Assembly (NCBI RefSeq): GCF_018616375.1
Contig: NZ_JAEQBB010000001.1
Coordinates: forward strand, 434,001 to 498,000
Reading direction: 5' to 3'
DNA: 64,000 nucleotides
DNA from: Exiguobacterium sp. J17977
GTDB lineage: Bacteria > Bacillota > Bacilli > Exiguobacteriales > Exiguobacteriaceae
The position numbers and the translations under genes were made by a program. A model generated the notes under the pieces. That model had not been told where the DNA came from and made no database searches. It worked only from the letters and a program-made list of their open reading frames with translations. This document shows, in pieces, positions 1 to 64,000 of the stretch; within the stretch, counting starts at the first letter, position 1; each line of letters opens with the position of its first letter.

Positions 1-39
1 GATAATATCATCGATCGGTTGAAGCAAGAGAACAATTGA
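1..39 (+). CDS. 3' end of an upstream gene (partial)
   Basis: Frame 1 is open from the window edge and reads DNIIDRLKQENN before a TGA at 37-39. A stem-loop follows 35 bases later, which fits a gene ending here. The piece is too short to assign a product, and the frame could also be open by chance. Confidence 0.35.
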   Translation, partial: DNIIDRLKQENN

Positions 40-73
40 ATCGAATTATGTGTATGTCTGAAACAATCAATCA

Positions 74-110
74 GCAGGGACTCAGTTTATCTTTCAGACT
101 GAGTCCCTGC
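74..110 (+). terminator. Stem-loop, probable terminator of the upstream gene
   Basis: A perfect 13-bp inverted repeat (74-86 pairs with 98-110) encloses an 11-base loop. The T-run after it is weak, so it may terminate poorly or act as an mRNA 3' end. The stem core (GACTCAGT) resembles that of the hairpin after the next gene. Confidence 0.55.
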
Positions 111-187
111 TATATGTGCTTTTAGAGGATATCGACGACGAATCATCGAACACGTTATGAGCGAAGCGAGTACAAGGAGGCCGAATC

Positions 188-1270
188 ATGTTACACGTAA
201 ATGGACGCCATATTGTAGACGAAGTCAACAATCAAGTGCACTTCCGTGGGTTCACATTGACTGCTCTGTATTGGGAGAATCCTGAAGTCGTGACATCATT
301 GTATCCCACAGACGATATCTACCGGCGCATGTCCGAGATGGGCGCGAACACGGTCCGATTGACGGTGCATTATCGATTGTTTGAAGACGACGCCGCGCCA
401 TTTCAATACAAACAAGACGGATTGGTGTGGCTCGATCGTCAAATTCAATTTGCCGCTTCTCACGGCCTTTACGTCATCCTTTGTTTGATTTTACCGCCCG
501 GGGGTGACTGGATGGATGAGAAACCGGAACTTGATTTCTCGTTGTGGGAAGACGCGACGAAGCAAGAGCGATTCATCCGTCTATGGGAGATGCTGACGAA
601 GCGTTATCGAGGCACCGACTTGGGTGAAGCGATTGAGGCGTTTGATTTGTTCAACGCTCCGGCGACAAATGATGGCTCTGGACAAGCTTACCGTGCCTTG
701 GCTGTACGAACGGTCGAACGACTTCGCCGAATCGATGCCGACCGTCTGTTCATCATCGGGAAACTGTACGGGACGAACGGTATCAATCACGACAAAGAAC
801 TCGAGACCTTCATCCAACTCGATGCGCCGAATCTGATCTATGATGCCCATTTTTACGCACCGTTCCTATATACGCATCAATACGCGGACTGGGTCGGTGT
901 GCATGGGGAAGGAGGACGTTATCCGGATTCGGACATGGCCGAGTATGCCGTCGACGGCACGGAGTATCCGCGGGATATCACGTATTTGGCAAGCCGTCTC
1001 GAGCACTTGATCCGGTTTCGAGAGCAACATGACGTTCCAATCCTCGTCAGTGAGTTCGGGTTGATTCATCATTGTTTTGAGAATGAGCGGGGTGGATTGG
1101 CATACGTGCGTGACGTCGTGCAGTTGCTTCGTCAACATGAGATTGGCTACACGTATTGGGATTTTCAGTCACCTGTCATGGGTGTGTACTTAAGTGATGC
1201 GCGTGAACCGATGCGAGCGGAGCAGGAACAGCCAGGTCTGGCTTCGTTACTGTTTCCAGTCAATTCATAA
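188..1270 (+). CDS. GH5 (cellulase-like) family protein lacking the catalytic acid
   Basis: A 360-residue single-domain TIM-barrel protein of the glycoside hydrolase 5 type, without signal peptide, so probably cytoplasmic. The barrel signature is present: N-terminal GANTVRL (52-58), the aromatic segment YDAHFY (218-223), the nucleophile context VSEFG with Glu289, and a late barrel Trp in YTYWDF (324). At strand 4, where GH5 enzymes carry Asn-Glu-Pro with the general acid/base Glu, this protein reads N156-A157-P158. A hydrolase without that Glu should be very slow, so it may be a sugar-binding protein, a pseudo-enzyme, or use a different acid. AAGGAGG precedes the ATG by 8 bases. It stands alone between two hairpins. 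Confidence 0.8.
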   Translation: MLHVNGRHIVDEVNNQVHFRGFTLTALYWENPEVVTSLYPTDDIYRRMSEMGANTVRLTVHYRLFEDDAAPFQYKQDGLVWLDRQIQFAASHGLYVILCLILPPGGDWMDEKPELDFSLWEDATKQERFIRLWEMLTKRYRGTDLGEAIEAFDLFNAPATNDGSGQAYRALAVRTVERLRRIDADRLFIIGKLYGTNGINHDKELETFIQLDAPNLIYDAHFYAPFLYTHQYADWVGVHGEGGRYPDSDMAEYAVDGTEYPRDITYLASRLEHLIRFREQHDVPILVSEFGLIHHCFENERGGLAYVRDVVQLLRQHEIGYTYWDFQSPVMGVYLSDAREPMRAEQEQPGLASLLFPVNS

Positions 1271-1294
1271 GTGACGACAATTGAAGTGGGATGC

Positions 1295-1325
1295 GGGATT
1301 CAGTGTCTACTGAGTCCCTTTTTTT
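1295..1325 (+). terminator. Intrinsic terminator after the GH5-like gene
   Basis: Stem 1295-1304 / 1309-1318 (10 bp, one G-T pair), 4-base loop, followed by seven T. Confidence 0.85.
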
Positions 1326-1356
1326 GTAAACTAAGAATGAGAAAAGAGGTGGGAGA

Positions 1357-1866
1357 ATGGATATACGAGAATTATTGAGTGATGGAGATTTGCGTTCGAT
1401 TGGACACGTCGATCAGGTGATTGAATACGTCGGGAATGACCCGGACCGATTCAAAGAATTGATGAACGGCTTAACCGATGACCGTCCCGTCGTCCGGATG
1501 CGGAGCGCAGACGCGATGGAAAAAGTGACACGCCATCACCCGGAGCTGCTGCAAGCGCATCAGGCGTCCTTATTCCAACAGTTACATCGTGCCACCCAAC
1601 AAGAAGTGAGGTGGCACTTGGCGCAAGTGATGCCACGGATGACGTGGACGGAGGAAGAGGCGGCTGACATCGCTCATGTGCTCACCGATTGGATTGACAC
1701 GGAGACGAGCAACATCGTCATCGTCAACTCTCTGCAGGCGATCTTCGACTTGAGCGCCGTGCATCCGCGATTCCGTGACGAACTGAGAGCCTTGCTCGAG
1801 ACCCAACTCGAGGAGGGAAGTCCGGCCTTGAAGAGCCGCGCCAAAAAACTTTTACAGAAGTTGTGA
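1357..1866 (+). CDS. HEAT-repeat-like helical protein, unknown function
   Basis: A 169-residue protein with no transmembrane segment or signal. The sequence is a series of amphipathic helix pairs (for example VVRMRSADAMEKVTRHHPELL near 45-65 and a later ALKSRAKKLLQKL tail), the pattern of HEAT/ARM-type alpha-solenoids that usually serve as protein-protein scaffolds. No catalytic motif is visible. RBS AGAGGTGGGAG lies just before the ATG. It is followed after about 57 bases by the ECF sigma operon, but no shared function can be inferred. Confidence 0.65.
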   Translation: MDIRELLSDGDLRSIGHVDQVIEYVGNDPDRFKELMNGLTDDRPVVRMRSADAMEKVTRHHPELLQAHQASLFQQLHRATQQEVRWHLAQVMPRMTWTEEEAADIAHVLTDWIDTETSNIVIVNSLQAIFDLSAVHPRFRDELRALLETQLEEGSPALKSRAKKLLQKL

Positions 1867-1923
1867 CCGATGGACTTCACTTCCGGTCTATAAAGATGTA
1901 AGTACATTGAGAGGGGGATTCGA

Positions 1924-2469
1924 TTGGACGATCAAGCGATTATCGATTTGTATTGGAGGCGTTCCGAGCGGGCGATTGAGGCGACGGCACAAAAGTACGG
2001 CGGCTACTGTCATACGATTGCCTATAACATTTTGCATAGTCGAGAGGACGCGGACGAGTGCGTCAATGACACGTACATGAAGGCGTGGCAAGCGATTCCG
2101 CCAACGCGTCCAACGCGACTCGCCGCCTATTTGGCAAAGCTGGTCCGTAACGTCTCGCTCCATAAGTATGAGAAAGCGAACGCCAAGAAACGAGGAGCCG
2201 GGCAAGTCCCGCTCATCGTCAGTGAGCTCGAGCACTGTCTTGCCTCCTCGGTCGCGACCGATTCTGAAATCGTCGAGTTATTGAACGAGTTTTTAGGCCA
2301 GTTGCCGCAAGAGACCCGACAAATCTTCATGGGACGTTATTTTCACTTTCAATCGATTAAGGATATTGCGAAGATGCGCCACGTGAGCGAGAGCAAGGTC
2401 AAAATGGTGCTGCTTCGGACGCGGAACGACTTGAAGCAAGTGCTCGAAGCGGAAGGGGTGGCGCTATGA
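1924..2469 (+). CDS. ECF-type RNA polymerase sigma factor
   Basis: A 181-residue sigma-70 family protein with only regions 2 and 4. Region 2 contains the core-binding/-10 part (SREDADECVNDTYMKAW, about 40-56). Region 4 is a C-terminal helix-turn-helix (LPQETRQIFMGRYF and the SIKDIAKMRHVSESKVK recognition helices, about 125-165). The best start is TTG, preceded by GAGAGGGGG. Its stop overlaps the start of the next gene (ATGA), so it is translationally coupled to a membrane-anchored protein of the anti-sigma type. Target promoters are not evident in the window. Confidence 0.9.
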   Translation: MDDQAIIDLYWRRSERAIEATAQKYGGYCHTIAYNILHSREDADECVNDTYMKAWQAIPPTRPTRLAAYLAKLVRNVSLHKYEKANAKKRGAGQVPLIVSELEHCLASSVATDSEIVELLNEFLGQLPQETRQIFMGRYFHFQSIKDIAKMRHVSESKVKMVLLRTRNDLKQVLEAEGVAL

Positions 2470-3209
2470 ACGGAGATCGGCTCACACGTTTGATGGGGGA
2501 CGTCGATGACCGTTTCGTCGAGGAATCGATGGAAGTCGAGGTAAAGAAACGAAGACATTGGCGTTGGATTGGCGGTCTCATCGCAGCCGCCGCGGTCACA
2601 CTCTTCGCCGTGACATGGGACGGTTTCAAAGAATTAATTCCACTGTCGGACAACTCGAGCAATATGTCGGTCGCATATATTGATGAAGAGGACATCGATG
2701 TCGGGATGTCGTCGGCAAACCTTGTCGAGATGAGTGAGGACGAGCTGTTCTCGAAATGGGATCCTGCGGTGGTACGGGGCGTCGTGAAGCAGATTGACCA
2801 CATCGAACTTGATTTCAACGGACAAGAGGAATATCAATCGATTGTGACGATTGCCGTGACAGACGTCTATCGGGGAGACATTGAGCAGGGGAGCACGATT
2901 CAAGTCCTCACAGTTGCCGGTGTCGGTTCTGAAGTACTTCAATCGGATGCGGACGTCGTCTCCGAACTTCGCCTCGGCATGGAAGGGATTTTTATGCCGA
3001 GACGTCATGATGCTTCCCACGTCTGGTCACAAAACGGTGCCACGCTTCAAGTGATGGACGTGAGTGATTACGGTTTTCCGGACGGTGAGCGATACATGTT
3101 CTTGGACACGGACGAAGGACTCGTCTTTAGTCGAGATGCTTACCCGTCGTTACGTGGCGCTGAAACACTCGATGACATAGAGGCGTTCATGATGGAACGA
3201 TTCCGTTAA
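2466..3209 (+). CDS. Membrane-anchored probable anti-sigma factor
   Basis: A 247-residue protein whose ATG overlaps the sigma factor stop codon. Layout: a short charged cytoplasmic N-terminus (1-30), one transmembrane helix (about 35-50, WIGGLIAAAAVTLFAV), then a 195-residue extracytoplasmic domain. This is the classic topology of anti-sigma factors co-encoded with ECF sigma factors. No zinc HxxxCxxC motif is present, so it is not a ZAS-type anti-sigma. The outer domain is not recognised and may be the sensor. Function is inferred from operon position and topology. Confidence 0.7.
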   Translation: MNGDRLTRLMGDVDDRFVEESMEVEVKKRRHWRWIGGLIAAAAVTLFAVTWDGFKELIPLSDNSSNMSVAYIDEEDIDVGMSSANLVEMSEDELFSKWDPAVVRGVVKQIDHIELDFNGQEEYQSIVTIAVTDVYRGDIEQGSTIQVLTVAGVGSEVLQSDADVVSELRLGMEGIFMPRRHDASHVWSQNGATLQVMDVSDYGFPDGERYMFLDTDEGLVFSRDAYPSLRGAETLDDIEAFMMERFR

Positions 3210-3242
3210 CGGGAAGAGGATACGGAAGGGAGGGGGACTACG

Positions 3243-3416
3243 ATGACAGAGCAGAGTTGGCGAGCGTCGGGTGTAGGACTCGGACTGGTGTTTGGAGCCG
3301 GAATTGGCATCATCAGTTCGCTCCTACTTGGATTTGAATTGGTGTATGGGATTGCGGCAGGTGCAGCGTTCGGCTATCTCATCGGACTCGTGATGTCATT
3401 GACAACTCGGGCGTGA
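3243..3416 (+). CDS. Small glycine-zipper membrane protein (57 aa)
   Basis: A 57-codon frame starting with ATG behind a strong AGGGAGGGGG site, 33 bases after the anti-sigma gene. It encodes two hydrophobic helices rich in small residues (GVGLGLVFGAGIGIIS and GIAAGAAFGYLIGLVM), separated by a short turn, which is the glycine-zipper hairpin pattern. It is most likely the third gene of the sigma operon. Such proteins sit in the membrane, often as oligomers; a role as sensor partner or stress protein is only a guess. Confidence 0.65.
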   Translation: MTEQSWRASGVGLGLVFGAGIGIISSLLLGFELVYGIAAGAAFGYLIGLVMSLTTRA

Positions 3417-3429
3417 GGAGTGAGAAGCG

Positions 3430-3465
3430 TAAAAAAATCAACCTCGCCGATGATGGGAGGTTGAT
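3430..3465 (-). terminator. Terminator of the Excalibur-domain gene (minus strand)
   Basis: Stem 3437-3444 / 3458-3465 (8 bp). On the minus strand it is followed by a run of T (the A-run at 3431-3437). Confidence 0.8.
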
Positions 3466-3476
3466 TCTGGCATCCA

Positions 3477-4157
3477 TTATTCACAAGCCCAGCCGTCTTT
3501 ATCACGGTCCATGCTTGGCTGGTAAGCCGCATGATCTGAACTGACACCACCTGGGTAAGTGCCGCGGAGGTCCGTACAGTTTTGGAACTTTTGGCTTGTC
3601 GACGCAGCAGCGGCCGAGTAAGACGAACTTTCATTTGCGGCTGCGGCTTTCAAAGCGCTCGCCTCTTGTTCGGCTTGTGCAATGAGATCGGCAGCTTCTT
3701 CTTTCGCTTCATTGAGTTGAGATTGAGCGACGCTAGCCGCTTCATCCTCGGCTTTGGAAACAATCGTGTCGGCTTTAGACTCTGCCTCTTTTACAAGTTG
3801 TAAGGCTTGTTTCTCTGCTTCGGCAATTTGAAGCTTGGCTTTTTCGTCAGCTTCTACACGAAGTACTTCGACTTCTTCCATCGAATCGTCTAATTCTTGT
3901 TGGGCGGCCTCGACTTTGGTTTGGAGAGCGACGTATTTAGCTTGTTCTGCCGAAAGATCCTGCTCATATACTTGTCGACTCACTTTCGTCGCTTGTGTGT
4001 AAGCCGAACCAACTAAAATCAAGATGGCGCAAGTGATTAGGACACGCGTGGATTCGTTAAATTTTTGATGACGCCACATCAGGAATAATCCTAAAGGGAA
4101 AAGTAAAATGAGTGCAATGATAATGACATCAGTTCGTTCGAATATTTTTTTGTTCAA
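3477..4157 (-). CDS. Membrane protein with coiled coil and C-terminal Excalibur calcium-binding domain
   Basis: A 226-residue protein. The start is taken as TTG at 4157 because a perfect AGGAGGA lies 8 bases upstream; an in-frame ATG at 4217 has no such site. Two transmembrane helices near the N-terminus (about 9-27 and 37-55) are followed by a long Ala/Glu/Lys-rich coiled coil (about 65-175), a Ser/Ala linker, and a C-terminal Excalibur domain: Cys, then D-R-D-K-D-G-W-A-C-E as the last ten residues, the EF-hand-like calcium loop. Excalibur domains occur on secreted or surface proteins, so the tail is expected outside. The ligand or partner is unknown. It faces the SIMPL gene divergently. Confidence 0.8.
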   Translation of the reverse strand: MNKKIFERTDVIIIALILLFPLGLFLMWRHQKFNESTRVLITCAILILVGSAYTQATKVSRQVYEQDLSAEQAKYVALQTKVEAAQQELDDSMEEVEVLRVEADEKAKLQIAEAEKQALQLVKEAESKADTIVSKAEDEAASVAQSQLNEAKEEAADLIAQAEQEASALKAAAANESSSYSAAAASTSQKFQNCTDLRGTYPGGVSSDHAAYQPSMDRDKDGWACE

Positions 4158-4289
4158 TGAATAAATCCTCCTCGTATATATGAAAAACAACTCTACCAAT
4201 ATACCATCATTTAACAATAAAGGGTAATGGAATAATTAATTTCCAGATAAAGAATTTACATTTTTTTAAACTCAGAAGGAGGAAATCAC

Positions 4290-4940
4290 ATGGACCGCAC
4301 CATCACCGTCAAAGGAACAGGAAAAGTATCGGCTAAACCAGATTTAATTGTCGTGAAAATGGAGTTGACCTCGAAGGCTGTCCGTTACGAAGAGACGATG
4401 AACGGGGCGGCGATGGCCGTCACGCGTCTACAAAAGGCAGTCGAGCAGGCCGGATTCGAGAAGGCGGCACTCAAGACGACCGACTTCTCGATTGACACGG
4501 ACTATGAGAGCTACCGGGACAAACAAGGCAACTATAAATCGCGGTTCAGGGGTTACGTCTGTCAGCAAAAGACGAAGCTCGAGTTTCCCCTCGATACAAA
4601 ACAGTTGTCTTCTGTCATCGAACACGTCAGTAACTCACTAGCCGAACCGAAACTGTCCATTTCGTTCACAATTAAAGATGCGGATACGATTCAAGACGAA
4701 CTGCTCGCGAGTGCGGCGGCGAACGCGCGCCATCGGGCCGAACTGTTGGCGAAAGGTGCCGGGGCGACGCTCGGAGATTTGCTTCAAATCGATTATACGT
4801 GGGGCGAGCTGCATCTTTATTCCCCGACACGTCTCACGCTTCATGACGAAGTGCTTTTCTCGGAGGCGGCGATGCCGGAACTTGAACCGGACGAGATTGA
4901 CTTGAGTGACTCGGCGACGTTCGTGTGGGCGATTCGATGA
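4290..4940 (+). CDS. SIMPL domain (DUF541) protein
   Basis: A 216-residue SIMPL-family protein. The family hallmark is the N-terminal VKGTGKVSAKPDL followed by a long helical and beta region with LQKAVEQAG. No signal peptide is seen, unlike many periplasmic family members, so this form is probably cytoplasmic. SIMPL proteins are linked to stress tolerance and to unknown interactions; no enzyme activity is established. RBS AGAAGGAGG precedes the ATG. Its stop overlaps the next gene (ATGA at 4937-4940), so the two are probably cotranslated. Confidence 0.85.
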   Translation: MDRTITVKGTGKVSAKPDLIVVKMELTSKAVRYEETMNGAAMAVTRLQKAVEQAGFEKAALKTTDFSIDTDYESYRDKQGNYKSRFRGYVCQQKTKLEFPLDTKQLSSVIEHVSNSLAEPKLSISFTIKDADTIQDELLASAAANARHRAELLAKGAGATLGDLLQIDYTWGELHLYSPTRLTLHDEVLFSEAAMPELEPDEIDLSDSATFVWAIR

Positions 4941-5365
4941 GACGCGTTATCGGATTAGTATTGCTACTTCTGTCTGTCTCTTTGTCGGCTCAGGCTTTGT
5001 CGTGGGCGTATGCGTTCGTCGTGTTGGACGGACGAGTGTATGAAGTGATGGATGTTGCCGTATTGGAGGCTGACTTGGGAGAAGTCGTCGGCGAGGTGAA
5101 GACGATGGCTGACGATATGGATGGCAGCTATTATGGGGATGCCTCGAACATGTATCCGATTGGGACGACCTATCGAGAAGTGAACGGGGAAGCGATGGAG
5201 GATGTGCTCGCGGTCGAGGACGAGTCGGGATGGAAGCGGGCCGAATATCGGCATGACGCCCCGTTCAGCATGCGTGACCATCTCGATACAGTCGCATATG
5301 TGGTACTTGGGATCGGCGCTGTCCTTTTTGTGTCTACACGAGTAAAGAAAAGATACAAAAATTAA
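4937..5365 (+). CDS. Membrane protein with extracytoplasmic domain, unknown
   Basis: A 142-residue protein read from the ATG at 4937, which overlaps the SIMPL stop codon; a GTG 12 bases upstream is possible. An N-terminal signal or membrane helix (about 3-24) is followed by a roughly 85-residue acidic domain, a second transmembrane helix (about 112-130) and a basic tail KKRYKN. The topology predicts the acidic domain outside. The family is not recognised. Coupling with SIMPL suggests a shared role at the envelope. Confidence 0.65.
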   Translation: MRRVIGLVLLLLSVSLSAQALSWAYAFVVLDGRVYEVMDVAVLEADLGEVVGEVKTMADDMDGSYYGDASNMYPIGTTYREVNGEAMEDVLAVEDESGWKRAEYRHDAPFSMRDHLDTVAYVVLGIGAVLFVSTRVKKRYKN

Positions 5366-5448
5366 ATGATTGCATGATGAGGTATCGTTCATTAAGGGAA
5401 GAGTCATATGTAGATACGTAGAGATTTCACTCAATGGAGGGATATTCT

Positions 5449-5919
5449 ATGAAAATCCTCATCATCTTTGACTCGATGTACGGGTGTACGGAAAAAGTCG
5501 CATATGCCATCAAGGACGGGTTCAGCGACTTGCACCAAGTTGAAATCATGCAAATCAGCCACGTCGGATATGGCGACCTCGCCAATCTCGATTTGTTCAT
5601 CGTTGGCTCACCGACGCACGGCGGGCGTGAGACCGAGGACGTGAAGACGTTTCTCGACGGACTGTCGGATCATGCGCTCCGAGGCATCCGGGCTGCGGCG
5701 TTCGATACGAGCATGGCTGAAGAAGATCAAGGCTTTTTCGTCGGAAAAATCGTCAAATGGTTCGGCCACGCGTCGACCCGAATCGAAAGATTGCTGCTGG
5801 ACAAAGGAGCGGAACCGGTGTTGAAAGAGTCGTTCATCGTCCTCGATAAAGAAGGTCCGCTCAAAGACGGAGAGCTCGAGCGGGCGACCGAATGGGCTCG
5901 TCACTTGATGGACAAATAA
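5449..5919 (+). CDS. Flavodoxin family protein
   Basis: A 156-residue FMN-binding flavodoxin-like protein. The phosphate-binding loop is visible near the N-terminus (SMYGCTEKVAYAI, about 8-20), followed by the GSPTHGGRETED loop (about 52-63) that contacts the flavin ring. Family members carry electrons or reduce small substrates. The start at 5449 is chosen because GGAGG lies 8 bases upstream; an ATG at 5434 would bury that site. It is a single-gene unit with its own terminator. Confidence 0.85.
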   Translation: MKILIIFDSMYGCTEKVAYAIKDGFSDLHQVEIMQISHVGYGDLANLDLFIVGSPTHGGRETEDVKTFLDGLSDHALRGIRAAAFDTSMAEEDQGFFVGKIVKWFGHASTRIERLLLDKGAEPVLKESFIVLDKEGPLKDGELERATEWARHLMDK

Positions 5920-5922
5920 TCG

Positions 5923-5952
5923 GGCGTGTTCCTTAGGGGACGCGTCTTTTTT
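5923..5952 (+). terminator. Terminator after the flavodoxin gene
   Basis: Imperfect 10-bp stem (5923-5932 / 5937-5946) with G-T pairs, followed by six T. Confidence 0.7.
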
Positions 5953-6029
5953 GATGTGGAATTGTCCGAAGCATTCGCAAAACGGGTAAATATAAGGGTA
6001 GCTCTGTTGCGTGGAACGGAGGGAGAACA

Positions 6030-6431
6030 ATGAAAAAATGGGAACGTGACGTCCTCATCGGTTGGATTGTCGTCTTATTGGTGCTCGTCGCGCATTATGT
6101 CATCACGGTGTCGCTCGGCAACACGTATTTTGCCGAATCGACGCTCAATCGGATGCTTTGGTTCAGTAGTTTCCCGGCCTTTTTAATTGCCTTTCTCGCA
6201 GCCCTCTTCCAAAAAACGAACACGCTCATGCTCGCCGTGCGTCGTGGCATCATCTGGACAGCCGAACTCGTCGTCGGCTTCTCGCTCATGGCTTGGTTCT
6301 TCCGGGCGTTCGAGACGCTATTCGTGAGTCCGGGTGCGTATTGGCTGTTCGGTGCCGTCCTACTCGCCCCGCTCGTCTATTTGTTTGAGTTCCGCCGTCA
6401 AAACCGGGGCACGAAAGCTGGGGCCCATTAA
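6030..6431 (+). CDS. Four-helix integral membrane protein, unknown
   Basis: A 133-residue protein with about four predicted transmembrane helices (about 9-30, 40-61, 71-95 and 100-118) and a basic C-terminal tail. The RBS GGAGGGAG is close to the ATG. No family motif is recognised. It has its own terminator immediately downstream. Confidence 0.65.
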   Translation: MKKWERDVLIGWIVVLLVLVAHYVITVSLGNTYFAESTLNRMLWFSSFPAFLIAFLAALFQKTNTLMLAVRRGIIWTAELVVGFSLMAWFFRAFETLFVSPGAYWLFGAVLLAPLVYLFEFRRQNRGTKAGAH

Positions 6432-6441
6432 GTATCAGAAG

Positions 6442-6465
6442 ACGTCTCCGGAAGGAGGCGTTTTT
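6442..6465 (+). terminator. Intrinsic terminator
   Basis: Stem 6442-6449 / 6454-6461 (8 bp, one G-T), GGAA-type tight loop, then TTTTT. Confidence 0.85.
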
Positions 6466-6519
6466 AGTCTGGCCTGGAATGGGAATGGGATACAGAAGCT
6501 TAGAATGGAGGGAGTCACT

Positions 6520-7632
6520 ATGAGTCAGTATTTTTCATCATCCTACGAGGAGTCACGCGAGAAGTTTCTTGCCCTGCTCGACCGCGTCAAACCCTATTAT
6601 CCGACCGCACGCGTGATGTCCCACTCAATCGGGGAGGATACAATCGATGTCATCATCGGAGAGCCGGCAGGATCGCGCGAGGCAATCCTCTTCATGACGA
6701 TTGGCGAACACGGCATCGAAGGATACGCTGGTGCCGCTGTGACACACCAGTTCGTCGAGACGCAACTCGAAAACCTTCGGCACGAGTCGACCGGCATCTG
6801 TCTCATCCATGCCGTCAATCCGTGGGGGATGAAACACTTCCGCCGCGTCAATGAACATAACGTCGATTTGAACCGAAACTATGTCATCGACCGGGAGTCG
6901 CTCCCGCGCAACGTCAACAAAGAGTATGAGGTCATGCGCCATTTGTTCGTCCCGGACGGTGTCATCGATGACTATCACGAGGCGCGCGAACACATCTACT
7001 CATTCCTCGGTTCGGGCATCAAGCTCGACGGGTTTGATGCGATGAAAGAGGCGAAAGGAATGGGGCAGTATCAGTTCCCGAAAGGTGTCTATTACGGCGG
7101 CGAATCGGATGAGCCGTCCGCCATCTTCTTGAAAGAGGTGCAGCACGATTTGCTCGACCGCTACGACCGCGTCATCCATATGGACTGGCATACGGCGCTC
7201 GGTCCGACGAACGAAGTGACGATGGTCATCAGTGAACGGGACGGGCGTGACGTCGACGAACTGAAGCGGGCGTACGGATTGAAAAATATCCAGACGTATG
7301 ACCCGACCGACGTCCTCGGGGACTCGACGAACCATTTCTATTACGTACGGGACACGCACTATCCGGATAAACAGCTCGTCTCGGCGTTATTTGAGTTCGG
7401 TACGTTCGGGACATCGACGAAAGCGACGATTCGCGAGTTCTTGACGATCATTCTCGAGAACCGTCTCTACTTTGAAGGGACGAAAGACCCGGAAGCCCGC
7501 AACGGCATTCGTAAAGAATTCATGGCCATGTTTTATCCGGAAGACGAGTCGTGGCGGACGTCCGTATTACGCGAAGGAGCAGGCGCAATCGAGCACGTCT
7601 TGAAGGCCGAATCGCTTTGGCGCGACAGTTAA
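6520..7632 (+). CDS. DUF2817 / M14-like zinc carboxypeptidase family protein
   Basis: A 370-residue protein related to M14 metallocarboxypeptidases (DUF2817). The zinc-binding HxxE is at H64-x-x-E67 (GEHGIEGYAG), followed by NPWGMKHFRRVNEHNVDLNRN (about 100-120), where Arg and Asn would hold the substrate carboxylate. A later DWHTALG supplies the third metal His. There is no signal peptide, so it is probably cytosolic and acts on peptides or acyl-amino acids. The start is placed at ATG 6520, after GGAGGGAG; a longer frame begins at 6334 but overlaps the upstream gene and terminator. Confidence 0.85.
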   Translation: MSQYFSSSYEESREKFLALLDRVKPYYPTARVMSHSIGEDTIDVIIGEPAGSREAILFMTIGEHGIEGYAGAAVTHQFVETQLENLRHESTGICLIHAVNPWGMKHFRRVNEHNVDLNRNYVIDRESLPRNVNKEYEVMRHLFVPDGVIDDYHEAREHIYSFLGSGIKLDGFDAMKEAKGMGQYQFPKGVYYGGESDEPSAIFLKEVQHDLLDRYDRVIHMDWHTALGPTNEVTMVISERDGRDVDELKRAYGLKNIQTYDPTDVLGDSTNHFYYVRDTHYPDKQLVSALFEFGTFGTSTKATIREFLTIILENRLYFEGTKDPEARNGIRKEFMAMFYPEDESWRTSVLREGAGAIEHVLKAESLWRDS

Positions 7633-7718
7633 CAGGTTTCTACTTTGGTTAAACGGGAAAAAGTGGGTTGTGGGCAAACACGCACGCCGCTCAACAATTC
7701 AACTGGGGGTTTTGACTA

Positions 7719-8519
7719 ATGGGGAACTATATTACAGCACATGATGGAACGAGTATTTACGTGGAAGACGTCGGGACAGGCGACGCCGTCGTCTTCTTAC
7801 ACGGCTGGCCAGCGAACAACAACATGTTCGAGTATCAAAAGAATGCGTTGCTCGAAGCAGGCTACCGTTACGTCGGAATCGACTATCGCGGCTACGGCAA
7901 GTCGGATGCGCCGGCGACAGGTTATGACTATGCGACGATGGCATCGGACGTGCACATGGTCGTTGACGGGCTTGGCATCAAAGATTTCACACTCGTCGGC
8001 TTCTCAATGGGTGGGGCGATTGGCATCCGTTACGCCGTCGACTTCCCGGACGACGGTCTGAAGAAACTTGTCCTGTCAGGTGCTGCGGCACCGGTGTTCA
8101 CGCAACGACCGGACTATCCGTACGGGATGACGCAAGCTGAGGTCGATGCGTTGATTGAGGACACAAAGAAAGATCGACCGAAGATGCTCGAAGGGTTCGG
8201 TGAGATTTTCTTCGAGAAAGAACATTCGAAACCGATGCAAAACTGGTTCCATCACCTTTCGCTCGTCGCGTCGAGTCACGGGACGATCGCTTCGGCGAAA
8301 GCACTCCGTGATGAGGACTTGCGTGAGGACTTGCCGAAAGTGAACGTCGAGACGCTCATCATCCATGGCGTGCACGACAAAATTTGTCCGTTCGAGTTCG
8401 CGCTCGAGATGGAAAAAGGAATCCCAAATTCCCGCATCGAGCGGTTCGAGGAGAGCGGTCACGGTACCGTCCTCGATGAGATGGACAAGTTCAACAAGAC
8501 GTTGCTCGAATTTATTTGA
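7719..8519 (+). CDS. Alpha/beta hydrolase, non-haem chloroperoxidase-like
   Basis: A 266-residue alpha/beta-fold hydrolase. The oxyanion-hole segment FLHGWP (26-31), nucleophile elbow GFSMGG with Ser96, the acid in HGVHDKICP and the C-terminal ESGHG His complete the triad. The sequence type matches the cofactor-free haloperoxidase/esterase group. The true substrate cannot be read from sequence. It stands alone, with a strong terminator behind it. Confidence 0.85.
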   Translation: MGNYITAHDGTSIYVEDVGTGDAVVFLHGWPANNNMFEYQKNALLEAGYRYVGIDYRGYGKSDAPATGYDYATMASDVHMVVDGLGIKDFTLVGFSMGGAIGIRYAVDFPDDGLKKLVLSGAAAPVFTQRPDYPYGMTQAEVDALIEDTKKDRPKMLEGFGEIFFEKEHSKPMQNWFHHLSLVASSHGTIASAKALRDEDLREDLPKVNVETLIIHGVHDKICPFEFALEMEKGIPNSRIERFEESGHGTVLDEMDKFNKTLLEFI

Positions 8520-8528
8520 GCATATGAC

Positions 8529-8558
8529 AAGCCTAGGGAACGTTCCTAGGCTTTTTTT
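8529..8558 (+). terminator. Strong intrinsic terminator
   Basis: AAGCCTAGGGAA pairs with TTCCTAGGCTT around a two-base turn, followed by seven T. Confidence 0.9.
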
Positions 8559-8559
8559 G

Positions 8560-8911
8560 ATGGAGATCTGTTGCACGTTTGTTACGGTTTTTGAGGCTAG
8601 AATGACCTCCACTCGGGTATAGCTACAGTGAAGCCGTTTTGGATAATTCCGTTTAGATTGGTCAACCAAACATGTGAGACAAGAAGTTTGATTCACGGTC
8701 AAGATTGGCTTTGGAGAAGCTGTTCGGGGCCGTGCCTGTTTGTGTGTTCGAAATACCTTTGAACGGATTGTTTGGAAACGCTTTATGGTAAAGAGAGAAT
8801 AAGCCTCCTTGTGACAGAACAGATGCAGATTAGATGGTCATTTTGTGCTGACTAGACCCTAATACATGGTACAATGAAGAGGTGGATTTTTAGATTGAGG
8901 AGAGATTGTAC
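8560..8911. other. Noncoding stretch before the CBS gene
   Basis: About 350 bases without a convincing reading frame on either strand; the long minus-strand frame across it is an antisense shadow of the hydrolase gene. It contains a cre-like sequence at 8773-8786 whose last two bases do not fit, and near the end a promoter for the CBS gene. Nothing else is recognised. Confidence 0.5.
8848..8875 (+). promoter_or_regulatory. Sigma-A promoter of the CBS-domain gene
   Basis: -35 CTGACT (8848-8853), 16-bp spacer, extended -10 TGG-TACAAT with TACAAT at 8870-8875. The ATG of the CBS gene is 36 bases downstream. Confidence 0.55.
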
Positions 8912-9340
8912 ATGAATATCGCTTTCTTTTTATATCCGAAAGAAGACGTCAAATATCTAGACCCGGAATCGACGGTGCGCCAAGCGCTCGAGAAGATGAA
9001 GCATCATCGCTTCACCTCGGTGCCGCTCGTATCCGAAAACGGCTTTTATGCCGGGACGATGACGGAAGGGGATTTACTCTGGGCACTCGCCGAACAGCTT
9101 CGCGGGGAAGAAGACTACGAAAAAGTGCTGCGGACAAGGTTGAAAGATATCAAGCAACGCGTACGGTATAAGCCGGTCGCCATCACGGCGCAAATCGAGG
9201 AGCTCGTCGATGCGATCACAGATCAAAACTTCGTGCCGGTCGTCGATGACGGGAAGTATTTCATCGGCATCATCCGGCGCCGCGACATCATCGAGTATTA
9301 CTCGACGAAGTTGCAACAGCTCGAGAATAAAGTGAACTGA
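8912..9340 (+). CDS. Two-CBS-domain protein
   Basis: A 142-residue protein made of a single pair of CBS domains (about 10-60 and 85-135), for example VRQALEKMKHHRFTSVPLV and ITDQNFVPVVDDGKYFIGIIRRRDI. CBS pairs bind adenosyl ligands (AMP, ATP, SAM) and usually regulate a partner protein; no effector domain is attached. ATG 8912 is preferred over TTG 8906 because the GAGGAGAG site is 8-9 bases upstream. Confidence 0.85.
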   Translation: MNIAFFLYPKEDVKYLDPESTVRQALEKMKHHRFTSVPLVSENGFYAGTMTEGDLLWALAEQLRGEEDYEKVLRTRLKDIKQRVRYKPVAITAQIEELVDAITDQNFVPVVDDGKYFIGIIRRRDIIEYYSTKLQQLENKVN

Positions 9341-9348
9341 ACGAACGG

Positions 9349-9378
9349 ACCAACCTGTGTGAAAGTAGGTTGGTTTTT
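9349..9378 (+). terminator. Terminator after the CBS gene
   Basis: ACCAACCT (9349-9356) pairs with AGGTTGGT (9367-9374); TTTTT follows. Confidence 0.85.
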
Positions 9379-9452
9379 GTATGGGAAAAACAGGGGCATG
9401 CTTTATACTTGTATATATAGAGTCAAGACATACAAGAAAGGAGTGACAATGG

Positions 9453-10298
9453 ATGGCGATGCCCGATTTACATATGTTGCGTGAATCGCTCAAACCGGAT
9501 TGTGCGAATTGTTTCGGTCTCTGTTGTGTGGCGTTCCACTACTTGAAATCTGAGGATTTCCCTATGGATAAACCCGCAGGACAGCCGTGTGTCCATTTGG
9601 CAGATTCGTATGCCTGCAACATCCATTCCGAACTGCGTGAGCGGGGCTTCAAAGGATGTACGGTGTACGACTGTCTCGGGGCCGGGCAGTTCGTGTCACA
9701 AGTGACGTTTCACGGACGAAGCTGGCGGGAGGATGATGTGGACGGCGCGCGCATGTTCGCGACGGTGCCCATCATGAGCCAAGTCCATGAGCTGCTGCTC
9801 TACATCACTGACATCTTGAGCCGGGACATCCCAGAGCACGATGCCCGGATACTCGAGACATTATTGGAAGACTTATTGTCATTCCGTGAGTCACCGCCTG
9901 AACAGTTGACCGGAACGGCACTGATGGCGTTCCGACAACGGGCCCGCCCGCTGTTCGTCCGACTCAGTCAGCACATACGTGCGGAAGGACTGAAGCAGGG
10001 CGGTTTGACGTTGACGTCACGACACGAGCAAGATCGGGCCGATTTGATTGGCCGAAACGTGAGTCAGCATGACGTGAGAGGAACGTGTTACCGGGGCGCC
10101 TTGTTGATTGGCGCTAACTTACGTGGGCAAGACCTGTCCTATGTCGACTTCATGGGCGCCGACGTACGAGATCTCGATGTGCGGGGAGCGGTGTTAACCG
10201 ACAGTCTGTTTTTGACACAGATGCAAGTGAACGCGATGAAAGGCGACCGGCATACAAGACTGGCACCCGTTTACACGCGACCGAGCCATTGGCTGTAA
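9453..10298 (+). CDS. Cys-rich (YkgJ-like) plus pentapeptide-repeat protein
   Basis: A 281-residue protein in two parts. The N-terminal 75 residues carry eight cysteines (C17-x2-C20-x3-C24-C25, then four more), a pattern like UPF0153/YkgJ metal-chelating domains that hold zinc or an Fe-S cluster. A helical middle (about 90-185) leads to a short pentapeptide-repeat right-handed beta-helix (about 205-255, with A-D/N-L-x-G units such as GALLIGANLRGQDLSYVDF). The combination occurs in some Bacilli and actinobacteria, but no function is established. RBS AAAGGAG is 11 bases upstream of ATG 9453; ATG 9459 is also possible. Confidence 0.75.
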   Translation: MAMPDLHMLRESLKPDCANCFGLCCVAFHYLKSEDFPMDKPAGQPCVHLADSYACNIHSELRERGFKGCTVYDCLGAGQFVSQVTFHGRSWREDDVDGARMFATVPIMSQVHELLLYITDILSRDIPEHDARILETLLEDLLSFRESPPEQLTGTALMAFRQRARPLFVRLSQHIRAEGLKQGGLTLTSRHEQDRADLIGRNVSQHDVRGTCYRGALLIGANLRGQDLSYVDFMGADVRDLDVRGAVLTDSLFLTQMQVNAMKGDRHTRLAPVYTRPSHWL

Positions 10299-10302
10299 TG
10301 CA

Positions 10303-10337
10303 AAAGACGACTTCCACTTAGGGAAAGTCGTCTTTTT
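10303..10337. terminator. Bidirectional terminator
   Basis: AAAGACGACTT (10303-10313) pairs with AAGTCGTCTTT (10325-10335). T-runs are present on both strands, between two converging genes. Confidence 0.85.
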
Positions 10338-10350
10338 GAGTACCTGAGTA

Positions 10351-11298
10351 TTATGAAAGCGATGGGAAATGCGGGAGCACATATTCCCCGAGCTCCTCGA
10401 TGACTTCGTCGGCCGGACGTTGCCCGTCGAACAAGGCGAAGAACAAATGATTGACGCCGATGGCCCGATACGCCTCGAGCAGTTTGATTAACTGATTGCG
10501 ACCGACACGGAAGCCGAGCCGGATTGGAGTCGGCAGTTCGTCAGGGTCATGCGCCAAATCGAGATGCATCGGCATCGAGAACGGGCGGAACCCTTTGCCA
10601 TGCGTCTGACCTGACTCGCGCCAATCGTTGAGTACTTGTTGCTGGGCGAATGGGGCCTGCGGATAATACATCCACCCGTCCCCGTGTTGCCCGAGCCAGT
10701 CCATGTCCTGCTGCGCGAACCCGGTGATCATCGTCGGGATGCGCTTCTTCGGACGCGGAACGAGCGTCGCCTCATGGACCTCGCCGTACGACGAATCGAT
10801 GGTCGGATAGTTGCGGTAGAGCGCCTGCTCCATGACACGGAGCGACTCTTTGAATTGCTCGCCCCGTGTCGGATGGTCGACGCCGAGCCCTTTGAAGTCG
10901 GCTCGACGGTCACCGGATGAGATGCCGAGAATCAAGCGTTCCGGGAACAGCGCTTCAATCGTCGCGACTTCTTTCGCCGAGCGGAGCGGATGCCGGAGCG
11001 GTAAGACAAGCGCCGACGTGCCAAGGGCGATTCGTTTTGTCTGACCAAGCAAGTGCGTCCCGTAAATCAACATGTCGTAAATCTGACCGACTGCCGGGTC
11101 CAAGAAGTTCGGGTCTTTCAGTAAGACGTCCCGAAGCCAGAGCGCCGTGAAGCCATAGTCATCTGCTTTTTGAGCGAGCTCGACTTGACGCTCGAGCGTC
11201 GGGGTACGCATTTTGAAATTTTCTAACGGGATGTGGAGGCCGAGCGTGAGCTCGCCCTCCCGATACATCCGATTGTAGCTTTTGTGATTATTGAACAT
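10351..11298 (-). CDS. LLM-class (luciferase-like) flavin-dependent oxidoreductase
   Basis: A 315-residue TIM-barrel flavoprotein of the bacterial luciferase-like superfamily. It matches the subgroup once named after B. anthracis BA3436 (TIGR03571), with hallmarks LGLHIPLENF near the start, LWLRDVLLKDPNF (about 54-66) and LGTSALVLPLRHP (about 92-104). These enzymes use reduced FMN to oxidise small organic molecules. AGGAGG precedes the ATG. It lies 10 bases after the MFS gene and is almost certainly cotranscribed with it; both are divergent from an HxlR regulator. Confidence 0.85.
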   Translation of the reverse strand: MFNNHKSYNRMYREGELTLGLHIPLENFKMRTPTLERQVELAQKADDYGFTALWLRDVLLKDPNFLDPAVGQIYDMLIYGTHLLGQTKRIALGTSALVLPLRHPLRSAKEVATIEALFPERLILGISSGDRRADFKGLGVDHPTRGEQFKESLRVMEQALYRNYPTIDSSYGEVHEATLVPRPKKRIPTMITGFAQQDMDWLGQHGDGWMYYPQAPFAQQQVLNDWRESGQTHGKGFRPFSMPMHLDLAHDPDELPTPIRLGFRVGRNQLIKLLEAYRAIGVNHLFFALFDGQRPADEVIEELGEYVLPHFPSLS

Positions 11299-11308
11299 AA
11301 GTTCCTCC

Positions 11309-12511
11309 TTATTTCGCTTCCAAACGACGCGAGACGGCGGTCAAGATGACAGCGAGGATGACCATGATGCCACCGACCCAAGGTGTGTGCACGAGACCGA
11401 TTGAGTCCGCGACAAACCCACCGATGGTCGCACCGAGTGCGATGCCGATGTTGAAGGCGGCGATATTGAGCGCCGACGCGACATCGACCGCGGCCGGTAC
11501 ATATTTTTCAGCCAATTGAACGATATATAGTTGAAGTCCAGGTACGTTCATGAAGGCGAGCAGTCCCATCAAGACGATGGCGATGAGTCCCGCGATTTTG
11601 AACGGAATCATGAACGACATGACGATCATGACGGCGGCGTGGACGATGAACATATAGAACAACGCCTTGGCCGGGTCTTCATTGGCGAACTTCCCGCCCG
11701 CCCAGTTGCCGATGGCGACAGCGATCCCGTAGACGAGTAGGACGATACTGATCAAGCTCGGACTGATGTTCGTCACGTCCTGCATGATTGGCGTCAAGTA
11801 TGTGAAGGCGACGAACGTTCCACCGTAACCGAGTGCGGTGATCAAGAAACCGAGCATGATGCGGCCGTTCGTGAGCAATTTCTTCATATCTGAGAACTTC
11901 GCGGGCGGTGATTGTTTCAAATCTTTCGGAATCAAGTAGAAGCTGGCGATAATCGAGACGATTCCAAGTGCGGCTACGGCGAAGAACGTGGCACGCCAGC
12001 CGAACGCTTGGCCGATGAACGTGCCAAGCGGGACGCCGGTGACGGTCGCGACCGTCAAGCCGGTAAACATGAGGGCGATTGCACTCGCTTTTTTATGCGG
12101 TGGCACGAGTTGAACGGCAATCGTTGCCCCGATGGAGAAGAAAACACCGTGTGCGAAAGCGGTGATGAATCGGGCGGCAATCAATAGTTCAAAGCTGGTC
12201 GACAAGGCAGATACCAAGTTCCCGCCGATAAAGACAACCATGAGTGCCATGAGCAACGTTTTGCGATTCATCCGGTTCGTGAGCGCTGTCAAAATCGGCG
12301 CACCGACGGCGACGCCGATGGCATAACCGGAGATGATGAGTCCGGCGAGCGTGATGCCGATATTTAAGTCACTGGCGATCGAGGCGAGCAACCCGACCGG
12401 GACAAACTCGGTCGTCCCGATGCCGAAGGCGCTGATGGCGAGGGCGAGCAAGGCAAGCCCTCCGTTTTTCGGTGCCTGTTCGTCGACAGGCTGCGTGTAC
12501 GGTTGATTCAT
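11309..12511 (-). CDS. MFS drug/sugar efflux transporter (DHA1 family)
   Basis: A 400-residue, 12-helix major facilitator. The start motif GIGTTEFVPVGLL in helix 1, the loop RMNRKTLL between helices 2 and 3, and motif C in helix 5 (GLTVATVTGVPLG) place it with the AraJ/YdhL-type DHA1 exporters. The substrate is unknown. It is the first gene of a two-gene unit with the LLM oxidoreductase, divergent from the HxlR gene, with a GTAC pair 83-100 bases upstream of its ATG. Export of a toxic small molecule that the oxidoreductase also handles is a reasonable inference. Confidence 0.85.
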   Translation of the reverse strand: MNQPYTQPVDEQAPKNGGLALLALAISAFGIGTTEFVPVGLLASIASDLNIGITLAGLIISGYAIGVAVGAPILTALTNRMNRKTLLMALMVVFIGGNLVSALSTSFELLIAARFITAFAHGVFFSIGATIAVQLVPPHKKASAIALMFTGLTVATVTGVPLGTFIGQAFGWRATFFAVAALGIVSIIASFYLIPKDLKQSPPAKFSDMKKLLTNGRIMLGFLITALGYGGTFVAFTYLTPIMQDVTNISPSLISIVLLVYGIAVAIGNWAGGKFANEDPAKALFYMFIVHAAVMIVMSFMIPFKIAGLIAIVLMGLLAFMNVPGLQLYIVQLAEKYVPAAVDVASALNIAAFNIGIALGATIGGFVADSIGLVHTPWVGGIMVILAVILTAVSRRLEAK

Positions 12512-12596
12512 GAGTAGTTCCTCCTAAAATTGTTTGTTGAGACGAGGGCCCTTCGTCTCGAGGCAGCTCGAGCATCTCAATCTTCTCTATTGTCCA

Positions 12597-12614
12597 GTAC
12601 GGTCGAAAAAGTAC
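12597..12614. promoter_or_regulatory. Putative HxlR operator 1 (GTAC-N10-GTAC)
   Basis: Two GTAC tetramers 14 bases apart, on the MFS side of the intergenic region. The flank CGAAAAAGTACCTT recurs almost exactly at 12733-12743. Assignment to the neighbouring HxlR protein is inference from position and repetition. Confidence 0.55.
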
Positions 12615-12651
12615 CTTACTGTCTCAAGAAGTAGTTACAGGTGAGATGAGC

Positions 12652-12680
12652 TTGTATTACTGAGCTACAGTTGCTATCAT
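12652..12680 (+). promoter_or_regulatory. Sigma-A promoter of the hxlR gene
   Basis: -35 TTGTAT (12652-12657), 17-bp spacer, -10 TATCAT (12675-12680). Confidence 0.55.
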
Positions 12681-12704
12681 AAGTCCATCGAATTTAATTG
12701 GGAA

Positions 12705-12741
12705 GTACGCACTTTCAAGTACGATAGGCACCGAAAAGTAC
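12705..12741. promoter_or_regulatory. Putative HxlR operator 2 (three GTAC sites)
   Basis: GTAC at 12705 and 12719 have the same 14-base spacing as operator 1, with a third GTAC at 12738 inside CGAAAAGTACCTA. It lies downstream of the predicted hxlR transcription start, fitting autorepression by road-block. Confidence 0.55.
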
Positions 12742-12769
12742 CTATCCCGGTCCATAAGGAGGAAGCATC

Positions 12770-13096
12770 ATGCCATACAACATCCCAGTCGAGGCGACGC
12801 TCGACGTCATCGGCGGCAAATGGAAAGTCGTCATCATGTGCCATTTGATTAAAGGGGAACGCCGGACGAGCGAGTTGAAAAAGCTCATGCCGAACATTAC
12901 GCAAAAAATGCTCACGCAACAATTGCGCGAGCTCGAGGCGGACGGTGTCATCATCCGCACGGTATATGAACAAGTCCCGCCGAAAGTCGTCTATTCCCTC
13001 TCCGACTACGGCTGGTCGCTCCAACCGATTTTGGATGCGATGTGTGCCTGGGGCGAAGGACATATTGAACAGACAGGGGAAGACGTCATCTCCTGA
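12770..13096 (+). CDS. HxlR-family winged-helix regulator
   Basis: A 108-residue HxlR/DUF24-type regulator. The family start (VEATLDVIGGKWKVVIMCHL) and the winged helix (RTSELKKLMPNITQKMLTQQLRELEADGVI, about 41-70) are intact. Cysteines occur at 24 and 92; a redox Cys near residue 6, as in YodB of B. subtilis, is absent. HxlR proteins usually repress a divergent detoxification gene and sense aldehydes, quinones or disulfide stress. Here the divergent unit is MFS plus LLM oxidoreductase, and repeated GTAC operators lie between. AAGGAGG precedes the ATG. Confidence 0.9.
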   Translation: MPYNIPVEATLDVIGGKWKVVIMCHLIKGERRTSELKKLMPNITQKMLTQQLRELEADGVIIRTVYEQVPPKVVYSLSDYGWSLQPILDAMCAWGEGHIEQTGEDVIS

Positions 13097-13099
13097 CGA

Positions 13100-13130
13100 A
13101 ACGGTTGCTCATGCCGAGCAGCCGTTTTTT
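13100..13130 (+). terminator. Terminator after hxlR
   Basis: 11-bp stem 13100-13110 / 13116-13126 with one G-T pair, then six T. Confidence 0.85.
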
Positions 13131-13178
13131 GTTGCCTCATGTCGGGTACAGTCACAAGAGACAAAGGAGGGGACAAAA

Positions 13179-13682
13179 ATGGATGTGAAGACATATCGAT
13201 TTGAAGACGACGGGTCAATCCCGAACAATCCAGATTTTCCGGTGCTGTTATACCGGGGCGTGTTCGACGAGACGGACGGCATACAGGCGACGTTCGAACA
13301 TAACGGATGGGGAAATAGCTGGGTGAACGGCGTGTTCGATTATCACCACTATCACAGCAACACGCATGAAGTGCTCGGTGTGAAGTCGGGCCGGGCGACG
13401 GTCCAACTCGGCGGTGCGACAGGAGACCTCGTCTCGCTTCAAGCGGGGGATGTCTTGATTTTACCGGCCGGGACGGGACATCGCCGTCTCGAGGCGAGTG
13501 CGGACTTCGCCATCGTCGGCGCGTATCCAGAAGGTCGTGACTACGACACGTTGACGGGAAAACCTGAAGAACGGCCGGACAGTGTGTTGCGTATTGAACG
13601 AGTCGACAAGCCGGCCACCGATCCCGTCTTCGGGACGACCGGGCCGTTACATGAACAATGGACGAAGGAGGAGAGGGTATGA
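13179..13682 (+). CDS. Cupin-domain protein (YjlB-like)
   Basis: A 167-residue single-cupin protein. Metal ligands are visible in HYHSNTHEVLGVKSG (His/His/Glu, about 54-67) and the second motif AGDVLILPAGTGHRRL (about 88-103). This resembles the YjlB family. The fold can hold an oxygenase or isomerase activity, but no substrate can be named. AAAGGAGGGG lies before ATG 13179. The stop overlaps the aldo-keto reductase start (ATGA), so the two are coupled and probably act on one pathway. Confidence 0.8.
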   Translation: MDVKTYRFEDDGSIPNNPDFPVLLYRGVFDETDGIQATFEHNGWGNSWVNGVFDYHHYHSNTHEVLGVKSGRATVQLGGATGDLVSLQAGDVLILPAGTGHRRLEASADFAIVGAYPEGRDYDTLTGKPEERPDSVLRIERVDKPATDPVFGTTGPLHEQWTKEERV

Positions 13683-14569
13683 ATCGAATTCCACACAGCT
13701 TGATTTTGGCAGCGTTGAAACAACACGTCGTCAAACTGCCGAACGGGCACGAGGTACGTGTCCTCGGGCAAGGCACGTGGCGCATGGGGGATGACGAATC
13801 GAAACGGGACGCTGAAATCGAGGCGCTCCGGACGGGACTCGACTGCGGGTTACACCTCATCGACACGGCCGAGATGTACGGGGAAGGGAAAGCGGAATCG
13901 CTCGTCGGCGAAGCGATTCAAGATCGACGGGAGGACGTGTTTCTCGTCTCGAAAGTGTATCCACATAACGCCGGGGGCGACAAACTCGTCCAGGCGTGTG
14001 ACGCCACCCTCGAGCGGCTCGGCACCGATTACCTCGACCTATATTTGCTCCATTGGCGCGGGAATATCCCGCTCGAGGAGACGGTCGATGGACTCGAGCA
14101 ATTGAAGGCGGACGGCAAGATTCGGGCGTGGGGCGTCTCGAACTTCGATGTCGACGACATGAAAGAACTGCTCGCCTTGCCGAACGGGAAGCATTGCGCC
14201 GTCAACCAAGTGCTGTACCATCTCGGCAGCCGTGGCATCGAGTACGACTTGTTGCCGTTCTTACAGGAGCAGGGCATCCCGATGATGGCGTATTCACCGC
14301 TCGCGGAAGGTAGCGACGTGAAAGCGGACATCTTTGAGGATGAGACGGTGAACCGGATTGCGAAGGCGTATAGCGCGACACCGGCCCAAATTCTGCTGAC
14401 GTGGACGGTGCGGAGCGGAAACATCATCGCTATCCCGAAAGCGGGGCAAAAAGCGCACGTCGAAGAGAACGGAGCGGCGATGCTGCTCAATTTGAGCGAG
14501 GATGACTTCAACGCGCTCGACGAGGCGTTCCCGCCACCGAGTGGGAAAGAGCCGTTAGATGTAATCTGA
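13679..14569 (+). CDS. Aldo-keto reductase
   Basis: A 296-residue NADPH-dependent aldo/keto reductase TIM barrel. The catalytic tetrad is complete: D62 and Y67 (IDTAEMYGEG), K92 (SKVYP) and H125 (LLHWRG). The cofactor-binding region around IPKAGQKAHVEEN is near residue 250. The ATG overlaps the cupin stop codon, and AGGAGGAGAGGG lies just upstream. It likely reduces aldehydes or ketones; a role in electrophile detoxification is suggested by the neighbourhood. Confidence 0.9.
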   Translation: MNRIPHSLILAALKQHVVKLPNGHEVRVLGQGTWRMGDDESKRDAEIEALRTGLDCGLHLIDTAEMYGEGKAESLVGEAIQDRREDVFLVSKVYPHNAGGDKLVQACDATLERLGTDYLDLYLLHWRGNIPLEETVDGLEQLKADGKIRAWGVSNFDVDDMKELLALPNGKHCAVNQVLYHLGSRGIEYDLLPFLQEQGIPMMAYSPLAEGSDVKADIFEDETVNRIAKAYSATPAQILLTWTVRSGNIIAIPKAGQKAHVEENGAAMLLNLSEDDFNALDEAFPPPSGKEPLDVI

Positions 14570-14570
14570 A

Positions 14571-14604
14571 AACAGGTGAGTCCCATTGATGGGGCTCACC
14601 TGTT
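14571..14604. terminator. Bidirectional terminator
   Basis: 14-bp stem 14571-14584 / 14591-14604 with one G-T pair, AT-rich loop, A-run before and T-run after. It overlaps the last codons of the converging lrp-type gene. Confidence 0.85.
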
Positions 14605-15027
14605 TTTGAAGTCGACCTCGGAAAAGATGAACCGAGTCTCGGTCTGTGCATATGGGATGGCCGCATCGATGAACTGCTCGGCCTCAGCGAACGTCGCGAA
14701 CTGCATCTTCAACATATAGCAGGCGCTCCCGGAGATACGGTAACAGAACGCCACGTTCGATTGCTGGCCCAAAAACTGAGTGAACGCCTCATAGTTGCCG
14801 TTTTTCACGGTCGCCTCAATCAGACATTGAATCGGGTGACCGAGCAAGTCATGGTCGACCTCGATCGTATAGCCTTTGATGACGCCAAACGATTCGAGCC
14901 GGCGGACGCGTTCACCGACGGACGGGGCCGATAAATTGATGCGACGTCCGAGCTCGCTCATCGAGAGACGGCTGTCTGCGGTCAGTTCAGCCAGAATGAG
15001 CCGGTCGGTATCGTCGATTTTCAGCAT
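14596..15027 (-). CDS. Lrp/AsnC-family transcription regulator
   Basis: A 143-residue feast/famine regulator. The N-terminal helix-turn-helix (LSMSELGRRINLSAPSVGERVRRLE, about 21-45) is followed by the RAM ligand/dimerisation domain (about 65-140). GAGGAGG precedes the ATG. It is divergent from an AhpD-like gene, a plausible target. The amino-acid effector is unknown. Confidence 0.9.
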   Translation of the reverse strand: MLKIDDTDRLILAELTADSRLSMSELGRRINLSAPSVGERVRRLESFGVIKGYTIEVDHDLLGHPIQCLIEATVKNGNYEAFTQFLGQQSNVAFCYRISGSACYMLKMQFATFAEAEQFIDAAIPYAQTETRFIFSEVDFKNR

Positions 15028-15142
15028 GGAATGAAATCCTCCTCATCTCGTTTCATATGTCATGTATTGTACCGTGAACTCGTTATGAATGAAATGGGAA
15101 TCCGTATAATCACCTTCTATACTACAGATAGGAGGTGTTGAG

Positions 15143-15571
15143 ATGAGTCGAATCCAACCAGCGATAATTGGAAAGACGCCGTTCGAGCGCTTGCTTGGAC
15201 ATGACGAAGATATGATGACGATATGGTCCGCGCTCGGAGACACGTTGACGGGCGACGGGAAGCTGTCCGCCGAGTTGAAAGAACAGGTACGACGGACGCT
15301 CGCCCAACAGAACGGGTGTGACTACTGCCGGGCGAAAGGAAATCCTGAACCTCATATTTTCGACGAACGGACGGCAGTCGCCGTCGGGTTCGCCGAGGTG
15401 TTTTTACAACTGAAAGGCGACACGCCCGCCTCGTCGATCCGTGTGCTCCAAGACGTGTTCACGGATGCCGAGATCAGTGAACTGTGCGCCTTCATCGCCT
15501 TTATGACGGCCTCACAATACGTCGGCGCCATGCTTGGGCTGGAACCAGAAAACCCACTCACGTCAGCGTGA
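15143..15571 (+). CDS. Carboxymuconolactone decarboxylase / AhpD-like protein
   Basis: A 142-residue all-helical protein of the CMD/AhpD fold. It carries the redox motif NGCDYCRAKG (Cys-x2-Cys, about 59-62) found in AhpD-like peroxidase partners, but not the full ExxxCxxCxxxH signature. Disulfide reductase or hydroperoxide-related activity is likely. GATAGGAGG precedes the ATG. It is transcribed away from the Lrp regulator. Confidence 0.8.
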   Translation: MSRIQPAIIGKTPFERLLGHDEDMMTIWSALGDTLTGDGKLSAELKEQVRRTLAQQNGCDYCRAKGNPEPHIFDERTAVAVGFAEVFLQLKGDTPASSIRVLQDVFTDAEISELCAFIAFMTASQYVGAMLGLEPENPLTSA

Positions 15572-15578
15572 GTGGGTT
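15551..15578. terminator. Bidirectional terminator overlapping a stop codon
   Basis: Perfect 12-bp stem 15551-15562 / 15567-15578 with TCAG loop. It spans the end of the CMD gene and faces the converging pepF gene. Confidence 0.75.
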
Positions 15579-15586
15579 CGTTTAGT

Positions 15587-17281
15587 TCAGTTCGCGAGTG
15601 GGTGCTTCAACAAGTAGTCTTCAATCTGTCCGACCGTCTGTTTCAACACGCCATCCTCGAACGGCGACTTGAGTCCGGCCAATTTGACGAGCTCGAGGAA
15701 CGAGCGGCTGCCGCCGGCTTGGCAGAGCGTGAGGTAATCGCTCCATGCGGCTTCACGGTCCTCATGCATGCGTACCCAGAACTGGAAGGCACACACTTGG
15801 GCGAGCGTGTAGTCGATATAGTAGAACGGGCTCTGGAAGATGTGCCCTTGTTGGTGCCACCAAGCGCCTGACTCGAGATAGTCGTTCGTCTCATAGTCAC
15901 GGTGCGGGAGGTATACTTTCTCAAGATCGCGCCACGCCTGACGACGCTCAGCGGCCGTCATGTCCGGATTACGGTAGACGACGTGCTGGAACTCATCGAC
16001 GAGGACGCCGTACGGGAGGAACGTGATGCTTCCGGCCAAGTGGTTGAACTTGTATTTGTCGACTTGGTCGCCGAAGAACAGCTCCATCCATGGCCAGCAG
16101 AAGAACTCCATCGACATCGAGTGAATCTCACACGCCTCGTATGTCGGAAACGCGTATTCCGGCGTCGTCAAATGACGGCTCTCATACACTTGGAAGGCGT
16201 GACCGACCTCGTGCGTGAGCACGTCGATATCGCCGGCCGTCCCGTTGAAGTTCGAGAAGATGAACGGGAGACCTTCTGACGGGAGGTACGTGCAGTAACC
16301 GCCGCCTGATTTGCCTGGCTTCGCCGTGAGGTCGAGGGCGCCGCGCTGTTGCATGAACTGGAAGAACTCGTCCGTCTCTTTCGAGAGTTCGCGGTACATC
16401 GTGTTGCCGCCTTCGATGATGAACGCCTCGTCGCCTTTCGGTGTCGCGTTGCCGTCCGGGAAGACGAACGACTCGTCGTAGTACGTGAGCGCGTCGACGC
16501 CAATCCGTTTCGCCTGCTTGTCTTTTAACGTCGTCGCGAGTGGGACGATGACGTCGCGCACTTGCTTGCGGAAGTTATCGACTTTTGATTCGTCATAGCC
16601 GACACGTTGCATCCGGGCGTAACCGAGCTCGACGAACGACGGGAAGCCGAGCGCGTGAGCGATGTCGGTCCGGACGCGTACGAGTTCGCCGTAGATGCGG
16701 TCGAGTTCGTCCCCGTTGTCGGCGAGATATGTATAACGGGCCTCGGACGCCGCTTTACGTACCGAACGGTCAGGGGATTGCAGATACGGGCCGAACTGGG
16801 ACAAGTTGAGCGTCTTGCCATCGAACTCGATTTGGGCCGCCGACATCACTTTCTGATAAGCGGTCGCCAAACGGTTCTCTTCCTGCAGTTTCGGGATGAG
16901 CGATTCGTCGAACGTCTTGAGGGCGCGCTCGGCGAGTTCGAACAACTGGGTGCCCCATTCCTGTTCGAGTTGGCTGCGGAGGTCGTGCTCGGTCAAGACG
17001 CGATAATATGCCTGTACTTCTTTCTCGTACACCGGCAACGCGTCGTCAAAGAACGTCTGCTCGGCCTCGTAGAACGCATCGCGTGTGTCGATCGAGTGGC
17101 GGATCGAGACGAGCTGACTTTGTGTCTCGAATTCGTTCCGTTCCTGGTTGATTTGGCGAATCAATTCGTTCGCTTCCTCGAGTGTGCTCGCTTGTTGCAA
17201 TTCGACTGAATAGTCCGACAATCGGCTGTTTAGAGCGTCCAAATCGGGCCGTTCATATGACAATTTTGTGAAAGTCGTCAT
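15587..17281 (-). CDS. pepF: M3-family oligoendopeptidase (PepF type)
   Basis: A 564-residue cytosolic zinc oligopeptidase. The catalytic HExxH is H357-E-V-G-H (THEVGHAFQVYES), with the third ligand Glu expected in the helix about 25 residues later (EACEIHSMSMEFF). It cleaves short peptides released by proteolysis or uptake. The start is ATG 17281, since GGAGG lies 8 bases before it; the ATGs at 17296-17299 would overlap that site. It is transcribed alone, divergent from the EIIA gene. Confidence 0.9.
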   Translation of the reverse strand: MTTFTKLSYERPDLDALNSRLSDYSVELQQASTLEEANELIRQINQERNEFETQSQLVSIRHSIDTRDAFYEAEQTFFDDALPVYEKEVQAYYRVLTEHDLRSQLEQEWGTQLFELAERALKTFDESLIPKLQEENRLATAYQKVMSAAQIEFDGKTLNLSQFGPYLQSPDRSVRKAASEARYTYLADNGDELDRIYGELVRVRTDIAHALGFPSFVELGYARMQRVGYDESKVDNFRKQVRDVIVPLATTLKDKQAKRIGVDALTYYDESFVFPDGNATPKGDEAFIIEGGNTMYRELSKETDEFFQFMQQRGALDLTAKPGKSGGGYCTYLPSEGLPFIFSNFNGTAGDIDVLTHEVGHAFQVYESRHLTTPEYAFPTYEACEIHSMSMEFFCWPWMELFFGDQVDKYKFNHLAGSITFLPYGVLVDEFQHVVYRNPDMTAAERRQAWRDLEKVYLPHRDYETNDYLESGAWWHQQGHIFQSPFYYIDYTLAQVCAFQFWVRMHEDREAAWSDYLTLCQAGGSRSFLELVKLAGLKSPFEDGVLKQTVGQIEDYLLKHPLAN

Positions 17282-17328
17282 TGTAAGCGCCTCCATCATG
17301 TGAAATTTTTATAAAGTGTAAAAAGGGC

Positions 17329-17346
17329 TTGCAAAAGCGATTGCAC
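17329..17346. promoter_or_regulatory. Inverted repeat between pepF and the EIIA gene
   Basis: TGCAA-N6-TTGCA (17330-17345), a dyad resembling LacI-family operators but lacking the central CG spacing of a true cre site. The regulator is unknown. Confidence 0.35.
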
Positions 17347-17487
17347 ACTCGTATTCTTACGATGTGTAAACGAATTCGCACTACCTTATTACAACTATAC
17401 CGTTTCTAGGGTAGGGATTGAAGAGGAAGCTTTTCGGGTATAAAAGCTAAGACTTCGATTAACAGAACATGTTGGAGGGATTAAGCT

Positions 17488-17988
17488 ATGGGATTCTTTA
17501 AAAAACTATTCGGTGGTAAAGAAGAACAACTTAACGCGGTTTCACCGCTTACAGGGAAGGTCATTGACATCACGAACGTTCCTGACCAAGTGTTCTCGCA
17601 AAAAATGATGGGTGACGGCATCGCCGTCGAACCGACAGACGGCAAAGTCGTTTCGCCGGTCAACGGTACAATCGCGACTGTCTTCCCGACAAAACATGCG
17701 ATTGGGATCAACGCTGACAACGGTGCCGAGTACTTGATTCACATCGGTCTCGACACGGTCAACCTTAAAGGTGAAGGCTTCGAAACGCACGTGACAGAAG
17801 GTCAAGCGGTTAAAGCTGGCGACACGCTCGTCACGTTCGACCTCGATTTCATCAAAGCGAATGCGCCGTCGACGATCACACCGGTGATCATCACGAACCA
17901 TGACAGCTTTGGCGTGAACAAACTCGTTGCTGAAGGCGACACGGTCACAGCCGGTTCTTCAGAAGTCGTCGAATTGACGAAAAAATAA
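17488..17988 (+). CDS. crr: PTS glucose-type EIIA protein (stand-alone)
   Basis: A 166-residue free EIIA of the glucose/Crr family. The phosphorylated His is H85 (LIHIGLDTV), with the assisting H70 (TKHAIG). It passes phosphate from HPr to EIIB domains. No EIIBC is fused or adjacent. The trehalose permease gene in this window (33.5 kb) has EIIB and EIIC but no EIIA, so this protein is a natural donor, as glucose-type EIIA is for trehalose EIIBC in other bacteria. GGAGGG precedes the ATG, and a terminator follows. Confidence 0.92.
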   Translation: MGFFKKLFGGKEEQLNAVSPLTGKVIDITNVPDQVFSQKMMGDGIAVEPTDGKVVSPVNGTIATVFPTKHAIGINADNGAEYLIHIGLDTVNLKGEGFETHVTEGQAVKAGDTLVTFDLDFIKANAPSTITPVIITNHDSFGVNKLVAEGDTVTAGSSEVVELTKK

Positions 17989-18000
17989 GTTGAACATTTT

Positions 18001-18032
18001 ACTCGGAGGCATACGCTTCCGAGTATTTTTTT
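18001..18032 (+). terminator. Terminator after the EIIA gene
   Basis: 10-bp stem 18001-18010 / 18015-18024 with one G-T pair, followed by seven T. Confidence 0.85.
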
Positions 18033-18074
18033 ATGGATTCGGGAACTATACTAAAAAGAGAGGGGGAGAGACAC

Positions 18075-18674
18075 ATGGATGGAAAGAACGCACCGTATCG
18101 GGGGTATGGGGATCGGATTCGAATTTTACGTGAGCGGGCCGGTATCTCGGTCGAGGCGCTTGCCGATCGCATCGGCGTCGCCCCGTACTTTATTCGCCGG
18201 ACCGAACTGAGTGAAGTCTACCCGACGATGCCTTACATAGAGGCGCTCGCCGAGGCGCTCAAGATTGACGCGAACTATTTGGCTCGCCATATTTGGACGG
18301 GCGAGTCGCTCAAAGTGCTCATGAAAGGGACGGTCCCGGAGCTCGAGCAGATGAAGCTCGCCTACGATGAGGCGATGCACGGCAAGTCGACCGAGGACAT
18401 GCAGCGACAGCTCGAGGCGCGCATGCGCATCTTCGACCTGATGCACGAGGAAGAACTTCGCCGCATCTTCGCCGAAGACGAGGAACCGACGTCACATCAA
18501 GCGCTCGAGGCGCTCGTCGATGCTGTACTCGACCTGGGCCGCTCGCACGAACCGACGCATCGAATCGTCCCGTTCGCTCGTTACATCGAGCAACTCGTAC
18601 CGGACCAGTTCGTGGACAACTCGTTCCAATACACGGAATTCGGAGTCGTCGCTAAATCGTATAAACTGCAGTGA
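18075..18674 (+). CDS. XRE-family helix-turn-helix regulator
   Basis: A 199-residue protein with an N-terminal Cro/CI-type HTH (about 12-70: IRILRERAGISVEALADRIG, then a variant recognition helix PYFIRRTELSEVYPTMPYIEALAEAL). A helical C-terminal part with no cupin or peptidase signature follows. ATG 18075 follows AGAGGGGGAGAG; the frame is open further upstream but without an RBS. Target genes are unknown. Confidence 0.8.
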   Translation: MDGKNAPYRGYGDRIRILRERAGISVEALADRIGVAPYFIRRTELSEVYPTMPYIEALAEALKIDANYLARHIWTGESLKVLMKGTVPELEQMKLAYDEAMHGKSTEDMQRQLEARMRIFDLMHEEELRRIFAEDEEPTSHQALEALVDAVLDLGRSHEPTHRIVPFARYIEQLVPDQFVDNSFQYTEFGVVAKSYKLQ

Positions 18675-18706
18675 GGGCCGTGGGAGACCGCGGTTTTTGC
18701 ATACAA

Positions 18707-18736
18707 AAACAGCCGCTCCGAGGAACGGCTGTTTTC
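18707..18736. terminator. Bidirectional terminator
   Basis: AAAACAGCCG (18707-18716) pairs with CGGCTGTTTT (18727-18736), with A and T runs on either side. Confidence 0.85.
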
Positions 18737-18738
18737 TG

Positions 18739-19164
18739 TTAACGCGCCATGCGCGCGTCATAGCGTACTTTCGGTCGTGTCCCGGCAAGTAGGAAGCCGA
18801 GCACGATATTGAGAATCGTGAGCACCCAGCCGACGTAACCGAACGTATAGGCGAGGCTCGCGAGCATCGTCTGCCAGTCGAGTAAGGACGAGGCGTCACC
18901 GCGAACGGTGAAGCGGATTGCGGTGAATCCGATGAGCGTCGTCGCCGTGATCAAGATGCCGATCCACGCGCCGCCGAACCGCGACGTCTCCGGACGCCGG
19001 CTGACCGGATACCAAAAAGCGAGCGTCCCGAGGAACGTGCTTCCTGCGTATGCGAGCAAGATTTGCCACAGCGCATCGGCGTCCAAGAAGACGGTATAAC
19101 AGATGAACGTCGTGAGCGTCGTCATGAAAGTAAAGATTAAAGCTGCGAGTAATCGTGATCGCAT
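18739..19164 (-). CDS. Four-helix membrane protein, unknown
   Basis: A 141-residue protein with four predicted transmembrane helices (about 4-25, 30-50, 65-88 and 105-127) and a basic C-terminus. ATG 19164 is chosen for its AGGAGG 9 bases upstream. It lies 63 bases downstream of the ABC permease gene on the same strand and may belong to that unit. The family is not recognised. Confidence 0.65.
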   Translation of the reverse strand: MRSRLLAALIFTFMTTLTTFICYTVFLDADALWQILLAYAGSTFLGTLAFWYPVSRRPETSRFGGAWIGILITATTLIGFTAIRFTVRGDASSLLDWQTMLASLAYTFGYVGWVLTILNIVLGFLLAGTRPKVRYDARMAR

Positions 19165-19227
19165 AGTTCGTTTCCTCCTCATTTTGCACATTCTTTAGAG
19201 TATACGAAAACGAAAATGCTGTAAACG

Positions 19228-20421
19228 TTATTGTCGATTCTGTAATATTTGTCGCCATTGTTTAATCGCATTGTTGCCGTAGAACAAGACGCCGCCGCGA
19301 TAAAATTTCGAGCCGACCCACAAAATCACACCGATCGTGGCGATCATGATGCCAATCGATAACGCGACTTCCCACACCGGCACGTCGACGAGCATGACGC
19401 GAAGGAACATGAGCATCGGCGTGAAGAACGGCACGTACGACAGAATCGTGACGATCGGCGCCTCCGGATTGTTCAAGCCGAACATGGCGGCGAGGAACCC
19501 GGCGACGAGCAGCATGATGACGGGCATCGTCATCTGTTGCGACTCCTCGACCCGGCTGACGAGCGAGCCGAGCACGGCGAACATGGCCGCATAGAGCAGG
19601 TAGCCGAGCGTGAAGAACGTCAACAGATAGACGACGGCGCGGACGTTGCCGGCGTTGTCGATGACCGACTGGGCCATCTCGTTGCTGCGGGCGCTGAAGT
19701 ACCCGAAGCCGAGGAAAATCGCGATTTGGAGCAAGGCGAGCGTCCCGATGGCCGAGATTTTAGCGAGCATGTGCGTCACCGGATGTGTCGTCGAGATGAT
19801 GAGCTCCATGACACGCGACGATTTCTCGGTCGTGACCTCGGTCGAAATCATCGATCCGTACGTGATAATCGAGACGTAGAGCAACATGAGCATGACGTAG
19901 ACGAAGGCGAATGACGAGAACAGCTCGTCCGAGTTCTCTCCGCCGCGGCCGAGATATGATTCCTCGACCGTCACGGGCGCATTCAACGCCGCGAGGACGG
20001 TCGGGTCGATGTTCGACGCCTCGATCAGCTCGGCGTTCCGGAATTCACGTAGCGCCGTCTGTAGCACCGTCGTGAAATCTGGTTCCGGTCGTTCTGACAG
20101 GACGCGGGCCGAGTCCCCTTCGATGAAGGCGACAATTTCATAGTCCCCGTTATCGAGCCCGGTGCGCGCCTCGGACTCGCTGATGGAGGCCGATTCGATA
20201 TCTTCATAGCCGAGCGACTGCATGAGCGTCGTCAGTTCGTTATTGTCGGTGACGAGGATGGCTTGCGCCTGGTCCGTGTCCTCGAAGTTCGCGAGCAAGC
20301 GGTCGATGTTCGTGAAGCCGAAGATGAATAGAACTGTCAACAGCGTCGAGATGAGGAACGCTTTCGAGCGCAGTTTCGAGCGTAACGTGAACGAGTAGAG
20401 CGGTCCGAAGTTATGAAACAT
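19228..20421 (-). CDS. ABC-2 type exporter permease (NatB-like)
   Basis: A 397-residue permease. One N-terminal transmembrane helix (about 22-40) is followed by a 130-residue outer domain and five or more helices in the second half (about 175-375). This is the NatB/ABC-2 layout. It overlaps the ATPase gene by 11 bases and forms the exporter with it. NatAB systems expel sodium or toxic compounds; the substrate here is not known. Confidence 0.85.
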   Translation of the reverse strand: MFHNFGPLYSFTLRSKLRSKAFLISTLLTVLFIFGFTNIDRLLANFEDTDQAQAILVTDNNELTTLMQSLGYEDIESASISESEARTGLDNGDYEIVAFIEGDSARVLSERPEPDFTTVLQTALREFRNAELIEASNIDPTVLAALNAPVTVEESYLGRGGENSDELFSSFAFVYVMLMLLYVSIITYGSMISTEVTTEKSSRVMELIISTTHPVTHMLAKISAIGTLALLQIAIFLGFGYFSARSNEMAQSVIDNAGNVRAVVYLLTFFTLGYLLYAAMFAVLGSLVSRVEESQQMTMPVIMLLVAGFLAAMFGLNNPEAPIVTILSYVPFFTPMLMFLRVMLVDVPVWEVALSIGIMIATIGVILWVGSKFYRGGVLFYGNNAIKQWRQILQNRQ

Positions 20422-21301
20422 GTTGGCCGACCTCCTTGATGAAGATATCGTTTAATGAGACGGGCTGGCGCATGAACGTCTTGATGGCGGCGCCGTTCGC
20501 CACGAGGGCGCCGAGCACCGCATCGCTGTCGTCGAACGAGTCGAGTCGGACGAAGTGGCCGTCCTTATGTGATTCGACCGCCCGCACGACCGGGAGGGTT
20601 TGAAGCAGGTCAGGGCGATCGGTCTCGATGAACAGTATCGGCTCCTCATAACGAGTTTTGATTGTCGGGACGTCGCCGCTGACGACGGCACGGCCGCCTT
20701 TCAAGATGCCGATATGCTGGCACAGCTCCTCGACGTGTTCCATCCGGTGGCTCGAGAAGACGATTGTCGTCCCGGCATCACGGAGGGCGAGCACTTCACG
20801 TTTTAAGATTTCGACGTTGACCGGATCAAGTCCGCTGAACGGTTCATCGAGAATGAGCAGTTCCGGGTTGTGGAGCAGGGCGGCCACGAGTTGAATCTTC
20901 TGTTGGTTCCCTTTGGACAATTGTTCGACGCGCATCGTCTCATACTGCGGGATCTCGAGCCGTTCGAGCCACGTCTTGACGGCCCTTTTCGCCTCGACCT
21001 GGCGCATGCCTTTCAGGCTCGCCAAGAAGACGAGTTGGTCACGGACGGGCGACTTCGGATACAGGCCACGTTCTTCCGGCAGATAGCCGACGATACGATG
21101 GTCGACGGTGCGGCCGTCCCACGTAATCGTCCCGGCACTCGGTTTGAGGATGTCGAGAATCATGCGGAATGTCGTCGTCTTCCCGGCCCCGTTCGCCCCG
21201 AGCAGGCCGAACATCTCACCTTTCGGGACGTGGAAGCTCAAGTCGTCGACGGCCGTGAAGTCGCCGAACTGTTTTGAGACACGTTCGATTTGTAACGTCA
21301 T
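20411..21301 (-). CDS. ABC transporter ATPase (NatA-like)
   Basis: A 296-residue ATP-binding subunit. Walker A GANGAGKTT (35-43), signature LSKGNQQK (about 129-136), Walker B LLILDEPFSGLDP (about 153-165) and the H-loop SSHRMEHVEELC are intact. A C-terminal extension of about 80 residues is typical of the NatA/drug-exporter group. It is the first gene of the exporter operon, divergent from mhqO. Confidence 0.92.
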   Translation of the reverse strand: MTLQIERVSKQFGDFTAVDDLSFHVPKGEMFGLLGANGAGKTTTFRMILDILKPSAGTITWDGRTVDHRIVGYLPEERGLYPKSPVRDQLVFLASLKGMRQVEAKRAVKTWLERLEIPQYETMRVEQLSKGNQQKIQLVAALLHNPELLILDEPFSGLDPVNVEILKREVLALRDAGTTIVFSSHRMEHVEELCQHIGILKGGRAVVSGDVPTIKTRYEEPILFIETDRPDLLQTLPVVRAVESHKDGHFVRLDSFDDSDAVLGALVANGAAIKTFMRQPVSLNDIFIKEVGQHVS

Positions 21302-21380
21302 AGTATGTACCTCCTTATTAGTGTCTACTACTAGCGTACGCCATGTTGAGCAAAAAGTTTCACATTTCTTCGAAAATGAT

Positions 21381-21400
21381 TTATCTTGAAATCAAGATAA
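21381..21400. promoter_or_regulatory. MhqR-type operator in front of mhqO-mhqD
   Basis: TTATCTTGAAATCAAGATAA, a perfect 9-bp dyad around AA. It closely matches the B. subtilis MhqR box (tATCTcgaAtTCgAGATa, from memory). It lies directly upstream of the mhqO RBS, where bound repressor would block initiation; GATAAT at 21395-21400 may be the -10. Confidence 0.75.
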
Positions 21401-21418
21401 TAAAAAGGAGGACATGAT

Positions 21419-22363
21419 ATGACGAAGCAATCAGCGGGTATCCATCACATTTCGGCGATGGTGAAAGACCCACAACGTACCATCGATTTTTACGGAAATG
21501 TCCTCGGACTTCGGTTCGTCAAACAGACGGTCAACTTCGACGACCCTGGGACGTATCACCTTTATTTCGGGGACGAGCAAGGAGCACCGGGGACGGTCAT
21601 CACGTTCTTCCCGATCCCAGGCATCGGCAAGGGCAGCGTCGGTAGCGGACAGGTCGGTGTCACGGCTTATCTCGTCCCGAAAGGCAGTCTCTTGTTCTGG
21701 GAGAAACGACTGAACGACCACGGCGTCGGCACGGTCGCGACCGAACGGTTCGGTGAGCCGTCGCTTCTCTTTGAAGACCCGGACGGACTCGTCGTCGAGC
21801 TCGTCGCCCGGGCCAGCACGAAACAGACCAATTGGGTCGTGCCGGGTGTGACGTCACAGGAAGCGATTACGGGGTTCGCCGGGGCGACGCTGTTGTCGAA
21901 AGACCCGGAGGCGACGGTCCGCCTATTGACCGGACTGTTTGGCTTTGAGACGGTAGGGGAAGATTCAGAATGGATTCGCCTCGAGGCGACGGCCGACTAT
22001 GGCAACGTCATCGACGTGAAGAAGACCATCCTGCCGAATGGAGTTCCGGGATCGGGAACGGTCCATCATATCGCCTGGCGCATCAATGACGGGGAAGACT
22101 ATGCCTCGTGGCAAGACGCCATCTTCGAGCTCGGGTTGCGCCCGACCGAGGTGAAAGAGCGTCATTATTTCCGCTCGGTCTACTTCCATGACGGCGGCCG
22201 GATTCTTTATGAACTGGCGACCGATGCTCCTGGCTTCTTGATTGATGAGAGCTTGGAGGGCCTCGGCTCGACGCTCAAACTCCCGGCCTGGTTCGAACAA
22301 GACCGTGAGGCAATCACACGCACGTTACCGACAATTACAATCCCGAAAGGAGATATGACATGA
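21419..22363 (+). CDS. mhqO: Ring-cleaving dioxygenase (MhqO/MhqA-like)
   Basis: A 314-residue protein of two vicinal-oxygen-chelate (glyoxalase) modules. Metal ligands are visible as IHHISAMV (His at 9-10), the central HHIAWRI (about 216-222) and a final Glu near YELATDAP. In B. subtilis, MhqO is induced by hydroquinone and catechol through the MarR-type repressor MhqR; an MhqR-like box precedes this gene. The stop overlaps the mhqD start by 4 bases. AAAGGAGG lies before the ATG. Confidence 0.88.
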   Translation: MTKQSAGIHHISAMVKDPQRTIDFYGNVLGLRFVKQTVNFDDPGTYHLYFGDEQGAPGTVITFFPIPGIGKGSVGSGQVGVTAYLVPKGSLLFWEKRLNDHGVGTVATERFGEPSLLFEDPDGLVVELVARASTKQTNWVVPGVTSQEAITGFAGATLLSKDPEATVRLLTGLFGFETVGEDSEWIRLEATADYGNVIDVKKTILPNGVPGSGTVHHIAWRINDGEDYASWQDAIFELGLRPTEVKERHYFRSVYFHDGGRILYELATDAPGFLIDESLEGLGSTLKLPAWFEQDREAITRTLPTITIPKGDMT

Positions 22364-22959
22364 TTCATCAATTCATCAAAGGCACGACCGAGACGACACT
22401 CGTTTTATTACACGGCACAGGAGGGACGGAACAGGACTTGATTCCGCTCGCCCGCATCCTCGCCCCGGAGGCGAACATTTTGACGCTGCGCGGGGACGTC
22501 CTCGAGAACGGCATGTCCCGCTTCTTCCGCCGTCACGCGGAAGGTGTCCTCGACCTCGAGGACTTGAAGAAACAGACGGAACGGTTCTTGACGTTCTTGG
22601 ATGACGCCACGACGGAGTACGGCATCGACCGGGACAAGATGATTCCGCTCGGCTATTCGAACGGGGCCAACTTGATCGGCTCGGCACTGTACCGGCAAAA
22701 CGCGTTCCACGCGTCGCTCTTGTTCCACCCGATGGTCCCGGACCGCTCGCTCACGCTACCGGACCTCACTGGGGCGAACGTGTTCATCTCGGCCGGGGAG
22801 CGTGACCCGATTTGCCCGCAAACAGAAACAGAAGAGCTCACGTCGACGCTACGGAATGCCGGAGCGGACGTTGAACTCTTCTATCACGGAGGTGGGCACG
22901 AGCTACGCATGGAAGAAGTCGATGCGGCTCGGGCATGGCTGGAACCGTTCCTCGGTTAA
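22360..22959 (+). CDS. mhqD: Carboxylesterase / phospholipase-like hydrolase (MhqD-like)
   Basis: A 199-residue small alpha/beta hydrolase. The oxyanion loop LLHGTGG (16-22), nucleophile Ser100 (GYSNGAN), the acid in SAGERDPICP and the C-terminal His in HGGGHEL form the triad. It overlaps the dioxygenase gene (ATGA) and follows it as mhqO and mhqD functions do in quinone resistance. The physiological substrate is not established. Confidence 0.88.
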   Translation: MIHQFIKGTTETTLVLLHGTGGTEQDLIPLARILAPEANILTLRGDVLENGMSRFFRRHAEGVLDLEDLKKQTERFLTFLDDATTEYGIDRDKMIPLGYSNGANLIGSALYRQNAFHASLLFHPMVPDRSLTLPDLTGANVFISAGERDPICPQTETEELTSTLRNAGADVELFYHGGGHELRMEEVDAARAWLEPFLG

Positions 22960-23444
22960 GCCATCTTCTTCGGTTTCGGTGGTCTCGAGTAGACGACGAG
23001 CACACCGCGATCAATCAAATAGGCGGCGAACAGACGTTTCGCCTCTTCAGAACGGACGGTTCGGTCGATTTGGATATACAATCGGCCGAGCTTTTTTTGT
23101 GACGTGCGGGTCAATAACCAGATGGAGTCGAGCGTGTACTGCCAACCGCGGAGCGTGTCCGCGCCGATGTACATATACCGGTTCGCCGTGCGCTCAAGCA
23201 AGTAGTTGAGCCACCAGACGTCCCGGGCGAGCTTCATGGCGACTCCGATGAAGAACGAGATGAACACGAACGACAGGACAGACAAAATCGGATGGATGGC
23301 GGTAAATCGTTCCCGGATGGATTCGAAGGCGACGATGAGCAGTCCGACGGAAAAGGCGCCGGTGAACCACCAAAATCCGAAGTTAGAGAATGAACGTTTC
23401 GGGTCATGTACCATATGATGACGGTTACGAATGACGGAAGCCAT
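22956..23444 (-). CDS. Membrane protein with two helices, unknown
   Basis: A 162-residue protein with two hydrophobic helices (about 23-40 and 54-72), then a basic cytoplasmic part ending in PPKPKKMA. ATG 23444 is selected by its AGGAGG 8 bases upstream. It converges tail to tail with mhqD, overlapping it by 4 bases. The family is not recognised. Confidence 0.6.
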   Translation of the reverse strand: MASVIRNRHHMVHDPKRSFSNFGFWWFTGAFSVGLLIVAFESIRERFTAIHPILSVLSFVFISFFIGVAMKLARDVWWLNYLLERTANRYMYIGADTLRGWQYTLDSIWLLTRTSQKKLGRLYIQIDRTVRSEEAKRLFAAYLIDRGVLVVYSRPPKPKKMA

Positions 23445-23470
23445 TCTCCACACCTCCTTTTATTAGAATA

Positions 23471-23499
23471 TTCTGATTATTTAGTAAGACTACTATACT
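23471..23499 (+). promoter_or_regulatory. Sigma-A promoter of a short leader/small RNA
   Basis: -35 TTCTGA (23471-23476), 17-bp spacer, -10 TATACT (23494-23499). The transcript would start near 23506. Confidence 0.5.
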
Positions 23500-23505
23500 A
23501 TACTG

Positions 23506-23623
23506 TACCCACTCTCGTCTATTTGAATACGCGCGAAACGTGCTGCCGGATGAAGATTTCTTGACGTTTCGGCTTGCGGAATGTAAATCCGGGGAATGAT
23601 GACAGTGACGTCATCATTTTTTT
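23506..23623 (+). ncRNA. Candidate structured small RNA or leader ending in a terminator
   Basis: About 118 bases between a promoter and a strong intrinsic terminator, with no credible gene. CGAAACGT (23534-23541) pairs perfectly with ACGTTTCG (23564-23571). CCGGAT in that loop (23546-23551) can pair with ATCCGG (23587-23592) immediately before the terminator, so a pseudoknot or switch is possible. The terminator stem is 23595-23603 / 23610-23618, followed by seven T. Downstream, the acyltransferase gene appears to have its own promoter. No match to a known RNA family is recognised. Confidence 0.4.
23595..23623 (+). terminator. Intrinsic terminator upstream of the acyltransferase gene
   Basis: AATGATGAC pairs with GTCATCATT around a 6-base loop, followed by a run of seven T. 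Confidence 0.8.
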
Positions 23624-23636
23624 GTCGAATCGTAAT

Positions 23637-23664
23637 TTCAACGGCTCAAAAAATCGGCTATGAT
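23637..23664 (+). promoter_or_regulatory. Sigma-A promoter of the acyltransferase gene
   Basis: -35 TTCAAC (23637-23642), 16-bp spacer, -10 TATGAT (23659-23664), 57 bases before the ATG. Confidence 0.5.
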
Positions 23665-23720
23665 AGATGAGGCAAAAAAGAGAGAACATCAGAAAACTAA
23701 TCAGAACTAGAGGGAAAGAC

Positions 23721-24776
23721 ATGCGAAATCATTGGTACGATAATATTAAAGGCGTGCTCGTCCTGCTCGTCGTGTTCGGTCACTTGTTGACCGATGTGCG
23801 CGGCGCTTATGACGACATCTTGCCGAAATGGGTCTATTTATTTTTATACACGTTCCACATGCCGTTATTCATCATGTTGAGCGGGTACTTCTTCCGGGAG
23901 AACCGCTATTTGCGCGTCATCCAGCTGTTCGTCGTCTACGTCATCTGGCAAGTGATTCTCGGTTCATGGTTCGCCTTCACTGAGGGCATTCCGCTCTTGT
24001 CGCTCGAAAATCCTGGGCTGAACATCTTGACGCCGTATTGGGCGCTCTGGTACTTGATGGCGATCATCATCTGGTATGTCATCACACCGTACGTGACGCA
24101 ATTAAAAGGATACGTGCTGTTTGCGCTCTTGTTCGCGCTCCTGTTCGGCTTCCAAGCCGAGTCGACCGGGTTCTTCGCGCTCCGGAAAGTCATCATGTTC
24201 TATCCGTTCTTCTTGATCGGGAACTGGATGAGCGAGCGGAACACGATGAACTTCTTCGAACTGCCGAAGCGGGCCGAGCAACGCAACCGTTACCGAATCG
24301 GCGGCTTTGCCGTCTTCACGACGCTCACGCTCGGGCTGCTCGCCTCGATGAGCTTCCAACAGGAAGGTGCGTTCTATCATATCGGTAACTTGTTCAAGTT
24401 CCGGTTCGCCTATGAATCGGCGGTGCCGGAGGCGATTTGGAGCGGACCGTTCGCCTTCTTGATCGTCTATACGGTTTCGACGCTCATGGCAATCAGTTTC
24501 GCCTTGATGATTCCGGGCCGCGAACTGCCGGTGTTCACCCGGGCCGGCAAGTATAGTCTTTACGTCTATCTGGTGCACGTCTTCCTCGTTGTCGCGTGGA
24601 AGGCGTTCATCCCGGCCGGCTTCATGCCGACGTCGTGGCTCCAGTTGCTCGTCTTGTTCGGCGTCTCATTCTTGATGGTCGTGGTCATTATCAGCCCGCC
24701 GGTCGTCAAGCTGTTGAAGCCGCTCGTCGAGATTGACGTCCGCCGCGCCCAAGATGTGAAAGACGCGAAATCGTAA
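23721..24776 (+). CDS. Acyltransferase-3 family membrane protein
   Basis: A 351-residue integral membrane O-acyltransferase with about ten helices. The family start is clear (WYDNIKGVLVLLVVFGHLL, with His21 as the likely catalytic His), followed by FHMPLFIMLSGYFF (about 49-62). This is the fucose 4-O-acetylase-like branch, which acetylates cell-surface sugars. The precise polysaccharide is unknown. ATG 23721 follows AGAGGGAAAG. Confidence 0.85.
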   Translation: MRNHWYDNIKGVLVLLVVFGHLLTDVRGAYDDILPKWVYLFLYTFHMPLFIMLSGYFFRENRYLRVIQLFVVYVIWQVILGSWFAFTEGIPLLSLENPGLNILTPYWALWYLMAIIIWYVITPYVTQLKGYVLFALLFALLFGFQAESTGFFALRKVIMFYPFFLIGNWMSERNTMNFFELPKRAEQRNRYRIGGFAVFTTLTLGLLASMSFQQEGAFYHIGNLFKFRFAYESAVPEAIWSGPFAFLIVYTVSTLMAISFALMIPGRELPVFTRAGKYSLYVYLVHVFLVVAWKAFIPAGFMPTSWLQLLVLFGVSFLMVVVIISPPVVKLLKPLVEIDVRRAQDVKDAKS

Positions 24777-24849
24777 ACCCTTTTCTAAATGGCGGTTTTC
24801 CGCTACACTTTAAGATGGGAAGCGAAACTAGAGTTAAGGAAGTGACACC

Positions 24850-25185
24850 ATGCCATACGAAAATGGAATGCACAACACTGAAGGAGACGTCAACGTCTCA
24901 CGCCACGTCGTGGAAATGATCGCCGCTGTCGCGGTCAAAGAGACGAAACACGTGTCGTTCACACAAGAAGATACGAAATTGTCAGAGCGCGCGCTCATGA
25001 AGCATGTTAAAGTCGACGAGTCGTCAGAAGGCGTCACGATCAACTTGTCACTTTACATCGCATACGGTCAATCGATCGTCAAGACGGTGACGGCCGTGCA
25101 AGAACGCATCACGCAAGACATGGACACGATGTTGGCCATGACACCGTTATCGGTGAACGTGAAAGTCGTCGGAATCCAATTATAA
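24850..25185 (+). CDS. Asp23/Gls24-family envelope stress protein
   Basis: A 111-residue protein that fits Asp23/Gls24 (DUF322): an N-terminal VNVSRHVVEMIAAVAVKE and a C-terminal beta-alpha-beta part ending in VNVKVVGIQL. Family members are abundant cytoplasmic proteins attached to the membrane and linked to cell-wall stress. It is transcribed alone with an RBS (AAGGAAGTG) and a terminator. Confidence 0.85.
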   Translation: MPYENGMHNTEGDVNVSRHVVEMIAAVAVKETKHVSFTQEDTKLSERALMKHVKVDESSEGVTINLSLYIAYGQSIVKTVTAVQERITQDMDTMLAMTPLSVNVKVVGIQL

Positions 25186-25191
25186 GCCGTG

Positions 25192-25220
25192 GGAGAAGCA
25201 CCTGCTTCTCCTGCTTTTTT
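25192..25220 (+). terminator. Terminator after the Asp23 gene
   Basis: GGAGAAG (25192-25198) pairs with CTTCTCC (25205-25211); a T-run follows at 25215-25220. Confidence 0.8.
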
Positions 25221-25229
25221 ATTTTTTTG

Positions 25230-25243
25230 CGAAAGCGGTTGCA
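25230..25243. promoter_or_regulatory. cre site 1 (CcpA) upstream of pgmB
   Basis: CGAAAGCGGTTGCA fits the consensus TGNAANCGNTNNCA at all but the first base. It overlaps the -35 box. Confidence 0.65.
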
Positions 25244-25268
25244 TGATGATGGCTTTATCATTTATAAT
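25239..25268 (+). promoter_or_regulatory. Sigma-A promoter of pgmB
   Basis: -35 TTGCAT (25239-25244), 18-bp spacer, perfect -10 TATAAT (25263-25268). Confidence 0.7.
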
Positions 25269-25282
25269 AGAAATCGAACAAG

Positions 25283-25296
25283 TGCAACCGTTTGCA
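25283..25296. promoter_or_regulatory. cre site 2 (CcpA) downstream of the pgmB start
   Basis: TGCAACCGTTTGCA fits every fixed base of TGNAANCGNTNNCA. Centred about 15 bases after the expected transcription start, it would block RNA polymerase. Confidence 0.75.
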
Positions 25297-25385
25297 TCAA
25301 TGACCAATCGTGCAACGGGTACTTGTCAAGTTCCCTTAATGTAGTCTGACGACAGAAGCATTAGAAGGAAAGGCGGAAAGCATGT

Positions 25386-26051
25386 ATGTCGACGATTGAA
25401 GCAGTCATTTTTGATTTGGACGGTGTCATCACTGACACCGCGGAGTACCATTACCTCGCTTGGAAACAACTTGGAGAAGAGCTCGATATTCCGTTTGACC
25501 GCGAGTTCAATGAGACGCTGAAAGGCGTGAGTCGGACCGACTCGCTCGAGCGCATCCTCGCGCTCGGTGGAAGACAGGACGATTTCACACCGGATGAAAA
25601 AGCGGAACTCGCGCAGAAGAAGAACGAGCATTACGTTGAACTCATTCAGCACATCTCTTCAGCCGACTTGTTGCCAGGCATCATTTCATTCCTCGATGAA
25701 ATTAAAGAGGCTGGTCTCAAAATCGGAATGGCATCGGCTTCTAAAAACGCATTCGCGGTCGTTGACGCACTTGGTGTCCGTCATTACTTCGATCACATTG
25801 TCGATGCAGCAACTGTCGCCGAATCAAAACCACATCCCGAAGTGTTTTTGAAGGCTGCCTCTGCCCTTGGCGTGAAACCCGAACATGCCATCGGCGTTGA
25901 AGACGCAGCCGCAGGCGTAACTGCAATCAAAGCGGCAAACATGTTTGCTGTCGCCGTCGGGGAAGAGTCGATGCTCGGTCATGCAGACCTCATCGTTTCT
26001 TCGACCGACGAACTCTCGCTCGCACGCATCCTCGAACGCGTCGGCGCGTAA
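25386..26051 (+). CDS. pgmB: Beta-phosphoglucomutase
   Basis: A 221-residue HAD-family phosphomutase. The nucleophile motif FDLDGVITDT has Asp10 and Asp12; the beta-PGM cap has TLKGVSRTDSL (about 43-53). SASKNA (Ser) and SKPHPEVF (Lys) and VEDAAAG complete the HAD motifs. It converts beta-glucose 1-phosphate to glucose 6-phosphate, the product of maltose or trehalose phosphorolysis. No phosphorylase gene is adjacent here. The promoter carries two cre sites, so glucose repression by CcpA is expected. Confidence 0.9.
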   Translation: MSTIEAVIFDLDGVITDTAEYHYLAWKQLGEELDIPFDREFNETLKGVSRTDSLERILALGGRQDDFTPDEKAELAQKKNEHYVELIQHISSADLLPGIISFLDEIKEAGLKIGMASASKNAFAVVDALGVRHYFDHIVDAATVAESKPHPEVFLKAASALGVKPEHAIGVEDAAAGVTAIKAANMFAVAVGEESMLGHADLIVSSTDELSLARILERVGA

Positions 26052-26072
26052 AGACTACGATCATCTTCCGTG

Positions 26073-26109
26073 AGATGACGACTGCCCCGAACAGTCGTCA
26101 TCTTTTTTT
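26073..26109 (+). terminator. Terminator after pgmB
   Basis: Perfect 12-bp stem 26073-26084 / 26092-26103, followed by seven T. Confidence 0.9.
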
Positions 26110-26121
26110 GTGGGTAAAAAG

Positions 26122-26154
26122 GCCTAAAATAGATAGAAATGCCTAAAAATAGAT
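26122..26154. repeat. Two direct repeats upstream of the wHTH gene
   Basis: GCCTAAAATAGAT (26122-26134) and GCCTAAAAATAGAT (26141-26154), 19 bases apart. They lie about 115 bases upstream of the next gene and could be binding sites for an unknown regulator. Confidence 0.45.
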
Positions 26155-26268
26155 GACAAGTACATTACAAAACCGTTACACTTTTATATGGGAACAAGTA
26201 ATAACTGGCAATAATTGATGAATTTGGGTAATGGGGAGCATCAATTAGGTGTAGAGGAGGATTTGTGC

Positions 26269-26682
26269 ATGGAATCTACGGGCGTCAATGAAAACATTTA
26301 TCGGGAACTGATGGAGATCGAGGAATCGTATCGTCAGCTGCAGCGCCGAGCCGAATATTTGATTTCGGAATTGAACCGGAGCAAACGGGAAGAGGAGTCG
26401 TTCCTCGATCCATCCAAACGGATGCGTCCACGCCGCGTCAATCAACGTTATCCGCTCGAGGTCTACGTCCATCAGGTAACAGACCTATTGAAGGAACGCA
26501 AGACGATGAGCGTACGCGATATCCAAATGGAGCTCGAGTTGCGTTATCGCCATCATATTAGTAATATTTACCAATTGATGGTGAAAATCGAGTCCGTCAA
26601 TCCTGACATTAAAAAAGTGGGACGCGGGTTATATACATACGAAGCCACGGATGACGTGACGACGCACCCGGCCCACGCCTGA
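26269..26682 (+). CDS. Putative winged-helix DNA-binding protein (possibly Rok-like)
   Basis: A 137-residue basic protein. An N-terminal coiled-coil helix (about 8-45, ELMEIEESYRQLQRRAEYLI) is followed by a C-terminal domain (about 62-125) with helix-turn-helix and wing character, ending in KKVGRGLYTYEA. That layout, with a basic C-terminal winged helix, resembles the Rok nucleoid regulator of Bacillus, but the match is by eye only. ATG 26269 follows GAGGAGG. Confidence 0.55.
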   Translation: MESTGVNENIYRELMEIEESYRQLQRRAEYLISELNRSKREEESFLDPSKRMRPRRVNQRYPLEVYVHQVTDLLKERKTMSVRDIQMELELRYRHHISNIYQLMVKIESVNPDIKKVGRGLYTYEATDDVTTHPAHA

Positions 26683-26807
26683 CCAGACCCGACGAGACGC
26701 GCTCGTCGGGATTTTTTCGCTGTAACATTTCTGATACGTCTCGCCTCACGGGAAATATGCTATAATTCGCCAGAGTCTATTTTTTTATGAGAGAGGAACG
26801 TTGGCCC

Positions 26808-27860
26808 ATGCTATGGATTGCCATGTTGGTCAGTTTTGTGATGGCCATCTTGATCACGCCGCTCGTTCGCCGGTTTGCTTTTCTGATCGGAGCGGTCGAT
26901 CACCCGAACGCCCGAAAAGTACATTTACGGACGATGCCACGGATCGGCGGCCTCGCCATCTTCATCGCTTTCTTTATCGGCTATGCGCTACTGTTGCCGA
27001 CGAGCCGTTATAACGATGCCATCTTGATTGGAGCTGTCGTCATCTTGTTGACCGGCTTGATTGATGATCGCTTCCAACTGACGGCCCGTGTCAAACTGAT
27101 GGGTCAGATGATTGCGACGGTCATCGTCTTGAATTCAGGCATGCGCATCGAATTGATTAACCTGCCGTTCGACCAACAGCTGTATCTCGGTTCATGGAGC
27201 ATCCCGGTGACGGTGCTCTGGCTGATTGGGATCACGAACGCCATCAACTTGATCGATGGTCTCGACGGTCTCGCCGCAGGGGTCTCGAGCATCGCCCTCG
27301 GGACGATCGCCTTGCTGGCGATCATCCAAGGGAACGTCTATTTGACGATGATGGCGCTGTTGCTCCTGGCGAGTACGCTCGGTTTTCTCGTCCATAACTT
27401 CTATCCAGCCAAGATATTCATGGGCGACACCGGGGCGCTCTTCCTTGGCTATATGCTCGCCGTCTTCTCGTTAATCGGATTCAAGAACGTGACGCTGTTC
27501 TCGCTCGTCGTCCCGGTCCTCTTGCTCGGTCTGCCGATCTCGGACACGATTTTCGCGATCGTCCGCCGGCTCGTGCAGGGGCGTCCGCCGATGTCGCCCG
27601 ATAAGTCGCACATGCATCACCAGCTGATTGATATGGGCTTCACGACGCGGCAAGCCGTTCTGCTCATGTATGGGATGACATTCTTCTTCGGCATCGCCTC
27701 GATTCTGTTCGCTAAGACGACAATGCTCGGAGCCATCATCACGTTCGTCATCGTCCTCGTCGTCATCGAGCTGATTGTCGAGTCGACCGAGTTGATTCAC
27801 CCGAACTATAAGCCGATTATCCAGACGTCCCGGCGTCTGCTCGGACGGCCGAAGACGTGA
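26808..27860 (+). CDS. tagO: Undecaprenyl-phosphate GlcNAc-1-phosphate transferase (TagO)
   Basis: A 350-residue, roughly 11-helix MraY/WecA-type glycosyltransferase. Family motifs are DHPNARKVH (about 31-39), LIDDRFQL with the Mg-binding Asp pair (about 85-92), INLIDGLDGLAAG (about 147-159), MGDTGALFLGY (about 205-215) and the cytosolic His loop PDKSHMHHQLID (about 264-275). It starts wall teichoic acid linkage-unit synthesis at the membrane. An LCP ligase gene converges on it. ATG 26808 is favoured because GAGAGGAACG lies about 10 bases upstream. Confidence 0.92.
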   Translation: MLWIAMLVSFVMAILITPLVRRFAFLIGAVDHPNARKVHLRTMPRIGGLAIFIAFFIGYALLLPTSRYNDAILIGAVVILLTGLIDDRFQLTARVKLMGQMIATVIVLNSGMRIELINLPFDQQLYLGSWSIPVTVLWLIGITNAINLIDGLDGLAAGVSSIALGTIALLAIIQGNVYLTMMALLLLASTLGFLVHNFYPAKIFMGDTGALFLGYMLAVFSLIGFKNVTLFSLVVPVLLLGLPISDTIFAIVRRLVQGRPPMSPDKSHMHHQLIDMGFTTRQAVLLMYGMTFFFGIASILFAKTTMLGAIITFVIVLVVIELIVESTELIHPNYKPIIQTSRRLLGRPKT

Positions 27861-27866
27861 GTCATC

Positions 27867-27905
27867 AACAAAAGCCCAAGGACATCGTGTCCTTGGGCTT
27901 TTGTT
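27867..27905. terminator. Long bidirectional terminator
   Basis: Perfect 18-bp stem 27867-27884 / 27888-27905 between the converging tagO and LCP genes. Confidence 0.9.
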
Positions 27906-27909
27906 GTGG

Positions 27910-28932
27910 TCAGTAGGTCGTCGTCTCGCTGAAACCGTCTTCCGTTTCATTCAAGCCGTCGCCCGTCCCGTTGTCACTGTCTTCCGCCGTGAGCGGGAGA
28001 CCGAGCTCGGTCTTCAAGAGTGAACGCTTCTCACTCAAGTCGGCCGGGTCGAGCTCGTAATAGTAGACGCCGCCGATCGTCAAATCGCCGCCTGCGAGCG
28101 TCTCTTGATTGAACGAGCGGAGCGACTTCGTGTACGGCTGTAGCTGTGACGCCTCGGAGAGGGACATGTTCGTTCGGATGTTATCGCCGACCGCATTCAT
28201 GATCCGGTTTAGCTTCGTGAACGAATTGATCGTCGTCGCCTCGTTGATGATGGCTTCGAGCACTTGCTGTTGACGCTTCGCCCGTCCGACGTCGCCTTCA
28301 GGGTCGTCTTTGCGCATACGCGCATAGGCGAGCGCTTCCTTGCCGTTTAGCGTCTGGACGCCCGGCTCAAGTTCGACATTGCCGGTCGCCCGCCCGGAGA
28401 TGGGGACGAGCACATCGACTTCGACGCCGCCGACCGCATCGACGAGATCCTCGATGCCATCAAAGTTGATTGTCGCATAGTAGTCGATTGGAATGTCGAA
28501 CAGCTTCTCGACCGTCGCGATCGTCGTGTCGATGCCGCCGTAGGCGTAGGCGTGGTTGATTTTGTCCTTGAACTCGCCGTCGGTTGTGACGATGTCGACG
28601 TACGAGTCACGCGGGATGCTGACGAGCGTCACTTGGCGCGATTCCTTGTTGAACGTCGCCACCATGAGCGAGTCGGTCCGTCCTTCCTCGAGCGAGGCGC
28701 CGCCATCGACGCCGGCGAGTAAGACGGAGAAGTGATCTTTCGTCAAATCGACCGTCTCTTCCCGGCGATCCGACTTGTCCCCGCGTGTCAGTTCGCTGTT
28801 CGTGTTCTCCGCCGTCTCGTTCGCCTTGAAGACGAAGTAGCCGAAGGCCGACCCGCCGATCAGTAGGACGAGGCAGAGCACGAGCAATACGATTTTCCAC
28901 ACGGGACGTTTCTTGCGGGAGTCTTGTTCCAT
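27910..28932 (-). CDS. LytR-CpsA-Psr (LCP) family wall polymer ligase
   Basis: A 340-residue protein with a short basic cytoplasmic start, one transmembrane helix (about 12-33) and an extracytoplasmic LCP domain (about 65-290). Key residues include DGGASLEEGRTDSLMVATF (Arg and Asp), SIPRDSYVDI with the pyrophosphate-binding Arg, and YARMRKDDPEGDVGRAKRQQ. LCP enzymes transfer teichoic acid or other polymers from undecaprenyl carriers to peptidoglycan, fitting the adjacent tagO. The last 30 residues are acidic and Asn/Gly/Thr rich. Confidence 0.9.
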   Translation of the reverse strand: MEQDSRKKRPVWKIVLLVLCLVLLIGGSAFGYFVFKANETAENTNSELTRGDKSDRREETVDLTKDHFSVLLAGVDGGASLEEGRTDSLMVATFNKESRQVTLVSIPRDSYVDIVTTDGEFKDKINHAYAYGGIDTTIATVEKLFDIPIDYYATINFDGIEDLVDAVGGVEVDVLVPISGRATGNVELEPGVQTLNGKEALAYARMRKDDPEGDVGRAKRQQQVLEAIINEATTINSFTKLNRIMNAVGDNIRTNMSLSEASQLQPYTKSLRSFNQETLAGGDLTIGGVYYYELDPADLSEKRSLLKTELGLPLTAEDSDNGTGDGLNETEDGFSETTTY

Positions 28933-28973
28933 GTCGTCTCCTCATTTCATTCGTTTCCTTTAGTATACGTGAC

Positions 28974-29615
28974 CTACCGCACAAAATCACGTTCGATGAT
29001 ACGTTGGTCCTGGGTCTCGAGTCCTCCTTGGCCGTTCGTTAAATCGACGAGCCAGGCGAGGGCGGCCTCGGTCTCTTCAACCGGCACCGAGATATGGAAC
29101 GTGACGGTGTCCGCATAGACGATGTCGTCGAGAAGGTATGACGATTGCCGCAACTCGTTCTCGACCTTGCCGATCCAGCCGTAATCGACCGTGAGCGTCA
29201 ACCGTTGCATCGGGATGCGCTCGACGATGCCGACCGCGTCGAGCCCTTCGCTCACCGTGCCACCGTAGGCGCGGATGAGTCCGCCGCCGCCGAGTTTGAT
29301 GCCGCCGAAATAGCGGGTGACGACGACGACCGTGTCCTTCAATCCGCGTTTACGGAGCACCTCGAGCATCGGCAACCCGGCCGTCCCGCTCGGTTCCCCA
29401 TCATCATTCGCTTTTTGGAACTCGTTGCGTTCGCCGATGATGTAGGCCGAACAGTTATGATTGGCGTTCCAATGCGCCTTCTTGATGGCTTGGATGAACG
29501 CCTGCGCTTCGTCCTCGGACGTGACCCGTTTGAAGTGGGCGATAAATTTTGACTTTTGAATGACGACCTCGTATTCTCCGTCTTGTTTTATAGTATAATT
29601 CGGTTCAGTAGACAT
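28974..29615 (-). CDS. yvyE: YigZ/IMPACT family protein (YvyE)
   Basis: A 213-residue UPF0029 protein. The N-terminal IMPACT domain (about 15-130) contains the hallmarks ANHNCSAYIIGE, SDDGEPSGTAG-like (NDDGEPSGTAGLPML) and VTRYFGGIKLGGGGLIRAYG. The C-terminal half is the DUF1949 ferredoxin-like domain. The biochemical role is unsettled. In B. subtilis this gene is divergent from degS, exactly as here. Confidence 0.92.
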   Translation of the reverse strand: MSTEPNYTIKQDGEYEVVIQKSKFIAHFKRVTSEDEAQAFIQAIKKAHWNANHNCSAYIIGERNEFQKANDDGEPSGTAGLPMLEVLRKRGLKDTVVVVTRYFGGIKLGGGGLIRAYGGTVSEGLDAVGIVERIPMQRLTLTVDYGWIGKVENELRQSSYLLDDIVYADTVTFHISVPVEETEAALAWLVDLTNGQGGLETQDQRIIERDFVR

Positions 29616-29790
29616 TTCTGAAAATTCTCCTTTCTATTTTTGAATATTTTTTTTAAAATTCAAGTAGGCGTCAACGCCAGTTGCGGCGAAATGGGAAGGA
29701 GAGCCTCCACGTTATACTGTAAACGAACGTTCCGCAGACGATAATAGGAATAGATGAGGACTTACTACCGAATTATTAGGGGATGGCATC

Positions 29791-30915
29791 GTGAATCATA
29801 TTACCGATCGTACAGCTTTAGAACATATCATAACAAATATGATTGATACGGTGACGGAAAGTAAAGAGGAGATCGTCCGGATTACCGAGAGTTCGGCCAA
29901 CGAGTATTCGTTGATCCAGAACGAACTGAAAGAGTTGACGCAAAAGATTGAGTTTTATATCGAGGAGTCGGAACGGCTCGACCTGCTCGTGAAAGCGGCG
30001 AAGAACAAACTCGTCCAAGTGAGCAAGAAATTTCATATACATAGTGAGCAAGAGATTCGGGAGGCGTACGAACGCGCCAACCAAATGCAGCTCGAGCGTT
30101 TTCTCATCCAAAAAGAAGAGATGGCCGGCCAACAACGCCGCAACGACCTCGAACGCCGCCTGCTCATCCTTGAGGACACGATCGAGCGGGCCGACAGACT
30201 TGTCAGCCGCGTCTCTGTCGTATTGAACTTCCTACGAGACGACTTGCAGCAAGAGTACTCGGACATGATGAAGAAGCAAGAGATGGCAATCAGCGTCTTT
30301 GAGGCGGCCGAACGTGAACGGCGACACCTTGCCCGTGAAATGCACGACGGACCGGCGCAATCGCTTGCTCACATCTTGATTCGGGCCGATTTGATTGAGA
30401 AGACGTTCGACAAGCGTGGGAAAGACGAGGCGTTCGCCGAACTACACGAGCTGAAACGCCTCATCCGCGGTGCGCTCGTCGACGTCCGGCGTCTCATCTA
30501 CGACCTTCGTCCGATGTCGCTTGACGACCTCGGTTTCTTGCCGACGCTCGAACGCTATCTCCATCAGACCGAGGAATACACGGCCATCAAGACCCGGCTC
30601 AACTACCGGGGCTCACGGGCCCGACTTCCCGAGAAATTGGAAATCAACGTGTTCCGGCTCGTCCAAGAGGCCGTCCAAAACGCGATCAAACATTCGAAGA
30701 CGGCGGAGATTATCGTCAACGTCGAGCAAGCGCATGATGCGATACATATTCATGTACGCGACCATGGGGTCGGATTCGTGCCGAGTTCGATTGGCGAAGA
30801 GTCATTCGGGATCGTTGGGATGCGAGAACGGATCGAGTTGGTGAACGGAAGCATGACCATTGATTCGGAAGTCGGCAAAGGGACGGTCGTCCGCATGTCG
30901 ATTCCGATCACGTAA
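29791..30915 (+). CDS. degS: DegS sensor histidine kinase
   Basis: A 374-residue soluble kinase without transmembrane helices. A long coiled coil (about 15-170) is followed by a HisKA_3 phosphoacceptor ([13 protein letters not shown], His185) and HATPase_c with the N box [13 protein letters not shown] (about 290-302) and G boxes DHGVGF and GIVGM. It phosphorylates DegU, encoded 25 bases downstream. The start is GTG; GGGGATGG precedes it. Confidence 0.93.
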
Positions 30916-30940
30916 GACAAGAACAAGGGGGAGTATCCAG

Positions 30941-31633
30941 ATGGAACAATTACAAACACGCATCGCGATTGTGGATGACCATGAGCTGTTTCGAGAAGGC
31001 TTGAAACGGATTTTTGATTTAGAGGACGAGTTCACGGTCGTCGCCGAAGGGCGCACCGGAATCGAGGCGATTCGCATCGCCGCGGACCACAAGCCGGAAA
31101 TCTTGATTCTCGACATCAACATGCCTGAATTGAACGGGATTGAAGCGACGAAACAGTTGTCTGTGCTCTCACCAGAGACGCGCGTCCTCATCTTGTCGAT
31201 TCACGACGATGAGTCGTACATCACGCATGCACTCGAAGCCGGTGCATCTGGGTTCTTGCTCAAAGAAGTCGCATCGACCGAGCTCATCTCGGCCGTGCGC
31301 TCGGTCGCGAAGGACGGGGCATACTTGCACCCGAAAGTGACGACGAACGTCTTGAAAGAGTACCGTCGCTTGCTCCAATTCAAAGGCGAACAGGCCGGTC
31401 GTAACGTCGAGAGCCGTACCGACGATCCTGTCTACCAATTGCTCTCACGTCGTGAAGTCGAAGTGTTGCACTTGCTCGCCGAGGGCCGCTCGAACCGCGA
31501 CATCAGCGACATGCTGTTCATCAGCGAGAAGACGGTCAAGAACCACGTCTCGTCGGTGCTCCGCAAGATGGAAGTGAACGACCGCACGCAAGCCGTCGTC
31601 GATGCCATCCGTCGCGGATGGGTCGAGATTTGA
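30941..31633 (+). CDS. degU: DegU response regulator
   Basis: A 230-residue NarL/FixJ-type regulator. The receiver domain (1-120) has the acidic pair VDDHE, phosphoacceptor D58 (LILDINMPE) and Lys in LLKE. The C-terminal LuxR-type HTH (about 165-228) contains [18 protein letters not shown] and the [13 protein letters not shown] recognition helix. DegU controls secreted enzymes, competence and motility in Bacillus. AAGGGGGAG precedes the ATG. Confidence 0.95.
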
Positions 31634-31640
31634 CCTCTAT

Positions 31641-31670
31641 CGATGCAATGCATCGTTTTTATGCTACAAT
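31641..31670 (+). terminator. Terminator after degU, overlapping a degV promoter
   Basis: CGATGC (31641-31646) pairs with GCATCG (31650-31655), followed by five T. Immediately after lies an extended -10 TGC-TACAAT (31665-31670) that could start degV transcription. Confidence 0.6.
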
Positions 31671-31727
31671 ATGGAATGGAATCCACATTCAATTGGAAAA
31701 TGAAACGATGTAAAGTGAGGATATAGC

Positions 31728-32576
31728 ATGGGAAACATAGCCATTTTGACCGACAGTACCGCCTATTTGCCGGCCGAATTTTGTGAGCGCCACGACGTCC
31801 ACGTCGCACCGCTCAGCGTGATTTTTGACGGGGAGTCGTTCCGCGAAGCCGTCGATATCACGACCGAGGCTTTTTATGACCGGATCGAGGCAGGGAACTT
31901 GCCGACGACGTCCCAACCGAGCATCGGAGAAACGATTGAACTGATTGAGCGCCTCCCGGACGAAGTGACGGACGTGATCGCGATCACGCTCTCGAGCGGG
32001 ATCAGCGGCACGTATCAATCGATGATCGCGTTGAACGACATGGTCGACGTCAACGTCCACGCATTCGATTCGGAGATCTCATGTATGCCTCAAGCGTTCC
32101 TCGTCGAGGAAGCGATTCATTTACGCGACGCAGGCGCGTCGGCGCAAGAAATCATGGCCCACCTTGAAAAGATGCGCGAGTTGATTCGGGCGTACTTCGT
32201 CGTCGATGATCTCGACCACCTCCAACGGGGCGGCCGACTCAGCGCGGCGCAAGCGCTCGTCGGGTCGTTCCTTCAAATCAAGCCGGTGCTCCATTTCCAA
32301 GACCGGATGATCGTCCCGTTCGAGAAGATTCGGACGTACAAGAAGGCGGTCCGTCGCATCGAAGAGATGATGGAACAGTCGATTCAAGGCGACGGGGCAG
32401 GCTACTGTATCGGCATCATCCACGCCAACTGCCCGGAACGTCAGGCCGAGGAAATCGCCTCGATGAAACAGAAGTTTCCGCAGGCGCATGTCACCGGTGC
32501 TTATTTCGGACCGGTCATCGGGACACACCTCGGACCAGGCGCGATCGGCATCACGTGGTATCGCCGCGAATGGTAA
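31728..32576 (+). CDS. degV: DegV-family fatty-acid-binding protein
   Basis: A 282-residue DegV protein. The N-terminal domain begins with ILTDSTAYLP (5-14) and has TTSQPS (about 62-67) and LSSGISGTYQS (about 87-97), which line the fatty-acid carboxylate site. The second domain contains the LQRGGRLSAAQAL motif. Family members hand bound fatty acids to FakA-type kinases. It follows degSU as in B. subtilis, but here trehalose genes come next instead of comFA. Confidence 0.92.
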   Translation: MGNIAILTDSTAYLPAEFCERHDVHVAPLSVIFDGESFREAVDITTEAFYDRIEAGNLPTTSQPSIGETIELIERLPDEVTDVIAITLSSGISGTYQSMIALNDMVDVNVHAFDSEISCMPQAFLVEEAIHLRDAGASAQEIMAHLEKMRELIRAYFVVDDLDHLQRGGRLSAAQALVGSFLQIKPVLHFQDRMIVPFEKIRTYKKAVRRIEEMMEQSIQGDGAGYCIGIIHANCPERQAEEIASMKQKFPQAHVTGAYFGPVIGTHLGPGAIGITWYRREW

Positions 32577-32580
32577 ACAA

Positions 32581-32605
32581 AAGACGGCCATCCGGTCGTC
32601 TTTTT
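32581..32605 (+). terminator. Terminator between degV and treR
   Basis: 9-bp stem 32581-32589 / 32594-32602 with one G-T pair, followed by TTTTT. Confidence 0.8.
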
Positions 32606-32625
32606 CGATAGAAAGGAGTGAGCCT

Positions 32626-33333
32626 GTGGCCAAATATCGTCAAATCTATGAGCGCCTCGCCGAGCGGATGAAGACGGGTGAATATGCGGCGGAGTCGAAA
32701 CTGCCGTCCGAGACCGAGCTCATGCACGAGTACGAGGCGAGCCGAGGCACGGTCCGGAAAGCGCTCGACTTGCTCCAAGAGCACGGCTACGTCCGGAAGC
32801 ATCACGGGAAAGGCGTGTTCGTGCTGCGACGCGATCAAATCGAGTTCCAGTTCAACGGCATCGTCAGTTTCTCGGAAGTGTATGCCAGCATGCTCGGCCG
32901 CTCGATTCAGACGTCGGTCGCCTCGTTCGAGGACATCGAGGCGCCGGCGTGGCTCGCTGACCGGATGAACTTGGCGCCGGGGACACGGATGTATCGGATC
33001 GAGCGGGTCCGCAACTTCGATGGCGAGAACGTCATCTTGGACGTGAACTATTTCGTCAAAGACCTCGTGCCCGGCCTGACGGAAGAGATCGCCGCGCAAT
33101 CGATTTACGCCTATGTCGAGCACGAGCTCGGGATGCAAATCAGTTACGCCAAACGAAAGATTGCGGCCGAGGACGTGACCGAGCTCGACCGGTTGCGGCT
33201 CGACCTGCACGATTACGAGTACGTCATCGTCATCACGAACGACACGTTCCTCTATGAGGGCAGACAGTTCGAATATACCGAGTCCCGCCACCGGCTCGAC
33301 AAGTTCCAATTCAGTGATGTGGCGCGCCGGTAA
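32626..33333 (+). CDS. treR: TreR, GntR-family trehalose operon repressor
   Basis: A 235-residue GntR/HutC-type regulator. The N-terminal winged helix (about 5-70) includes KLPSETELMHEYEASRGTVRKALDLL. The C-terminal UTRA effector domain (about 90-230) would bind trehalose 6-phosphate. GTG 32626 is chosen after GAAAGGAGTG; upstream frame continues into degV. It precedes treP by about 200 bases holding two identical operators. Confidence 0.92.
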   Translation: MAKYRQIYERLAERMKTGEYAAESKLPSETELMHEYEASRGTVRKALDLLQEHGYVRKHHGKGVFVLRRDQIEFQFNGIVSFSEVYASMLGRSIQTSVASFEDIEAPAWLADRMNLAPGTRMYRIERVRNFDGENVILDVNYFVKDLVPGLTEEIAAQSIYAYVEHELGMQISYAKRKIAAEDVTELDRLRLDLHDYEYVIVITNDTFLYEGRQFEYTESRHRLDKFQFSDVARR

Positions 33334-33364
33334 GGCTCCTTTTTCAAAAGGGGTCTTTTTTTTT
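33334..33364 (+). terminator. Terminator after treR
   Basis: GGCTCCTTTT (33334-33343) pairs with AAAAGGGGTC (33346-33355, two G-T pairs), followed by nine T. Confidence 0.75.
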
Positions 33365-33427
33365 CGTTTTGAATCAAGGCAAGAGGGAACAAAAATACTG
33401 AACGCCTGTCACCAAGTTGTCACATCT

Positions 33428-33445
33428 AACTTATATAGATAAGTT
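33428..33445. promoter_or_regulatory. TreR operator 1
   Basis: AACTTATATAGATAAGTT, a near-perfect dyad immediately upstream of the treP -35 box. The same sequence recurs 26 bases downstream. Confidence 0.75.
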
Positions 33446-33446
33446 G

Positions 33447-33476
33447 TTGACATGACTTATATAGATAAGTTAAACT
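33447..33476 (+). promoter_or_regulatory. treP promoter
   Basis: Consensus -35 TTGACA (33447-33452) lies between the two operators. The -10 is weaker, best TAAACT at 33471-33476 with an 18-bp spacer. Confidence 0.65.
33455..33471. promoter_or_regulatory. TreR operator 2
   Basis: ACTTATATAGATAAGTT, identical to operator 1 over 17 bases, lies in the spacer of the treP promoter. Confidence 0.75.
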
Positions 33477-33504
33477 TTGTTTGTACTCATAAGTAACCGT
33501 TTTC

Positions 33505-33518
33505 AACAAACGCTTTCA
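33505..33518. promoter_or_regulatory. Possible cre site in the treP leader
   Basis: AACAAACGCTTTCA fits the cre consensus except for its first two bases. It lies downstream of the start, where CcpA would block elongation. Confidence 0.5.
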
Positions 33519-33537
33519 AACAAAGGAGGCCTACAAT

Positions 33538-34986
33538 ATGAAGGCAGATTATCGTCAAATCGCCGCGGATATCCTTGAAGCCATCGGGGGCAAGGATAAC
33601 GTCGACAAAGCGGCACACTGTGTCACGCGGCTCCGTCTTTCGTTGAAAGACCAGTCGCTCGTCAATGAAGCGCAAGTGAAAGAAGCCGATCTCGTCAAAG
33701 GGGCATTCGAAAACTCGGGTGTGTACCAGGTCGTCATCGGGGCCGGGGACGTCGAGCGTGTCTACGCCGAGTTCATCAAACTCGCCGGGCTTGAAGCGGC
33801 GACGGTCGCCGAGGTCAAATCGTCCGGCGGCAAGAAGATGAACCCGCTCCAGAAACTCGTCAAAGTCTTCTCGGACGTGTTCATGCCGATCATTCCGGCC
33901 ATCATCGTTGCCGGTCTGTTGATGGGGATTAACAACCTGCTTGCTTCAGAAGGACTGTTCGTCGAAGGTGCGACGCTGATTGAGGAGTATCCGAACTTGC
34001 AAGGGTTATGGGATCTCGTCAACATGATGGCGAACACGGCGTTCGTCTTCCTCCCGGCCCTCGTCGGTTGGTCGGCGACGAAGCGGTTCGGCGGCAGCGA
34101 AGTGCTCGGGATCGTCATGGGTCTCTTGCTCGTCCACCCGGATCTCTTGAACGCTTGGGGTTACGGACAGGCGGCGCTTGAAGGCGACGTTCCGACGTTC
34201 AACATCCTCGGCTTGTTCGAGATCGAGAAAGTCGGCTACCAAGGTCAGATTCTTCCGATTTTGGCCGCGGCCTTCATTTTGAGCCACATTGAGATCTTCT
34301 TGAAAAAACATGTCCCGAACGCGATTCAATTGCTCGTCGTGCCGATCACGACGATCGTCATCACCGGGTTCCTCGCGCTTTCAATCGTCGGACCGCTCAC
34401 ACGCGGCCTCGGTAACGTGATCGCGACGGGAATCGTCAACGTGTTCGAAGCGGTACCGGTCGTCGGGGCACTCCTGTTCGGTCTGCTCTACGCACCGCTC
34501 GTCGTCACCGGGATGCACCACTTGTTCCTCGCCATCGACTTGCAGCTCATCGCGGAGACGAACGGGACGTTCCTCTGGCCGATGCTCGCCTTGTCGAACA
34601 TTGCCCAAGGTGCAGCCGCACTCGCGATGTTCCTCGTGTTCAAACATGACGCCAAACAAAAGAGCATGGCGTCGACGTCATCGATCTCGGCCTTCTTCGG
34701 GATTACCGAGCCGGCCATGTTCGGGGTGAACTTACCGAACAAGTTCCCATTCTACTCGGCGATGATCGGGTCGGCCGTCGCGGCGGTGTTCATCACGTTG
34801 AACGACGTCCAGGCGTTCGCTGTCGGGGTCGGGGGTCTTCCTGGATTCCTGTCAATCTTCACCGATAAGATTCTTATCTTCATCGTCGGGATGGTCATCG
34901 CCCTCGTCATTCCGTTCGTGTTGACACTCGCACTGTCGAAACGTTACATGAAAAAAGGCGAGATTGAGAAAAATAAAGTCGCATAA
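33538..34986 (+). CDS. treP: Trehalose-specific PTS permease EIIBC
   Basis: A 482-residue permease. The EIIB domain (1-85) has the phosphorylated Cys28 in AHCVTRLRL. The EIIC domain (about 105-470) has roughly ten helices, including FMPIIPAIIVAGLLMGINN and the GITEPAMFGVNLP motif. There is no EIIA domain, so a glucose-type EIIA must supply phosphate. It imports trehalose as trehalose 6-phosphate. A 7-bp hairpin (35000-35006 / 35021-35027) between treP and treC might attenuate distal expression. Confidence 0.93.
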   Translation: MKADYRQIAADILEAIGGKDNVDKAAHCVTRLRLSLKDQSLVNEAQVKEADLVKGAFENSGVYQVVIGAGDVERVYAEFIKLAGLEAATVAEVKSSGGKKMNPLQKLVKVFSDVFMPIIPAIIVAGLLMGINNLLASEGLFVEGATLIEEYPNLQGLWDLVNMMANTAFVFLPALVGWSATKRFGGSEVLGIVMGLLLVHPDLLNAWGYGQAALEGDVPTFNILGLFEIEKVGYQGQILPILAAAFILSHIEIFLKKHVPNAIQLLVVPITTIVITGFLALSIVGPLTRGLGNVIATGIVNVFEAVPVVGALLFGLLYAPLVVTGMHHLFLAIDLQLIAETNGTFLWPMLALSNIAQGAAALAMFLVFKHDAKQKSMASTSSISAFFGITEPAMFGVNLPNKFPFYSAMIGSAVAAVFITLNDVQAFAVGVGGLPGFLSIFTDKILIFIVGMVIALVIPFVLTLALSKRYMKKGEIEKNKVA

Positions 34987-35069
34987 GAAGATTACGGACA
35001 AGGGGAGGGACGGAGGTTCTTCCCCTTTTCCTGTACAAATGAAAACTCTTACAAAAGGAGACTACATCT

Positions 35070-36704
35070 ATGACACAACCAAACTGGCGCAAATCTGTCG
35101 TCTATCAAATTTATCCGAAAAGCTTCTATAGCCCGGAAGGCAATGCCACCGGCTCCATCAAAGGGGTGACGGCGAAGCTCGATTACTTGGCCGAGCTCGG
35201 CATCGAATACATCTGGATGACCCCGGTCTACAAGTCGCCGCAAAACGACAACGGCTATGACGTCAGCGACTACTATGCAATCGACCCATCTTACGGGACG
35301 ATGGACGACCTCGACGAGCTCGTACGCGAGGCCGAAGCACGTGGCATCGGGCTCATGATGGACATCGTCGTCAACCACTCCTCGACCGAGCATGAATGGT
35401 TCCAGAAGTCGCTCGCCGGGGACGAACGGTATCGCGACTACTACATCTGGCGCGACGAACCGACGAACTGGGAGTCGAAGTTCGGCGGCAACGCCTGGAA
35501 GTATGACGAGGCAAGTGGCCAGTATTACCTTCACTTGTTCGACGTGACCCAGGCCGATTTGAACTGGGAGAACGAGCAGATGCGGGAGGACGTCTATGAG
35601 ATGATGCGCTTCTGGCGCGACAAAGGCATCAAAGGGTTCCGCCTCGACGTCATCAACTTGATCTCGAAGCAGCAGGACTTCCCAGAAGACGATTCGGACG
35701 GCCGCAAGTTCTATACGGACGGGCCGCGCATCCACGAATATTTGAAAGAGATGAACCGCGAAGTATTCGACGGGCACGACGTCATCACGGTCGGCGAGAT
35801 GTCGTCGACGACGCTCGACCATTGCGTCCGTTACTCGAGTCCGGACGAGCGCGAGCTCAGCATGACGTTCAGCTTCCATCATTTGAAAGTCGATTATCCG
35901 AACGGCGAGAAGTTCGTCGCCGCACCGTTCGACTTCGTCCAACTGAAAGACATCATGTCGACGTGGCAGGAAGGAATGCACGGCAAGGGCTGGAACGCCA
36001 TCTTCTGGTGCAACCACGACCAACCGCGCGTCGTCAGCCGCTTCGGCAACGACACCGACCACCGCGTCGAGAGCGCGAAGATGCTCGCGACGGTGCTCCA
36101 CGGCCTGCAAGGGACGCCGTACATCTATCAAGGCGAGGAGATCGGGATGACGAACCCGGGTTTCGACTCGCTCGACGAGTACCGCGATATCGAGACGCTC
36201 AACGTGTATAAGTTGAAGCGCGAACAGGGCGTGTCGCACGAGGACATGATGGCCGCCATCAAACAAAAGTCGCGGGACAACTCGCGGACGCCGATGCAGT
36301 GGGACGCGACGCCGCACGCCGGATTCACGAGCGGGACGCCGTGGATTAACGTGGCGCCGAACTATGCGGATGTGAACGTCGAGACGGCGCTCGACGACCC
36401 GAACTCGGTGTTCTATCACTACAAGAACTTGATCTCGCTCCGCAAAGAGCTCGACGTCTTGACGGACGGGGACTATACGATCCTCACGCCGGACGCGCTC
36501 GACGTCTGGGCATACACGCGCAAGACGGAACACGAGGAAGTGCTCGTCGTCGCGAACTTCTATGGACCGGAGACGACGTATGAGATTCCGGCCGGCTTCA
36601 CGCATGCCGACGTCGTCAGTCATAACTATGACGTGCCGCAACTCGACGGGACGACGCTGTCGCTCCGGGCGTACGAGGCGATCATGTTCTATAAACAAAA
36701 CTGA
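35070..36704 (+). CDS. treC: Alpha,alpha-phosphotrehalase (trehalose-6-phosphate hydrolase)
   Basis: A 544-residue GH13 enzyme. Conserved regions are DIVVNHSS (98-105), GFRLDVIN with nucleophile D193, TVGEMSS with acid E243 and NHDQPR with D317. The start WRKSVVYQIYPKSFY is typical for trehalose-6-phosphate hydrolases and oligo-1,6-glucosidases; the operon with treP and treR decides for the former. It splits trehalose 6-phosphate into glucose and glucose 6-phosphate. AAAGGAG precedes the ATG. In B. subtilis the gene is called treA. Confidence 0.93.
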   Translation: MTQPNWRKSVVYQIYPKSFYSPEGNATGSIKGVTAKLDYLAELGIEYIWMTPVYKSPQNDNGYDVSDYYAIDPSYGTMDDLDELVREAEARGIGLMMDIVVNHSSTEHEWFQKSLAGDERYRDYYIWRDEPTNWESKFGGNAWKYDEASGQYYLHLFDVTQADLNWENEQMREDVYEMMRFWRDKGIKGFRLDVINLISKQQDFPEDDSDGRKFYTDGPRIHEYLKEMNREVFDGHDVITVGEMSSTTLDHCVRYSSPDERELSMTFSFHHLKVDYPNGEKFVAAPFDFVQLKDIMSTWQEGMHGKGWNAIFWCNHDQPRVVSRFGNDTDHRVESAKMLATVLHGLQGTPYIYQGEEIGMTNPGFDSLDEYRDIETLNVYKLKREQGVSHEDMMAAIKQKSRDNSRTPMQWDATPHAGFTSGTPWINVAPNYADVNVETALDDPNSVFYHYKNLISLRKELDVLTDGDYTILTPDALDVWAYTRKTEHEEVLVVANFYGPETTYEIPAGFTHADVVSHNYDVPQLDGTTLSLRAYEAIMFYKQN

Positions 36705-36710
36705 GTGTTC

Positions 36711-36739
36711 GGAGGCGTTCCATGTGAGCGCCTCCTTTT
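36711..36739 (+). terminator. Terminator of the tre operon
   Basis: GGAGGCG (36711-36717) pairs with CGCCTCC (36729-36735); only four T follow. Confidence 0.6.
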
Positions 36740-36781
36740 AGTTGCCGAGAGGCGGGCTCTCATGGTAGGTTATTCATTAGG

Positions 36782-36805
36782 CAAGGACACAGTCGTGTGA
36801 CCTTG
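36782..36805. promoter_or_regulatory. Inverted repeat before the CorC-like gene
   Basis: CAAGGACACA-GTCG-TGTGACCTTG, 9 of 10 positions paired, ending 12 bases before the ATG. It may be an operator or an RNA hairpin near the ribosome site; no family is recognised. Confidence 0.45.
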
Positions 36806-36817
36806 TAAATTATTTAT

Positions 36818-38230
36818 ATGGAGGTGACCCTCGAGTCTCTCGAGGAACATGTGGACAGGATCTACTCTACACACGTAATGGCTGCCGGTGGCGGTGGCGG
36901 AGAAGTGGAAGGCCCGATTTGGGTATTGTTGTTGTTGGTGGCGTTATTGATCGCGCTCACTGCATTTTTTGTCGGATCGGAGTTCGCCGTCGTCAAAGTG
37001 CGGATGTCACGACTCGATCAATTGGTGGCGGAAGGGAACAAGTCGGCGATTCTCGCGAAAAAGGTCGCATCTGACCTCGACTATTACTTATCGGCGTGTC
37101 AGCTCGGCATCACGGTGACGGCGCTCGGACTCGGTTTCCTCGGGGAACCGTCGGTCGTGCGATTGCTTACCCCGCTCTTTAACGAGTTCGACATCCCGGC
37201 GTCGCTCGCATCGATTATCTCGTTCGCCGTCGCGTTCGCGATCGTGACGTTCCTACACGTCGTCATCGGGGAACTCGCACCGAAGACGCTCGCGATTCAA
37301 TATGCGGAACGGATGACGCTCATCTTCGCCCGACCGTTGTTCTGGTTTGGACGGATCATGTTCCCGTTCATCTGGTTATTGAACGGATCGGCCCGATTGT
37401 TGCTCGGATTGTTCGGCGTCAAACCGGCCGGACATGAACAAGCGCACTCGGAAGAAGAGTTGAAAATCATCATGGCGCAAAGTTTTCAGAGCGGTGAAAT
37501 CAACCAGACGGAACTCGCGATGATGCAAAACATCTTCTCGTTCGACCAGCACGTCACGAAAGACGTGATGGTGCCCCGGACGAAGGTCGAGGCGATTGAT
37601 ATCGAAGCGACACGGGCCGAGGTGCTCGAGACGTTCGCGGACAGTCAATATACCCGTTATCCGATCACTGAAGACGGCGACAAGGACAACTTGATCGGCT
37701 ACATCAACGTCAAAGAGGTATTGATGGGACTCGCGGTCAGCCCGTCCATCAATCTCTCCACTTATGTGAAAGAGCTTCCGGTCGTGCATGAAATGACGCC
37801 TTTGGAAGATACATTGAAACAGATGCGTGAGGCCCGGACCCACATCGCCATCGTCTTGGACGAATACGGCGGGACGGCCGGTCTCATCACGCTCGAAGAC
37901 TTGCTCGAAGAAATCGTCGGAGAAATCCGTGACGAGTTCGACGAGGACGAGGTCGACCCGATTCATACGGTCGACGACACGACGTATGAAATCGATACGC
38001 GCGTCTTGCTCGAAGAACTCGAGGAACGCTTCGGCATCACGTTCGAACGTTCAGAAGGCATCGATACGCTCGGCGGTTGGCTCCAAGTCCACCGCGAGAC
38101 GCACGAGGTCGGTGACACGCTCGAGTTCGACCGTTACGTCTTGACCGTCATCGAGATGACGGAGAATCACGTGGAGCGGGTGCGACTCGCCTTGCGTGAG
38201 ACGGCGTCGGAAGACACGGACGAATCATAA
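36818..38230 (+). CDS. CNNM/CorC (HlyC)-type membrane protein with CBS domains
   Basis: A 470-residue protein. After about 30 residues with a Gly run comes the DUF21/CNNM membrane domain (about 33-225; ALTAFFVGSEFAVVKVRMSRL, GFLGEPSV, HVVIGELAPKTLA). A CBS pair follows (about 245-370; VMVPRTKVEAIDIE, HIAIVLDEYGGTAGLITLEDLLEEIVGEI), then a C-terminal CorC/HlyC domain (about 385-460). CNNM proteins export Mg2+ (or Na+/Mg2+ exchange); 'hemolysin' is a legacy name. The RBS is unusual: GGAGGTGA overlaps codons 1-4, so the start may be misplaced or initiation weak. Confidence 0.88.
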   Translation: MEVTLESLEEHVDRIYSTHVMAAGGGGGEVEGPIWVLLLLVALLIALTAFFVGSEFAVVKVRMSRLDQLVAEGNKSAILAKKVASDLDYYLSACQLGITVTALGLGFLGEPSVVRLLTPLFNEFDIPASLASIISFAVAFAIVTFLHVVIGELAPKTLAIQYAERMTLIFARPLFWFGRIMFPFIWLLNGSARLLLGLFGVKPAGHEQAHSEEELKIIMAQSFQSGEINQTELAMMQNIFSFDQHVTKDVMVPRTKVEAIDIEATRAEVLETFADSQYTRYPITEDGDKDNLIGYINVKEVLMGLAVSPSINLSTYVKELPVVHEMTPLEDTLKQMREARTHIAIVLDEYGGTAGLITLEDLLEEIVGEIRDEFDEDEVDPIHTVDDTTYEIDTRVLLEELEERFGITFERSEGIDTLGGWLQVHRETHEVGDTLEFDRYVLTVIEMTENHVERVRLALRETASEDTDES

Positions 38231-38232
38231 AC

Positions 38233-38267
38233 ACAGGTGCGCCAGAAATGGCGTGCCTGTTTTTTTT
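38233..38267 (+). terminator. Terminator of the CorC-like gene
   Basis: 12-bp stem 38233-38244 / 38249-38260 with two G-T pairs, GAAA loop, then a long T-run. Confidence 0.9.
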
Positions 38268-38288
38268 GTCTGCTCATGATGGACGACG

Positions 38289-38324
38289 AAAAGGTTCAAC
38301 CGACGGCCGTCGGTTGAACCTTTT
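38289..38324. terminator. Perfect 36-base palindrome, terminator for the minus-strand gene
   Basis: Two 18-base arms (38289-38306 and 38307-38324) are exact reverse complements with no spacer. It lies 2 bases past the minus-strand stop codon; the short T tract fits a terminator. Confidence 0.75.
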
Positions 38325-38325
38325 G

Positions 38326-39072
38326 TCAGTCAGTGGATGTGCGGTCCCGGATGATCTCTGCAAGACGCGGTGACGAGATCTCCTCGTACAGGATGCTGCG
38401 GACGAAGTAGACCGTCTCGTCGTCGAGGAGGCTGAGGCTGATGGAATGAAACGGGACGTCTTCGGTGTCGAAGAAGCGCTTCGTCGCCGTCAACGAGTCG
38501 GCCATCGCCTCAGGCGAGAACGGCCCGTCCGGCAAATCGAGGTGGATGTGGCCATACTCGGCCGCATAGCGGGACACGTCGAGCGTCTCATCGAGCTGAA
38601 GGTCTGCGAGCCGGACACCTGGGGGGCTCGTCTGATCGTCTTCCCGAGGGATGTGGCCATGCCCATACGTGACCGCGAACGGGAAACGCCCCGACGTGAA
38701 CAGACGGTCCGTCAGTTCGAAGTAGGCGTCGTTCAATCGTTGATACGTCTGTTCGCCACTGATGACGTCCTCATACTCATCATGGATGACGTCGCCGGAT
38801 TTCGTGACGAGGACCGCAAACGTCGTGTCGACGCTCGTAGGCGATGTGAACGTGACGGCATAGCTCGAACCGTACGGGAACATGTATTGCGTGTCCGACA
38901 CGTCGAGCGTGAGCGCGGGATACGTCGTCGCGACGTAAGCCTCCGCCGCGGTGATGGCCCGCTGTTTCGCTTTGTCGCTCCCGAGCACCTCGTAGGAAAG
39001 CCAGAGACCAGCCAGCAGGACGCCGAGCATGCCTAAACCGGTCAAGATGTTGTGGATGGGTCGTTTGAACAT
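38326..39072 (-). CDS. Membrane-anchored protein with extracytoplasmic domain, unknown
   Basis: A 248-residue protein from ATG 39072 (GAGG about 8 bases upstream; the frame continues to 39135). One N-terminal transmembrane helix (about 9-28) is followed by about 215 residues predicted outside, with a KAKQRAITAAEAYVATTYPAL segment like the helix that starts YpeB/PepSY-type domains. No catalytic motif is recognised. Confidence 0.6.
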   Translation of the reverse strand: MFKRPIHNILTGLGMLGVLLAGLWLSYEVLGSDKAKQRAITAAEAYVATTYPALTLDVSDTQYMFPYGSSYAVTFTSPTSVDTTFAVLVTKSGDVIHDEYEDVISGEQTYQRLNDAYFELTDRLFTSGRFPFAVTYGHGHIPREDDQTSPPGVRLADLQLDETLDVSRYAAEYGHIHLDLPDGPFSPEAMADSLTATKRFFDTEDVPFHSISLSLLDDETVYFVRSILYEEISSPRLAEIIRDRTSTD

Positions 39073-39255
39073 GATATCTGCCTCATTTCCAATAACTGGT
39101 CTACTTGGAGTATAGTCGATTGTTTGCTCGTTCACCTCCGTCTACAGTATGAAATGAAGAGACGTGTTTCCGTTAGCCGTCCCCGTTCCGTCGACGAACA
39201 TGACATGTGGATGTGATGAGGATATGCTAGCGTGAACAGAAAAAGGACTGATGTT

Positions 39256-40413
39256 ATGGGCCAACTCATCGTGGCACCCGAAGGAACTCCCGCCATCCGT
39301 TTCGGCGTCTGCCAGCGCTGTCTGAGCATGGACACGCGTGCTTATACGTGCCATCACGGACAGTGCCGCTATTGCCGCAACTGCCTTCATCTCGGTCGTG
39401 TCTGTCAATGTGATTGTCTTACCGAAATGGACATCACGACACCGATTGAAACGACTGACCTCGTCATGCCGTTCGAGCTGTCAGCCGAGCAACGGCACGT
39501 CAGCCGGCAGCTCCTCATATGGTGGGCATCTCGAACGAGCGGGCTCGTCCATGCCGTCTGCGGGGCAGGGAAGACGGAGATGACGTTCCCCGTCATCGCG
39601 CGCGTCGTCAATGATGGAAAGCGTGTCCTTATCGTCTCGCCGCGACGTGACGTCGCCATCGAGTGGGCCGACCGGCTCGAGGCGACCTTCTCCGTTCCCA
39701 TCACCCGACGCTACGGCGGTGGGGACAAGGAGACGATCGGGATGATCACCGTCGCGACGGCGCCCCTCCTCGTGAACCTCCGTCACGTATTCGATTACAT
39801 CCTCGTCGACGAGTCTGACGCCTTCCCGTTCGCTTTCGACTTCGCGCTCTGGTGGACGCTCCGTCGGGCCGGGAAAGGTCTGTTTTTGTTCGTGACGGCG
39901 ACGCCGACCGTCTGGCAACGTCAATTCCCGACCGTGCATCTGTCGCGGCGCTATCACGGTCACGATTTGCCCGTGCCCCGGCTCGTCCGTGAGACGGAGC
40001 AAGCCATCCTCGACTTCTGTCGCCGGTACGAGGCGGCACCGCGTCTGTTGTTCGTCCCGACGAAACCGGACCTCGTCCGTTACGGGGAATTGCTCGCGGC
40101 GAACGGATTCACCTATCAGGCCGTCTCGGCCGACACGGACGAGCGGACGGACGTGCTCGAGTGGCTCGAGGCGACGAACGGGATTGTGCTCGCGACATCG
40201 ATTTGGGAGCGGGGGATGACCGTGACCGGGGTGCACGTCGCCGTCCTCGACAGCAGTCACGCTTTGTTCTCGTCGCGCGCCATCATCCAGATGGCGGGCC
40301 GAGCCGGGCGCAAACCGACCGCACCGACCGGGGACGTCGTCTTCTTTTACGACGAGCGCACGTTCCGCCAAGACAAAGCCATCCGTGAGATTGAGGAGGC
40401 GAACCGGCGATGA
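39256..40413 (+). CDS. comFA: ComFA, late-competence DNA helicase-like ATPase
   Basis: A 385-residue DEAD-like ATPase of DNA uptake. An N-terminal Cys cluster (CQRC, then CRYCRNC and CQC, about 18-60) binds zinc. Walker A is GAGKTEM, Walker B is VDESD, motif III is TATPT, and motif VI is QMAGRAGR. ComFA drives entry of single-stranded transforming DNA at the membrane. ATG 39256 with AAAGGAC upstream is preferred to GTG 39232. The stop overlaps comFC; there is no comFB between them, unlike B. subtilis. Confidence 0.92.
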   Translation: MGQLIVAPEGTPAIRFGVCQRCLSMDTRAYTCHHGQCRYCRNCLHLGRVCQCDCLTEMDITTPIETTDLVMPFELSAEQRHVSRQLLIWWASRTSGLVHAVCGAGKTEMTFPVIARVVNDGKRVLIVSPRRDVAIEWADRLEATFSVPITRRYGGGDKETIGMITVATAPLLVNLRHVFDYILVDESDAFPFAFDFALWWTLRRAGKGLFLFVTATPTVWQRQFPTVHLSRRYHGHDLPVPRLVRETEQAILDFCRRYEAAPRLLFVPTKPDLVRYGELLAANGFTYQAVSADTDERTDVLEWLEATNGIVLATSIWERGMTVTGVHVAVLDSSHALFSSRAIIQMAGRAGRKPTAPTGDVVFFYDERTFRQDKAIREIEEANRR

Positions 40414-41078
40414 ACTGTCTCGTCTGCCGGAAACCGTTCGCCGTCCCGTGGAGCCCGGCGACGCTGTTGAAGCGGGATTGGGCCTGTCCAGACTGTGACA
40501 AGATGTTGACACCGCTGAACGAGGGTTGTCCGCGTTGCGGGCATCCGACCGTGGACGGGGCGACGTGCGGAGATTGCGTCCGTTGGCTTGCCCTCGGCCT
40601 CGACTTGACCGTCCATTCGCTCTACGCCTATGACGAGGCGGGCGCAAATTGGCTCCATCGTTATAAGTTCGGCGGCGACGTCGTCTTGGCGCGACAGCTA
40701 CGCGATGTGTTGCGAGCGACGCGGGAACGAGGTGCCGTCTACGTCCCGATCCCGCTCAGTGAGGAGCGGTTGCGGTCACGCCGTTTCAATCAGGCCGAGC
40801 TGCTCGCAAGGATGATCGGACCGACGGAGCAGGTGCTCGTCAAAGCCGAGGTTTCGAGTCAACGCCAACTTGGGAAAGAAGAAAGGCGGCACCGTACGAA
40901 TCCGTTCGCTGTACAGCAGTTGCCGCGCTGTGGCAAAATTGTCCTCGTCGACGACGTCTATACGACGGGGACGACGCTCCATCAGGCGGCGCTCACCTTG
41001 CGCCGGGCCGGGGCGGAACAAGTTTCTGCTGTTTGCCTGTTCCGGACGCTAAACAAATCAAAAATGCGTCCGATATAA
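40410..41078 (+). CDS. comFC: ComFC, competence phosphoribosyltransferase-like protein
   Basis: A 222-residue protein. An N-terminal zinc ribbon (CLVCRKPF, CPDCDK, CPRCGH) is followed by a type-I PRTase domain with the PRPP loop IVLVDDVYTTGTTL (about 182-195). It is needed for natural transformation, where it works with ComFA. ATGA overlap with comFA shows coupling. Confidence 0.92.
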   Translation: MNCLVCRKPFAVPWSPATLLKRDWACPDCDKMLTPLNEGCPRCGHPTVDGATCGDCVRWLALGLDLTVHSLYAYDEAGANWLHRYKFGGDVVLARQLRDVLRATRERGAVYVPIPLSEERLRSRRFNQAELLARMIGPTEQVLVKAEVSSQRQLGKEERRHRTNPFAVQQLPRCGKIVLVDDVYTTGTTLHQAALTLRRAGAEQVSAVCLFRTLNKSKMRPI

Positions 41079-41091
41079 AGGGCAGAGGTGA

Positions 41092-41481
41092 ATGACTGTG
41101 GAAGCAACAACTTGTCAAACGTGCGGACGGCTGTTCATGAAACAAAGCCGCTCGCCATACTGCCCATCCTGCGCGGAAGTCGATTTCCAAAACTTCTTGA
41201 AAGTCCGGGACTTCATCCGCGAACCCGCCAACAAACAGACGACAATCGGAGCCCTCGTCGAAGCGACGAACGTCTCCGAACTTGATATCACGCGATATAT
41301 CCATGAAGGACGCTTGATCATCAAGGACAACCCGTCACTGAACATCGCCTGCGTGCGTTGCGGCAATCCGACGAACCAAGGAAAGGTATGCGCGGACTGT
41401 CAGACCGACATGCAGCAAGAACTGAAAGGGCTACAAGCCAGCGTCACGAAACAAAGCGTTCGCGCTTATCGTTTGGATTAA
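41092..41481 (+). CDS. yvyF: YvyF, TIGR03826-type flagellar operon protein
   Basis: A 129-residue protein with two zinc-ribbon Cys pairs: CQTC and CPSC near the N-terminus (8-11, 25-28) and CVRC and CADC in the C-terminal half. A helical middle with an HTH-like ALVEATNVSELDITRYIHEGRL lies between them, much as in MerR-like fragments. It is always found before flgM in Bacilli, but its job is not well defined. Confidence 0.88.
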   Translation: MTVEATTCQTCGRLFMKQSRSPYCPSCAEVDFQNFLKVRDFIREPANKQTTIGALVEATNVSELDITRYIHEGRLIIKDNPSLNIACVRCGNPTNQGKVCADCQTDMQQELKGLQASVTKQSVRAYRLD

Positions 41482-41505
41482 CAACTGAGAAGAGGGGGGA
41501 CACGT

Positions 41506-41757
41506 ATGCGCATCGATTCTGCAAAGTGGGTACACTTACCGAACACTTACGAGAAGAAAACGCAACCTGAGACGAAGCCCGAGCTGACACGCCAAACGGA
41601 CCAACTATCGATATCGGCCGAAGCCCGCGCCCGGTTTGAAGAACCGGTGAAACACCCGGAGCGCCTGGAGAAGATCAACGCCTTGAAGGCAGAGATTAAC
41701 GCCGGGACGTATTCACGGGACGCGCGCGACATCGCCAAACGCTTTCTACAAGGATGA
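41506..41757 (+). CDS. flgM: FlgM, anti-sigma-D factor
   Basis: An 83-residue protein. The sigma-binding C-terminal half reads LSISAEARARFEEP, then INALKAEINAGTYSRDARDIAKRFL, the FlgM/SigD-binding signature; the N-terminus is disordered. It holds sigma D until the hook-basal body is complete. AGAGGGGGG precedes the ATG. A strong terminator lies between it and flgN. Confidence 0.92.
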   Translation: MRIDSAKWVHLPNTYEKKTQPETKPELTRQTDQLSISAEARARFEEPVKHPERLEKINALKAEINAGTYSRDARDIAKRFLQG

Positions 41758-41806
41758 ATGAAAGCGGGGTCCGAGGGAGACCTTCGCATAAATAAGATGG
41801 CACGGA

Positions 41807-41852
41807 AGCTGACTAAACAAGGGGCACCCTTTCTTTAGTCGGCTCTTTTTTT
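41807..41852 (+). terminator. Strong terminator inside the flagellar operon (flgM / flgN)
   Basis: AGCTGACTAAA (41807-41817) pairs with TTTAGTCGGCT (41834-41844); an inner AAGGG/CCCTT extends the stem, and eight or more T follow. A weaker hairpin lies at 41763-41787. Only partial read-through or a cryptic promoter would feed flgN-flgK-flgL. Confidence 0.85.
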
Positions 41853-41869
41853 GGACAAAGGAGAGACTT

Positions 41870-42226
41870 ATGCTCACATTACATACACGTTTACTCGAAC
41901 TGGCTTATGACAAAGAACGGCTGCTCGTGAGCGGGAACATGCCCGCTTTCAGCGCACTCGTCAAAGAAGAGGCGACGCTCCTCCGACAAATCAAACAAAA
42001 AGAAGCGGAACGACTTCAAGGAACGCTCGTTTTGGACGATGAAGAGAAGGAAGCGTTACGACCGGTTCTCTTCGAGCTGAAACGGCAGAATGAATTGAAC
42101 GCCGTCCTGCTCGAACAGTCGCTCCGGTATATCGAATGGCATTTGGACATGCTCATGCCAGAGGCAGATGATTTCACGTACGGCCAACAGGCGCTCGAGA
42201 CGCGCTCGTTCAGCCGGGATGTATAA
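41870..42226 (+). CDS. flgN: FlgN-type export chaperone
   Basis: A 118-residue all-helical protein with FlgN character (LLELAYDKERLLVSGNM, then EATLLRQIKQKEAERL). It is followed by flgK and flgL, whose products it would escort to the export apparatus. AAAGGAGAG precedes the ATG. Confidence 0.85.
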   Translation: MLTLHTRLLELAYDKERLLVSGNMPAFSALVKEEATLLRQIKQKEAERLQGTLVLDDEEKEALRPVLFELKRQNELNAVLLEQSLRYIEWHLDMLMPEADDFTYGQQALETRSFSRDV

Positions 42227-42238
42227 GGAGGAAGTTTG

Positions 42239-43732
42239 ATGGGCTCAACATTTATGGGATTAGAGACGGCGCGCCGCAGTTTGACGACGCACCAGTGGGC
42301 GCTCCAGGCGACAGGGAACAACGTCGCCAACGCCTCGAACCCGGGCTACTCGCGCCAACGCTTGTCGCTCGGCATGACCGAACAACTCAGTGTCAACTTC
42401 GGGGGAACGAAGGCCGGGCAGTTCGGGACCGGTGTCCGCGGTGAGACGCTCGCCCGGATCCGCGATTTGATGATCGACCAACAGTACCGCGACGAGTCGG
42501 TGAAGAACGCCTACTACGCGACGAAAGAGGCGGCGTTCGGCCGGATGGAAGACATCGTCAACGAGCCGTCCGAGACGGGACTCGCCAAATCGCTCGACTT
42601 GTTCTGGGCCTCGCTTCAAGATTTGTCGGTCAACCCGGATGACGCCGGCGCGCGCAGCGTCGTGCGCCAGCGGGCGATGACACTTGCCGAGACGTTCAAC
42701 TATATGTCGTCCTCGCTCCAAAAAGTGCAGGCCGACCTGGCGTCAGAAGGCGATGTCGTCGTCAAAAAAGTGAACGACTTGATGACGAAAATCAGTCAGG
42801 TCAACCGTCAAATTGGGGATGCCGAGCCGCTCGGCGTGCTCCCGAACGAACTGTATGACGAACGGGACCGCTATATGGACGAGCTCGCCCAATATATGGA
42901 CTTCACCCGCGTCCCGGTCGACTATACGAACGGCGAGTCACGCGGGAACTCACAGAAGGTCGCCGAGGGCCGCATCGACATCGTCGTCTCCATCAATGGC
43001 GTCGACCACAAACTCGTCGACGGCATCAACGGCACGGTCGGCTCGTTCGACGGTCTCGATATGACCGATGCAAGCGGAGCGGACGTGGCCCTCACGCACG
43101 CCACGATGCCGAACGGCAAATGGAAAGCGCTCGTCGAGATGTACGGCACGGACACGCCAGCATCAGGCAGCGTGAACGGCGTCTACGCGACGATGTTGAA
43201 AGACTTGGACGAGATGGCCGGCAAGTTCGCCTCGGCGTTCAACACGGCCCACAGCAACAACATGGACGCCAAAGGCAACGCCGGCACGGCGAACTTCTTC
43301 GAAGGGACGGCGAGCGCTGCGACAATCAAAGTGAGCGACGCCGTCATGAACAACCTCGACTTGATCGCCGCGTCACAGGACGGCAACATCGGGGACGGTA
43401 GCGGTGCCCTCGCTTTGGCGAACTTGAAGTCGGCCACGCTCAGCTTCGACGGATCGGTCCAGACGGACACGTCAATCGGCAAATACTATCAAAACGTCAT
43501 CGGCAACATGGCCGTCGCCGCCGACCAGAGCGGACGCCTCGCCCAGAGCACGTTCGCGCTCATGGCGAGCTCAGACCAGCGTCGCCAAGCGGTGAGCGCC
43601 GTGTCGCTCGACGAAGAGATGACGATGATGATTCAATATCAACACGCTTATAACGCGGCGGCCCGTAACATCACGGCCGTCGACGAGATGCTCGACAAAA
43701 TCATCAACGGCATGGGTGTCGTAGGGAGGTAA
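42239..43732 (+). CDS. flgK: FlgK, hook-filament junction protein 1
   Basis: A 497-residue axial protein. The N-terminal signature TFMGLETARRSLTTHQWALQ and NVANASNPGYSRQR (about 28-41) and the C-terminal DEEMTMMIQYQHAYNAAARNI with a terminal amphipathic helix are both typical. ATG 42239, 7 bases after AGGAGG, is taken instead of the TTG before it. Confidence 0.93.
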   Translation: MGSTFMGLETARRSLTTHQWALQATGNNVANASNPGYSRQRLSLGMTEQLSVNFGGTKAGQFGTGVRGETLARIRDLMIDQQYRDESVKNAYYATKEAAFGRMEDIVNEPSETGLAKSLDLFWASLQDLSVNPDDAGARSVVRQRAMTLAETFNYMSSSLQKVQADLASEGDVVVKKVNDLMTKISQVNRQIGDAEPLGVLPNELYDERDRYMDELAQYMDFTRVPVDYTNGESRGNSQKVAEGRIDIVVSINGVDHKLVDGINGTVGSFDGLDMTDASGADVALTHATMPNGKWKALVEMYGTDTPASGSVNGVYATMLKDLDEMAGKFASAFNTAHSNNMDAKGNAGTANFFEGTASAATIKVSDAVMNNLDLIAASQDGNIGDGSGALALANLKSATLSFDGSVQTDTSIGKYYQNVIGNMAVAADQSGRLAQSTFALMASSDQRRQAVSAVSLDEEMTMMIQYQHAYNAAARNITAVDEMLDKIINGMGVVGR

Positions 43733-43738
43733 TGCTTG

Positions 43739-44668
43739 ATGCGAGTCACACAGACGATGCTCACACAGACGAACTTGAAACATTTATCGAGCAGTTATAA
43801 CAAGCTCGCCCAAGTCCAAGAACAGCTCATCAGCGGGAAACGGATCCAGAAGGCGTCCGAGGACCCGGTCGTCGCCATGCAGGGCATGCGCTACCGGACC
43901 GAGGTACGCGAGGTCGACCAATTCCGTCGCAACGTCAGCGAGGCGACGAGCTGGATGGACTTGACCGATTCGACGTTGAACGAAGTGACGGAAGCCGTCA
44001 AACGGATCCGCGAATTGACGACACAGGCGGCCAACGACACGTATGAGTCGTCGCAGCGTCAAATCATCCAGAGTGAGGTCAATCAGTTGATCGAACATCT
44101 CGGCTCGCTCGCGAACGCGAAGTCGGGCGAGAAATATATTTACAACGGCACGAAGACGGACCAGCCGCTCGTCGATATGGACGCCTTGAAGGCGTATCTC
44201 GCCGACCCGAACGGGGACGTCAACAGCATCTATCCGGGTGGGGCACCGACCGCGAGCGGGAAAGTCGCCTTCGAAGTATCGAAAGGCATCACCGTTCAAG
44301 TGAACATGCAACCGGAGACGGTGTTCGGGAGTGACGTATTCGCCGGACTGCACGACCTCGTCACGAAACTGGCCGACCCGAACACGACCGGGGAAGTGCT
44401 CTCGAACGAACTCGCCGACCTCGACGTCATCGCCCAAAATTTGATCACGGAGCGGGCCGAGCTCGGGGCTCGCGCCAACCGGTTGGAACTCGTCGACAAC
44501 CGCCTGCAAGAACATGAGATTATTGCCAAGACGATCATGTCCGATAACGAGGACATCGACATCGAACGAGTCATCATGGAGCTCAAGTCGCACGAGACGG
44601 TGCACCGGGCCGCACTATCGGCCGGGGCACGTATCATCCAACCGACGCTCCTCGACTTCCTCCGGTAA
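43739..44668 (+). CDS. flgL: FlgL, hook-filament junction protein 3
   Basis: A 309-residue flagellin-like junction protein. N-terminal RVTQTMLTQTNLKHLSSSYNKL and GKRIQKASEDPV, and a C-terminal part with GARANRLELVDNRLQEHE are flagellin-fold hallmarks. It follows flgK by 6 bases. Start ATG 43739 is 7 bases after GGGAGG. Confidence 0.92.
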   Translation: MRVTQTMLTQTNLKHLSSSYNKLAQVQEQLISGKRIQKASEDPVVAMQGMRYRTEVREVDQFRRNVSEATSWMDLTDSTLNEVTEAVKRIRELTTQAANDTYESSQRQIIQSEVNQLIEHLGSLANAKSGEKYIYNGTKTDQPLVDMDALKAYLADPNGDVNSIYPGGAPTASGKVAFEVSKGITVQVNMQPETVFGSDVFAGLHDLVTKLADPNTTGEVLSNELADLDVIAQNLITERAELGARANRLELVDNRLQEHEIIAKTIMSDNEDIDIERVIMELKSHETVHRAALSAGARIIQPTLLDFLR

Positions 44669-44671
44669 GCG

Positions 44672-45247
44672 ATGAATATCGCCCGGCTTGAGATGCGGCA
44701 GACGCAGGCCGCCATTCAAATCACGTCGAACCGGCCGCACCTCGAGATGCGGCAAGGCCGGGCCGACGTGTCGATGACACAAGGCAAGGTCGAAATGACG
44801 CAACAGACGACAGGCGGCACGCTCGAAGTCGACTCGTCGGTCGCGCGCAGTGAAAGCAACCTAAAGGCCGCACTCGAGCTCGGCCGCCATTTCGGTCAGC
44901 TCGGGGAACAGGCGGCCCGGGAAGCGACGTCGACCACGGCCCGGGATGGGGACCGGCTCATGCGCATCGAGAACGGCAATCCGATTGCCGCGATGGCCGC
45001 CGAGAAGACGAGCTCCCCATACCCGGTCGTCGACATGGACTTCATGCCGAAGTCGCTCGACCGTGTGAAGTTGACGTATACGCCGGCGGATGTCAAAATC
45101 GAGTGGAACCTGACGCCGGCACAGATTGATGTATCACTCACCCCGGCCGACATCTCGTTCACGCCATGGACGACGGACATCTCGCTCCGTCAACAGGCAT
45201 CGCTCGAGATGTGGCCGGTCGGTGGCATGTATGATGAGACGCGTTGA
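44672..45247 (+). CDS. yviE: YviE-like protein (DUF6470)
   Basis: A 191-residue protein rich in short beta strands with repeated x-L-E-M-R-Q-like units at the start (LEMRQTQAAIQI, LEMRQGRADVSM) and ending in LTPAQIDVSLTPADI. It matches the yviE position between flgL and fliW. The RBS is poor, and it starts 3 bases after the flgL stop, so translation is probably coupled. Its function is unknown. Confidence 0.8.
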   Translation: MNIARLEMRQTQAAIQITSNRPHLEMRQGRADVSMTQGKVEMTQQTTGGTLEVDSSVARSESNLKAALELGRHFGQLGEQAAREATSTTARDGDRLMRIENGNPIAAMAAEKTSSPYPVVDMDFMPKSLDRVKLTYTPADVKIEWNLTPAQIDVSLTPADISFTPWTTDISLRQQASLEMWPVGGMYDETR

Positions 45248-45262
45248 AAGTGAGGATGACCC

Positions 45263-45700
45263 ATGTTCATTGAGACAGACTATTTTGGCAAGATCGAAGT
45301 AAATGAAGACGAGACGATCTCGTTCGTCAGCGAGATTCCCGGGTTCCCGGAATCAAAGACGTTCGCCCTCATCCCGTACGGCGACGAGCTCCCGTTCTGG
45401 TCGCTCCAGTCGCTCGAGGACCCGGCCTGCGCCTTCGTCGTGACGAACCCGTTCTGGCACAAGTCAGACTATGCGTTCGAATTGACCGACGGCGCGAAAG
45501 AGCAACTCGGCATCGATGAGGCGGAACACGTCTCGGTGTATGCCATCGTGACGCTCCGCGATCCGTTCGACGCCTCGACGCTCAACTTGAAGGCCCCGAT
45601 CGTCATCGAGACGAAAGAGCGCCGCGGGAAGCAAGTCATCTTGGATGACGTCTACCCGGCCCGGTTCCCGCTCGGTGGTCAGAAAGAAGAGGTGCGCTGA
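45263..45700 (+). CDS. fliW: FliW, flagellin assembly factor and CsrA antagonist
   Basis: A 145-residue FliW. It begins with the [21 protein letters not shown] motif, followed by [21 protein letters not shown]. It binds either newly made flagellin or CsrA and so links flagellin translation to secretion. The stop shares a base with the csrA start. Confidence 0.93.
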
Positions 45701-45927
45701 TGCTCGTATTGAAACGAAAACAAGGCGAGGCCATCCATATCGGGGACGATGTGACGCTCACCGTGCTCGCCATTGAAGGCGACCAGGTCAAACTCGGCAT
45801 CGACGCCCCGCGCCATATCGACATTCATCGTCATGAGGTGTACGTCCAGATGCAGACCGAGAACGAGTCGGCCCGCGCCAGCGCCAACTTGATGAAACAG
45901 ATGATGCAAAACAAGTCGGAAGCGTGA
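45700..45927 (+). CDS. csrA: CsrA, translational repressor
   Basis: A 75-residue CsrA. The RNA-binding strands [17 protein letters not shown] (2-18) and the [16 protein letters not shown] segment with the key Arg (about 44) are conserved. It binds GGA sites, notably in the hag leader present in this window. The overlapping start with fliW (TGATG) suggests coupled synthesis of repressor and antagonist. Confidence 0.94.
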
Positions 45928-45941
45928 GCTTCCGGCTTTTT
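45917..45941 (+). terminator. Terminator overlapping the csrA stop
   Basis: CGGAAGC (45917-45923) pairs with GCTTCCG (45928-45934), with a six-T run close behind. Confidence 0.85.
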
Positions 45942-45964
45942 AGCTATCCTAAAATTTGGATAGG

Positions 45965-45978
45965 GTGACATGTGTCAC
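45965..45978. promoter_or_regulatory. Inverted repeat before the diguanylate cyclase gene
   Basis: GTGACA-TG-TGTCAC, a short perfect dyad 50-60 bases before the start codon. It is a possible repressor site; the regulator is unknown. Confidence 0.35.
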
Positions 45979-46026
45979 TTTTGTACGATAGGATAGGAGG
46001 AAAGAAATGGCGGGAGAGGACAAGGC

Positions 46027-47082
46027 TTGGGTCAAGTCATCAACATCTTTTTCATCAATGTCAGTATCATCTATCTCGTTTTATCGCTGGCTCTGTATCT
46101 CATGCGCCAGCTGTTGCCGATTCAGGCAGGCTCCCCCTATGCAATCCGCATCTGGTTCGGGATTGCCATGGGGCTCGCGGCCGTGCTGTTGACGGTCAAC
46201 TCGTTTCAAGTCGGGGAGGCGCGGGTCGACCTCCGGGTGATCCCGCTCGCGCTCTCAGGTGCCTATGCCGGACCGGTCGGGGTCGCCGTCACGATGGGGC
46301 TGACCCTGCTCGGTCGCTTCGGTCTCGACGGTATGACCGACCAATTCATCCGCTCGTTCGGTACGCTTGCCCTGTTCTTCATGTTGTCGCTCGTGTTGAA
46401 TCGCATCGTGCTACGCCGTGGCCACTTGTATTCGGCCTATCTCGTGTTTGGGACCGTGCTCGTCTTGTTCCGGATTGCGGGCAACGTCCCGATGCAGGCG
46501 TTCACGACCGTGTTCTTGCCGTATTTCGTCATGACGTTCCTCGGCGGATGGATGTGTTATTGGGTCGCGAAACAGATCGAGACGCACCTGCGCATGTTCC
46601 GGCTGCACGCGCAGCGGGCGACGATTGACGAGCTGACGGGTCTTCCGAACCGCTATATGACGCTCGAACGGTTGAACGAGGTCGAGATGTCGGGTCTCCC
46701 TTGGGCGCTGTTCGTCATCGACGTCGACCGGTTCAAGCAGCTGAACGATACATATGGCCATCGGGCTGGCGACGCGGCGCTTCATCACATCGGTCAAACG
46801 TTACAGGCGAACTGTCCGCCGGACGGCTTCGTCGGCCGCTATGGCGGGGAAGAGTTTCTGATGGTGCTCGAGGATGCAGGCGATGTCCGATTGATCGCTG
46901 ACGATCTCGTCACGGTCATCCGCGACACCCCTTTCTCGTTCGAAGGGACGCATATCCCGATGACGATATCGCTCGGGGCCTCGCTCGCCGGGGCAGAACC
47001 GGGCACGGTCGTGTTCGAACGGGCCGACGCCGCGCTTTACACGGCGAAGACGAGCGGGCGCGATCAAGCGAAAATCGGATAA
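46027..47082 (+). CDS. GGDEF diguanylate cyclase with 5TM sensor domain
   Basis: A 351-residue protein. Five to six helices (about 5-185) form a 5TMR-LYT-like sensor (AGPVGVAVTMGLTLLGRFGLDG), followed by a GGDEF domain (about 195-350). The active site is GGEEF (273-277) with IDVDRFKQLNDTYGHRAGD; the RxxD inhibitory site is absent, so product inhibition is unlikely. It would make c-di-GMP. The only in-frame start is TTG 46027, with GGGAGAGGA 6 bases upstream. A better RBS and ATG at 46007 open a different, 61-codon frame. Confidence 0.85.
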   Translation: MGQVINIFFINVSIIYLVLSLALYLMRQLLPIQAGSPYAIRIWFGIAMGLAAVLLTVNSFQVGEARVDLRVIPLALSGAYAGPVGVAVTMGLTLLGRFGLDGMTDQFIRSFGTLALFFMLSLVLNRIVLRRGHLYSAYLVFGTVLVLFRIAGNVPMQAFTTVFLPYFVMTFLGGWMCYWVAKQIETHLRMFRLHAQRATIDELTGLPNRYMTLERLNEVEMSGLPWALFVIDVDRFKQLNDTYGHRAGDAALHHIGQTLQANCPPDGFVGRYGGEEFLMVLEDAGDVRLIADDLVTVIRDTPFSFEGTHIPMTISLGASLAGAEPGTVVFERADAALYTAKTSGRDQAKIG

Positions 47083-47090
47083 ACAAAAAA

Positions 47091-47116
47091 ATCGGTCCCG
47101 AGGGGCCGATTTTTTT
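47091..47116. terminator. Bidirectional terminator
   Basis: ATCGGTCCC (47091-47099) pairs with GGGGCCGAT (47102-47110), flanked by A and T runs. Confidence 0.85.
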
Positions 47117-48029
47117 AGTGGATATTTTTCTTTTTGAACTGGCCGCCTCGGACGTCGTGGATATTGCCGATGGCGAGGAACGCCTTCTCGTCATAGTCGT
47201 CGAGGATGTCCTTCAATTTCGTCTCTTCTAACCGGCTGATGACGGTGAAGACGACTTTCTTGCCGTCGCCCGTGTACGCCCCTTCCCCGTGCAGATACGT
47301 CACACCCCGACCGAGCCGATCCATGATGGCCTGCCCAATGTCGTCCGGCGCCGTCGTGATAATCCACGCCGCCTTCGACTGGTCGAGTCCCTCGAGCACG
47401 ATGTCGATCGTCTTGAAGGCGACGAAGTACGTGATGAGTGAGTACATCGCCCGGTCCCAGCTGAAGACGAAGCCGGCCGTCCCGAGAATGAAGATGTTGA
47501 AGAACATGACGATCTCACCAACGGAGAACGGGAGCCGGTCCGTGAACGACACGGCCAAAATCTCGGTCCCGTCGAGCGACCCGCCGGCCCGGATGACAAG
47601 GCCGATGCCGGCTCCGAGCAGGAAGCCGCCGAATACGGTCGAGAGAAGCAAATCGTCCGTGAACGGCTCGATCGTATGAAGTAAAATCGTGAAGCCGGAC
47701 ATGAGCATGATGGCAATCAACGTGACGATGGCGAACGTCTTCCCGATTTGGCGATAGCCGAAGAAGATGAACGGCAAGTTGAACAGGACGAGCCAGATGG
47801 CGAGTTTCGTTTCCGTCAAATACGACGTGATGATTGAGACGCCGACGATGCCGCCATCGATGATTTGGTTCGGGACGAGGAACGCCTCGAGCCCGATGGC
47901 GAAGATGAACGACCCAATTAACAGGAGTAGCCCCTTGGCGAGGAGTTCGGTCGGTTTGATTGGATTATGGACACGTTTCAAACGGAGCACTTCCTCCGGG
48001 GACGGGGAAGGCATCGGTGGACGCTGCAT
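47115..48029 (-). CDS. YitT-family membrane protein (paralogue 1)
   Basis: A 304-residue protein. Five transmembrane helices (about 35-210) with the family signature VPNQIIDGGIVGVSI and AGIGLVIRAGGSLDGTEI precede a C-terminal DUF2179 cytoplasmic domain (about 220-300, GRGVTYLHGEGAYTG). The function of the family is unknown. AAAAGGAG precedes the ATG. A paralogue is transcribed in the opposite direction 162 bases away. Confidence 0.85.
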   Translation of the reverse strand: MQRPPMPSPSPEEVLRLKRVHNPIKPTELLAKGLLLLIGSFIFAIGLEAFLVPNQIIDGGIVGVSIITSYLTETKLAIWLVLFNLPFIFFGYRQIGKTFAIVTLIAIMLMSGFTILLHTIEPFTDDLLLSTVFGGFLLGAGIGLVIRAGGSLDGTEILAVSFTDRLPFSVGEIVMFFNIFILGTAGFVFSWDRAMYSLITYFVAFKTIDIVLEGLDQSKAAWIITTAPDDIGQAIMDRLGRGVTYLHGEGAYTGDGKKVVFTVISRLEETKLKDILDDYDEKAFLAIGNIHDVRGGQFKKKNIH

Positions 48030-48191
48030 CGGGGGTCACTCCTTTTTCTTTTCAGTATAGCAAACCTCACACCGGATGAAGCAGAAGCGGCAGACAATCT
48101 GACACAACTTTTCGATTGATGCCACGAATGTTATTTCACTATTTTTTTATGCTAGACTAGGAAAGTTGAAATCAAAAGGAGGACGTTACTC

Positions 48192-49052
48192 ATGAAACGT
48201 GACAATCGAGCCTGGCTCATGGGCTTTCAAATCATCATGAACATCATCGGCGGGATGATCGCGGCGTACGGCCTCGAGTCGGTGTTGATCCCGAACAGCG
48301 TATCGGACGGGGGCATCACCGGCATCAGCATCGTCGGTTCCCAACTCACGGGTGTCCCGCTCGGCGTGTTCCTCGGGATTTTGAACATCCCGTTCGTCTA
48401 TCTCGGCTATAAGCAAATCGGGAAGAGCTTTGCCATCCTATCGGTCACGGGCATCGCCTCGCTCTCGGTCGGGACGCTCATCATGCACCGCGTCCCGACG
48501 ATTATCGATGGGGACACGCTCCTCGTCACGGTCGTCGGCGGAATCATCCTCGGACTTGGGATGGGGCTGTCGCTCCGGAACGGGGGCGCGCTCGATGGCA
48601 TCGACATGCTGGCCGTCTTGTTATCGAAAAAGTTGCCGTTCGGGACGAGCGACTTGATTCTCTTCTTGAACGTGTTCGTCTTCATCGTCGTCTCGACGGT
48701 GTTCGGCCTGCAAGGAGCAGTCCTATCAGCCATCGCCTACTTCATTGCCTCGAAAGTGATTCACATCGTCGAGGAAGGACTGAGCGGCGCGAAGACGTTC
48801 AAAATCATCACGAGCGTACCGGACGTCATGGTCGAGACGGTGCGGGACCGGCTCGGCCGGAGCGCTACGCTCAACCAGATTCAAGGCGCTTATTCGAAAG
48901 AGTGCTACTACGAGATCACGTGCGTCATCAACCGGCTCGAGGAGCGGAAGATGAAAGAAATCATCAACCAAGTCGACCCCGAGGCGTTCGTCGTCGTGTA
49001 CGAGGTGTCCGAGGTCAAAGGCGGGAATTTCCGAAAACGCGATATCCATTGA
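48192..49052 (+). CDS. YitT-family membrane protein (paralogue 2)
   Basis: A 286-residue protein with the same layout: five helices (about 10-190), signature IPNSVSDGGITGISI, GLGMGLSLRNGGALDGID, and DUF2179 (about 205-280, ATLNQIQGAYSKE). The C-termini of both paralogues end in similar RGGQFKKKNIH / KGGNFRKRDIH. AAAAGGAGG lies before the ATG. Confidence 0.85.
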   Translation: MKRDNRAWLMGFQIIMNIIGGMIAAYGLESVLIPNSVSDGGITGISIVGSQLTGVPLGVFLGILNIPFVYLGYKQIGKSFAILSVTGIASLSVGTLIMHRVPTIIDGDTLLVTVVGGIILGLGMGLSLRNGGALDGIDMLAVLLSKKLPFGTSDLILFLNVFVFIVVSTVFGLQGAVLSAIAYFIASKVIHIVEEGLSGAKTFKIITSVPDVMVETVRDRLGRSATLNQIQGAYSKECYYEITCVINRLEERKMKEIINQVDPEAFVVVYEVSEVKGGNFRKRDIH

Positions 49053-49057
49053 GACGA

Positions 49058-49087
49058 ATCAAGCAGCCGGCGCTGCTTGATTTTTTT
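49058..49087 (+). terminator. Terminator after the second YitT gene
   Basis: Perfect 10-bp stem 49058-49067 / 49072-49081, CGGC loop, T-run. Confidence 0.9.
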
Positions 49088-49150
49088 GGTGGAGGCAGGG
49101 AAATGCGGGACGGATAGGGAACAAGTGGGGATTCAGAAAGGAGAGACCGT

Positions 49151-50104
49151 ATGCGTCCGCTGTTATTAGGTGTACTCGCCGCCTTGTTTTTCGCGAGCAC
49201 GTTCGTCTTGAATGAATCGATGCAGGTCGGTGGTGGCAGTTGGGCGTATAGCGCCTCGCTCCGCTTCCTGTTCATGATTCCGCTACTTATGCTCGTCGTG
49301 GCCGTCCGGGGTGGCATGACAAGGGTGCGCCGCGCCATCGTCGATCAGCCATGGCCGTGGCTCGTCTGGGGGACGGTCGGCTTCGGTCTGTTTTACGTCC
49401 CAATCTGTCTCGCCGCCGAGGTCGCACCGCCTTGGCTTATCGCCGGCACGTGGCAAGTGACGATTATCGCCGGGGCGCTGTTGTCGCCGCTGTTCCGTCG
49501 AGGTGACGGGACGCGGGAGCGGATTCCGTGGACGGCGCTCCGCTTCTCGGGACTCATCCTGTTCGGCGTCGTCTTGATGCAAGTCGAATTCCTCGCCGAC
49601 TTCGAGCCACACTTCCTATGGATCGGGGTGGTGCCGGTGTTGATTGCCGCGTTCGCCTATCCGCTTGGCAACCGGAAGATGATGGCTCACACCGACCTCG
49701 ACGTGTTCGAGCGCATCCTCGGCATGTGCATCGGCTCGCTCCCGGTCTGGCTCCTCTTGTTCGGCTACGGGCTGACGACGGGGGCGCCATCGAGCTCGCA
49801 ACTGACGCAGACGCTTCTCGTCGCCCTGTTATCGGGCGTCGTCGCGACAGTACTCTTCTTCAAGGCGACCGATCTCGTTAAACACGATATGGGGAAACTG
49901 GCCACGGTCGAGGCGACCCAGGCGCTCGAGGTGCTGTTCGCGCTCATCGGCGAGTTGATTTTCCTGCAGGCGCATCTGCCGTCCGGGCTGTCGCTCGTCG
50001 GCATCTCGCTCGTCATGATTGGGGTCGTGTTGCATAGCCGCAGCCAGTTCAACGTAAAGGAGAGTCTGGTGCCGGCGGCGAATCGATACGGGAAGGAGGG
50101 ATGA
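49151..50104 (+). CDS. DMT-type multidrug efflux transporter
   Basis: A 317-residue protein with ten helices, in the drug/metabolite transporter superfamily (the long EmrE-like 'multidrug resistance efflux' group). The start LLGVLAALFFASTFVLNESM and a C-terminal half EATQALEVLFALIGE are typical. Substrate not known. GGAGAG precedes the ATG. Its stop overlaps ATG 50101 of the next frame. Confidence 0.82.
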   Translation: MRPLLLGVLAALFFASTFVLNESMQVGGGSWAYSASLRFLFMIPLLMLVVAVRGGMTRVRRAIVDQPWPWLVWGTVGFGLFYVPICLAAEVAPPWLIAGTWQVTIIAGALLSPLFRRGDGTRERIPWTALRFSGLILFGVVLMQVEFLADFEPHFLWIGVVPVLIAAFAYPLGNRKMMAHTDLDVFERILGMCIGSLPVWLLLFGYGLTTGAPSSSQLTQTLLVALLSGVVATVLFFKATDLVKHDMGKLATVEATQALEVLFALIGELIFLQAHLPSGLSLVGISLVMIGVVLHSRSQFNVKESLVPAANRYGKEG

Positions 50105-50106
50105 AC

Positions 50107-50400
50107 ATGTCCTATGGATTGATTGGGAAACTGACGGCCGTACCGGGCGAGCGTGAGACGCTACTCGCGATTTTGCTCGAGGCGGCGACGGCGATGGAAC
50201 GAGAGCCGACGTGTACGGCGTACCGGGTGAACGTCTCGCTCGACGATGAGTCGATTGTCGTCTATGAGGTGTGGGAAAGTATGGAGGCGCATCAACAATC
50301 GCTGTCGCTTGAGACGACGCAGACGTTGATTGGGAAGGCGAAACCGATTTTGGCCAATATCGAGCGCTTGGCCGTGTTCGAGCCGAGGAACGGTCATTAA
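50107..50400 (+). CDS. Antibiotic biosynthesis monooxygenase (ABM) domain protein
   Basis: A 97-residue ABM-fold protein, of the putative quinol monooxygenase type. YGLIGKLTAVPGERETLLAIL and the VYEVWESMEAHQQSL motif are hallmarks. ATG 50107, 8 bases after AAGGAGG, is favoured over ATG 50101, which touches the RBS. It is coupled to the efflux gene, suggesting a joint detoxification role. Confidence 0.82.
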   Translation: MSYGLIGKLTAVPGERETLLAILLEAATAMEREPTCTAYRVNVSLDDESIVVYEVWESMEAHQQSLSLETTQTLIGKAKPILANIERLAVFEPRNGH

Positions 50401-50404
50401 AAAA

Positions 50405-50426
50405 ATCCACGTCCGTGGACGTGGAT
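50405..50426 (-). terminator. Terminator of the following minus-strand gene
   Basis: ATCCACGTCC pairs with GGACGTGGAT around GT; on the minus strand it is followed by six or more T. Confidence 0.8.
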
Positions 50427-50432
50427 GAAAGG

Positions 50433-50930
50433 TCATGCTTTCGTCAAGCTGCCTTTGACTTGCTCATAAAACTCGTCCATCATCCCAGTTCGGCTACCGA
50501 GCTGGCAGATGAGTTCGAGCGTCTCTTTATAGAACTTTTTGACGAGTCCTTTGTTTTTGATGTTGTCCATCGACGCCATCGTCTTGTCGAGGTTTTGGAG
50601 AATCTCTTCAATCTGGTCGTCCGAGTCCGGTTTCACCACGGTCATGTTGTCCGGGATTTTGACGACTTTGTCTTGCTCCTGATGACGGAACGACGCGCCG
50701 AAGCCGAGGTTCTCGATGAACAAGTGCGGCATCACTTTTTGACCGAAGAACTGCTTATGCCATTCCGTCGCTTTCATCGTGTCCATGTCCTGCTTGAACG
50801 TGGACGCCGTCGAGACGTACTTTCTGAACAGGTCGGTCATGAACTTCTCGATGACCGGGATTTGAAGGGCGAAGACGTTCTTTAAGAGCGCGTCGAGCTG
50901 TGCGCGTGACAATTGTTGTTCGTTTGACAT
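50433..50930 (-). CDS. Helical protein of unknown function (165 aa)
   Basis: A soluble, mostly helical 165-residue protein (for example ALQIPVIEKFMTDLFRKYVST and EQIEEILQNLDKTM-like). No known motif or Cys cluster. AGAGGAAC precedes the ATG. It has its own terminator and is divergent from the next gene. I do not recognise the family. Confidence 0.6.
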   Translation of the reverse strand: MSNEQQLSRAQLDALLKNVFALQIPVIEKFMTDLFRKYVSTASTFKQDMDTMKATEWHKQFFGQKVMPHLFIENLGFGASFRHQEQDKVVKIPDNMTVVKPDSDDQIEEILQNLDKTMASMDNIKNKGLVKKFYKETLELICQLGSRTGMMDEFYEQVKGSLTKA

Positions 50931-51087
50931 ATCAGTTCCTCTTTTCTATAATACGATATCTTCATCGTATGGGATTGACGGACGTGCGTCAACGCATCCT
51001 AAAACATTTTTTCAGAATATTTAGTGTACGCTCGATGAGATATGAGATAATCAGGTCATGACAGACTTCACAGAAGGAGTGGTTCAG

Positions 51088-51573
51088 ATGAATAAAACAA
51101 TGAAATGGGCGGTCGCGCTTGGCGTGACGGGTGCCCTCGTCGCAACGGTCGGTGTCGTCTCGTCCCGGGGACGGACGGAGGATACGACGCAGACGATTCG
51201 TGACCGTGAGCTTGGATACGAGATCATTCTCCCGTCAAAAATCGTCGAGGCGATTGAGCGTGGGGACGTCTATATCGAGAAGGCGCAGGACGTCGTCGAT
51301 GTCGGCGACAAGAACAGCTACGGCACGTTCGATCTCTACTATAACGTCGAGGACGGTGACGACCAGTTGTTGTTCCATTTGGACTTGATTGACCGTGAAC
51401 TCTCGGAAGAGGCGTTCGCTCAGGAAGTCGGCTACGGCAACTACCTCGGTGCGAGCGACAAGACGTTCTTCTGGGTCGAACCGACCGAGGCCGTCCCGGG
51501 TGCCGAGGCGCACACGGACGAGATTGCCGAACTGCTCGAGACATTACCGGAGCTCGAATTCCGGACGTTATGA
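51088..51573 (+). CDS. Exported or membrane-anchored protein, unknown
   Basis: A 161-residue protein. A signal anchor (about 5-25, MKWAVALGVTGALVATVGVV) without a lipobox is followed by a mixed acidic domain of about 130 residues. ATG 51088 follows GAAGGAG. No motif is recognised. Confidence 0.6.
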   Translation: MNKTMKWAVALGVTGALVATVGVVSSRGRTEDTTQTIRDRELGYEIILPSKIVEAIERGDVYIEKAQDVVDVGDKNSYGTFDLYYNVEDGDDQLLFHLDLIDRELSEEAFAQEVGYGNYLGASDKTFFWVEPTEAVPGAEAHTDEIAELLETLPELEFRTL

Positions 51574-51577
51574 GTCC

Positions 51578-51598
51578 GCCCGCTACGGCGGGCTTTTT
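51578..51598 (+). terminator. Intrinsic terminator
   Basis: GCCCGC-TACG-GCGGGC followed by TTTTT. Confidence 0.85.
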
Positions 51599-51631
51599 CG
51601 ATTATGCTACAATATGACGTGAGGTGATTTC

Positions 51632-52459
51632 ATGAATTGGACAGTAGAAGAAGTGAGACAGGCAGAACAGGTAGGGGCCCTCGAGGCAACGGTCAACGCA
51701 CATGACAAGATTGACGTGAAACTCGGACACGTGGCGGTCGGTCAGAACGACTACGCCGTCTATGATGGGGACACGCTCGTCGGCTATATGGTGCTCTTTC
51801 CGTATCTCCCGAACGAGTATGAAGTGAACGCGCTCGTACATCCGGACTATCGGAAACAAGGCGTCTTCAAGGCGCTCTTTGAAACGGCGAAGCAGGACGC
51901 GAAACAGAATGGCTGTGAAGCGTTCACGTTCGTCATCGATCGCAAATCGAAGGACGGCAAGGCGGTCATCGACCATCTCGGCGCGGCGTACCAATTCTCA
52001 GAATACAACTTGGTGCTCAAAAAAGCCGAGTTGTTCTTGAAACCGACTGAGGTGTCGCTCCGCGAGGCGACGGACACCGACCGTCCGCTTATCATCGAGA
52101 CGCTCAGTGAGGCATTCGGCGACCCGCTCGACGTGACGGAGAACATCTATCAACAGATTGACACGCCGGACCGCGTGACATATATCGGTGAGGTTGATGG
52201 TCGTCCGGTGGGGGTCATTCGCGCGCTCCTTTCGGGCGAAGATGCCGGCAGCATCCATGCGTTCGGCGTCAAGGCGGACGAGCAAGGCAAGGGCTACGGC
52301 ACGAAGATGTTGAAGCAGATGGTCCAGCAGCTGTTCCGCATGGGCCGGACGAAGCTTGAGCTCGACGTCGAGACGGAGAACAAGGCCGCGCTCGAGATTT
52401 ACAAGCGGGCCGGATTTGCGGAAAACGGTGGCTATGAGTTCTATCTATTAGAACTGTGA
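51632..52459 (+). CDS. Tandem GNAT acetyltransferase
   Basis: A 275-residue protein with two GNAT folds. The first (about 1-130) has VHPDYRKQGVFKALFE, and the second (about 145-275) has GVKADEQGKGYGTKMLKQMV, the acetyl-CoA loop Q/R-x-x-G-x-G/A. Substrate is unknown. GAGGTGA precedes the ATG. It is followed by a small membrane protein 10 bases away. Confidence 0.85.
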   Translation: MNWTVEEVRQAEQVGALEATVNAHDKIDVKLGHVAVGQNDYAVYDGDTLVGYMVLFPYLPNEYEVNALVHPDYRKQGVFKALFETAKQDAKQNGCEAFTFVIDRKSKDGKAVIDHLGAAYQFSEYNLVLKKAELFLKPTEVSLREATDTDRPLIIETLSEAFGDPLDVTENIYQQIDTPDRVTYIGEVDGRPVGVIRALLSGEDAGSIHAFGVKADEQGKGYGTKMLKQMVQQLFRMGRTKLELDVETENKAALEIYKRAGFAENGGYEFYLLEL

Positions 52460-52469
52460 GATGAGATAA

Positions 52470-52793
52470 ATGGTTCGGAATTTGAAATGGCTCGGGGCCG
52501 CCTTTGAGGCGTTTCTCGGCATCCCAGCACTCGGTGGGCTGTTCATCATCAGCATGGGCTACACACCGCTCGGGTTCATGCTCGTGTTCCACATCGTCTT
52601 GCTCGTCGTGTCGCTGTCGCGGCTGAAACGGATTTCGGTCGGGGCACTCGTAGGGATCACAGCGTCGGTGCTCGGGTTCATCCCGTTCCTCGGCATGATG
52701 CTACATTGGGCGGCTGCGATCGCACTCGCGATTGATGCGCTCCTGACCCCGCGCGAACAGGTGCACATGACAAAAGAAGATGACCGTTTTTAA
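52470..52793 (+). CDS. Small integral membrane protein (107 aa)
   Basis: Three predicted helices (about 10-30, 34-50 and 58-90) and an acidic tail. It lies 10 bases after the GNAT gene and is likely cotranscribed with it. RBS GAGATAA is weak. The family is not recognised. Confidence 0.6.
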   Translation: MVRNLKWLGAAFEAFLGIPALGGLFIISMGYTPLGFMLVFHIVLLVVSLSRLKRISVGALVGITASVLGFIPFLGMMLHWAAAIALAIDALLTPREQVHMTKEDDRF

Positions 52794-52798
52794 TGAAG

Positions 52799-52825
52799 AC
52801 GCTCTCGGTGACGAGGGCGTTTTTT
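52799..52825 (+). terminator. Intrinsic terminator
   Basis: ACGCTCTCG (52799-52807) pairs with CGAGGGCGT (52812-52820, one G-T), followed by six T. Confidence 0.85.
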
Positions 52826-52916
52826 CATTGACCAAAACTTCAACTGAAAACGCTATACAAAAGCTGGGGTTCGGACGATATAAAAGGTGATGAAGACATA
52901 AGAGGAGGAACTCATA

Positions 52917-54209
52917 GTGAAGCTATTCAAAAACTTTACGACCCAACTGCTCGCTTGGATTTTGGTCACATCCTTTATCACGGGCGGAGCGGTCGGCTGG
53001 ATCACGCTTTTGCTGCTCACCGAGCTTGAGATGGAGAAAGGGCAGGTCATGCTCGTCGGGACGGCCGTGGCCTTGCTCATTTCAGGAATCGGCGGTGCCG
53101 TCATCTACTTGATCGCCCGTCGCCCGCTCAAGGCAATCGAATTGGCGTCGGACAAGGCGGTCGAAGTCGGCAACGGCGACTTGACGGTCGTGTTCGCGGA
53201 CGAGACGACGACAGACCGTTCAGAGATGGGCCGTCTGCTCCTCTCGATGGACAACATGGTCGGACACCTTCGTGAACAAGGGACGAACATGCGCTACACA
53301 GCGGACCAGCTCACCGGTTCGGCGCAAGAGATTGCGGCAGCGGTCCAAGAAGGGAATATCGCCGGCGAGAATATCCGCCAAGCGATGGACGCCTTGAACA
53401 AGATGCTCGAGGACAACGTCAGTGCGACGTACAGCTCGATGGATCTGCTCGGTGCCGTCGCTCGGACGATGGAGAATATCCGTAACGAGATGGGCTCGGC
53501 TTTGAATGCGGCAAGTGAGATGCAACAAGAGGCAGAGAGCGGCAAAGGCCTCGCCTCGTCGTCGGTCGATGCGATGCATGCGATTGCTGGTAAGGTCGAG
53601 CAATCATCGACGCTCAACAGCAAGTTGACAGAGATGACAGGTGAAATCTCGCGCATTACGGACGTGATTAGCGACATCTCGGCGCAGACGAATTTGCTCG
53701 CCTTGAACGCATCGATTGAAGCGGCTCGGGCTGGCGAACATGGACGCGGCTTCGCGGTCGTCGCGGCCGAGGTCAAAAAGCTCGCCGAACAGACGGCGAA
53801 CTCGACGCAAGAGATCACGGATTTGATTGTCGACGTCAAACGTCTCGTCGGCGACACGTCGTCATCGATGGCGAACGTGAAAGCGGAAGTGGAAACGGGC
53901 GTCGGTCTCGTCGAGAAGGCAGGCGGTGCGTTCGCGTCAATCCACAACTCGGCGAACGAAGTGTACAGCCACGTCCATTCGGTCGATGCGCTCTTAGATG
54001 AGTCGCGTGGCCAGATCGACTCGGTCGTCACAAACTCGGCCGGCATCGTCGGCATGGTCGAAGAGGCGTCACGCTACGCGACGGAAGTCACGTCAGCGGC
54101 GAGCCAACAAGCGGCGAGTCTCGGTGAAGTGAACGGCGCGATGACGGAGCTCGTTCGTGTCGCGGAGAGTTTACAGAACGAGACGGAGCAAGTGAAGGTG
54201 GAAGTGTAA
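52917..54209 (+). CDS. Methyl-accepting chemotaxis protein without extracellular sensor
   Basis: A 430-residue MCP. Two transmembrane helices (about 8-33 and 43-67) are separated by only about ten residues, so no ligand-binding outer domain exists. A HAMP (about 68-120) and a signalling domain follow, with the conserved hairpin tip ([18 protein letters not shown], about 258-275). It must sense through membrane state, HAMP or a partner protein. The start is GTG after GAGGAGG. A weak sigma-D-like -10 (GACGATAT, 52874-52881) lies upstream. Confidence 0.9.
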
Positions 54210-54216
54210 GGAGGAG

Positions 54217-54239
54217 CGGCCCAGTGATGGGTCGTTTTT
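54217..54239 (+). terminator. Terminator after the MCP gene
   Basis: CGGCCCA (54217-54223) pairs with TGGGTCG (54228-54234), GTGA loop, TTTTT. Confidence 0.8.
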
Positions 54240-54291
54240 CTATTCAAAAGTAAGAAACTACGGAAAATGAGTAGAAAGTTGATAAAAACAC

Positions 54292-54318
54292 TAAACAGAT
54301 TCGCAATGACTCCGATAT
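54292..54318 (+). promoter_or_regulatory. Sigma-D promoter of hag
   Basis: TAAA (54292-54295), 15-base spacer, TCCGATAT (54311-54318), against the consensus TAAA-N15-GCCGATAA. Confidence 0.85.
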
Positions 54319-54350
54319 AGAGTATGGAAACGCAAAAACGTTACCAACTA

Positions 54351-54434
54351 ATACAAGGTGAGGGGCCGGCCTAAGCCTTGTATGCTCGGACAAATGGATT
54401 TGGAAGAGCGGAAAAACTCAAACCTATGGAGGGA
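54351..54434 (+). promoter_or_regulatory. hag leader with CsrA-type sites
   Basis: A hairpin (54351-54358 / 54376-54383, ATACAAGG with CCTTGTAT) is followed by GGA triplets at 54388, 54396, 54402 and 54410. A final GGAGGGA is the ribosome site (54428-54434). Several GGAs with one in the RBS is the layout CsrA recognises in B. subtilis hag. Confidence 0.7.
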
Positions 54435-54441
54435 AATTACA

Positions 54442-55539
54442 ATGATTATTAACCACAACCTTAACTCAATGAACGCACACCGCAACATGTCATTCAACAC
54501 AACACAAACTGGTAAAGCGATGGAGAAATTATCTTCTGGTCTTCGCATCAACCGTGCTGGTGACGATGCTGCTGGTCTTGCAATCTCTGAAAAAATGCGC
54601 GGCCAGATCCGTGGTCTTGATCAAGCATCACGTAACTCACAAGATGCCATTTCTTTGATTCAAACAGCTGAAGGTGCATTGAACGAAACGCACTCTATTC
54701 TTCAACGTATGCGTGAATTAGCAGTACAAGGTTCAAGTGATACAAACCAAGATTCAGTTGACCGTGATGCATTGGACCAAGAGTTCCAACAGCTCAAGTC
54801 AGAAATCGACGATATTTCTTCGCAAACAAAATTCAACAAAATGAATCTATTGGATGGTTCATTTGGTAATAAAGTAGATACTGATCCAGCTAACACTACT
54901 GCTTTAGCAGTTGCTGGTGTTGCATCTATCGAAGCAAGTGGTCCTGCTGATACGTATACATTTGCAGATGATGGTACGGATTTAACTGTAACTAACGGCG
55001 CTGGAGATTCTATCACTATCGCTGGTGGGACTATGGCTGATGGTGCTCAATCACTTAACATCAGTGAATGGGGAATTACGATTCAAACAAACAGTGGATT
55101 TGTTGCTGCAAGCCTTAATGGAACAGATGTAGTAACGACTGCTGGTGCTGGTGGCACATTCCAAACAGGTGCTAACTCTGGTGAAACAATGAACTTAGCA
55201 ATCGGTAACATGAGTGCATCGGGACTTTCAATCAACTCTAACGATTTACAAGATCGTACAAATGCTACGACAGCACTTGATGCTGTAGACGCAGCAATCA
55301 ACGCGGTCTCAACAGAGCGTTCAAATCTCGGAGCTAAACAAAATCGTTTAGAGCACCGTATCAACAACTTGAACGTTGGTGCTGAAAACCTCCAAGCTGC
55401 GGAATCACGTATCCGTGATGTAGACATGGCAAAAGAGATGATGAACTTCACGAAGAACAACATCCTTAACCAAGCTGCACAAGCTATGATGTCGCAATCG
55501 AATCAGCAGCCGCAAGCTGTTCTTCAATTGCTCCGTTAA
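54442..55539 (+). CDS. hag: Flagellin
   Basis: A 365-residue flagellin. D0/D1 ends are conserved: NHNLNSMNAHRN at the start, GLRINRAGDDAAGLAISEKMRGQIRG (about 35-60), and a C-terminal part with NRLEHRINNLNVGAENLQAAESRIRDVDMA to AVLQLLR. The middle (about 150-265) is a variable Thr/Gly/Asn-rich insert, longer than in B. subtilis Hag (304 aa). Codon use is A/T-ending and unlike flgK/flgL. GGAGGGA precedes ATG 54442. Translation is probably governed by CsrA/FliW. Confidence 0.95.
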   Translation: MIINHNLNSMNAHRNMSFNTTQTGKAMEKLSSGLRINRAGDDAAGLAISEKMRGQIRGLDQASRNSQDAISLIQTAEGALNETHSILQRMRELAVQGSSDTNQDSVDRDALDQEFQQLKSEIDDISSQTKFNKMNLLDGSFGNKVDTDPANTTALAVAGVASIEASGPADTYTFADDGTDLTVTNGAGDSITIAGGTMADGAQSLNISEWGITIQTNSGFVAASLNGTDVVTTAGAGGTFQTGANSGETMNLAIGNMSASGLSINSNDLQDRTNATTALDAVDAAINAVSTERSNLGAKQNRLEHRINNLNVGAENLQAAESRIRDVDMAKEMMNFTKNNILNQAAQAMMSQSNQQPQAVLQLLR

Positions 55540-55561
55540 TCAGCTGTTTAATTAGCTCTCT

Positions 55562-55597
55562 AACTCCTCCGACTCCACAAGAGCCGGGGGAGTTTTT
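55562..55597 (+). terminator. Terminator after hag
   Basis: 14-bp stem with G-T pairs (55562-55575 / 55581-55594), followed by TTTTT. Confidence 0.8.
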
Positions 55598-56468
55598 AAC
55601 TTATATACATAGTGTGTTCTTCGCGTAATCGATTGTTTTTGATATCCTGCCATTTGTAGACAACAGACCAATAGGTTCGATTTAATGCCTCGGCAATTTC
55701 TTTATCTGTTCGACCTTTCAATTTAGAAGTGACGATAAACTCAATCTCTTCCTCTGTATAGTCATTTTTAGGTTTCGATGTAATGACAGTCTTATCTGGA
55801 TATGCATCTCTTTCTAACGACAATCGATACTCCCAGTCTAGTTTCCAAGCCATCGACGGGATTTCGATGGCATATGATTTGGTGAACTCCAGAAAATTGA
55901 GAGCTTCTTGCGTTTTCTGTATTCTAAGAATATAGTTGTGCCCGTCATTTCGTCGGCTTAACACGAATTGATGACCGAACGTCTCTTGAATGAATTGACT
56001 TAAATAGTTTAGTTCTGAAGGATGGAAGGCTTGTAAATAGAGTGCGATATGAGGTGTCAAGATGATTTGATTTTTATTTGAACGATTAGATCTTGTCAAG
56101 CAGAGACTACCGTCATCAAGGTAAAGGGCAAGCAAAAACACCGAGTCCGTACACTCAGATAGTAGGTGAAGCGGGATGCTTTTTTTTCCTGCGATGTAGA
56201 GTTGATTCCGTAGCCACGTGAACAACTCATCGTATCTTGACGTAAGCGATGCACTTGTTCCGTTATTATTCTTAACGATGTTCGAAAAAATCCGGGGCGC
56301 CTGCTTCAGTTTCCATTCACGGTATTCAAGCTGCTTTAGTGAAAAGTGTTCACCATACCGCAAATTCGCATTCGGATATTTCTTCATATGCATACTGATG
56401 TGACCGTCTCCAAGCAGTGTTCCCAACAATAAACTTTTCTCATAAGTCGTTAACTCTCCCCATCTCAC
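55596..56468 (-). CDS. Free-standing LAGLIDADG homing endonuclease with C-terminal HTH
   Basis: A 290-residue protein with two LAGLIDADG motifs: LLLGTLLGDGHIS (about 14-26) and FLLALYLDDGSL (about 111-122), each ending in the metal-binding acidic residue. A C-terminal Myb/HTH-like segment (about 240-285, EEEIEFIVTSKL and DKEIAEALNRTYWSVVYKW) is an added DNA-binding module. It is not inside an intron or intein: hag and flaG on either side are whole. The gene is AT-rich and opposes the flagellar genes. GTG 56468 is set by AGGAGGG 7 bases upstream (TTG 56471 is possible). It is probably a selfish element. Confidence 0.85.
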   Translation of the reverse strand: MRWGELTTYEKSLLLGTLLGDGHISMHMKKYPNANLRYGEHFSLKQLEYREWKLKQAPRIFSNIVKNNNGTSASLTSRYDELFTWLRNQLYIAGKKSIPLHLLSECTDSVFLLALYLDDGSLCLTRSNRSNKNQIILTPHIALYLQAFHPSELNYLSQFIQETFGHQFVLSRRNDGHNYILRIQKTQEALNFLEFTKSYAIEIPSMAWKLDWEYRLSLERDAYPDKTVITSKPKNDYTEEEIEFIVTSKLKGRTDKEIAEALNRTYWSVVYKWQDIKNNRLREEHTMYIS

Positions 56469-56579
56469 CAAATATCCCTCCTGATAAGAATGTACGTTCG
56501 TATACTATATACCCATACATTGTACCTACATGCATGTGTAGTCACATTACCTTAGACAAATTAGTGAACGTATTAACGT

Positions 56580-56606
56580 TGAAAATTATCATTTAAATGC
56601 CGATAT
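56580..56606 (+). promoter_or_regulatory. Sigma-D promoter of flaG-fliD-fliS-fliT
   Basis: TGAA (56580-56583), 15-base spacer, GCCGATAT (56599-56606), a close match to TAAA-N15-GCCGATAA, 31 bases before the flaG ATG. Confidence 0.85.
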
Positions 56607-56636
56607 AGATAATGAAGAAATCATAACGAGGTGTGA

Positions 56637-56999
56637 ATGCTAATGAATCCAATTATTTCTGAAGTCCGGCTTCACCTACCTTCTTCTGTATTGCCGTATG
56701 AGCAAACAAAAAACGTGTTCGTAGAAGCGAATCAAAAAACGCTCGCTGACGAAGGTATCGTCATTCTTCCGACGCCTCAACACGTGACAAAGCTAGAGGC
56801 GGCTGTCGAGAAGGCAAATCAAGTACTGGACCAACAACGTACCGGCTTAAAATTTATGAAACATGAGAAATTAAATGACTATTATATTCAAATCGTGGAT
56901 ACAAACAATGAAGTCATTCGCGAAATCCCAAGCAAGAAGTCGCTCGATTTTTTCGCGGCGTTCATGGAGTTCAATCAGCTTTTTGATGAGCGTGTCTAA
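56637..56999 (+). CDS. flaG: FlaG family protein
   Basis: A 120-residue FlaG (YvyC-like). A non-conserved start is followed by the FlaG domain with LKFMKHEKLNDYYIQIVDTNNEVIREIPSKK (about 70-100), which includes the family's VIREIP motif. Its role in filament length is known in a few species only. It precedes fliD by 12 bases. Confidence 0.88.
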   Translation: MLMNPIISEVRLHLPSSVLPYEQTKNVFVEANQKTLADEGIVILPTPQHVTKLEAAVEKANQVLDQQRTGLKFMKHEKLNDYYIQIVDTNNEVIREIPSKKSLDFFAAFMEFNQLFDERV

Positions 57000-57011
57000 A
57001 GGAGGTACATA

Positions 57012-58679
57012 ATGACAACACCAATTAGATTTGGCGGACTAGCCAGTGGAATCGATACCGATACAATTATTAAACAATTGATGCAAGTTGAACGATTACC
57101 AGTCGACAAACTTGAACAAAAGAAACAGACGACAGAATGGAAACGGGATGCCTATCGTGAAATCAATCGCTCGCTCATGACATTACGTAATAGCGCGGTT
57201 GACCTTATGTTTAGCCGTAATTTTCAAGCTAAAACGGCTTCCTCTTCTGATTCGTCTCGTATTGAGGTGACATCTGCTCCGTCAAGCGGTAACGCAGCAC
57301 TAGAAATTCGTAGTGTAGAAAATTTAGCTACATCTGCAAGTCATATTATCCAATTAAGAGATAAAAATAATAACCTTGTAACCCGCGAGACTGCTGTAAA
57401 AGATTTAGACCTAGACATCAATACGAAAATACAAGCGTTCACGGGTTCCCCGACTGAAGTTACGTTAGATGCAAAGCTGAATGATGATGGAAAGCTTTTT
57501 GTAAATAATGTAGAGTTGTTGCCAACAGAATATACGTATGATTCCACTACAAAAAAAGTAACTTTTAATACAGCAATTCCTGAAGGCGCAGAGTTAAAAT
57601 ATGAATCTGGTTTTAAAATTGAATATATTAATGAAGAAGGTGGTACTCCAGCTCAATTGACGATTGGAGCAGATGCAAAGTTTAGTGATGTTATTACTCA
57701 ATTAAGTTCGAAAGATACGAATTACTCAGCCTTTTTCAATGAAGCATCTGGTGAATTGGCATTGACTCATCGGAATACTGGTAGTCAGTCTACTATTGCA
57801 TTCACTGGAAAAGCTGAAACATTCTTCAACGCGAGTGTTGCAGACGCAATCAAAGGGGAAAATGCAATTTTTAATGTGAACGGGATTGAGCTGACGCGTA
57901 GTACTAACACGGTGACGATTGATAACATGACGATTACTCTGAAATCTGAGTTCAAAATTGCTGACAATCCTACGCCAGTTACTCTGTCTGCGGCAACTGA
58001 CACTCAAAAAATCTTTGATAACATTAAGGGATTCGTCGATAAATATAACGAGACAATTGATCTCATGAATAAGAAAGTCCGCGAAGAACGTTTCCGTTCA
58101 TTTACACCACTCACGCAAGCGCAACGAGATGAGTTGTCTGAAGATGAAATTAAGAAGTGGGAAGAGAAGGCAATGAGCGGTATGCTGCGTGGCGATACGA
58201 TTGTTCGCAGTGCGATGGATACGATGCGTAGTAAGTGGTCGAGCAGCTCTTCGTCAACAAATGATGATACGATGCAACAATTGTTCCAAATTGGTCTTGC
58301 GACAGGTGCGGATTTCACAAACGGTGGAAAAATTGAATTGAATGAAGAGAAGCTAAAGGCGGCGATTGAAAAAGATCCGGAACAAGTGTATCAACTTTTC
58401 ACAAATGCCGAGAACGGTTTACTTCCGCAAATACGTGATACTGCCATTTCTTCGCGAGCATCGATTACTCGAATTGCTGGTGCAGATGGAGCTGGTGCTC
58501 CTGCCTATTCATTAGGTCGTGAAATGACAGCAATAGATAATCGAATTCAACGTCTGAACGATTTATTAGTAGATAAAGAAAACGCCTATTACCGTCGCTT
58601 CGCAGCGATGGAAACGGCGATGAACCAGGCGAACTCGCAAGCCGCCTCACTGCAACAGTTTTTAGGCGGAGGAATGTAA
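57012..58679 (+). CDS. fliD: FliD, filament cap protein
   Basis: A 555-residue cap protein. The N-terminus IRFGGLASGIDTDTIIKQLM (5-24) and C-terminal IDNRIQRLNDLLVDKENAYYRRFAAMETAM (about 505-540) are hallmark FliD regions; the middle carries the variable cap domains. The middle (about 57300-58000) is strongly AT-rich, while the 3' end returns to local composition, suggesting recombination in the variable part. AAAGGAGG precedes the ATG. Confidence 0.93.
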   Translation: MTTPIRFGGLASGIDTDTIIKQLMQVERLPVDKLEQKKQTTEWKRDAYREINRSLMTLRNSAVDLMFSRNFQAKTASSSDSSRIEVTSAPSSGNAALEIRSVENLATSASHIIQLRDKNNNLVTRETAVKDLDLDINTKIQAFTGSPTEVTLDAKLNDDGKLFVNNVELLPTEYTYDSTTKKVTFNTAIPEGAELKYESGFKIEYINEEGGTPAQLTIGADAKFSDVITQLSSKDTNYSAFFNEASGELALTHRNTGSQSTIAFTGKAETFFNASVADAIKGENAIFNVNGIELTRSTNTVTIDNMTITLKSEFKIADNPTPVTLSAATDTQKIFDNIKGFVDKYNETIDLMNKKVREERFRSFTPLTQAQRDELSEDEIKKWEEKAMSGMLRGDTIVRSAMDTMRSKWSSSSSSTNDDTMQQLFQIGLATGADFTNGGKIELNEEKLKAAIEKDPEQVYQLFTNAENGLLPQIRDTAISSRASITRIAGADGAGAPAYSLGREMTAIDNRIQRLNDLLVDKENAYYRRFAAMETAMNQANSQAASLQQFLGGGM

Positions 58680-58691
58680 GGAGGAACTAAA

Positions 58692-59066
58692 ATGGTAGCC
58701 AATCCATATGCAGCATATCAAAACAATGCGGTCACGACCGCGAACCCACAGGAATTGACGCTCATGTTGTATGATGGGGCGCTCAAGTTCATGCGCCTCG
58801 CCAAACTCGCCATCGAGCAAGGGAACCCAGATTTGAAGAACACGAACATCCAAAAGACGCAAGCCATCTTTCAAGAGATGCGCTTGACGTTGAATAAGGA
58901 CGTTGCCATCTCAGCGAACTTGGACTCGCTGTACGAATACATGTGGCGCCGTCTCGTCGATGCGAACGTCAAGAACGATACGACCATCCTCGACGAAGTA
59001 CTCGATTTCACAACGGAACTCCGCGACGCGTGGAAGGAAGCGATGAAACTCGCGAAGCAAGCATGA
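58692..59066 (+). CDS. fliS: FliS, flagellin export chaperone
   Basis: A 124-residue chaperone. NPYAAYQNNAVTTANPQELTLMLYDGALKFM (4-34) is the FliS hallmark. It binds the flagellin C-terminus before export and, in Bacillus, takes part in the FliW/CsrA circuit. The stop overlaps fliT (ATGA). Confidence 0.94.
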   Translation: MVANPYAAYQNNAVTTANPQELTLMLYDGALKFMRLAKLAIEQGNPDLKNTNIQKTQAIFQEMRLTLNKDVAISANLDSLYEYMWRRLVDANVKNDTTILDEVLDFTTELRDAWKEAMKLAKQA

Positions 59067-59416
59067 GACCCATCGATGAGATCATCTTTAAAACACAACG
59101 ATTAAAAGACCTATTGGCGAAAGTACCGGAAGAGCCGACGTATGACACGTGGATGGATCAAATCCATGAGTTGCTCGACGACCGCGAGCAGTTGCTCGCG
59201 GCGCACGGACCGGACTTAAAGGACGCCGACCAGACGGTGATTCGTCAGCTCGTCGATGACAGTCAACAAATCGCGCGTTTGATTGAGGCGGAGCATCAAC
59301 GGCTCGGGATGACGCTCGGGACGGCGCGTCAAGAACGGAAGACGGTTAAGTCGTACGTCGACCCGTACGAGGATGTCGACTCGAACTTCTCGGGATTGTT
59401 TGATCAACAGACATGA
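59063..59416 (+). CDS. fliT: FliT-like flagellar chaperone
   Basis: A 117-residue helical protein in the fliT position: two long helices (about 5-45 and 60-95), an acidic centre and a C-terminal tail. Sequence similarity to FliT is low by eye; assignment rests mainly on synteny and size. ATG 59063 overlaps the fliS stop. Confidence 0.75.
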   Translation: MRPIDEIIFKTQRLKDLLAKVPEEPTYDTWMDQIHELLDDREQLLAAHGPDLKDADQTVIRQLVDDSQQIARLIEAEHQRLGMTLGTARQERKTVKSYVDPYEDVDSNFSGLFDQQT

Positions 59417-59449
59417 AACAGCTCGAAGGCGCGCCTTCGAGCTGTTTTT
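59416..59449 (+). terminator. Terminator of the flaG-fliT operon
   Basis: Near-perfect 15-base arms (59416-59430 / 59433-59447), followed by T-rich sequence. Confidence 0.85.
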
Positions 59450-59451
59450 GT

Positions 59452-59829
59452 TCATGAAGCTTTAATTTGTCGTCGTACTTTCAACAGAATTCTAGACAAG
59501 GTAAACAATATCAATCCGCTCACATTGAATTTTAAATACGTGAGTAAAGCGTCTTGCAGCGACGTCACCGGGAGAAAACTACTGAATATGATAAGCGGCA
59601 GAATCGTCACATGCATCGTGGCCCAATGAATCAGAATCTGTTTCCGGAATGACCACCGTCTCACTTCATAGATGACGCTCGTCAGTCCGAGGAAGAATGC
59701 CATCCCACCATAGACGAGCATGTTATGTACACCTTCCACATTTTCATTCCACCACTGATACGTCACCAGCAATCCGAATAGCGCGAACCACTTCACGCCA
59801 CGAACGAATCCTGTTTTCAATAAACTCAT
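59452..59829 (-). CDS. Four-helix membrane protein (DUF3021-like)
   Basis: A 125-residue protein with four helices (about 10-27, 37-55, 65-85 and 92-115). The segment VIYEVRRWSFRKQILIHWATMH between helices 2 and 3 resembles DUF3021 proteins, which often pair with LytTR regulators; none is encoded here. GAGGGG precedes the ATG. Assignment is tentative. Confidence 0.6.
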   Translation of the reverse strand: MSLLKTGFVRGVKWFALFGLLVTYQWWNENVEGVHNMLVYGGMAFFLGLTSVIYEVRRWSFRKQILIHWATMHVTILPLIIFSSFLPVTSLQDALLTYLKFNVSGLILFTLSRILLKVRRQIKAS

Positions 59830-60020
59830 CCATATCGTCCCCTCATCTATTCGTTATCATCATTTACGACCCAACTCCGAGAAAGTTTCATTCCATTTGA
59901 TGGGGATGCAAAGACGTCTGATTTCATTTACAATCGACTCAATACCATTTAAACCGGTTGAAAACCGGGTAAATAACACTATAACCGTTGCTTCTTTTCT
60001 GGAAAGGGGAGGGAAACGAG

Positions 60021-60206
60021 ATGAGTGAGAAAAAAGTGAAACCTGAGTCAGCGAAAGACCGTCGTTACTTCGTCTACGGTCCAGAAGGGGCGTACGATGA
60101 GTATGTGGAACGCGACCCGAAAATTGAGGCGTATGTCGAAGACGATGCGCCGCTCGAAGACGGTCCCGATCCGTATGAGGAAGAAGAGCTCAAATCACGA
60201 GGATAA
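60021..60206 (+). CDS. Small acidic protein, unknown (61 aa)
   Basis: A 61-residue hydrophilic protein with a basic start (MSEKKVKPESAKDRR) and a very acidic second half. The GGGGAGGG RBS 8 bases upstream and a terminator downstream support a real gene. It is rich in Asp, Glu, Pro and Tyr and probably disordered. The family is not recognised. Confidence 0.6.
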   Translation: MSEKKVKPESAKDRRYFVYGPEGAYDEYVERDPKIEAYVEDDAPLEDGPDPYEEEELKSRG

Positions 60207-60214
60207 ATCAGTTG

Positions 60215-60248
60215 AAGTCAAGGTCCAATCGCGGACCTTGACTTTTAT
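60215..60248 (+). terminator. Terminator after the small acidic gene
   Basis: 12-bp stem 60215-60226 / 60233-60244, followed by TTTTA. Confidence 0.8.
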
Positions 60249-60354
60249 TTATTCAGGGTGAAGACCCTATACGTTTTCTTACACCGGTCAGGCTAGACAA
60301 TCCAGTATGCTCATCTTATCAACCACCACTCACACGAAAAAGGAGAGAATGAAG

Positions 60355-60984
60355 ATGAACATGAAACGATACGGATTGTTGCTGGCCTTACCATTGACGC
60401 TACTTGTAGGCTGCGGGGAAGCCGATGAACTGAAGACGACGGCGACCGATACGGAGGAAGTTGTAGAGGCAGAGAAGACAGAAGAACCGGCGGCAGAATC
60501 AACAGAAGAAGCAGAAGTGCAGGAGAGCGAACTTGGGTCAAACCAAATTTATATGAATAACAAAGCGCTCGACATTAAAGAAACGATTGGCTCCGTCAAC
60601 TTCGCCATCGATAAAGTGCAGACGTCCCGACTCACTGTCAACGAAGCGTATCGCGACTCGTTTGACGGGCAAGAAGAAGTGACGGTCGTCGCGATGAATG
60701 TCATCGTCGAGAATACGATTGACGACACCATCAGTTTCCACCCTAACCAGGCGACGCTCGTCACGAACACGGGAGAACAAGTATCAGCCGACTTGTGGTT
60801 CTCAGATGATGTCGGCGGTGAGTTCCTCGGGAAAGTGAAGAAGGAAGGGAACGTCCTCTTCTTTGTCAAGGCGATGCCGGAAGAGTTGGCGGACGTGAAA
60901 ATCGTCATCGATGGACCGTCGGACGCGAACTATGAGTCGATTGGGGAATCCCGCTACGAATATACAATCAACGTCGAGAAATAA
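60355..60984 (+). CDS. Lipoprotein with DUF4352-like domain
   Basis: A 209-residue lipoprotein. The signal MKRYGLLLALPLTLLVGC ends in a lipobox (L-V-G-C, Cys20). A Glu/Thr/Ala-rich linker (about 22-70) leads to a beta-sandwich domain (about 75-205) with the pattern EEVTVVAMNVIVENTIDDTISFHPNQATLV, as in DUF4352/telomeric-repeat-like fold proteins. Ligand unknown. ATG 60355 is 8-9 bases after AAAGGAGAG; ATGs at 60349 and 60361 are alternatives. Confidence 0.8.
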   Translation: MNMKRYGLLLALPLTLLVGCGEADELKTTATDTEEVVEAEKTEEPAAESTEEAEVQESELGSNQIYMNNKALDIKETIGSVNFAIDKVQTSRLTVNEAYRDSFDGQEEVTVVAMNVIVENTIDDTISFHPNQATLVTNTGEQVSADLWFSDDVGGEFLGKVKKEGNVLFFVKAMPEELADVKIVIDGPSDANYESIGESRYEYTINVEK

Positions 60985-61106
60985 AGGATGGCCGCTCCAG
61001 GGAACTGCGGCGGCCATTTATGTGTGTCAAATCCATAAATTAGTTGTATCTCACTTCAGCTTCAGACATGATGAGATTAATCGAAATTGCCAAAGGAGAG
61101 TTTGCA

Positions 61107-61643
61107 TTGAACGAGACACGCACCGTTCAAGTGAGGAAATATCATGGAATCCTCCATTACGAGTGGACGAGCCGACTCATCGAGGAGAATGACGAACGTA
61201 TCCTGCTATATGCCGGACCGGGCCGGACGCTACAGCACCACACCCGGCAAGCCTGTTATACATATGAATCGCACTCGCTCGAGTGTTTCATGCGCCACGA
61301 CGGATTCACTGTCCAGCTCGATTTAGAGCCGGACGGGTCAATCCGTCATTATTGCAACATCGGTATCGTTCCTCGATTAGACGGGGACGTCATCGAATTC
61401 ATCGATTTAGACCTCGACCTCGTGGCTGACAGAGGAGGCGAGTGGCAGCTTGTCGACGAAGCGGAATTCGCAGTGAATCGGGTCCGGTTCGGCTATCCGG
61501 ACGATGTGGTGACACATGTTTGGAACACAATCGAAGACGTGAAACGGCGAATCGATTTGGGTACTTTTCCGTTCGACGGGTCACTTGAACGACGGCTCCT
61601 GACACTCGCCAAGGAACAATCGTCCTCGTCTCCATCTACTTGA
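61107..61643 (+). CDS. DUF402 family protein (nucleoside phosphatase-like)
   Basis: A 178-residue DUF402 protein. RKYHGILHYEWTSRLIEENDE at the start and the IEFIDLDLDLVADRGGEWQLVDEAEF acidic motif (the Asp cluster that binds divalent metal) define the family; some members hydrolyse nucleoside di- and triphosphates. TTG 61107 is used because AAAGGAGA lies 8 bases upstream; an ATG at 61068-61071 has no RBS. Confidence 0.8.
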   Translation: MNETRTVQVRKYHGILHYEWTSRLIEENDERILLYAGPGRTLQHHTRQACYTYESHSLECFMRHDGFTVQLDLEPDGSIRHYCNIGIVPRLDGDVIEFIDLDLDLVADRGGEWQLVDEAEFAVNRVRFGYPDDVVTHVWNTIEDVKRRIDLGTFPFDGSLERRLLTLAKEQSSSSPST

Positions 61644-61738
61644 TCAGGAAAGCCGTCTTGTTGTTACCTCGATAGAAAACCCGCTCCAAGCGTGACGACG
61701 TCTGCCTGGAACGGGCGGGTAAGTATTCTTATGAGACC

Positions 61739-62242
61739 TCAGTCGTTCCGTTGATGCGGCAACGGAATCGTCAACACGTTCCAGTTCTCGCCCGCGAATA
61801 CTTTCGCGAGAAAGACAATCTGTCCGACGTGATAGCTGTAGTGCGACACTTGCTTCTCAATCGCCCAGATGACGGTCTTCTCTTCACCGCGAATGAAGAC
61901 GGTCTTGCCGAGGTCTTCTGGCGTGAGGCTTGCCAAGACGTCGTCCAACAGTTGCCAACGTTCGTCCCACGTCGCCATCAGTTCGGCGTGGGACTGTTGT
62001 TGATCCTCGAACTCGGCGTCGCGGTTCCGGTCCGGCTTCTCGCCGTCCGTCGTCAAAAAGTCGGTCCAGCGCGACTTCATGTTGTTCGAGATGTGCTGCA
62101 CGATGACCGTGAGCGAGAGTGTATCTTTCGCTAGCACACGATGCATGTCCTCGTCGTTCACTTGCTTCAACGCGTCCTCGGCGAGCTGTTTCTGTTCCTG
62201 GAAAATCGAGCGTACCGTTTCAAGATAGCGAGCTTCAAACAT
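61739..62242 (-). CDS. DinB-superfamily protein (DUF1572)
   Basis: A 167-residue four-helix protein of the DinB/YfiT superfamily, DUF1572 type. Metal-binding His residues appear in LTVIVQHISNNMKSRW (about 45-60) and VSHYSYHVGQIVFLAK (about 134-149). Function unknown; many relatives are thiol-dependent transferases. AAAGGAGG precedes the ATG. Confidence 0.82.
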   Translation of the reverse strand: MFEARYLETVRSIFQEQKQLAEDALKQVNDEDMHRVLAKDTLSLTVIVQHISNNMKSRWTDFLTTDGEKPDRNRDAEFEDQQQSHAELMATWDERWQLLDDVLASLTPEDLGKTVFIRGEEKTVIWAIEKQVSHYSYHVGQIVFLAKVFAGENWNVLTIPLPHQRND

Positions 62243-62325
62243 GGAATGACCTCCTTTGGATTCCTACTAAGCATACCTCAATCTAAACGTGATAAAAAAT
62301 AATAGTAAAATAGTGAAAATCAAAT

Positions 62326-62331
62326 TATAAT
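62326..62331 (+). promoter_or_regulatory. -10 element of the candidate RNA
   Basis: Perfect TATAAT in an AT-rich stretch. A -35 is weak (TAGTAA, 17 bases upstream). Confidence 0.45.
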
Positions 62332-62337
62332 TGAGTA

Positions 62338-62492
62338 TGAACCGTGCAAGACGCCACCGCGCGATCGGTTCTTGGGTGCCCTGTTTAGGTTTTGACGTGA
62401 GTCATGTCGCGTCTATCTCTTTTCGGTTTGGGGGTTCACTCGCAAAGAGAACCGACCGCGTTTGTCCGTGAGTGGATGAGCGCGGTTTTTTT
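62338..62492 (+). ncRNA. Candidate structured noncoding RNA (about 155 nt)
   Basis: A GC-rich stretch with no frame, between a TATAAT and an eight-base-range T-run. ACCGCGC (62356-62362) can pair with GCGCGGT (62480-62486), and TCGGTTC (62365-62371) with GAACCGA (62449-62455), giving a long rod. Alternatively ACCGCG (62455-62460) pairs with the same CGCGGT (62481-62486) to form a terminator. A rod with two folds is reminiscent of 6S-type RNAs, but I cannot assign a family. Confidence 0.45.
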
Positions 62493-62499
62493 GTATGCG

Positions 62500-62527
62500 A
62501 AAAGGGAGGGCCGCGGCTCTCCCTTTT
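62500..62527. terminator. Bidirectional terminator
   Basis: AAAAGGGAG (62500-62508) pairs with CTCCCTTTT (62519-62527) with an inner GGCC/GGCT. It ends the DUF2225 gene on the minus strand. Confidence 0.8.
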
Positions 62528-63191
62528 AGACGTGTTCGATTCTAAAGTCTTCCCAGTGTGACCGGGCCTGGGTACGAATTCGCTCCGACACTTCCTTGCT
62601 GCCGAGCAAGATGCCGTACCAACGCCGCGCGTCCTCATACAGACCGAGCGCGGCCGACAAGTCAGCGATTCGCAGCATGAGCTGGTCGTACGGGAGGCCG
62701 GTCCGGACTTGGTCCGTGTACGCCTCTTGCACCTCGTTGTACTTGTCGAGCGTCCGCTTCATCCATTCCTTCTCGGACGCCTCGTCGCCCGTCAGGCGAT
62801 ACATCCAGACGAGCCGCATGCCGAGCATGGCGACGACGGACGGTTTCTGGCCGCTCAATTGGGCCGTCATCACGGCGAACTTATACAGCCGGATGACGTG
62901 TTCGGCCGAACGGTCGCCCGTGAGCGCCTCGGCGTTGACGCGGTCGAAGTAGCCCGACTCGAGCGCCTCACGATTATTTTTCCGCACTTTGTCAAAAGAG
63001 TCGTGAAACACGAGTTGACAGTGACTACAGACGGTCGGCTCATAAAAGTATGGGTTGGCGCCATCGTACGTCGTATAGCCGTCCTTCGCGACGTCCTGCG
63101 GTCGGATGTGGCGCGACAGGACGCGTGGCGTCTCGCTCTGTTTCAAACAATACGGACATTTCACTTTTTTTGAAAAGATATGTTCTGCCAT
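62526..63191 (-). CDS. DUF2225 family protein
   Basis: A 221-residue protein. An N-terminal zinc-ribbon-like part (KVKCPYCLKQ, then CSHCQLVFHD about 55-64) is followed by TPR-like helices (about 95-215, FAVMTAQLSGQKPSVVAMLGMRLVWMYRL). Function is unknown; family members are common in Firmicutes. GAGGTG precedes two adjacent ATGs; the second (63191) has better spacing. Confidence 0.82.
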   Translation of the reverse strand: MAEHIFSKKVKCPYCLKQSETPRVLSRHIRPQDVAKDGYTTYDGANPYFYEPTVCSHCQLVFHDSFDKVRKNNREALESGYFDRVNAEALTGDRSAEHVIRLYKFAVMTAQLSGQKPSVVAMLGMRLVWMYRLTGDEASEKEWMKRTLDKYNEVQEAYTDQVRTGLPYDQLMLRIADLSAALGLYEDARRWYGILLGSKEVSERIRTQARSHWEDFRIEHV

Positions 63192-63200
63192 CATCTCACC

Positions 63201-63644
63201 TCACACGTATACGTTGACGAGCAGGCCGCGAATCTCACCGACTTGGTCGAGGAGCGACAGACGTGACGCCTCGCCCGAGATGACTTGATCGGTCAAGGCG
63301 AGCAGCTTCTGGTCGACCTGTTCGACAATCTTATAAATCTTGGCGCGGCCGCGGCGGTTGAAGCCGCGCTTGTCCTCGAGGCGGAGCGCCGCGTCGACGG
63401 CGTCCTTCATAAAGTCTTTGATGAGTTGCTTATATTCGGCGAGCGACTCGACCGTCTGGCTCTCGGCGAGAAGTTCGCCTTTCTCGTGGATGGCCGCGAT
63501 TTGGCGTTGGAAGCGCTCGTGCTCGCGGTCCTCCCGTTTTTGACCGATGACGTTCTGGAACGAGACGCCAGGCTCGGCCTCGGGGCGTTTCGCCTTGCCG
63601 GCGCCGTGAAGCGACTGCGTCTCCATGATGCGACGAATGTCCAT
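63201..63644 (-). CDS. yaaR: YaaR family protein (DUF327)
   Basis: A 147-residue helical, charged protein of the YaaR family: FQNVIGQKREDREHERFQRQI (about 29-49), FMKDAVDAALRLEDKRGFNRRGRAKIYKIVEQVDQKL (about 78-114). Function unknown. AAGGAAGG precedes the ATG. It lies 20 bases downstream of a flagellin gene on the same strand and 9 bases before DUF2225, so the three may form one unit. Confidence 0.85.
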   Translation of the reverse strand: MDIRRIMETQSLHGAGKAKRPEAEPGVSFQNVIGQKREDREHERFQRQIAAIHEKGELLAESQTVESLAEYKQLIKDFMKDAVDAALRLEDKRGFNRRGRAKIYKIVEQVDQKLLALTDQVISGEASRLSLLDQVGEIRGLLVNVYV

Positions 63645-63664
63645 AAAATCCGACCTTCCTTAAG

Positions 63665-64000
63665 TTAGTTCAACAATTGTAACACGCCTTGCGGCAATGC
63701 GTTCGACTGGGCGATCATTGCCATGCCGGACTGGTTCAAGATGTTGAGACGGGCGAAGTCCATCATCTCGCGCGCCATGTCGGCGTCGCGGATGCGTGAC
63801 TCGGAAGCCGTCAAGTTCTCGGAACCAACTGTGACGACATTCATGTTCGCTTCAAGTCTATTTTGAATGGCGCCAAGCTTAGATCGTTCAAGTGAAACCG
63901 ACATGATAGCGGCGTCGAACTTGGCGATGGCGTCATTGGCGCCATCTTGCGTCGTCACATCCAGTCCGTCGATTCCGAGCGCGGCGGCGCGCATGTCATC
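63665..64000 (-). CDS. Flagellin, C-terminal part (runs past the window end)
   Basis: 112 codons of a second flagellin; the 5' part is outside the window. Hallmarks: LERSKLGAIQNRLEANMNVVTVGSENL and ESRIRDADMAREMMDFARLNILNQSG, ending in GVLQLLN. Codons end mostly in G/C, unlike hag at 54.4 kb, and the protein differs clearly from it (for example ANMNVVTVG for HRINNLNVG), so it is a divergent paralogue, not a recent copy. Confidence 0.92.
   Translation of the reverse strand, partial: DDMRAAALGIDGLDVTTQDGANDAIAKFDAAIMSVSLERSKLGAIQNRLEANMNVVTVGSENLTASESRIRDADMAREMMDFARLNILNQSGMAMIAQSNALPQGVLQLLN

Follow-up and report, generated by a model that had tools for sequence, protein, structure and literature searches.

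The window analysed here, a stretch of 64,000 nucleotides from Exiguobacterium sp. J17977, carries near its 3' end a putative stand-alone RNA unit of about 155 nt on the plus strand (62337-62492), which combines a TATAAT box and an intrinsic terminator with a rod-like fold that joins the two ends of the molecule. It is flanked on one side by a DUF1572 (DinB-like) gene (61739-62242, minus strand) and on the other by a DUF2225 gene (62526-63194, minus strand), which is convergent with the unit. As the upstream gene is divergent and the downstream gene convergent, the unit probably does not serve as a leader for either gene. The start of the small RNA was placed from the -10 box TATAAT (62326-62331) and its end from the T-run that finishes at 62492, and the coordinates of the original prediction proved right. 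A -35-like TAGTAA (62303-62308) lies 17 nt 5' of the -10 box and is weak, with three of six letters matching TTGACA; the ATAGTAA of this region is retained in 8 of 11 copies of the unit. A -10-like box is present in nine copies (TATACT in the second of two clades), is deleted in genome G018 and is unrecognisable in the degenerate copy of G012. A pattern scan of 62200-62600 returned no promoter-like site and recorded a terminator-like site at 62454-62487 (two such sites in this interval versus 0.4 expected). The GC content of the RNA is 53.8%, so that its earlier description as GC-rich is apt relative to the upstream flank (28.7%) but not relative to the window average (53.9%). A separate hairpin 3' of the RNA (62499-62529, no strand assigned) is read from the sequence and probably ends transcription of the convergent DUF2225 gene. 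This hairpin is strong and is kept in the clade of the window, with other hairpins in its place elsewhere.

Two long-range stems had been claimed for the RNA, and both were recovered in the predicted fold, one as a closing stem and the other as a long rod that runs from 62359 on. ACCGUGC (62341-62347), which forms the closing stem from the 5' side, pairs with 62480-62486 in 69 of 70 alignment cells. It is followed by a 5' junction segment, AAGACGCCACC (62348-62358), in which 9 of 11 positions are invariant (n=10) and the mean unpaired probability is 0.52, and by a second copy of ACCGCG (62356-62362), the CGCG of which also opens the rod. The rod (62359-62461), with arms at about 62359-62382 and 62431-62461, contains an internal loop and an apical hairpin with the loop GUCAUG (62395-62412). 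One strand of the internal loop, UCUC(C/U)UUUCGGUUUG (62416-62430), is near-invariant, complementary to ribosome-binding sites and unpaired with a predicted probability of about 0.65. The intrinsic terminator hairpin with its T-run occupies 62455-62492, and its 3' strand (62480-62486) is common to the closing stem. All these elements are on the plus strand, and column c of the alignment used below corresponds to window position 62333+c.

Folded as a single sequence, the whole unit gave a z-score of -2.43 with 1 of 200 shuffles as good, and without the terminator a z-score of -0.23 with 78 of 200 shuffles as good. The single-sequence fold is thus no more than mildly unusual, and it is the relatives that establish a fold beyond chance. 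Pairs were counted in an alignment of 10 of the 11 species' copies, with the degenerate G012 copy excluded and one of two contigs taken for G009. The counted structure was that of RNAalifold plus pair 31-123 and minus pair 49-98, both versions having 45 pairs of which nine were doubly changed. The consensus energy was -52.7. Column-shuffled alignments averaged -29.0 (sd 3.5) and none of 500 was as low, and the same held (0 of 500) for columns 1-128 alone. Shuffling of whole columns preserves the relatedness of the sequences. In the rod structure 97.1% of cells pair across the ten sequences, and pairing fell to 31-54% when partners were slid by one to three columns. Of 500 letter shuffles, none attained the observed share of paired cells, count of doubly changed cells or covariation score, and 31 reached the count of doubly changed pairs and 72 that of pair types. 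Of the nine doubly changed pairs, seven lie in the two helices of the rod. Sorted by origin, seven go back to a single split between two clades, and those at columns 43-106 and, in the apical hairpin, 65-76 arose inside the first clade. Pair 31-123 occurs as G-U, G-C and A-U, yet as A-C in four sequences. We regard 62337-62492 on the plus strand as very probably a real structured RNA, a judgement drawn from comparison of sequences.

The 3' strand (columns 147-153) is able to pair with columns 8-14 in the closing stem, with columns 122-128 in the terminator and with columns 23-29 in the second ACCGCG copy. An A replaces G152 in the second clade, and there columns 9 and 123 both have U in place of C, by which the closing-stem pair (C-G to U-A) and the terminator pair are kept. 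Column 24 stays C: three of the ten sequences lack the corresponding pair of the second ACCGCG copy, and in these three the other six of its seven pairs with the terminator 3' strand are still possible. The earlier claim of competition for the terminator strand therefore stood in altered form: the 5' closing strand and the terminator 5' strand co-vary with the 3' strand, but the second ACCGCG copy does not, and covariation gives no support to it as a conserved competitor. The tracking of the 3'-strand change amounts to one clade-level event, and covariation within the terminator itself, equalled by 37 of 500 shuffles, is modest. When the energies of the rod and the terminator form were computed for all ten sequences, the rod was the predicted minimum in nine, by 0.3 to 7.0 kcal/mol over the terminator form, and the terminator form was the predicted minimum in G018.

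Of 101 genomes, BLAST detected the RNA stretch in 11, which belong to a single genus and include the window's own. With a covariance model, 11 of 19 Exiguobacterium genomes had a strong match (63 to 190 bits), and the 19 genomes searched from the sister genus had none at E<=0.1; in these searches the best first-look candidates per genome were scored, 78 in one run and 150 in the other. A 22-base pattern from the 3' end occurred in nine genome contigs, all Exiguobacterium and derived from 8 of the 11 RNA-bearing genomes, E. aurantiacum, E. alkaliphilum, E. chiriqhucha and E. profundum among them. The exact 3' pattern was absent from viral contigs, and the RNA was found on plasmids and phages in neither search. 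There were no paralogues, each RNA-bearing genome having one strong match, with the exception of G009, in which two near-identical contigs matched and contamination is estimated at 8%. Weak model matches of 45 to 72 bases (E 0.03 to 0.96) in G002, G013, G015, G005 and G007 were set aside; the two best of these align mainly with the terminator end. The RNA is new and lineage-restricted.

A strong match is lacking in eight of the 19 genomes: seven have a short spacer between the neighbouring genes in place of the whole unit, and G001 holds a tentative remnant, which matches at 60% across 55 of 157 columns and which the model search did not detect. The RNA is distributed patchily over a midpoint-rooted three-gene tree, and the unit is dispensable in several lineages. 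The G012 copy is degenerate, scoring 63 bits versus 171-190. In G018 a short deletion takes the promoter stretch and spares the body of the RNA, in which the closing stem has lost one pair and has another weakened; this locus may be a natural promoter knock-out. The RNA is more alike than the upstream noncoding stretch in 8 of 10 RNA-bearing relatives (G006, 88% versus 56%; G004, 78% versus 45%; G002, 93% versus 91%), the near relatives G011 (88% versus 93%) and G018 (91% versus 93%) showing the reverse. The RNA of G009, a genome that sits among species without it, is 94% identical to that of the window, and the halves of the flanking coding regions are 80-87% identical (87% for the 5' half of the DUF1572 gene, 84% and 80% for the DUF2225 gene). 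This tract can be read as recombination from the window's clade or, on another reading, as stronger constraint on the RNA.

The rod-like fold had been taken as a hint of a 6S-type RNA, a suggestion that we could not uphold. No Rfam family reached its gathering score anywhere in the window. At the locus a search at E<=10 with permissive filters returned eight Rfam matches, all far below their thresholds and none of them to 6S (RF00013), SRP or T-box models, the last two having been proposed as checks together with 6S. The original description as an unassigned structured RNA is thus supported: pairing conserved in relatives, one of the two points named beforehand on which it could fail, was looked for and found. 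The genome's own 6S RNA lies on another contig (C12:282135-282321, 78.8 bits) and is its only RF00013 match, and 6S RNA was present in 61 of 61 genomes searched. In a global alignment of the two RNAs the score was below the shuffle mean and 384 of 500 shuffles scored as high, which means that no similarity in sequence was detectable. Passages of PMC3847290 give a closing stem, a central bubble and a terminal arm as features of 6S RNA, and describe it as binding the housekeeping RNA polymerase and templating product RNAs. The RNA found here is roughly similar to 6S in length, in its tied ends and in its internal bubble. It differs from 6S in the missing model match at the locus, in the 6S gene that the genome has elsewhere and in the short predicted arm beyond the internal loop, which has only six to seven pairs. 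The candidates SRP RNA (no family-model match at the locus) and T-box or other riboswitch leader (no match at threshold and no same-direction downstream gene) were likewise rejected.

The internal-loop strand UCUCYUUUCGGUUUG (columns 83-97) is near-invariant, with 10 of the 11 columns 83-93 unchanged, and is mostly unpaired in the predicted ensemble (about 65%), and the surrounding helices vary. We take this strand to resemble the anti-Shine-Dalgarno end of 16S rRNA. Its complement, allowing at most one mismatch, occurred at five places outside the RNA in the window's genome, two of which are on apparent ribosome-binding sites. The only perfect complement (locus L081, about 1490-1530) is at the ribosome-binding site of a CpsD-like, tyrosine-kinase-like gene. 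This kinase gene, named from its open reading frame, adjoins glycosyltransferase-like genes. A one-mismatch complement is at the ribosome-binding site before flgD (also named from its open reading frame), and another complement with at most one mismatch lies inside a terminator-like hairpin. With up to two mismatches there were 53 places in the genome versus 18 for the reversed pattern, an excess to be expected of any Shine-Dalgarno-like complement. As any such complement finds ribosome-binding sites, the two matches on them are weak evidence. Exact matches across the genus, beyond the RNA gene and flgD, were found at only two further places, in G008 and G018. Across 19 genomes the flgD site, with duplex energies computed from one standard loop and one U-type loop instead of each species' own, was equally good in the RNA-less G005 and G007 and poor in the RNA-bearing G003 and G010; flgD was not supported as a target, since its site does not follow the presence of the RNA. 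The junction segment AAGACGCCACC, used as a seed with at most one mismatch, matched 30 places (the RNA gene included) versus 2 for the reversed pattern, an excess that may be due to coding composition.

Our main reading, to which we give roughly even weight for and against, is that the unit would encode an independently transcribed regulatory sRNA, the internal loop of which would mask the ribosome-binding site of at least one mRNA and so block its translation. As judged from the sequence, RNA polymerase would start just 3' of TATAAT and stop at the hairpin with its T-run, at which stage the two terminator strands would be paired together. After release, the 5' end would take the 3' strand and the upstream CGCG the terminator 5' strand, giving the rod; covariation backs the rod and terminator pairings, and the order of events is our proposal. 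The rod would then frame the large internal loop and expose its 3' strand, which could pair with the ribosome-binding site of an mRNA. This reading is favoured by the conserved, compensated pairing, by a syntenic unit with promoter-like and terminator sequences that is absent in its entirety from seven genomes, by the near-invariant and mostly unpaired loop strand with its two complements on apparent ribosome-binding sites and by the weakened closing stem of the promoter-deleted G018. Against it speak the flgD site that is unlinked to the RNA, the loop that is unpaired to no more than about 65%, the weak -35 region, the origin of seven of the nine doubly changed pairs in one clade split and the two shuffle counts of 31 and 72 in 500. 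A further version of the mechanism, in which a lineage-specific RNA family has a deliberate two-state fold, so that the 3' strand ends transcription and is then captured by the 5' end and the closed rod presents the internal loop to a ribosome-binding site or a protein, is tentative, and we consider it rather unlikely.

The rod with its tied ends, and the conservation of both internal-loop strands (invariant columns: 9 of 13 in one, 13 of 18 in the other) between variable helices, would also fit an RNA that binds a protein through the rod and the open loop, for example an RNA polymerase mimic outside the 6S family or the partner of some other protein. The missing 6S match at the locus, the genome's separate and dissimilar 6S RNA and the distal arm of only six to seven pairs argue against this alternative, which we consider rather unlikely. 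A CsrA sponge of the CsrB kind is not indicated, since the RNA contains a single GGA. The three strands that can pair with the terminator 3' strand, two of which track its change, are in turn reminiscent of attenuators such as the T-box, in which strands likewise compete for a terminator, and could mean that the 5' part decides on read-through past 62492. Such a cis-acting conditional terminator is quite unlikely: DUF2225 is convergent and no same-direction gene follows, the second hairpin stands at 62499-62529, no riboswitch or T-box model matched at threshold, and the gap between rod and terminator form, ranging from 0.3 to 7.0 kcal/mol in the nine rod-minimum sequences, gives no sign of fine tuning.

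Patchy retention raises the question of a non-functional relic, in which the pairing would reflect past function only. Ten of 19 genomes lack the RNA or have a copy that seems decayed (the eight without a strong match, the degenerate G012 and the promoter-less G018), and in G011 and G018 the RNA is no more alike than the upstream stretch; against this, nine copies retain a -10-like box and most pairs, and the RNA is the more conserved of the two stretches in the other eight relatives, which makes a relic very improbable. A short protein gene, with an ATG at 62337, 44 codons and a stop ending at 62471, is open in the window and, ATG included, in 5 of 10 sequences. The start is absent in the other five, G011 has an internal stop, G004 and G010 have a one-base deletion, the sequence shows no ribosome-binding site and the changes follow pairing. 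With a frame broken or startless in relatives, a coding role was rejected as highly improbable.

For the regulatory sRNA of the main reading, trans-acting control of translation is the likeliest class of function, a view that we hold at about even odds by analogy with known sRNAs. RsaE/RoxS and LhrC are C-rich, Shine-Dalgarno-blocking sRNAs of Firmicutes. IsrR and FsrA are of this kind as well, and with these two, as presented in passages of PMC9410917, the Exiguobacterium RNA shares an intergenic location, a predicted terminator of its own and a conserved pyrimidine-rich segment, single-stranded by prediction here, that could pair with a Shine-Dalgarno sequence. Unlike IsrR, whose C-rich regions occupy hairpin loops and the 5' end, it has its UCUC(C/U)UUUCGG in the internal loop of a rod, and no Rfam family matched the locus at threshold. 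A literature search on 6S RNA in Exiguobacterium returned nothing, and one on Exiguobacterium sRNAs found none described singly among the papers listed; PMC10837837 gives numbers of program-predicted sRNAs and describes no individual RNA in its abstract and passages. What the locus offers is a specific RNA gene, backed by comparison between species, whose presence and absence form a natural series in one genus. This series includes a copy without the promoter stretch, and the role of the RNA is thereby testable by comparing close species.
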